This document shows, piece by piece, positions 1-22,259 of a DNA stretch of 22,259 nt. The translations under genes and the position numbers were made by a program. Source of the stretch: a virus; IMG/VR virus record IMGVR_UViG_3300006565_000024, positions 1 to 22,259 of that record; one strand, written 5' to 3'. The notes under the pieces were generated by a model. It ran no database searches. It was given only the letters and a program-made list of their open reading frames with translations, and was not told where the DNA came from. Numbering within the stretch: the first letter of the stretch is position 1; each line of letters begins with the position of its first letter.

Positions 1-11
1 GAGATTATTAA

Positions 12-335
12 ATGAGATTTAAAGCACTTGTACATGTTAGACTCAGAGGGTCCGTATCCGATGCTGCTGGTAATGCAGTAATGAATAACACTAAAAGAAT
101 TGCCCCTCTTCTTGAGCCTCATTTGTTGAGGATTGGTAAGGCAATTGATTTTTGGTTTGATGCAGAGAGTGAAGAAATAGCAAGGGAGCAATTAGATCTT
201 CTGTCTGATAGAATGCTTGCTAATACTGTGATAGAAGATTGGGAATATAAACTAGAAGAAACAGAAGAAACTGGTATAGGAAATATATCAAATGATAATG
301 CTGGTACATCAAAACATGCTTTATTTGATAAATAG
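12..335 (+). CDS. purS: PurS-like subunit of phosphoribosylformylglycinamidine synthase
   Basis: PurS is the small subunit that bridges PurL and PurQ in FGAM synthase, the fourth step of purine synthesis. The first ~82 residues carry the family pattern: an N-terminal FKALVHVRL strand, then VSDAAGNAV, RIGKAIDF near residues 41-48, and a closing LANTVIEDWEY near 69-79. PurS is usually about 80-85 residues; this one is 107, with an acidic, Asn/Thr-rich tail of about 25 residues that is not part of the known fold. The ATG start is set by a TAA stop directly upstream in the same frame. Marine T4-like phages often carry purine genes, thought to raise nucleotide supply for genome replication. Whether purL or purQ lie upstream cannot be seen here. 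The family call is by motif recognition only. Confidence 0.82.
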   Translation: MRFKALVHVRLRGSVSDAAGNAVMNNTKRIAPLLEPHLLRIGKAIDFWFDAESEEIAREQLDLLSDRMLANTVIEDWEYKLEETEETGIGNISNDNAGTSKHALFDK

Positions 336-356
336 TATTAAGTTATATTAACAACC

Positions 357-584
357 ATGTTCTGTAAGGTAAGAAAGTCTATTAAAGAATACCGTGAGTG
401 GCAAATGAAGATTTACACTCGTGTCGAAGATAGTCTTGAGCAAAGACTGGCAGGTGTTATTGCAGCTAAACAAAAATTAGCAGAGCAAATGGAAAGAGAT
501 CAAGTAAGGGAAGACATTACGGTTAACACTACTGAAACTGTCACAAGCCCCCTTGACGGTTATCCTACCTTTATAGTATTATAA
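357..584 (+). CDS. Small hypothetical protein, helical and charged
   Basis: I do not recognise this 75-residue protein. Its first 50 residues are rich in Lys, Arg, Glu and Gln and look like one long helix or short coiled coil. The C-terminal third is Thr/Val-rich and ends in a short hydrophobic stretch (PTFIVL). There is no signal peptide or clear membrane segment. It lies 21 bases after purS and may share its transcript. Its stop codon sits inside a perfect TATAAATA motif that probably serves the next gene. The reading frame is intact and starts at the only plausible ATG, without a strong ribosome binding site. Confidence 0.55.
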   Translation: MFCKVRKSIKEYREWQMKIYTRVEDSLEQRLAGVIAAKQKLAEQMERDQVREDITVNTTETVTSPLDGYPTFIVL

Positions 585-587
585 ATA
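580..587 (+). promoter_or_regulatory. Late promoter motif (TATAAATA)
   Basis: The octamer TATAAATA is an exact match to the T4 late promoter -10 element, which is read by host RNA polymerase with gp55 and the coactivator gp33. It overlaps the stop codon of the preceding gene and lies about 115 bases before the porin-like gene, so the transcript would begin with the folded leader at 618-674. The match is exact, but in AT-rich DNA an octamer like this can occur by chance. Confidence 0.6.
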
Positions 588-617
588 AATCATATACAAA
601 GGACTCGAAATAATCGT

Positions 618-674
618 AACCCTGTGTAGATGCAAACAAGATCCCATGTCGGGGGTCTTATCATCCGCAGGGTT
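618..674 (+). promoter_or_regulatory. Folded RNA leader upstream of the porin-like gene
   Basis: Read by eye, the RNA can form a long two-part structure. Bases 618-626 pair with 666-674 (nine pairs, one G-U). After a two-base bulge, 629-632 pair with 662-665. Inside, a second hairpin pairs 640-645 with 652-657 around a six-base loop. A CATG at 645-648 could also meet a CATG at 679-682, which would make a pseudoknot. The element lies in the gap between the late-promoter motif at 580 and the start at 704, so it would be in the 5' leader. It could act as a cis-regulatory or stabilising RNA. Four T's follow the outer stem, so a weak terminator is the main alternative. I cannot assign a named RNA class. 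Confidence 0.5.
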
Positions 675-703
675 TTCCCATGCGAGATACTTAAAACAAA
701 AAC

Positions 704-1096
704 ATGTCTATCAAATCAACAATCGCTGCAGTTGCAGCATCTCCATTCCTACTCGCTGGTGCAGCTTTTGCTGGTCCATATGTGAATGTTGAGTCAAACC
801 TTTCTTATCCTGATGGAGAGTATTCTTCTGCTGCTACTGATATCCATATCGGATATGAGGGCGTTGCTTCTGAAGGTAAGGTTGCTTACTATGTACAAGG
901 TGGTCCTTCACTAGGTCATTCTGACGCTACTGACGATACAGAAACAGAACTTTCTGGTAAGGTTGGTGCTTCTTATGCAATCGCTGAATCTACCGATGTA
1001 TACGGAGAGCTTTCAGGTGCTACTAATGGCGAAGATGCTGCTGGCGATACAGTAGTAGATTGGGGTGCTAAGCTTGGACTTAAGTTCACATTCTAA
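704..1096 (+). CDS. Secreted, porin-like outer membrane beta-barrel protein
   Basis: The 130-residue product starts with a classic signal peptide: Lys at position 4, a hydrophobic core of about 15 residues, and a likely cut after AFA (residue 23), so the mature protein begins GPYVNVE. The mature part has alternating polar and hydrophobic residues in short segments joined by Gly/Asp/Thr-rich turns. It ends in LGLKFTF; a terminal Phe is the usual recognition mark for outer-membrane barrel insertion. At roughly 107 mature residues it is too small for a full porin and might form a small barrel or part of one. It stands alone as a unit: late-promoter motif and folded leader before it, strong terminator after it. 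Function in infection is unknown; alteration of the host envelope is an inference. Confidence 0.7.
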   Translation: MSIKSTIAAVAASPFLLAGAAFAGPYVNVESNLSYPDGEYSSAATDIHIGYEGVASEGKVAYYVQGGPSLGHSDATDDTETELSGKVGASYAIAESTDVYGELSGATNGEDAAGDTVVDWGAKLGLKFTF

Positions 1097-1116
1097 GTCG
1101 AACTGAATATCTAAAT

Positions 1117-1143
1117 AAAGGGTATCTTCGGATACCCTTTTTT
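1117..1143 (+). terminator. Rho-independent terminator with UUCG tetraloop
   Basis: A perfect stem, AAAGGGTATC against GATACCCTTT, closes a TTCG tetraloop and is followed by a run of T's. It lies 20 bases after the porin-like gene and ends that unit before the glutaredoxin operon. Stem, loop and T-run all match the textbook form. Confidence 0.93.
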
Positions 1144-1158
1144 ATTCTCTAATTACAT

Positions 1159-1395
1159 ATGAATTTTACAGTTTATTCAAAGGATGGTTGTCCTTACTGT
1201 TCAAAGATAAAGCAGGTGTTGTCTGCTAAAGGTTTAAGATACGTTGATTATAAATTAGGGGTTGACTTTGAAAGGAAAGCATTCTATGATCAGTTCGGTG
1301 AAGGATCAACATTCCCTCAAGTCGTTTTAAATAACGAAAATCTTGGTGGATGTAATGATGCTGTTAAATACCTTCGAGAAAAGAACCTTATCTGA
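1159..1395 (+). CDS. Glutaredoxin
   Basis: Glutaredoxins pass electrons from glutathione to disulphides, including those of ribonucleotide reductase, in the cytoplasm. This 78-residue protein has the active-site CPYC at residues 11-14, the TFPQV cis-proline loop at 51-55 and the GGCNDA glutathione-binding turn at 63-68. Length is normal for a phage glutaredoxin (T4 NrdC is similar in role). It is the first gene of a long plus-strand run that follows the terminator at 1117-1143, and its stop overlaps the next start by one base. A role in dNTP supply fits the thyX gene downstream. Confidence 0.93.
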   Translation: MNFTVYSKDGCPYCSKIKQVLSAKGLRYVDYKLGVDFERKAFYDQFGEGSTFPQVVLNNENLGGCNDAVKYLREKNLI

Positions 1396-1742
1396 TGGAA
1401 GAATTTTACGACCTTGTTGAACATGCTATTGATGCTGCATTTGAAAAGGAGATGTACCTATTCAAATGTTATACTTATCTTAAGCATATTAAAGCAACTC
1501 GTAAGCAAGTGAGGGAGTTTATTGATTCTAGTACAGCAAAAGAGTTAGCTCTTTTAGTGTATGATCTAGAACAATATATTAAAGGTGGTTCAGACAATGA
1601 ACACTGCCAACTTAGAGAAGCATACGGTCACTTAGGCAAACCAAGAGCAAGAAAGTTACGAAAGTATCTTCATGGTATACTGAGTGATGCATGGCAATAT
1701 GAACTGGATCGTAAACCAGGTCGTAAGAAACTCTCTAAATAA
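1395..1742 (+). CDS. Hypothetical protein, helical with basic C-terminus
   Basis: I do not recognise this 115-residue protein. It is predicted mostly helical, with two cysteines in the first half (in FKCYTYL) and the middle (EHCQLRE), and a strongly basic tail (RKPGRKKLSK) that could bind nucleic acid. There is no signal peptide or membrane segment. Its start codon overlaps the glutaredoxin stop in a TGATG junction, so the two are probably translated together. The end of the gene carries a CTAAATA late-promoter-like motif for the following gene. Confidence 0.6.
   Translation: MEEFYDLVEHAIDAAFEKEMYLFKCYTYLKHIKATRKQVREFIDSSTAKELALLVYDLEQYIKGGSDNEHCQLREAYGHLGKPRARKLRKYLHGILSDAWQYELDRKPGRKKLSK
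1735..1741 (+). promoter_or_regulatory. Late-promoter-like motif (CTAAATA)
   Basis: A one-base variant of the T4 late -10 element overlaps the stop of the upstream gene and lies about 22 bases before the next start. The same CTAAATA form recurs ahead of gp32 and gp4 in this window, which is the main support. Confidence 0.35.
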
Positions 1743-1762
1743 AAATAACTGCGGAGAAAACT

Positions 1763-1993
1763 ATGGAACCAATCATTATTGCACTGGTTGTTTTAGTTGT
1801 TATAGGAGCATTTATCCTTGGGGTAACTGTTTCGTGGTTAGCAAAAGGATACGTAGAAGACTACGTTGAAAACGCTGCCTATGCTAGAGCAGTTATACAT
1901 CCTGAAATGATGGATGCCAACGGTAATATAATTCATGATGAATTGATTTACCTTCGTAAAGAAACTGAATTAGATGATGACACTGAGGATTAA
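1763..1993 (+). CDS. Small membrane protein with one N-terminal transmembrane helix
   Basis: The 76-residue product begins with a strongly hydrophobic segment at residues 4-27, followed by a charged region and a very acidic tail (ETELDDDTED). There is no clear cleavage site, so it is more likely a membrane anchor than a secreted protein. A GGAG ribosome binding site lies about eight bases before the ATG. I do not recognise a family or function. Confidence 0.62.
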   Translation: MEPIIIALVVLVVIGAFILGVTVSWLAKGYVEDYVENAAYARAVIHPEMMDANGNIIHDELIYLRKETELDDDTED

Positions 1994-1995
1994 TT

Positions 1996-2463
1996 ATGCC
2001 AGCTAAAGCACTTGAAAATAGTAATCCTAGATTACTTATTAGTGAGGTCTTGAGAAAGGTCTCTAATGCTAAGACTAAAAAAGAAAAGATTGCTCTACTA
2101 CAGAAACACAACTCACAAGCTCTAAGATCTTTATTGATTTGGAACTTTGATGAGAGTGTTATTTCTATGGTTCCTGAAGGTGATGTACCTTACACACCTA
2201 ATGATGCACCAGTAGGGACTGATCACACACGGTTGGAGCAAGAATCCAAGGGGTTCTATCGCTTTGTTAAAGGTGGTCAAGATAGTTTGAAGTCACTTAA
2301 ACGTGAGTCCATGTTTGTTCAACTGTTAGAAGGTCTAGCAGCAGAAGAAGCAGAGTTACTATGTCTTATTAAAGACGGACAACTCAATACAAAGTATAAA
2401 CGTATCACTAAGGCTGTAGTTCAAGAAGCATTTCCTGCTATTGAATGGGGTAATAGATCGTGA
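1996..2463 (+). CDS. Conserved T4-like phage protein of unknown function
   Basis: This 155-residue protein resembles a family common in marine T4-like phages, possibly the one called DUF6433, though I am not certain of the number. Recognisable features are an N-terminal helix (LLISEVLRKV), a KTKKEKIALLQKH segment, a central VPYTPNDAP loop, RFVKGGQ near the middle, KRESMFVQLLEGL, and a C-terminal TKAVVQEAFP. There is no signal peptide, membrane segment or known catalytic motif. It sits in the overlapping run with the thyX and phoH genes, and its last bases overlap the next start by four bases (ATGA-type junction using GTGA). Confidence 0.65.
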   Translation: MPAKALENSNPRLLISEVLRKVSNAKTKKEKIALLQKHNSQALRSLLIWNFDESVISMVPEGDVPYTPNDAPVGTDHTRLEQESKGFYRFVKGGQDSLKSLKRESMFVQLLEGLAAEEAELLCLIKDGQLNTKYKRITKAVVQEAFPAIEWGNRS

Positions 2464-2741
2464 GCAGTAAGGATATTAGAATCTTACATGAAGATTGTGA
2501 TCCAAGAGTTGCAAATGATAAAAAATTACCTTACAGTGCTTACCTAGTAGAGTATAAAAAGGAAGATCGTATTGCTTATGATGTTTCTATAGCAGGTAGT
2601 CAAGTACTACTCTTTGATCACTACTACGATAAGTATAAAAAAGATTTCAAATCTTTTAAACAGTCTGCAGGTACTATTAATCCAACATTATGGAACCCAC
2701 CAACGAAAGCAAAACCCCCCAGAAAATCAAAGAAAGAATGA
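2460..2741 (+). CDS. Hypothetical protein of marine T4-like type
   Basis: The 93-residue product has a conserved-looking core (LPYSAYLVEYKKE, then FDHYYDKYKKD near residue 53) and a C-terminal tail of Pro and Lys ([12 protein letters not shown]). GTG is a possible alternative first codon because the given start reads at the GTGA junction with the previous stop. I have seen similar short proteins near thyX in marine myoviruses but know no function. The basic tail suggests contact with nucleic acid or a partner protein, which is an inference. Confidence 0.6.
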   Translation: MSSKDIRILHEDCDPRVANDKKLPYSAYLVEYKKEDRIAYDVSIAGSQVLLFDHYYDKYKKDFKSFKQSAGTINPTLWNPPTKAKPPRKSKKE

Positions 2742-2980
2742 GTGTATACTTTGACAAAAATGTTAAAGTATCTGCTGATGAAAAGAAGAAGGTTCAAGAT
2801 GTTAAAAGGGGAGCAGAAGCTGCTGCTAATTTTATAAGACCTTTAGTTCTTATGCTATTATGGAACTGGATAATGCCAGGTCTATTTGGTCTTCCTACTA
2901 TAGGTTATCTAAAGGCATTTGGTCTTTATATAATGTCACGCATTTTATTTAATCATGAGGATGTAGATTACGATGAGTAA
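2738..2980 (+). CDS. Small membrane protein
   Basis: I place the start at the ATG that overlaps the previous stop (ATGA), giving 80 residues. A longer version from 2690 would lie inside the preceding gene. The N-terminal 35 residues are charged; the rest is hydrophobic and aromatic ([12 protein letters not shown], then a Gly/Pro turn, then a second hydrophobic stretch up to SRILF), consistent with two short membrane passes in a hairpin. The tail is acidic. It overlaps thyX by eight bases. No family recognised. Confidence 0.6.
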
Positions 2981-3620
2981 AGTATCATTGATCTCTGTGA
3001 CTCCAGACGCAGAGAAAACTATTGGTTATGTTGCTAGGGTATCTAACCCTAAGAATCAGGACAACCCAAAGGTTGCTGGACTATTAAAGTATTGTATTAA
3101 ACATGGACACTGGAGTGTCTTTGAGCAAGCACACATGACTGTAGAGATATCAACTACAAGAGGTCTTGCTGCACAGATACTCAGACACCGATCATTTACA
3201 TACCAAGAGTTCTCTCAGAGGTATGCTGATAGTAGTATGCTTGCTAAAGAGATTCCACTACCAGCATTACGGAGACAGGATGATAAGAATAGACAGAATA
3301 GTATTGATGATATAGATCCATTGATGCAGCAAGACTTTGAGATTAAAATGCAAAGACACTTTGTTGATGGAATGAAATTATATAAAGAGATGCTTGATGC
3401 TGGTATAGCAAAGGAGTGTGCAAGATTTGTACTACCTCTTGCTACACCAACTAAATTATACATGACTGGAAGTATACGTTCGTGGATCCACTACATAGAT
3501 TTACGTTCTGCACATGGAACCCAAAAGGAACACATGGATATTGCAGAAGCAGTAAGAGGAATATTCATAGAACAATTCCCTATCACTGCTGAAGCATTAG
3601 AATATGTACACACCCAATAA
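2973..3620 (+). CDS. thyX: Flavin-dependent thymidylate synthase ThyX
   Basis: ThyX makes dTMP from dUMP using methylenetetrahydrofolate, FAD and NADPH. The signature RHRx7S is present as RHR at residues 71-73 with Ser81, followed by QRY. Upstream is the HWSVFEQ block at 46-52, and near the C-terminus is a [12 protein letters not shown] region that matches the substrate-binding part of the family. At 215 residues the length is normal. It overlaps the previous gene by eight bases. It is a common cyanophage gene that supplies dTMP for AT-rich genome replication, alongside glutaredoxin and PurS in this window. Confidence 0.95.
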
Positions 3621-3632
3621 CACATACCAGAG

Positions 3633-3863
3633 ATGCCTACTTACGATTTTATTAATACGGAAACAGGTGAGGTTACTGAACACCGTATGTCAATGACTAA
3701 ACTTGATGAGTTCAAAGAAGAACATCCAGAGTTGGAAAGATACTTTGGTAATCAAAATACTTCTGCTACTTATGGTAATCCTAAATCCGATGATGGATTT
3801 AAAGAGGTGATGTCTAAAGTACAAGAGGCACATCCACTTGCAAACTTAAGTAGATTTACATAA
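3633..3863 (+). CDS. Small hypothetical protein (degenerate FmdB-like start)
   Basis: The 76-residue protein begins MPTYDFINTETGEV, which resembles the first strand of FmdB-type zinc ribbons (MPTYEY...), but it has no cysteines at all, so it cannot hold zinc in the usual way. The C-terminal half (DGFKEVMSKVQEAHP) looks helical. Similar proteins occur next to phoH in cyanophages. It overlaps phoH by one base. Function unknown. Confidence 0.62.
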   Translation: MPTYDFINTETGEVTEHRMSMTKLDEFKEEHPELERYFGNQNTSATYGNPKSDDGFKEVMSKVQEAHPLANLSRFT

Positions 3864-4630
3864 TGCCAAGAGCCAGAAAGAAATCCAACGGTAACGGTAA
3901 TGGAAATCCTATCCAACCTATGTCTAAGAAGATGATGAAGAGGAAGAAACCGATTGATAAGTCATACATGACTGAGATCAAACCTCTTACTAATAATCAA
4001 ACAATTGCCTTTGATGAGTATAAGAAAGGTAAGAATCTTCTGTTGCATGGTGCTGCTGGTACAGGTAAGACATTCATTATGCTTTACCTAGCACTACAAG
4101 AGGTACTAGATGACACCTCACCTTATGATAAGATATACATTGTAAGGTCACTAGTACCTACTAGAGAGATTGGTTTTCTTCCTGGCGACCATGAAGATAA
4201 GTCATACCTATATCAAATACCTTATAAGAATATGGTGAGGTATATGTTTGGTATGCCTGATGATAATTCATTCGAGATGTTATATGATAACTTACGAACG
4301 CAAGAAACAATTGACTTCTGGTCTACATCTTTTATCAGGGGTACTACTCTTGACAGTGCTATTGTTATTGTAGATGAGTTCAGTAACTTGAATTTTCATG
4401 AATTAGATAGTATAATAACAAGAGTAGGTGAAGACTCTAAGATTATGTTCTGTGGTGACATCACTCAGACAGATCTAACAAGAGAGGCAGAGAAGTCTAA
4501 GATATCAGACTTCATACAGATCCTTCAGGAGATGAAGGACTTTGCTTGCATTGAGTTTGGCATAGATGACATCGTAAGGTCTGGTCTAGTCAAACAATAC
4601 CTTATCACAAAATATAATCTAGGTTTCTAA
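3863..4630 (+). CDS. phoH: PhoH-like P-loop ATPase
   Basis: PhoH-like proteins are RecA-fold ATPases; related domains work with RNases or as helicases, but the phage role is not settled. Motifs are clear: Walker A GAAGTGKT at residues 63-70, Walker B IVIVDEF at 167-173, and the FCGDITQTD sensor block near 196-204. The first 35 residues are a basic, Asn/Gly/Lys-rich tail. The length of 255 residues is usual for marine phage PhoH, a standard phylogenetic marker. It is directly followed, without a gap, by an exonuclease gene. Confidence 0.93.
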   Translation: MPRARKKSNGNGNGNPIQPMSKKMMKRKKPIDKSYMTEIKPLTNNQTIAFDEYKKGKNLLLHGAAGTGKTFIMLYLALQEVLDDTSPYDKIYIVRSLVPTREIGFLPGDHEDKSYLYQIPYKNMVRYMFGMPDDNSFEMLYDNLRTQETIDFWSTSFIRGTTLDSAIVIVDEFSNLNFHELDSIITRVGEDSKIMFCGDITQTDLTREAEKSKISDFIQILQEMKDFACIEFGIDDIVRSGLVKQYLITKYNLGF

Positions 4631-5311
4631 ATGAGTTTTACCTTTGTCGATGCACCTCTTAAGGAGATTGAAGTCGAACCTATAAATGAGGATGGAGTAA
4701 GGTTCTATCCTATTCCTGGTGCGGATAAATACTATCCGAGTGTTACCTCAATCACATCGTTTAAGAACGCAGCATTCTTCGCAAGTTGGAGAAAGAGAGT
4801 AGGTGAGTTAGAGGCTAATCAAATTACTGCTAGAGCAACACAAAGAGGTACTGCATTCCACAGTATCACTGAGGATTATATTAAAGATGAATTAAATATT
4901 GAAAAGTACTTGGAAAATAATCCATTATCTGTTAGAATGTTTCAGTCGGCCAAGACTACTCTTGATCGCATTGATAACATACACTGTTTGGAAACTTTCC
5001 TTTACTCACATTATCTTGGACTTGCTGGTCGTGTAGACTGCATTGCAGAGTTTGATGGTGAGTTAGCAGTAATTGATTTTAAAACCTCCACCAAAGAAAA
5101 ACAAGAGGACTGGGTTGAACATTACTTTGTTCAAGAGACTGCTTACGCAGCGATGTTCCTCGAACGTACAGGTATTGAGGTAAAGAAAATTGTCACACTC
5201 ATTGCGGTTGAAGATGGGTCTATACAAGTATTTCAGAAGTACAATCTTGATGACTATCTACACCTACTTAAATCCTATATCCAAGAATTTGTTAGGGGAA
5301 AAAATGCCTAA
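4631..5311 (+). CDS. PD-(D/E)XK exonuclease (RecB/MGME1-like)
   Basis: The 226-residue protein has the nuclease fold signature in order: a helix with RGTAFHS at residues 72-78, Glu121, Asp136 in LAGRVDCIAEF, the core DFKT at 149-152, and the QETAYA motif near 168-173. This is the arrangement of RecB-family and mitochondrial MGME1-type exonucleases, which digest single-stranded DNA ends with metal ions. In a T4-like phage the likely job is DNA repair, recombination or host DNA breakdown. It starts directly after the phoH stop and overlaps gp33 by eight bases. Confidence 0.85.
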   Translation: MSFTFVDAPLKEIEVEPINEDGVRFYPIPGADKYYPSVTSITSFKNAAFFASWRKRVGELEANQITARATQRGTAFHSITEDYIKDELNIEKYLENNPLSVRMFQSAKTTLDRIDNIHCLETFLYSHYLGLAGRVDCIAEFDGELAVIDFKTSTKEKQEDWVEHYFVQETAYAAMFLERTGIEVKKIVTLIAVEDGSIQVFQKYNLDDYLHLLKSYIQEFVRGKNA

Positions 5312-5555
5312 AGAAACTACGGATGATAAGTTTTTAACCCCAACAAAGTTCTCTGCAGAGATCGAGAGGTTAGTACATAAAAGCAACGGTCTTATCACAT
5401 ACATCGAAGCAGTAGTAACTTACTGTCAAGAGAATGAGATAGAAGTTGAAACTGTACCAAAACTTATATCAAAACCATTAAAAGAAAGGTTGAAGCATGA
5501 AGCTCAGCGTCTTAATTACATGAAACAATCAAGTAAAGGAGTCTTACCCTTATGA
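5304..5555 (+). CDS. 33: Late transcription coactivator gp33
   Basis: gp33 links host RNA polymerase and the phage sigma-like gp55 to the sliding clamp gp45 at late promoters. I take the ATG at 5304, overlapping the exonuclease stop by eight bases and preceded by an AGGGGA ribosome binding site. The resulting 83 residues contain the block FLTPTKFSAEIERLV, the middle YIEAVVTYCQEN and LISKPLKERLKHEAQRLNY, and end in KGVLPL, a pattern I associate with cyanophage gp33. Gene order supports it: in T4 gene 33 also precedes gene 32. T4 gp33 is slightly longer (112 residues). The late-promoter-like motifs in this window are the expected targets of this system. Confidence 0.72.
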   Translation: MPKETTDDKFLTPTKFSAEIERLVHKSNGLITYIEAVVTYCQENEIEVETVPKLISKPLKERLKHEAQRLNYMKQSSKGVLPL

Positions 5556-5893
5556 CAGAGACTACGTTCTTTGAATCAGAACAAGTGCAAGAAAATTTAA
5601 ATGATATATTTAATACTTATCATGAGATAGCATCACAGACTAATCATCTTCATAAGATGAGTAAAGAAAGTAGGTTGGAACATATTGATAAGTGTAAAGA
5701 TTTAATAGACAGACAAAAGAATTTTTATACTAGGTTAACTCTAGCATCTAAAGAAGATGCTGAGGCAGCAGATATGAGGTCAAGGATTGATGCTTTGTCT
5801 CAAGCCTTTGGATATGCTAGTCTTATAGACTGCATGGAGGCTATGCTCGATACGTTAGGGAGAGCACAAAAAACTCAATCAGAACGTGATTGA
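5552..5893 (+). CDS. DUF1825-like protein of cyanobacterial type
   Basis: The 113-residue protein matches the cyanobacterial DUF1825 family as I recall it: FFESEQVQENL at the start, then RLEHIDKCKDLIDRQKNFYTRL around residues 42-63, and AADMRSRIDAL after it. It should be an all-helical cytoplasmic protein of unknown function. The family is otherwise mainly found in cyanobacteria, so the gene was probably acquired from a host. It overlaps gp33 by four bases (ATGA) and stands between gp33 and gp32, the place held by the helicase loader gene 59 in T4. Nothing in the sequence itself shows loader activity. Confidence 0.78.
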   Translation: MTETTFFESEQVQENLNDIFNTYHEIASQTNHLHKMSKESRLEHIDKCKDLIDRQKNFYTRLTLASKEDAEAADMRSRIDALSQAFGYASLIDCMEAMLDTLGRAQKTQSERD

Positions 5894-5899
5894 CAACAC

Positions 5900-5906
5900 C
5901 TAAATA
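5900..5906 (+). promoter_or_regulatory. Late-promoter-like motif ahead of gp32 (CTAAATA)
   Basis: The motif is six bases after the DUF1825-like gene and 54 bases before the gp32 start. It is the same CTAAATA variant seen before gp4. It would give gp32 its own transcript beginning near the leader hairpin. Confidence 0.4.
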
Positions 5907-5908
5907 GT

Positions 5909-5931
5909 ATGCTACGATCATACAGTAGCAT
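5909..5931 (+). promoter_or_regulatory. Leader hairpin upstream of gp32
   Basis: ATGCTAC at 5909-5915 pairs perfectly with GTAGCAT at 5925-5931 around a nine-base loop. It ends 28 bases before the gp32 start, followed by an AT-rich single-stranded stretch that contains the CGGAG ribosome binding site. T4 gp32 represses its own translation by binding a folded leader and spreading onto the unstructured ribosome binding region, so this could be an equivalent operator. I could not find a pseudoknot partner for the loop. Confidence 0.4.
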
Positions 5932-5959
5932 TAATACACTCAATACGGAGAATACGATT

Positions 5960-6874
5960 ATGTCATTTGCTTCACTAAAGAAAGCTGCCTCTACAGGCAA
6001 CAGTCTTAGTAAACTGACACAAGAGATAGAAAAACTAAACCAACCTCAGACCACAGGTGCTGATGAGCGTCTATGGAAACCTGAGTTGGATAAATCAGGA
6101 AACGGTTATGCCGTTATCCGATTCCTTCCTGCTCCAGATGGAGAGGACATGCCTTGGGCAAAGATTTGGTCACACTCCTTCAAAGGACCTGGTGGTCAGT
6201 GGTACATCGAGAACTCTCTTACTACTATTGGTAAGGATGATCCTGTTGGAGAACTGAACAGAGAACTTTGGAACAGTGGTCGTGAACAGGACAAAGCAAC
6301 TGCTAGAGTACAGAAGCGTAAGCTTTCTTACTACTCTAACATCTATGTTGTGTCAGATCCTGCACACCCAGAGAATGAAGGAAGAGTATTCCTTTATAAG
6401 TATGGTAAGAAGATCTTTGACAAACTTGTTGAAGCAATGCAACCTGCATTTGCTGACGAGACACCACTAGACCCATTCAATTTCTGGAAGGGTGCTGATT
6501 TTAAAGTTAAGATCAGAAAGGTAGATGGATACTGGAACTATGATAAGTCAGAGTTCGCAGCACCTGCTACTCTAGGTGGATTTAGTGATGAAGAATTGGA
6601 AGGGATCTGGAAGAAGGGTTATTCCCTAGCAGAGTTTGAAGATGCTAAGAACTTTAAGAGTTATGAGCAACTAAAGGCAAGATTGAGTCTTGTTTTAGGT
6701 AAGTCTTCACCAAGACCAGCACCAGTTGCTGTTGATGAGAGTGAAGAAGAAGTAGTACCTGCTAATTGGGGTAAAGAAGTATCAGACTTTAGAGAGAAGG
6801 TATCAACTGCCTCTCCAAGTGCTGATAGTGAGGATACATTGTCATACTTTGCATCACTAGCAGAGGAGGACTGA
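5960..6874 (+). CDS. 32: Single-stranded DNA-binding protein gp32
   Basis: gp32 coats single-stranded DNA during phage replication, recombination and repair. I choose the ATG at 5960, after a CGGAG site; it gives 304 residues beginning MSFASLKKAAS, as in T4-like phages. An upstream ATG at 5909 lies inside the hairpin and is unlikely. The central binding domain is clear: SYYSNIYVVSDPAHPENEGRV then FLYKYGKKIFDK and FWKGADFKVKI. The C-terminus is acidic (ESEEEVV ... SLAEED), as expected for the protein-contact tail. Unlike T4 gp32, no cysteine is present, so the zinc ligands are missing. The gene ends 14 bases before a terminator. Confidence 0.93.
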   Translation: MSFASLKKAASTGNSLSKLTQEIEKLNQPQTTGADERLWKPELDKSGNGYAVIRFLPAPDGEDMPWAKIWSHSFKGPGGQWYIENSLTTIGKDDPVGELNRELWNSGREQDKATARVQKRKLSYYSNIYVVSDPAHPENEGRVFLYKYGKKIFDKLVEAMQPAFADETPLDPFNFWKGADFKVKIRKVDGYWNYDKSEFAAPATLGGFSDEELEGIWKKGYSLAEFEDAKNFKSYEQLKARLSLVLGKSSPRPAPVAVDESEEEVVPANWGKEVSDFREKVSTASPSADSEDTLSYFASLAEED

Positions 6875-6888
6875 TTATAAACTGGCAC

Positions 6889-6913
6889 AAGGAGGACTTA
6901 ATATCCTCCTTTT
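6889..6913 (+). terminator. Terminator after gp32
   Basis: AAGGAGGA and TCCTCCTT form a perfect eight-pair stem around a seven-base loop, followed by a short T-run. It lies 14 bases after the gp32 stop. The left arm is also an ideal Shine-Dalgarno sequence, but it has no start codon near it and is locked in the stem. Confidence 0.68.
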
Positions 6914-6945
6914 GCTGTTATAATAATCATATTAACAGGAGAATT

Positions 6946-7356
6946 ATGAAACTAGCACCATTATTATTGTTTCCATTTCTGATTGCTGGCAGTGCTCAAG
7001 CGTACGAGTCACAACCAGGCTGGTCTTCATCGAGAAAATGTATACGCAAAGAATATAGAGAAGAGTATGTTCCTGGCACAGCAAACAGTCCAGGATATGT
7101 TAAGTCATGGCATGATACTATTGAAGTACCATGTAGGCCATGGAGATCATCACCCCCTAGAGAAAGAGAACCAAGACCAATCTATCAAAGACCACCATCA
7201 CCTGACGGTAATGAGTGTAGTGATGGAGCAGTTCTTGGTGGTATTTTAGGTGGAGGTGCTGCAGCAGCACTATCTCAAGGAGATGGACGTTGGTGGGCAA
7301 TTCCTCTTGGAATAGTTGGTGGCAGTGTCATAGGATGTGACATTGATGGAGGATAA
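6946..7356 (+). CDS. Secreted protein with Pro/Arg-rich middle and glycine-zipper end
   Basis: A signal peptide is clear: hydrophobic residues 3-15 and a likely cut after SAQA (residue 19). The mature protein has a charged, aromatic middle with Pro/Arg-rich segments (residues 64-86), and a C-terminal hydrophobic part at about 94-133 with spaced glycines (LGGILGGG ... GIVGGSVIG), a glycine-zipper pattern that packs membrane helices. Four cysteines (32, 63, 91, 131) could form disulphides in the periplasm. A strong AGGAGA site precedes the ATG. It is probably periplasmic or envelope-bound; role unknown. Glycine-zipper proteins can perturb membranes, but nothing here proves a lysis role. Confidence 0.68.
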   Translation: MKLAPLLLFPFLIAGSAQAYESQPGWSSSRKCIRKEYREEYVPGTANSPGYVKSWHDTIEVPCRPWRSSPPREREPRPIYQRPPSPDGNECSDGAVLGGILGGGAAAALSQGDGRWWAIPLGIVGGSVIGCDIDGG

Positions 7357-7359
7357 TCC

Positions 7360-7662
7360 ATGACAGAAGAGAAGATCAAAAGTCTTTGTTACACCAAAGA
7401 AGAAGTTGATCTTATGATAGCAGCTGCTGTCGCAGAAGCAAAAGAGATTGATAGAATCTCTATGGCAAAACATAACCGAGAAGCTACTATTATTAGTATG
7501 ATTCTCGGTTTTACTTGTTTGGCATTGTTTTTAGATGGAACACTAAGATTACTTGGTATCATCCCACCTTTTATGGACATAGATATAAGTATAGTTGATA
7601 AGATTGCAGACAAAGTTGAGACTGAAATCCTCCCACTAGTACAAAAGATACCGAGATTTTAA
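7360..7662 (+). CDS. One-pass membrane protein, unknown function
   Basis: The 100-residue protein has a helical N-terminal part with an Ala-rich stretch (IAAAVAEAKE), a single hydrophobic helix at about residues 42-66, and a C-terminal helix of mixed charge. There is no signal peptide cut site. A GGAGG ribosome binding site overlaps the end of the preceding secreted protein gene, and the two are three bases apart, so they are probably made together. Not a recognisable holin, which usually is smaller with two or more passes. Confidence 0.62.
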   Translation: MTEEKIKSLCYTKEEVDLMIAAAVAEAKEIDRISMAKHNREATIISMILGFTCLALFLDGTLRLLGIIPPFMDIDISIVDKIADKVETEILPLVQKIPRF

Positions 7663-8223
7663 ATGGATATTATTGATAACTTTCTACCTGAAAAAGAATT
7701 CAGGGGATTACAATCTTATATGATGAATAATGATTGCCCTTGGTTCTATCAGGAAGATGGTACTCTTAATCACTTGTTTTATTCTGCAAAGGGACAGTTG
7801 CCGAGAGAAGATGAAGAGATTTGTGCAGCAACTGCAGTGATATTAGATCCTATTATGATAAAGTTGGGTGTTGTTCAACCATATAAAGTTGAAGCATATT
7901 TTAAGGGTGGTATCACAAATTATAATAAGGGTGTGAAGAGTGTTAAAGAAGTTGGTATGGTAAAGGATACTTATATAAGTGGGAGATCATCTATCAATAC
8001 TAATAGTAATGATAAGGTTGCAGTGTTATTCGTTAACACTAATGATGGATACTTAGAATTTGAAGATGGTAGTAAAGTTCCTAGTGTAGAGAATACAATA
8101 GTGGTGTTTGATTCTAATACTAAGTACAGGACAGTTGAAACTCCTGATGATTCAAGAAGAGTTGCAATAAACTTTACTTATGAAGCACAAGAATTTAAAG
8201 TAGTAAAAGTCAAAAAGAATTAA
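7663..8223 (+). CDS. 2OG-Fe(II) oxygenase-like protein lacking iron ligands
   Basis: The 186-residue protein follows the cyanophage 2OG-Fe(II) oxygenase layout. The second half has VLFVNTNDGYLEFEDGSKV (residues 121-139), IVVFDSN (146-152) and a closing RRVAINFTYEA (165-175), which are the strand core and the Arg that holds 2-oxoglutarate. However, the HxD pair expected just before the VLFVNT strand appears as Asn112-Thr-Asn114, and the distal His expected in the FDSNTKHR-type segment is Tyr155. With all three iron ligands gone, it is probably not an active dioxygenase and may have a structural or binding role. It starts directly after the previous stop and ends before a terminator. The fold assignment is by pattern only. 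Confidence 0.68.
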   Translation: MDIIDNFLPEKEFRGLQSYMMNNDCPWFYQEDGTLNHLFYSAKGQLPREDEEICAATAVILDPIMIKLGVVQPYKVEAYFKGGITNYNKGVKSVKEVGMVKDTYISGRSSINTNSNDKVAVLFVNTNDGYLEFEDGSKVPSVENTIVVFDSNTKYRTVETPDDSRRVAINFTYEAQEFKVVKVKKN

Positions 8224-8246
8224 GCAAACCGAAAGATAGTATAAAG

Positions 8247-8268
8247 AAACCCCCTTTATGGGGGTTTT
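8247..8268 (+). terminator. Rho-independent terminator
   Basis: AAACCCCC pairs with GGGGGTTT around a TTTAT loop, then continues with T's. It lies 24 bases after the oxygenase-like gene and closes the 6946-8223 unit. Confidence 0.9.
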
Positions 8269-8304
8269 CTCATATAAAATAGTGTGTAGAATTCAACACA
8301 ATAC

Positions 8305-8508
8305 ATGTCAGGAGATTTTTTCTCACATAATGATCAACAACCACCTATACCTGTAGAACAGGCACGTGACCTACAACAGAGATGCAGAGCATCGATGGCT
8401 ATGGATGAGATTAAAGAATCTCGGTGGTATAATACAAACTATATTATTGAATTGGAAAGTTTGATAATCAATCAAAGATACAGGACTGGTAGCCCAATGC
8501 AGGAATAA
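8305..8508 (+). CDS. Small hypothetical protein
   Basis: The 67-residue product has no signal peptide or membrane segment. It starts with a His/Gln/Pro-rich stretch and continues as a helix (QARDLQQRCRASMAMDEI) and a second one (YIIELESLIINQRY). A TATAAAAT box at 8273-8280, just after the preceding terminator, may be its promoter. It lies alone between two terminators. I recall similar short genes near gp53 in cyanophages but know no function. Confidence 0.55.
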   Translation: MSGDFFSHNDQQPPIPVEQARDLQQRCRASMAMDEIKESRWYNTNYIIELESLIINQRYRTGSPMQE

Positions 8509-8553
8509 AGAGAGGGTCATATATTATTCAACTTTTTATTCCCATATAAGCGC

Positions 8554-8595
8554 AAAAAAAACTCGGCACATTTTTTCGTGTGTAGGGTTTTTTTT
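8554..8595. terminator. Two-way terminator between convergent genes
   Basis: Eight A's at 8554-8561 pair with eight T's at 8588-8595. The stem continues with CTC against GGG (one G-T pair) and, after one mismatch, GCACA against TGTGT, around a TTTTTTCG loop. Because the stem is flanked by A's on one side and T's on the other, it can end transcription on both strands: the small plus-strand gene and the minus-strand gp53. Its right edge overlaps the gp53 stop codon. Confidence 0.8.
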
Positions 8596-9496
8596 AATAT
8601 GAAGAAGTTGCTTCCTCACCACCATCAAATGTTCTTGTTGTAGAAGATGATAAAGTTGTTGTAGTAGTGGTGGTGGATGTAGTGGTAGTAGAAGTTGTTG
8701 TCTGAGTTGTTGCTGCAGTTGTATCTTCAGCATCTTCAATTCTTACTGTTGTACTTCCAGGTCCATTATCGTACGATACTATGGTTCCTAGTTGATTTAA
8801 AGAAATAGTCTCTGAACCAGATACATAACCTCTGGTGTCTAAGAACCTTTGAGCAACATTGAGTAAAGTCTTCTTATTGTTGAAATCATCCAATTCACTA
8901 TGATACTCATATGAAAGTAATTCGTCAATTTCACTCAACATTTTGTTTACTAGTTCTACAGTCGGAATCTTTATAAATCGTTTTTTATCATTTACGAAAC
9001 TTTCGTGTTCATAGTTACTTACAGGGTATATTGACAGTTCCTTTGATTTTACTGTTCCATCAGGTAATGTTGCTCTAAAACTTTCATTTACTTCTATACC
9101 TTTGTTAAAAATTACAATATCTTCTTCTCCAGGAACTTCCCATACTATTCTTTGTGTTTCGTAGTGATGAATATCATCAAATGAACCATATTTCTCTAAA
9201 ACGTATTTTGTTAAATCTTCTTCTTTTTTAGGCCATTGTTCGTAAATATCAGTTATATTGTTTAAAATTAGAATTAACCAATCTAAACCTTCGTCACCTG
9301 TTACTCTTTTAGCAACTTCAAATGGTTTAATACCATCTGGTAGAGTTTGTACCTCAAACATGGTAATATATTTTTCTAAATCATCTCTAACAGAGATTCT
9401 TCGGAATATGTTTTTTACTAATTGGTAATTAAATGATTCGTCATCATCAATTCCTTTTCCAATGTAGCAATCTGGTAAATGTTTGAAATATGCCAT
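8594..9496 (-). CDS. 53: Baseplate wedge subunit gp53 with Thr-rich tail
   Basis: In T4, gp53 is a wedge protein that completes the wedge and connects wedges to the hub. The first ~110 residues carry the family core: an N-terminal strand (FKHLPDCYIG), then GIKPFEVAKRVTGDEGLDW and LILNNITDIYEQWP near 75-88. At 300 residues it is much longer than T4 gp53 (196). The last ~43 residues include a run in which 21 of 31 residues are Thr (259-289), likely disordered, and then FDGGEEATSSY. The gene overlaps gp48 by one base and reads away from gp4, in a two-gene minus-strand unit. I see no clear LysM domain. Confidence 0.85.
   Translation of the reverse strand: MAYFKHLPDCYIGKGIDDDESFNYQLVKNIFRRISVRDDLEKYITMFEVQTLPDGIKPFEVAKRVTGDEGLDWLILILNNITDIYEQWPKKEEDLTKYVLEKYGSFDDIHHYETQRIVWEVPGEEDIVIFNKGIEVNESFRATLPDGTVKSKELSIYPVSNYEHESFVNDKKRFIKIPTVELVNKMLSEIDELLSYEYHSELDDFNNKKTLLNVAQRFLDTRGYVSGSETISLNQLGTIVSYDNGPGSTTVRIEDAEDTTAATTQTTTSTTTTSTTTTTTTLSSSTTRTFDGGEEATSSY
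8630..8722 (-). repeat. Thr/Ser low-complexity coding repeat in gp53
   Basis: On the minus strand these bases read mostly ACN Thr codons, with Ser and a few Ala. The plus strand shows irregular GTT/AGT/GGT triplets. The tract is imperfect, as in an expandable triplet repeat that keeps frame. It encodes gp53 residues 259-289. Confidence 0.8.
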
Positions 9497-10596
9497 TAGT
9501 ATCCTCTGGTTACGTCGTCGCCAGTTAGAAGTTTTACTTCAGTAAATTGTAGTGTTAGAATGACTGCTGGTACTGACATGTTTCTTATGGATGGATCTGC
9601 ACTCATCGCATCAGGTTCAGCTCCGATTCGTTTTAATGCATTATACTGATTATCAGGAGTGTAGTTAACTCCAATAGCAGTACAGACAGAAGGCATTATT
9701 TTAAAGTGTAAATTTGGTGTTATTTGTGGTACATCTGAGTTTGCTTCATCTGCTGCTAAACGTACAAATTCTATTTCAAATTTATTTGGAACTTTAAAGA
9801 ATCTTTGACTTTTGGCATTTTGACCAACTTGAGTGTCCCACATGTCACTATCCTTTAATACACCCCAATCTTCTGTTATCTTTGACCAATCTTTATCATC
9901 ATCTCCTTTTTTATCATTATATCTACCAGCAGCACCACTAGCAGGATCGTCTATAAGATTACCTTCTTGGAAGGTTGGGTGAGTACCTCTTTTGAAGTAA
10001 TGTATTATTTCTTCTATTGTTTGACCTTCTTGTTGATTTCTCGCAAACATTTTAAAGTTAAAATTATGCGATCTAAATGACATATTACTGAATATTTGTT
10101 CACTGTATGGGTTAAATATTCTTCCTTTAGTTAATGCTTGTAATTCGTTAGCACCTATGTTTCCTGCTAAACCTAATGCACCACTAATACCAGTAGCTGC
10201 ACCTGCAACTGCACTGTTTAGAAATTCTGGAGAAGCACCTGCAGCTGCTGCTTGAAGAGCATCAGTAAGTTTATCCATATCACTAAATGCTTCAGTTCCA
10301 CCTGCTGCACCTAGCATTGCACCACCAATACCAAGATCTACTTTTCTATATGATGCATTATATGAAGTCTGTACATTTGGTGGCATATTAATATAAACTG
10401 CATCAGGACCACCTACATATACCTTTGTTGCATTAGTCTGACCTAATGTTTCCGAAGAAAATGATACATCACCATCAAATCTCATAAAGTATTGACGGAA
10501 ACGTACATAGTCAATAGCCTCTGTTCCACCCCAAGAATCTGGGTTATCATTACTTCCTGGAACAGGAGCTTGTAGTGGATATCTGTATACTGTCAA
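9496..10596 (-). CDS. 48: Baseplate tail tube cap gp48
   Basis: In T4, gp48 sits on top of the hub under the tail tube and, with gp54, starts tube growth. This 366-residue product has features I link to cyanophage gp48: a Tyr/Pro-rich start (VYRYPLQAPVPGS), NMPPNVQ near residue 73, a hydrophobic Gly/Ala-rich stretch (about 90-150), a tube-like core (FNPYSEQIFSNMSFRSHNF, then FKMFARN), and a final PAVILTLQFTEVKLLT strand pair. T4 gp48 is of about the same length (364). It is transcribed with gp53 from the divergent promoter region at 10597-10635. The Gly/Ala stretch may be a hydrophobic insertion and is not explained. Confidence 0.83.
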   Translation of the reverse strand: MTVYRYPLQAPVPGSNDNPDSWGGTEAIDYVRFRQYFMRFDGDVSFSSETLGQTNATKVYVGGPDAVYINMPPNVQTSYNASYRKVDLGIGGAMLGAAGGTEAFSDMDKLTDALQAAAAGASPEFLNSAVAGAATGISGALGLAGNIGANELQALTKGRIFNPYSEQIFSNMSFRSHNFNFKMFARNQQEGQTIEEIIHYFKRGTHPTFQEGNLIDDPASGAAGRYNDKKGDDDKDWSKITEDWGVLKDSDMWDTQVGQNAKSQRFFKVPNKFEIEFVRLAADEANSDVPQITPNLHFKIMPSVCTAIGVNYTPDNQYNALKRIGAEPDAMSADPSIRNMSVPAVILTLQFTEVKLLTGDDVTRGY

Positions 10597-10604
10597 TTTC
10601 TTGC

Positions 10605-10611
10605 CTAAATA
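10605..10611 (+). promoter_or_regulatory. Late-promoter-like motif for gp4 (CTAAATA)
   Basis: CTAAATA lies 21 bases before the gp4 start, inside the 36-base gap between the diverging gp48 and gp4 genes. It matches the T4 late -10 element except at the first bases. Confidence 0.5.
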
Positions 10612-10627
10612 TAACGTGACCTCTTTA

Positions 10628-10635
10628 TATTTATG
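10628..10635 (-). promoter_or_regulatory. Late-promoter-like motif for gp48-gp53 (CATAAATA on minus strand)
   Basis: Read on the minus strand the bases are CATAAATA, one base off TATAAATA. It lies 31 bases before the gp48 start and overlaps the ATG of gp4 on the other strand. The two late motifs therefore face away from each other and cross, within about 30 bases. Confidence 0.5.
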
Positions 10636-11055
10636 CGTTATAAGCAGGGAAAGTACTTTCCTAGTAAACCTCGGAAGTACAAAGGCAATTATCGAAATAT
10701 AACATACCGTTCAGGCTGGGAACTCAAATTTATGAGATTTTGTGATAGTAATTCCAGTATTACTGAATGGGGGAGTGAAGAAGTTAAGATTCCTTATATT
10801 TCACCTGTTGATAATAAATGGCATACTTATTACCCAGATTTTTATTTAAAAACTAACGGTAAAAAGTATATAGTTGAAGTTAAACCCTTTAAACAGACAA
10901 AAGAACCTAAGAAACAAAGAAAGGCGACTAAAGGATATATTACTGAGGTTTTGACTTGGGGAGTAAACCAAGCAAAGTGGAAATATGCTACAGAGTATTG
11001 CAAGGATCACAATATGGAATTTATGTTAATCACTGAGAAGGAGCTTAAACCGTAA
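10633..11055 (+). CDS. 4: Head completion protein gp4 (gp50), nuclease-fold
   Basis: In T4, gp4 (also called gp50) is needed to finish the DNA-filled head so that tails can join. The 140-residue sequence contains a TnsA-like nuclease pattern: Glu30 in RSGWELKF, Asp69 in YYPDFYL and Glu82-Val-Lys84 in YIVEVKP, plus the WGSEEVKIPY strand around residue 46-55. Length is close to T4 gp4 (150). The N-terminal 25 residues are Lys/Arg/Tyr-rich. It opens a plus-strand structural run and overlaps gp54 by one base. Confidence 0.88.
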   Translation: MRYKQGKYFPSKPRKYKGNYRNITYRSGWELKFMRFCDSNSSITEWGSEEVKIPYISPVDNKWHTYYPDFYLKTNGKKYIVEVKPFKQTKEPKKQRKATKGYITEVLTWGVNQAKWKYATEYCKDHNMEFMLITEKELKP

Positions 11056-11975
11056 TGTCATGGCCTACCACAAGCACTGATACATCTACTGGTGCTATTA
11101 GACGACACCAACAAAGTGGGTATAATTCAGTTCCTCAAGAGGAATCTGCACAATATCCCTCTTTACAGGAGTTTATGTCCTTTTCTTTAAAGGATAGAGA
11201 TTATACACCAAGTTTTACTAACTTATTTTCCTTTCATATTGCAACACCACCTATTTTAAAGAATAGGATTGGAATTACTGTTGGTCATGATAATACTTTG
11301 GGACAAAGAGGGTCTAATTTAGTATCTGATTTAGGAAAACTTAAAAATTCTCTTAATTATTATTGTCAAACAGTTACTGTACCTAGTAAACAGACTACAA
11401 CTGGTGGAATTGTTAATGTTGGATCTGCATACAAATATGCCACAGGTACTGCATATAGTCAGATAAGTGCAACGTTTATTATACCTAGAAATCAACATTC
11501 AAGGAATTTCTTTGAGAGATGGATGGATTTAACCTCAAGAGATTCAAATCAATATAGTGAATATTATGATTTTTATGTTTCTCCTAGAGTATCGATTTAT
11601 AAATGGGAAAGGAGACCAGGAGCAGCAATTTCAGGAAGTAATTTAGCAGAAATTGCTGATGGCACTGATTTATCCCAAATAAGCGATTTAAATGCAAAGT
11701 ATGATATAACAGGTAAATGGGAATTGTGGAATGCATTTCCATATAACCTTGGATCTGTTCAACTTAATAATGATAGAGCTAGGTTAATGACTCTAACAAT
11801 TGGATTTTATTATGAGAGATATAGATTCTTTCCTAAAGATGCTTGGTTTGTTGATGAAGTTGGTCCTATGAAAGATATTGCAATTCCTAGAGATAATCAA
11901 GTTGATGCTACTAGAGATGCTAAAAGACTACAACATTTAGTTAAAGCTACTACATCTCAAATAGTTATAGGGTAG
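11055..11975 (+). CDS. 54: Baseplate tail tube initiator gp54
   Basis: In T4, gp54 binds on gp48 and forms the platform on which the tail tube polymerises. The 306-residue length agrees with T4 gp54 (320). The N-terminus is Ser/Thr-rich and probably flexible. The core has tube-like strands (TNLFSFHIATPP, TATFII-type segments near NFFERWMDLTSRD, and WELWNAFPYNLGSVQL with LMTLTIGFYYERYRF), the arrangement seen in tail-tube-related proteins. Position after gp4 and before the hub genes supports the call. Its end is followed by a perfect late promoter motif. Confidence 0.78.
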   Translation: MSWPTTSTDTSTGAIRRHQQSGYNSVPQEESAQYPSLQEFMSFSLKDRDYTPSFTNLFSFHIATPPILKNRIGITVGHDNTLGQRGSNLVSDLGKLKNSLNYYCQTVTVPSKQTTTGGIVNVGSAYKYATGTAYSQISATFIIPRNQHSRNFFERWMDLTSRDSNQYSEYYDFYVSPRVSIYKWERRPGAAISGSNLAEIADGTDLSQISDLNAKYDITGKWELWNAFPYNLGSVQLNNDRARLMTLTIGFYYERYRFFPKDAWFVDEVGPMKDIAIPRDNQVDATRDAKRLQHLVKATTSQIVIG

Positions 11976-11978
11976 GCA

Positions 11979-11986
11979 TATAAATA
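11979..11986 (+). promoter_or_regulatory. Late promoter motif ahead of gp26 (TATAAATA)
   Basis: An exact T4 late promoter octamer lies in the short gap after gp54 and 22 bases before the gp26 start. It probably drives gp26, gp51, the two giant tail proteins and the hub gene behind them, since no terminator is seen until the CP12 promoter region. Confidence 0.68.
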
Positions 11987-12008
11987 ATTTTACTGAATTG
12001 AACTTTAT

Positions 12009-12722
12009 ATGGCATTACCTAAGTTAAATGTACCTAAGTACAAATTGAAACTACCGTCAGATGGTAGAACTGTGAATTTTAGACCATTCCTTGTTAAAGA
12101 GGAGAAATTACTTCTTTTGGCAACTGAAACAGGTAATCAGGCTGATATAGTAACTGCGATTAAAACTATTATCACGGAATGTACAGATATACATGATGTT
12201 GAAGAATTACCTACTTTTGATATCGAGTTTGTATTCCTACAAATTCGTACCAAGTCAGTTGGTGAAGCTGTTGATGTATCTGTTATCTGTCCTGATGATA
12301 ATGAAACTGAAGTGGAGGTTAAGATTCCTTTAGCCGAAATTAAAGTCATTAAAACAAAGGGACATAAGACTGATATTAAATTAAGTCCAGAGATCATTTT
12401 AACTATGGGTTATCCTAGTTTGGATAGTTTTGTTGAAATGAATTTTACTGGAGATGCTACACCTGGTGTTGATCAGATTTTTTCAATGGCTGCAGGATGT
12501 GTTAAGCAAATTTCAGATGCCGAAGAGGTATATGAAGCTTCTGATACTCCTAGAGAAGAATTGATTGAATTCTTTGATCAATTGAGTAGTAAACAATTTA
12601 TGATGATTCAAGACTTTTTTGAAACTATGCCTAAGTTATCTCATACTGTTAAGGTAACTAATCCTAAGACTAAAGTTGAGAGTGATGTTGTACTCGAAGG
12701 ATTGGCAGCTTTTTTCGGATAG
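12009..12722 (+). CDS. 26: Baseplate hub protein gp26 (zero-frame product)
   Basis: gp26 is a hub assembly protein in T4; by position and fold type it may be the T4-like counterpart of tail assembly chaperones. The 237-residue product (T4: 208) begins MALPKLNVPKYKLKLPS and has FRPFLVKEEKLLLLA near residues 25-39, VFLQIRTKSVGE near 75-86, and a helical second half with EELIEFFDQLSSKQF. It ends LEGLAAFFG. The last codons contain a canonical -1 slippery heptamer just before the stop, so a fraction of ribosomes may extend it with the gp51 frame. No ribosome binding site is strong at the ATG; the late promoter is close upstream. Confidence 0.83.
   Translation: MALPKLNVPKYKLKLPSDGRTVNFRPFLVKEEKLLLLATETGNQADIVTAIKTIITECTDIHDVEELPTFDIEFVFLQIRTKSVGEAVDVSVICPDDNETEVEVKIPLAEIKVIKTKGHKTDIKLSPEIILTMGYPSLDSFVEMNFTGDATPGVDQIFSMAAGCVKQISDAEEVYEASDTPREELIEFFDQLSSKQFMMIQDFFETMPKLSHTVKVTNPKTKVESDVVLEGLAAFFG
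12696..12716 (+). promoter_or_regulatory. Probable programmed -1 frameshift site
   Basis: The heptamer T TTT TTC (12710-12716) is in the right phase for the gp26 frame, so both tRNAs can slip back one base and stay paired. The gp26 stop TAG follows four bases later (12720). An SD-like GAAGGA lies at 12696-12701, eight bases upstream, similar in place to the stimulator in dnaX. A weak stem, AGCTCT (12721-12726) with AGAGTT, is possible downstream. P2 gene E uses the very similar T TTT TTG. The layout is visible directly; that it works is an inference. Confidence 0.72.
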
Positions 12723-12919
12723 CTCTTCTCCACCAAAGTTTGCAGAGTTATTATGAAGTCAATTTTTCGTTAATGCACCACCATAAGTGGCCAATTGAAT
12801 TTATTGATAATTTAATACCGTTTGAAAAGGAGATCTATATGAATCTCTTGGTGGCATTTTTAAAGGAAGAAGAGCGAAGAATGAAAGCTCAACAAGCAGC
12901 TGAAGCACGTGGAGGTTAA
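12716..12919 (+). CDS. 51: gp51 hub assembly segment, probably made as gp26-gp51 -1 frameshift fusion
   Basis: In T4, gp51 is a catalyst of hub assembly that is not in the virion. Here the -1 frame is open from before the slippery site to a TAA that overlaps the next ATG by one base. The 67 residues after the shift include YYEVNFSLMHHHKWPIEF and LIPFEKEIYMNLL, then a charged helix and an Ala/Glu/Gln tail. This is like the C-terminal domains of tail assembly chaperones: a helix, HW/KW, an acidic turn, a helix. Independent starts are poor: TTG at 12740 and ATG at 12773 have no ribosome binding site, and would cut the conserved-looking part. ATG at 12839 has AAGGAG but leaves only 26 residues. 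The expected fusion is 303 residues. Confidence 0.68.
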   Translation, partial: RIALLHQSLQSYYEVNFSLMHHHKWPIEFIDNLIPFEKEIYMNLLVAFLKEEERRMKAQQAAEARGG

Positions 12920-15900
12920 TGGCTAAACTCTCGACTTACAAGTTTATTAATCCTGGAAGTTCGGGGAAAACCAGTCCAGCAATTCGTGCTGTCAGAAAAG
13001 GTATATTAGCTAAGAATAGAATAGGATCTACACTATCGGGTCTTAGTCTAGTTGTTGCTGATATGCGAGATATTGCATGGGCTAATGTTAAGCTTGATGT
13101 AATAGAAGCAAAGTTATTAAGAAGGAAGGCACAAAGGCAAGCAGACCAAGATGCTGAAGATAAGACAGAAAATAATAAGATAGTTGGTAGGAAGTTAACA
13201 ACTAAGAGGAAACCGACTACCAAAGAGAAGAAGAAATTTGGTGATATCTTTGGATGGATGGGGAACGTTTGGGGTCCTATTGCCAGATTTATAGTAAGCC
13301 TTCTTAAATTTTATGTTGTAAAGGATATGCTTGCCTGGGTAGGCGATCCTGCTAATAGGGAAAAATTAAAAGAGTTTGTAAGAAAGACTGTATTTGTTAT
13401 TAAGAAGTTATACAACTTCGGTAAGTGGTTGATAATGGATAATATCCTTACACCAATGTCTGAGTTGCTTGGTGGTGAGGATGAAGATGGAAATAAGGTA
13501 GGATTTTTAGGACAAGTAAAGAATCTTGGTAAGGTTCTTTTTGGTTTTATTAGTTTACGGTGGCTTCTTAATCCCTTTGCTTTAATTGGGGATATTTTAG
13601 GTCTATTAGACTTTATAATGAACTGGGAGGTTCCTCGATTTAATAATCGTGGAAGATTACGAAAACCACCTAAAAAGCCTCGGAAACCTCGAAGATTACC
13701 TTGGTGGCAGAAGAATACTAAATCTTTAGATAGGATGAATAAGTCCTATAAGAGATTTATTCAAGGTACTTCAAATTTTGGTGATAGATTAAGATTAATC
13801 CGTAGAGGTCAGATAGGACTTCAGGGTTTATTTAATAAAGGTGGGTTTAAAGATGGTAAGTTAAAAGGTCAAAAGTGGAAACTAAAGAATCCTTTTAAGG
13901 ATCTTAGACTTGGTGAAAAATTTTCTAATGTCACAGGTGTTGTTAGGAAAAATGCTACTAAGGTTGGTAATAATGTAAATAATTGGTTTAAAGGATTAGA
14001 ACTTGGTAAAAAAGGTGGTGATGTATTAGAAGGTTTAAAGTCATTACCTGGAAAGATTGGTGGTAAGATTCGAGAGATTGATGCAGGAAGGACAAAGAAA
14101 GCACTAGACGCAACAAAAGACTTTCTTGCTAATATTGGTCCTTCTGCTAGAAAGAATTTTAAAAAGTATAGAAATTTAGCAGGTAATATAGCAGGTGGTG
14201 TAGGAAGATTTACATCAAAATGGGCAAAGAGAGCTTGGAATCTTCCTGGTAATATTGAGAAAGGAATACAGAATAGGATATTAAAACCAATATGGGAATT
14301 TGTTCAACCATATGTTGATACATTTTTGAAGAAAGGGCAAGAGATTTTAGGTGCTATTAATAAGATTCCAATTATTAATAAGATAACAAAAGCACTTCAA
14401 AAGAGAGGTATAACTTGGGGTGCTATTGGTAAGAAGGGAGCACAGTGGGGTAAAAGAGCTGGAGCAGCAATACCACTTATAGGTGGATTAGTTAACTATT
14501 ATTTTGCTGGACAATCATTCAAATATGGTGATAATATTGCTGGTGTCTTAGAAACGATTGCTGGTACTTTAGATATGGCTGGTGGTATCAGCACATTAAC
14601 TGGTGTTGGTGCATCATGGGGTGTTCCTATGATGGTTGCTGGAACTACTATTGATGCTTATCTACTTGCTCGTATTATACCTGGAGTTGGTGAAGCAATA
14701 ATGCAATGGGAACAGGATGGTGGTTTACTTAAACTTATTCCTGGTTTAGTTGAAGCAACTAATATGATTGCTAATAAATTTGGTGGTTCAAATGCTCAAG
14801 ATAAGTTGAAAGAAGCCACCAAGATAATGCAGGACAAGGATCTTAAAGAAGAGAAAACAAAAACTGTCAATATACCAATGGGACTTCCAGGCCCTACTGG
14901 TTTAACATTTGGTGGTAAAGGTGGTAGTACATATGAAGATGAAGATACTAAGACTAATAAGAAACCGTGGTGGAAATTCTGGGGTGGTAAGAAAAAGACA
15001 GAAAATGCTCGTAAAAAGAATTTCGAGAAAGATGTTTTAAAATTAGGAGAAACGAAGAAGAAAGAAAATAAGCAGGGTAAGAGAGCATGGTGGGACTTCA
15101 TGGGGGTCTTTACTGGTAAGAAAAACTCTGACTCAGAACCTGGTAAGTTACGTCAAGCATGGAATCCATTCAAAAAGATTTGGAATGTTATTAAAGCTCC
15201 TTTTGAAGCAGTATATGATGCAGTTGTTAAACCTATTGTTGATTTTGCTGGTAATGTTATTAACAAAGTGGGAGAAATTGCTAGTAATGTCCTGAATAGT
15301 GAGTTGGGTCAGATATTATCAGTTGCTTTACCTATTATATTTCCACAATATGCATGGATTGAAAAGGTTATAACAGGAATGAGAGCATTTAGTGCTCTGT
15401 CTCAAGGTAATCCAATGGCTGCTGTTATGAGTCTTTGGAATACTGGTGCTAATATATTCCCTGAGACATTTGCTAAATGGGAGACTGGTATAGGTAATTT
15501 CTTCTCTAATAATTTTGGAAAACCGTTTGGTAAGCTTTGGTCTAAAGGTCAGGAAATGTATGAAGGATTTATGGATAGTAAGATTGGTAAGATATCTTCT
15601 GCTTTAATACAGGGTAACTATGGTGCTGCTTTAGGTGCAGCAGTTGATGGTACTAAGTTTGGGGATCAATTGTCTGCATTTGGATCATCAGTTGAGAATA
15701 TGGGATTGGGTGGAATTCTTAATTCAATTCCTGGTGTTGGTTCTGCTATACAGAATATACCAGGAATTGCAAGTGTTCCAGGAATGGGTGCATTGATTAC
15801 TGGTGATTTTTCACCATCTAGTTTTATAAGTGGAATGGCAGATAAAGCTGGTATGGGTGGAGTATACAGAGCAATGATGGGTATGGCTGAGAGTGGTGAT

Positions 15901-16176
15901 TTAGGAACAGGTCTTAGAGAATTAGCACCAGAATTAGGTGTTGATAAGAGAGTTCTTGGTGTTGTTGATAATGCTAATGAAATCTTTAGAGATGGTAAGT
16001 TTGATTCTGAATATGCATTACAGACTGCTATTGAGATGGTTGCTATTCCTATTATTATGGAGAAGATTGAGGCAGTTCCAGTCCCAGTAGATACATCCTC
16101 TGGTGTTGGTGAGCAATTGTCCTCAATGAGTGGTGTCAAAGGTTTGTTAAATAGAATGGGAGGTGCTGGCTGGTAA
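12919..16176 (+). CDS. Giant tail/hub structural protein, tape-measure candidate (copy A)
   Basis: The 1085-residue protein is encoded right after gp26/gp51, where long-tailed phages put the tape measure gene, and a GGAGG site precedes its ATG. Residues 1-75 are helical with YKFINPG near the start. Residues 118-230 form a hydrophobic helical region with WVGDPANREKLKEF. Then follow very basic segments (about 235-470), a hydrophobic, Gly-rich stretch with membrane-like helices (about 515-600), two Trp/Lys-rich linkers, and a Gly/Ala/Met-rich C-terminus. Hydrophobic stretches in a long helical protein fit a tape measure that enters the host membrane. T4 gp29 (590 residues) is the functional counterpart by position, but I see no clear similarity. 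It resembles the next gene in its first 230 residues. Confidence 0.65.
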   Translation: MAKLSTYKFINPGSSGKTSPAIRAVRKGILAKNRIGSTLSGLSLVVADMRDIAWANVKLDVIEAKLLRRKAQRQADQDAEDKTENNKIVGRKLTTKRKPTTKEKKKFGDIFGWMGNVWGPIARFIVSLLKFYVVKDMLAWVGDPANREKLKEFVRKTVFVIKKLYNFGKWLIMDNILTPMSELLGGEDEDGNKVGFLGQVKNLGKVLFGFISLRWLLNPFALIGDILGLLDFIMNWEVPRFNNRGRLRKPPKKPRKPRRLPWWQKNTKSLDRMNKSYKRFIQGTSNFGDRLRLIRRGQIGLQGLFNKGGFKDGKLKGQKWKLKNPFKDLRLGEKFSNVTGVVRKNATKVGNNVNNWFKGLELGKKGGDVLEGLKSLPGKIGGKIREIDAGRTKKALDATKDFLANIGPSARKNFKKYRNLAGNIAGGVGRFTSKWAKRAWNLPGNIEKGIQNRILKPIWEFVQPYVDTFLKKGQEILGAINKIPIINKITKALQKRGITWGAIGKKGAQWGKRAGAAIPLIGGLVNYYFAGQSFKYGDNIAGVLETIAGTLDMAGGISTLTGVGASWGVPMMVAGTTIDAYLLARIIPGVGEAIMQWEQDGGLLKLIPGLVEATNMIANKFGGSNAQDKLKEATKIMQDKDLKEEKTKTVNIPMGLPGPTGLTFGGKGGSTYEDEDTKTNKKPWWKFWGGKKKTENARKKNFEKDVLKLGETKKKENKQGKRAWWDFMGVFTGKKNSDSEPGKLRQAWNPFKKIWNVIKAPFEAVYDAVVKPIVDFAGNVINKVGEIASNVLNSELGQILSVALPIIFPQYAWIEKVITGMRAFSALSQGNPMAAVMSLWNTGANIFPETFAKWETGIGNFFSNNFGKPFGKLWSKGQEMYEGFMDSKIGKISSALIQGNYGAALGAAVDGTKFGDQLSAFGSSVENMGLGGILNSIPGVGSAIQNIPGIASVPGMGALITGDFSPSSFISGMADKAGMGGVYRAMMGMAESGDLGTGLRELAPELGVDKRVLGVVDNANEIFRDGKFDSEYALQTAIEMVAIPIIMEKIEAVPVPVDTSSGVGEQLSSMSGVKGLLNRMGGAGW

Positions 16177-19131
16177 ATGGCAATACAAAAGACTAGAAAA
16201 ATTAACATGTACAAGTTTGTCGATACTGGGAAAGAATCGTCAGGCGGACCTAAGCGTGGAAAAGATAAGGAACTTGTTCGGGTTGTTAATTTAAATACCA
16301 ATTGCCTTAATAATCTTGGTGGTGTACTTAATGGTATAGTTACCACTGTTCAGGAACTTAAAAATATTGAAGTTGATCTTTTAGAGAATAGAAGAAAGAG
16401 ATTAAAGCAAATTGATACAGCACCAACACCATCAGGAACACCTAAAGCTACAAAATCATTTTTAAAGAAATTTAGTAACTTAAAAACTCCTGGATTCTTA
16501 GAAAGTATAATGAAGTTTTTGAGTAGTATATTCAAATTAATGGTAGTAATGCCAATTTTGAAGTGGTTGTCTGATCCAAAAAATAAGAAGAAGATTAAAG
16601 CAACTCTTATAAAGCTGCATACGATTTTTAAAGCAATTGCTTCGTTTATTAGTAGTCAAGTCGTTGGAATGGTTGATGACTTGTATAATCTTCTTAGAGA
16701 TGATAGTGATCCTTGGACAAAAATAAAATCGTTTACTAAAATTTGGCTTAGGTTTGCTGGAGCATTCTTAGCAATTAGGTATCTTACTCAACCTTGGAAG
16801 ATAATTAGCGATGTTAGAAAAGTTTTCATGCTTTTCGATAGAAGGGGTAAAACGGTTAAGAGACAATTATTAAGAAGGAAAGGTCGTCTTATGATGACTG
16901 GTGGTAGAGCTAGGAAATGGTTCCTTGGTGGATTTATTGGTGGTGCTGCTTTATGGGCTGCGATGGAATTTTTATTCCCTCAAAAAACTGCTGATGGTAC
17001 TATTGAAGCTCAGATGGATAAGGAAGGTAAACTTCCTGGTGATAAAGGTTATGATGAATCAACTGCTGGTTTCTTTAAAAAAGATGGTGATGGTGATGCT
17101 GAGAAAGAATTGAATAGGGCTGCTGATAGATCTAAATCGATAAGGGATTATGGTGAGGATCTTACTAATGATGGTAATTATAGTAAGATTAATGTTGGTG
17201 AATATGAGGATGGAAATGGAATACCACTAAAAGATCAAGATCAATTACCAGATAAGCAGAAAGAAAAGGCTGATCAAATGAATAAGAAGAATTGGTGGCA
17301 AAAGCTTACCGATCTTCCTGGTAATATTACCAAGTCTATGGATGATAGTAAGGATAAGAATGATAATATCCTTGCTGATATGTTGGGTATAACTGCTGCT
17401 AAGAAGAAAGCTGACGATACTATGGCAGAGATGAGTCGTAAGATGCAGTCGGATCTTGAGGGTAAAGAAGGTGATAAGGTTGGTGCTATTACATCAATAC
17501 TTAATGCTCTTGTTCCTGGACAGATGAATAAGGTGAGAGAAGTTACTAATAAAGGTGTAGATGCTCTTAATAGTGTCCAAAGTCAATTTGAAGATATGAA
17601 ACCCAAGAAAAGTTTTTGGGATGATCTTAAGACTGGTTGGGGATTGTTTGGAGGTAAGAAAAATAGGATGCTTGGTGGTGATGTAAACCCAATGGGAAGT
17701 GGTATAATATCAGGACCGAATAGTGGATTTCCTGTATCTATGCATCCTGCACTACCACCATCATTTATAGGTCATGGAACTGAATATGTTGCGACAAAAG
17801 GAGATGGAAGTGGATTTGTAATTCCATTGGATAATTTTGCTACAAGAAGAGATCCTGGTATTGTTTCTAGATCAATACACAGAGCAAGACAATTAGGATT
17901 CAATCTTTCTGAACTTGGATTGAAGAAGTTTGAACGTGGTGGTGGATTTGGACCAGCACTATATCATCCTACAAATAATAAAATAAATTCATTTAGGGGT
18001 ATTAGTGATAAATCTTTAACTACTCAGTTTGGATCTAAACTTGGTAAAGATTGGAAGAAGAAAGGAGTTAAGGGTAGTAGTGATGAGTTATTCCAAAAGT
18101 TAATTCTTGCTGAAGCTAAAGGAGAAGGAATGGCAGGAATGGCATTGGTGGCAAGAAGTGTATTGAATAGACAGAATATTATTGATGAGACAGGTAATCC
18201 AGGAACATTTATGTCTAAGAGTGGATCTCTTAAAGATATTATTAGTGCTCCTGGTCAATATAGTCCTATGACTGATGGTAGTATTGGTAGGAAATATAGT
18301 GGAGCTGAATTAGAAGTTGCTGCTAGAGCAATTGAAATTGCAAAGAGTCATAGTAGGTTGAAGGGTTTACTTGCAAATCAAATTGAGGATCCTCAGCAGA
18401 TTGCAAAACTTATGTCTGCAACAGGATTCCGTAATTATTCAAGTGCATTCTATGATAAATCACAGGATGTTAATGAAGTTAAATTTGGAAATCATACTTT
18501 CAATACTGCTGGTAACAAGGAAATGAGGTTTGGTCTTCATGGTGATAGAAAACATAATACGTTAATGGATAAGTTGTTGAATCCAGATGGGTTAAATCAA
18601 AAAGATAAGAAAGAATTGGGAAGAGCAGGTTCTGCTTATACTAAGAAGACAGGACAGACAGGTGCTCAACTGTTTGGGGGTATTTTTGGTGGTGCAAAAG
18701 ATATGATGGGTGGCGAAGGTGGAAAACCTGGCGGTATATTTAGTATGTTGACCAATGTATTTGGTGCTAGTAGTGATGGTAAAAAGCAAGGTAAAAAGGC
18801 AGGTGGAAGTAATGTTAATAAATCAAAGAGTAAAAAGAATGATGAGATGAAGATACAGAGGGCAACAGATGAAAGAAATAAAGCAAGAAAAGAGATTAAT
18901 GCTAGAACTACAGGTATAGTTGCTGCTACAACTGCAGCAGTCGATCAATCCAATCGTCAAACTAGACAATATATTAGTGCAGCAAATCAGTCAATATCAC
19001 AGATACTGACTAATTCTAAGGGTGTTGCTCCTGGACAAGCTAGCTCTGCACCAGGACCAGGTGGTGTTTTTGGTGCATTACTGAAAACTACTGCTGCCGT
19101 CCTAAATTCATTTAATAATCCTTTGAGATAA
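16177..19131 (+). CDS. Giant tail/hub protein with SleB-like cell-wall hydrolase domain (copy B)
   Basis: The 984-residue protein begins directly after copy A. Its N-terminal 220 residues match copy A in layout: YKFVDTG near residue 12, a helix with NIEVDLLENRRKR, and residues 108-218 with WLSDPKNKKKIKATL and FLAIRYLTQPWKI. The middle is acidic and Asp/Lys/Asn-rich. From about 635 to 790 it carries a SleB/CwlJ-type hydrolase pattern: LILAEAKGEG at 642-651 with Glu646 as the likely catalytic residue, then ALVARSVLNRQ at 656-666, a SLKDIISAPGQYSPM segment, and helices after it. The last 85 residues are helical, Thr/Ala/Asn-rich. It may cut cell-wall glycan or peptide during entry. The domain call is by motif only. 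Confidence 0.72.
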   Translation: MAIQKTRKINMYKFVDTGKESSGGPKRGKDKELVRVVNLNTNCLNNLGGVLNGIVTTVQELKNIEVDLLENRRKRLKQIDTAPTPSGTPKATKSFLKKFSNLKTPGFLESIMKFLSSIFKLMVVMPILKWLSDPKNKKKIKATLIKLHTIFKAIASFISSQVVGMVDDLYNLLRDDSDPWTKIKSFTKIWLRFAGAFLAIRYLTQPWKIISDVRKVFMLFDRRGKTVKRQLLRRKGRLMMTGGRARKWFLGGFIGGAALWAAMEFLFPQKTADGTIEAQMDKEGKLPGDKGYDESTAGFFKKDGDGDAEKELNRAADRSKSIRDYGEDLTNDGNYSKINVGEYEDGNGIPLKDQDQLPDKQKEKADQMNKKNWWQKLTDLPGNITKSMDDSKDKNDNILADMLGITAAKKKADDTMAEMSRKMQSDLEGKEGDKVGAITSILNALVPGQMNKVREVTNKGVDALNSVQSQFEDMKPKKSFWDDLKTGWGLFGGKKNRMLGGDVNPMGSGIISGPNSGFPVSMHPALPPSFIGHGTEYVATKGDGSGFVIPLDNFATRRDPGIVSRSIHRARQLGFNLSELGLKKFERGGGFGPALYHPTNNKINSFRGISDKSLTTQFGSKLGKDWKKKGVKGSSDELFQKLILAEAKGEGMAGMALVARSVLNRQNIIDETGNPGTFMSKSGSLKDIISAPGQYSPMTDGSIGRKYSGAELEVAARAIEIAKSHSRLKGLLANQIEDPQQIAKLMSATGFRNYSSAFYDKSQDVNEVKFGNHTFNTAGNKEMRFGLHGDRKHNTLMDKLLNPDGLNQKDKKELGRAGSAYTKKTGQTGAQLFGGIFGGAKDMMGGEGGKPGGIFSMLTNVFGASSDGKKQGKKAGGSNVNKSKSKKNDEMKIQRATDERNKARKEINARTTGIVAATTAAVDQSNRQTRQYISAANQSISQILTNSKGVAPGQASSAPGPGGVFGALLKTTAAVLNSFNNPLR

Positions 19132-19134
19132 GTT

Positions 19135-20526
19135 ATGCCAATAGCAAGACAGACCCCAGGTGAAGTAGAAATTGAATTTAGTATCTATCGTGGTGGTAAA
19201 CGATTAGAGACTGATGATGGAAAGTATGATTTAACAGAATACTTAGCTGGATGGGAAGTATATGAAACTATTAGTTCTGCAACTATGGAGGCTAGATTTG
19301 TAATTGAAGATCAAGGTGGATTATTAGCAAGTCTTACAGGAACAGAGGAGTTTAGGTTATTAGTTAAAACTGGACGACAGGATAGAACTTATTACTTTAG
19401 GTCATATCAAATAGAATCTCGTGTAAGAACTGGACAATCTACTGACTTTTTTCAGGTCAATGCTTGTTCTAGTGAGTTTATTAAAAATGAAGTAAGTAAT
19501 ATATTTGGATCTAGTGAAAAGGTATTTGATAAAAAGGTTAGAGCAGAAGAGATTATTAAAAAATTACTTAAGGATAAAAAATATTTAAATTCTGGTAAAT
19601 CTATGTTTTTAGAGGATACTCTTAACAAACATACATTTGTTGCTCCTAATTGGAGAGTTCTTGATGTAATTTATTGGATATGTCAAAGGAGTATACGTAA
19701 AAATCCTAAAGGTGGTACATTACAGAATGGATTTACATTTTTTGAGAATGCAATGGGTTATAATTTTAAATCTATTGATAAAATGATTGAGGATATTAAT
19801 GACAATAATAATGGTGATGGTGATACAGATTTGAAGAAAGGTATTGGGAAAATGTATCAATATACTTATACTCCTAAGAATATGAGGGATGAAACTGGTG
19901 ATGATTCGTATTTGATTGATACTATTGTTTTTCCTGATGAGAAGAGTTATTTAATGGGATTACGACATGGTACTTGGGCTGGTTATAGTGTTGGTTTTGA
20001 TCCAGTTTCTATATTAAGATCACGTTGGGGTGTTAGTACTGATATGAAGAGTAAGGAATATAGGTATGGAGTTAAGAAATTATGGAGAAAGATGGCTCAT
20101 ATAGGTAAGAGTAATGCAGTTAATCCTATTTCTGGTATGGATCCAGAAATCAGAAACATTGTTGACTTTCCTAAGAGAGTTCGTTATACTATGCTTCCAA
20201 ACCAAATTTTCGACCCTAAGTACAAAAACAATCCACAAAAGAATTATCAGGAATTAGTTGAATTGCAAGCATATCAATGGATGAGAATAGAAACACTCAA
20301 GAATCTTAGAATGCAAATCACTATACCTGGTAATTTAGATTTATATTGTGGTAGTGGTATAGATTTAAAGATACCTTCTACTAAATTGACAGGATCCAAA
20401 CCTGAATTGGACAGCAAATATAGTGGTAAATGGGTAATTGCTGGAGTTCAACACTCTGGTACTGCTCAAAGTATCAAAATGAACACAGACCTGTTTTTGT
20501 GTAGAGATTCGATTAACAAAAGATAA
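19135..20526 (+). CDS. 27: Baseplate hub protein, gp27-like
   Basis: T4 gp27 forms the trimeric ring of the hub on which gp5 sits. This 463-residue protein has the hub pattern: an N-terminal barrel (VEIEFSIYRGGKRLE, then LAGWEVYETIS), a second barrel with FRLLVKTGR and YYFRSYQIESR, a middle NKHTFVAPNWRVLDVIYW followed by FTFFENAMGYNFKSID (a typical hub helix-strand unit near residues 163-215), and a final strand region ending in KWVIAGVQHSG. The length is somewhat above T4 gp27 (391). It comes after the giant tail genes and, apart from two metabolic genes, before gp5, its structural partner. I am sure of the hub role more than of the strict orthology. Confidence 0.7.
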   Translation: MPIARQTPGEVEIEFSIYRGGKRLETDDGKYDLTEYLAGWEVYETISSATMEARFVIEDQGGLLASLTGTEEFRLLVKTGRQDRTYYFRSYQIESRVRTGQSTDFFQVNACSSEFIKNEVSNIFGSSEKVFDKKVRAEEIIKKLLKDKKYLNSGKSMFLEDTLNKHTFVAPNWRVLDVIYWICQRSIRKNPKGGTLQNGFTFFENAMGYNFKSIDKMIEDINDNNNGDGDTDLKKGIGKMYQYTYTPKNMRDETGDDSYLIDTIVFPDEKSYLMGLRHGTWAGYSVGFDPVSILRSRWGVSTDMKSKEYRYGVKKLWRKMAHIGKSNAVNPISGMDPEIRNIVDFPKRVRYTMLPNQIFDPKYKNNPQKNYQELVELQAYQWMRIETLKNLRMQITIPGNLDLYCGSGIDLKIPSTKLTGSKPELDSKYSGKWVIAGVQHSGTAQSIKMNTDLFLCRDSINKR

Positions 20527-20529
20527 ATA
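20523..20529 (+). promoter_or_regulatory. Late-promoter-like motif ahead of CP12 (ATAAATA)
   Basis: GATAAATAG overlaps the stop of the gp27-like gene and lies 34 bases before the CP12 start. It would give the CP12-CpeT pair its own start of transcription within the hub operon. Confidence 0.5.
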
Positions 20530-20533
20530 GTAT

Positions 20534-20551
20534 TGTTACCTATTAGTAACG
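20534..20551 (+). promoter_or_regulatory. Small hairpin at the CP12 ribosome binding site
   Basis: TGTTAC pairs with GTAACG (one T-G pair) around the six-base loop CTATTA. The stem ends at the first base of the GGAG ribosome binding site. It may protect the 5' end or tune translation. It is short, so it could be chance. Confidence 0.3.
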
Positions 20552-20563
20552 GAGAAAAAAATT

Positions 20564-20791
20564 ATGACAACTATCGAACAACACATTCAAAAAGATAGAG
20601 ACATCCTTGACAATCCAACAACTAGTCCTGCAGCTCGTAGGCATGTTGCAGAAGAGTTACATGAGTTAGAAGTTTATCGTGAGCATCACATAGCAGAGAT
20701 TAATGCTGGTGACCATCATGATCCTAATACCATTGAACTATTCTGTGAAATGCATCCTGATGAGCCAGAGTGCCTAGTGTATGACGATTAA
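20564..20791 (+). CDS. cp12: CP12-like Calvin cycle inhibitor
   Basis: CP12 ties up GAPDH and phosphoribulokinase in cyanobacteria and so turns down the Calvin cycle; phage copies are thought to push host carbon toward the pentose phosphate pathway during infection. The 75 residues fit CP12 length. The C-terminal signature is clear: ELFCEMHPDEPECLVYDD (residues 58-75) with Cys61 and Cys70, the pair that binds GAPDH. The N-terminal cysteine pair is absent, as in many cyanobacterial forms. The usual AWDxVEEL core appears as a degraded ARRHVAEEL (24-32). A GGAG site precedes the ATG and the stop overlaps the CpeT-like gene by one base. Confidence 0.86.
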   Translation: MTTIEQHIQKDRDILDNPTTSPAARRHVAEELHELEVYREHHIAEINAGDHHDPNTIELFCEMHPDEPECLVYDD

Positions 20792-21249
20792 TGAGAGATT
20801 TTTTATCATGGTTACTTGGAACTTGGTCTAATAAGCATCAAGCACAGTCAGCTCCTACTTTATACAAATCTGTATCTGTAAGATGGGAGCAAAACGGTGA
20901 GTTTATAAATTCGATTCATTGGGGTAGGAGAACACCTCATGATCCATATTTAAAAACTTATAAGAAATTAGTAGAGGTATCGGATAAAGAAGTTATTTTA
21001 GAACATTGGGGTGGAACCTATAGTGGGTTGCAACGCAATGAAGATTGTGATATGGTATTAAAATTTGATGGTGTAGCATGGTTAGGTAAGTTTGATACTA
21101 GCATGGATGAAACTGGGGAAGTTATAACAGGTCATGCTGAACTTGGTGTCTATGGACATAAACTTTTTATGAGGGATAGATTTTTGGATTCTAAGGGTAG
21201 GATTGTCTGGGGTGCAGATGAAATTTATAAGTACCTGAGAGTTCAATAA
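20791..21249 (+). CDS. cpeT: CpeT/CpcT-like phycobilin lyase family protein
   Basis: CpeT-type proteins attach, or help attach, bilin pigments to phycobiliproteins; phage CpeT homologues have been described from cyanophages and may bind bilins without lyase activity. The 152-residue protein has the family start FLSWLLGTWSNKHQAQSAP (residues 4-22), with the W-N-QAQS block, then VRWEQNGEFINSIHW, DPYLKTYKKLVEV and EHWGGTY, NEDCDMVLKFDG, and near the end RIVWGADEIYKYLR. It overlaps CP12 by one base, so the two are translated together. Family assignment is good; activity is not shown by the sequence. Confidence 0.82.
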   Translation: MRDFLSWLLGTWSNKHQAQSAPTLYKSVSVRWEQNGEFINSIHWGRRTPHDPYLKTYKKLVEVSDKEVILEHWGGTYSGLQRNEDCDMVLKFDGVAWLGKFDTSMDETGEVITGHAELGVYGHKLFMRDRFLDSKGRIVWGADEIYKYLRVQ

Positions 21250-21252
21250 ATA
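21245..21252 (+). promoter_or_regulatory. Late-promoter-like motif ahead of gp5 (AATAAATA)
   Basis: The octamer is one base off TATAAATA. It overlaps the CpeT-like stop codon and lies 23 bases before the gp5 start, so gp5 probably has its own late transcript. Confidence 0.5.
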
Positions 21253-21275
21253 TACATGATAAGACCCTAATAAAA

Positions 21276-22259
21276 ATGAACCAGACAATCGATGGTATAA
21301 TCAATGAGAATAATATTAACTTTGTAGGGAAAGACGGATTTTTCTGGTGGGTTGGTGAAGTTGAAGATAATGAAGACCCTATGGAATTGGGTAGGGTTAG
21401 AGTTCGTGTGCTTGGATACTATACTAATGTTCGTGGTGGTACTACAGCAGATCTAAAGACAGACCATCTTCCTTGGGCAACAGTATTACAACATACATCT
21501 CAAGCTGGTAATGATGGGCAAGGAGAATCTTCAGGACAGTTGCAACCTGGTGCAGTTGTTATGGGATTCTTTATGGATGGTGATGATGCACAGATGCCAA
21601 TAGTAATTGGTGTTATGCGTGTTAATAAAGCTACAGAATCAAGACAGATAAAAGAATTTGCTTTCACTGGTGAAAGTATGAAAGCAAGTAGTACTGGAAC
21701 TATAAATCCTGCATCAAATAGACCAGGAGACCCTAATGGTATTGGGTCAGATAATTTTAGAAGACCAGGATTGCAAAATAATAGTGTATCAACAGTTGCA
21801 GCAACTACAACTACAGAGATTGGAGGTAAGGGGTCACCACTTAATGTTGGTATGACTCCAGGTATTAATGGTAGTGCTGGTAATCCTCAAAAACCAAGAC
21901 AACCTGAGAAACCAATACCTGCTGCTAATGGTGTTGGTGGACCTTGGAAGAGTTTAGATTATACATTATCATATCTTATAGAAGATCTTGCAGACCAAGC
22001 AGGTTTGTTAGTTAAATCGGGTGATGGTCAATATTTAAATGTTATTACTGGAACTCTTGTAACAAATGCAGAACTTACTGCAAAGATACAAAATTTCTTA
22101 GGTACTGTATTCACTCAAGTTGTTAGTGCTATGCGTACAGCAACCTCTACTCTTATTGATGATTTGGAGTTGTCTGTTTTATTGAATAAGTCAACTGGAG
22201 CACCTTATGTAATACAAACTACAGTACAGGCAGAAGTTAGTAAAATATTATCTAGTCTA
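21276..22259 (+). CDS. 5: Baseplate hub needle protein gp5, partial (5' end)
   Basis: T4 gp5 joins gp27 in the hub and forms the needle; its parts are an OB-fold, a lysozyme and a beta-helix. The reading frame from ATG 21276 is open to the window end (328 codons, no stop). Residues 21-125 show the OB-fold pattern: FFWWVGEVEDNEDPMELGRV, LPWATVLQ, PGAVVMGFFMDGDDAQMPIVIG. Residues ~130-230 are a Gly/Pro/Asn/Thr-rich linker. The rest looks helical (SLDYTLSYLIEDLADQ, then LTAKIQNFLGTVFTQVV). I see no lysozyme in the visible part. The far end is outside the window. Confidence 0.87.
   Translation, partial: MNQTIDGIINENNINFVGKDGFFWWVGEVEDNEDPMELGRVRVRVLGYYTNVRGGTTADLKTDHLPWATVLQHTSQAGNDGQGESSGQLQPGAVVMGFFMDGDDAQMPIVIGVMRVNKATESRQIKEFAFTGESMKASSTGTINPASNRPGDPNGIGSDNFRRPGLQNNSVSTVAATTTTEIGGKGSPLNVGMTPGINGSAGNPQKPRQPEKPIPAANGVGGPWKSLDYTLSYLIEDLADQAGLLVKSGDGQYLNVITGTLVTNAELTAKIQNFLGTVFTQVVSAMRTATSTLIDDLELSVLLNKSTGAPYVIQTTVQAEVSKILSSL

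Follow-up and report, generated by a model that had tools for sequence, protein, structure and literature searches.

In phage lambda a tail-tube gene is followed by a chaperone gene whose reading frame has a late -1 shift site, close to its end, and then by the tape-measure gene, and the chaperone products are absent from virions (PMC5009743). A 2016 review described lambda-type G/GT frameshifting as conserved in long-tailed phages "except T4", and noted low similarity among the known TAC families themselves (PMC5009743). For T4, the listed chaperones of hub assembly include gp26 and gp51, of which gp51 is essential and absent from the virion (PMC3004832). A search of the open-access literature found no earlier report of frameshifting between gp26 and gp51, nor one that identifies gp51 with a long form of gp26. 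From the analysis presented here we judge it very likely that gp26 and gp51 constitute one gene that encodes two tail assembly chaperones and that was duplicated in the lineage of T4. Frameshifted tail chaperones are already known; new here are the larger protein, with no detected sequence similarity to them, and what appears to be a frameshift that gave way to gene duplication in the lineage of T4.

The window, by which we mean the whole stretch of DNA analysed, is a 22 kb IMG/VR virus record (22,259 nucleotides) that carries T4-type tail genes (Table 1), with further tail and baseplate genes beside the tube gene, gp26 and the giant open reading frames. At the 3' end of gp26 the sequence reads GAAGGA, eight nucleotides, TTTTTTC phased as GCT TTT TTC, then GGA and then TAG. 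The in-phase T TTT TTC and the Shine-Dalgarno-like GAAGGA eight bases 5' of it are thus present as given in the preliminary description, while the stop, which had been placed four bases past the heptamer, starts after three. The -1 reading is TTT TTT CGG ATA GCT, continuing to a TAA at 12917-12919, with the product ...LAAFFRIALLHQSLQSYYEVNFSLMHHHKW..., and the predicted peptide across the fusion junction is VESDVVLEGLAAFFR, its counterpart in the short form being VESDVVLEGLAAFFG. Window gp26 matches PF12322 T4_baseplate (E 9.2e-74) and PHROG 150 (E 3.7e-87). The open -1 frame of 67 codons had been credited with a gp51-like domain, and it does match PHROG 634, 'baseplate hub assembly catalyst' (E 4.5e-29). 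The start of the first giant open reading frame shares one base with the stop codon of this extension. Among 29 window genes checked, gp26 alone combines an in-phase heptamer at most 30 nt from the stop with a long -1 extension. The gene at 4631-5311 also has an in-phase GGGAAAA/AAAAAAT near its end, 10-13 nt ahead of the stop, but its -1 frame is open for just 8 codons. Elsewhere in the tail gene region, a 300-aa protein encoded at 8594-9496 on the minus strand has a long threonine-rich tract at its C-terminus (TTQTTTSTTTTSTTTTTTT...).

Table 1. Features of the gp26-gp51 locus and neighbouring genes, in window coordinates.
Feature	Position	Strand	Evidence
Tail-tube-like gene directly 5' of gp26	11055..11975	+	PHROG 45 tail tube, E 1.5e-52
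gp26, read in frame 0 (237 aa); proposed short, lambda G-like chaperone	12009..12722	+	
GAAGGA, Shine-Dalgarno-like putative stimulator, 8 nt 5' of heptamer	12696..12701	+	Sequence
Slippery heptamer T TTT TTC, proposed -1 shift site	12710..12716	+	In-phase T6N in 253/255 loci
Extension in the -1 frame with the gp51 domain, FF + 67 codons + TAA; proposed to be read only after the shift	12710..12919	+	
0-frame stop TAG of gp26	12720..12722	+	Sequence
Giant ORF 1, 1085 aa; putatively tape-measure-like, from position	12919..16176	+	
Giant ORF 2, paralogous to giant ORF 1 at its N-terminus	16177..19131	+	BLASTP E 3e-10, ~240 aa

This locus resembles lambda gpG/gpGT in its gene order, in the proposed late -1 shift and in the tape-measure-like gene downstream. 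It differs in that gp26, at 237 aa against 140 aa for lambda G, has an extra C-terminal region, uses a T6N heptamer rather than GGGAAAG, has a Shine-Dalgarno-like putative stimulator and shows no detected sequence similarity to the lambda protein. P2 gpE/gpE+E' likewise combines a -1 shift on a T6 heptamer (T TTT TTG) with a contractile tail and a tape-measure gene downstream, but gpE has 91 aa (PF10109) and no detectable homology to gp26. The order tube - gp26 - gp51 - giant genes recurs outside the window: the tube family PHROG 45 lies upstream of gp26 in the window, S-PM2, phiN3, RHph_I1_18 and DSL-LC02, and in RHph_I1_18 a downstream gene is annotated as tape measure. The giant genes that were said to follow directly are present, and their position suggests a tape-measure role. 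The two giant open reading frames of the window are paralogous over their first ~240 residues, and the second has a weak cell-wall hydrolase domain match that falls below the curated cut-off. Two tandem tape-measure-like proteins within one phage would be unusual, if that is what they are.

AlphaFold models were good (pLDDT 87 for window gp26, 89.5 for a second model), and the first ~86 residues of window gp26 match the HK97 tail assembly chaperone 2OB9 with Z 7.5, rmsd 4.2 over 83 aligned residues and 10% identity. Next in order were 3FGX (Z 7.2) and B. subtilis YqbN, 3KLU (Z 7.0), which we take to be an XkdN-type protein, followed by matches with Z 4.8, 4.7 and then 2.9 or less. Foldseek gave 2OB9 a probability of 0.60 against at most 0.13 for the other matches listed, at an E-value of just 1.2. 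Z-scores of 7-7.5 are moderate, and values near 7 can occur by chance, yet chance seems a poor explanation for a list headed by the HK97 chaperone and an XkdN-type protein. The best solved-structure match to gp26 residues 1-84 is thus HK97 gp13/gp14, itself a -1 frameshifted chaperone, although the likeness is limited to the N-terminal domain of gp26. A similar fold search with a T4-like gp51 model returned no chaperone among the matches listed. The N-terminal domain of gp26 is also matched by PDB 5IR0, ORF19 of a Vibrio cholerae PICI-like, satellite-like element (Z 4.7). Satellites may therefore encode proteins of chaperone-like fold, which could interfere with or otherwise affect the assembly of phage tails.

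The frameshift could be real and the two proteins nonetheless be specific to hub assembly, as their names in T4 imply, rather than chaperones of the lambda G/GT type. Genetic work places T4 gp26 and gp51 among the factors of hub assembly (PMC3004832). The fold scores are moderate, and sequence comparison revealed no homology to known chaperones: gp26 had no Pfam TAC match (Phage_TAC_2, TAC_7, etc.), hhalign comparison with lambda G, P2 E, Mu gp41 and HK97 gp13 gave no signal with profiles that were shallow, related loci being near-identical or few, and a sequence search of solved structures with gp26, the gp26 profile and T4 gp51 returned nothing relevant. We nevertheless consider a purely hub-specific role unlikely, given that the tail assembly chaperone of HK97 and YqbN stand among the top structure matches, that the gene order runs from tube through gp26/51 to giant genes, and that a short and a long form would arise by a late -1 shift. 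The tape measure of T4, gp29, is moreover itself a hub protein, so hub and chaperone roles may coincide. The suggestion of the preliminary description, that gp26 and gp51 form a frameshifted chaperone pair of the lambda G/GT kind, is supported by fold and gene order, and also by the conservation of the junction and by selection on the -1 frame.

Conservation of the junction was assessed in 255 loci, obtained from annotated phages and by scanning viral contigs in four rounds that used diverse queries, and in 92 non-redundant representatives of these, dereplicated at 85% protein identity. Alignment of the junction across relatives, a check that had been proposed beforehand, revealed an in-phase T TTT TTN at 7-13 nt from the gp26 stop in 253/255 loci (90/92 non-redundant representatives). 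The six T's are constant, and the last base among the 253 loci is C in 200, A in 28, T in 24 and G in 1. Loss of the heptamer in close homologues was sought and not found, TTTTTTC lying exactly at -10 from the gp26 stop in all of the 80 close IMG/VR relatives. The heptamer is absent from the junction in 2/255 loci, both from remote phages with a TAATG start, of which L089 has TTTTTTA ~30 nt upstream. As a control, FF dipeptides elsewhere in gp26 of the 92 representatives are encoded in a T TTT TTN context in 2/116 cases. One clade has T TTT TTA, which changes the end of gp26 to FL and leaves FF in the -1 frame; here the 0-frame residue is altered and the T run retained, which indicates that conservation acts on the nucleotides and not on the residues of gp26.

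GAGG, GGAGG or AAGGA is found at -15 to -13, ~10 nt 5' of the heptamer, in most of the 92 representatives. Glu just ahead of the site is encoded by GAG in 50/77, compared with 27% elsewhere in gp26 (p 8e-12, which is overstated because related sequences were treated as independent). The effect sizes are not subtle, despite the overstated p-values. Choice of GAG at this synonymous site strengthens the Shine-Dalgarno-like element, which we regard as a putative stimulator of the shift. E. coli dnaX has a Shine-Dalgarno-like element at the same spacing, ~10 nt before a homopolymeric heptamer, but differs in having A AAA AAG and a 3' stem-loop: at gp26, RNAalifold found no conserved 3' stem-loop or pseudoknot in the 60-90 nt downstream, where single-sequence energies were just slightly low.

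The -1 frame itself carries the mark of translation-like selection. From FF onwards, -1 peptides align without gaps in 88 representatives, with the pattern FFR..L.H..L..YY..NF. The first ATG, GTG or TTG of the frame ranges from codon 4 to codon 35 across these 88, so there is no conserved start codon for gp51; in the window it is a TTG at 12740, within conserved sequence, in keeping with the earlier statement that gp51 has no good start before its conserved region. In 13/88 representatives a -1-frame stop abuts the heptamer, and the frame can there be entered at the heptamer or later only. The strongest evidence for entry into the -1 frame at the heptamer is the pN/pS of codons 4-14, which in 66 distinct sequences with their first possible start at codon 15 or later is 0.34, against 1.54 and 1.73 for the same bases in the other frames.

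These data bear directly on the proposal that gp51 is a separate small protein with its own initiation or reinitiation, at ATG, GTG or TTG or by TAATG or TGATG coupling, the T run being incidental. Database records do annotate gp51 as a separate short open reading frame, ATG at codon 6 is the first possible start in 19/88 representatives, and Vibrio K445, Vibrio 207E48 and Pseudomonas Cygsa01 have an overlapping TAATG and no heptamer. Against this, the first starts are scattered, purifying selection is seen 5' of any start, conservation of the T run far exceeds what codon choice would give, and the Shine-Dalgarno-like element, ~10 nt before the heptamer, is too distant from any start to serve it. 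Separate initiation is thus a very improbable source of gp51 in general. From their sequences, translational coupling seems to have taken over from the shift in K445, 207E48 and Cygsa01. Several remote phages carry TAATG or TGATG at the gp26/gp51 junction, among them Rhizobium RHph_I1_18, which has TAATG and a TTTTTTA ~30 nt before a later stop, and separate initiation could supplement, and in places substitute for, the frameshift. Transcriptional slippage, with the polymerase adding a T on the T6-T7 run to give the same protein outcome, can in principle occur on six or seven T's, but we give it scarcely any credence because six-T runs are short for efficient polymerase slippage, the enriched Shine-Dalgarno-like element ~10 nt 5' is of the ribosomal stimulator type, and T TTT TTN is the phase of the run in every case, a phasing that FF in both frames would favour too.

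The ribosomal -1 frameshift would have a wide distribution. Heptamer junctions occur in Kyanoviridae, in Methylophilales phage Melnitz, Sinorhizobium phiN3, Nitratidesulfovibrio phage SRB7757 and Stenotrophomonas Mendera. Within Straboviridae they occur in KVP40, phi-Grn1 and the Aeromonas phages Ah1 and Aswh1, where locus L256 is taken to be KVP40 from its similarity to phi-Grn1. In Aswh1 and Ah1 gp51 is unannotated, yet it is encoded in the -1 frame after gp26. A gp51 hidden in the -1 frame probably accounts for the absence of this protein reported for Aeh1 (PMC3037559) and Aeh1-like phages. Paired CxxC / CPxCG cysteines, resembling a zinc ribbon, are present in gp26 of T4, the KVP40-like phage and SRB7757 and are mostly replaced in cyanophage gp26, for example by CPDDNET (comparison with window 12009-12719).

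T4 belongs to the same family, but unlike the window it has 26 and 51 as two separate, divergently transcribed genes without a frameshift. The two T4 proteins both match PF12322 (gp26 E 8.8e-64, gp51 E 3.9e-52) and match each other by BLASTP (E 2e-6), and on this sequence evidence they are paralogs. T4 gp51 (249 aa) has the gp26-family match over residues 1-201 and the PHROG 634 match at its C-terminus. T4 gp26 ends ...GLKEFFELL at the place where cyanophage gp26 stops with ...GLASFFG, whereas T4 gp51 continues past that point with sequence that aligns with ...FFRIALLHTNLQSYYEGNFALMHHHKWNIEHIDNLMPWEKEIYV. A profile of -1-frame peptides alone matches the C-termini of T4-like gp51 proteins (44RR 4.6e-9, Proteus 9.1e-9, T4 1.3e-4), with the gp51 matches starting at the second or third profile position, and shuffled sequences score 23 or worse. 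In the converse comparison, the gp26 profile of frameshifting phages matches T4 gp26 at 2.5e-17 and gp51 proteins at 5.4e-8 (44RR) to 1.5e-3 (T4); the most diverged pairs are not significant alone. T4 gp26 would thus be the equivalent of the short product, and T4 gp51, with domain and in-frame extension, that of the long frameshift product. The preliminary description had held instead that T4 split one protein that is fused here, which we reject because gp51 itself contains the gp26 domain.

In a tree that is unrooted and has long branches, the duplicated copies are separated by one branch (98/92) from all single-gene rows. We favour the frameshift over the duplication as the ancestral state, from the presence of frameshifters in several families and of the KVP40 and Aeromonas phages within Straboviridae. 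Enterobacter phage EC-F2, a pseudotevenvirus, carries a long gp51-like gene followed by a short gp26-like gene in tandem and co-directionally (L268:2501-3791), an arrangement that is possibly an intermediate of the duplication.

We infer the frameshift from the conservation of the site and the selection on the frame that follows it. Most ribosomes would terminate at the gp26 stop to give the short form, while a minority, aided by the Shine-Dalgarno-like element ~10 nt 5', would move back by one base at T TTT TTN and append the gp51 domain of ~67 residues, so that gp26-51 is the long form. If lambda gpG/gpGT is a guide, the domain shared by both forms may coat the product of the adjacent tape-measure-like gene, and tube subunits may be recruited through the extension. 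Duplication of the gene would have taken place in the lineage that comprises T4, Acinetobacter, Proteus and pseudo-T-even phages, after which gene 26 would make the short form only and gene 51 the long form in a single frame.

It is probable that all T4-type phages use a lambda-style tail chaperone in two forms, and that most produce them by -1 frameshifting in gene 26. If the frameshift reading is true, gp51 is misannotated in many marine phage records, and a cyanophage gp51 that appears ~200 residues too short is explained by its domain lying in the -1 frame. The T4 exception would fall, its relatives frameshifting and T4 carrying both products as two genes, and gp26 and the essential gp51 of T4 would gain a concrete role. 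The T4 lineage would then offer a natural case of gene duplication replacing recoding.
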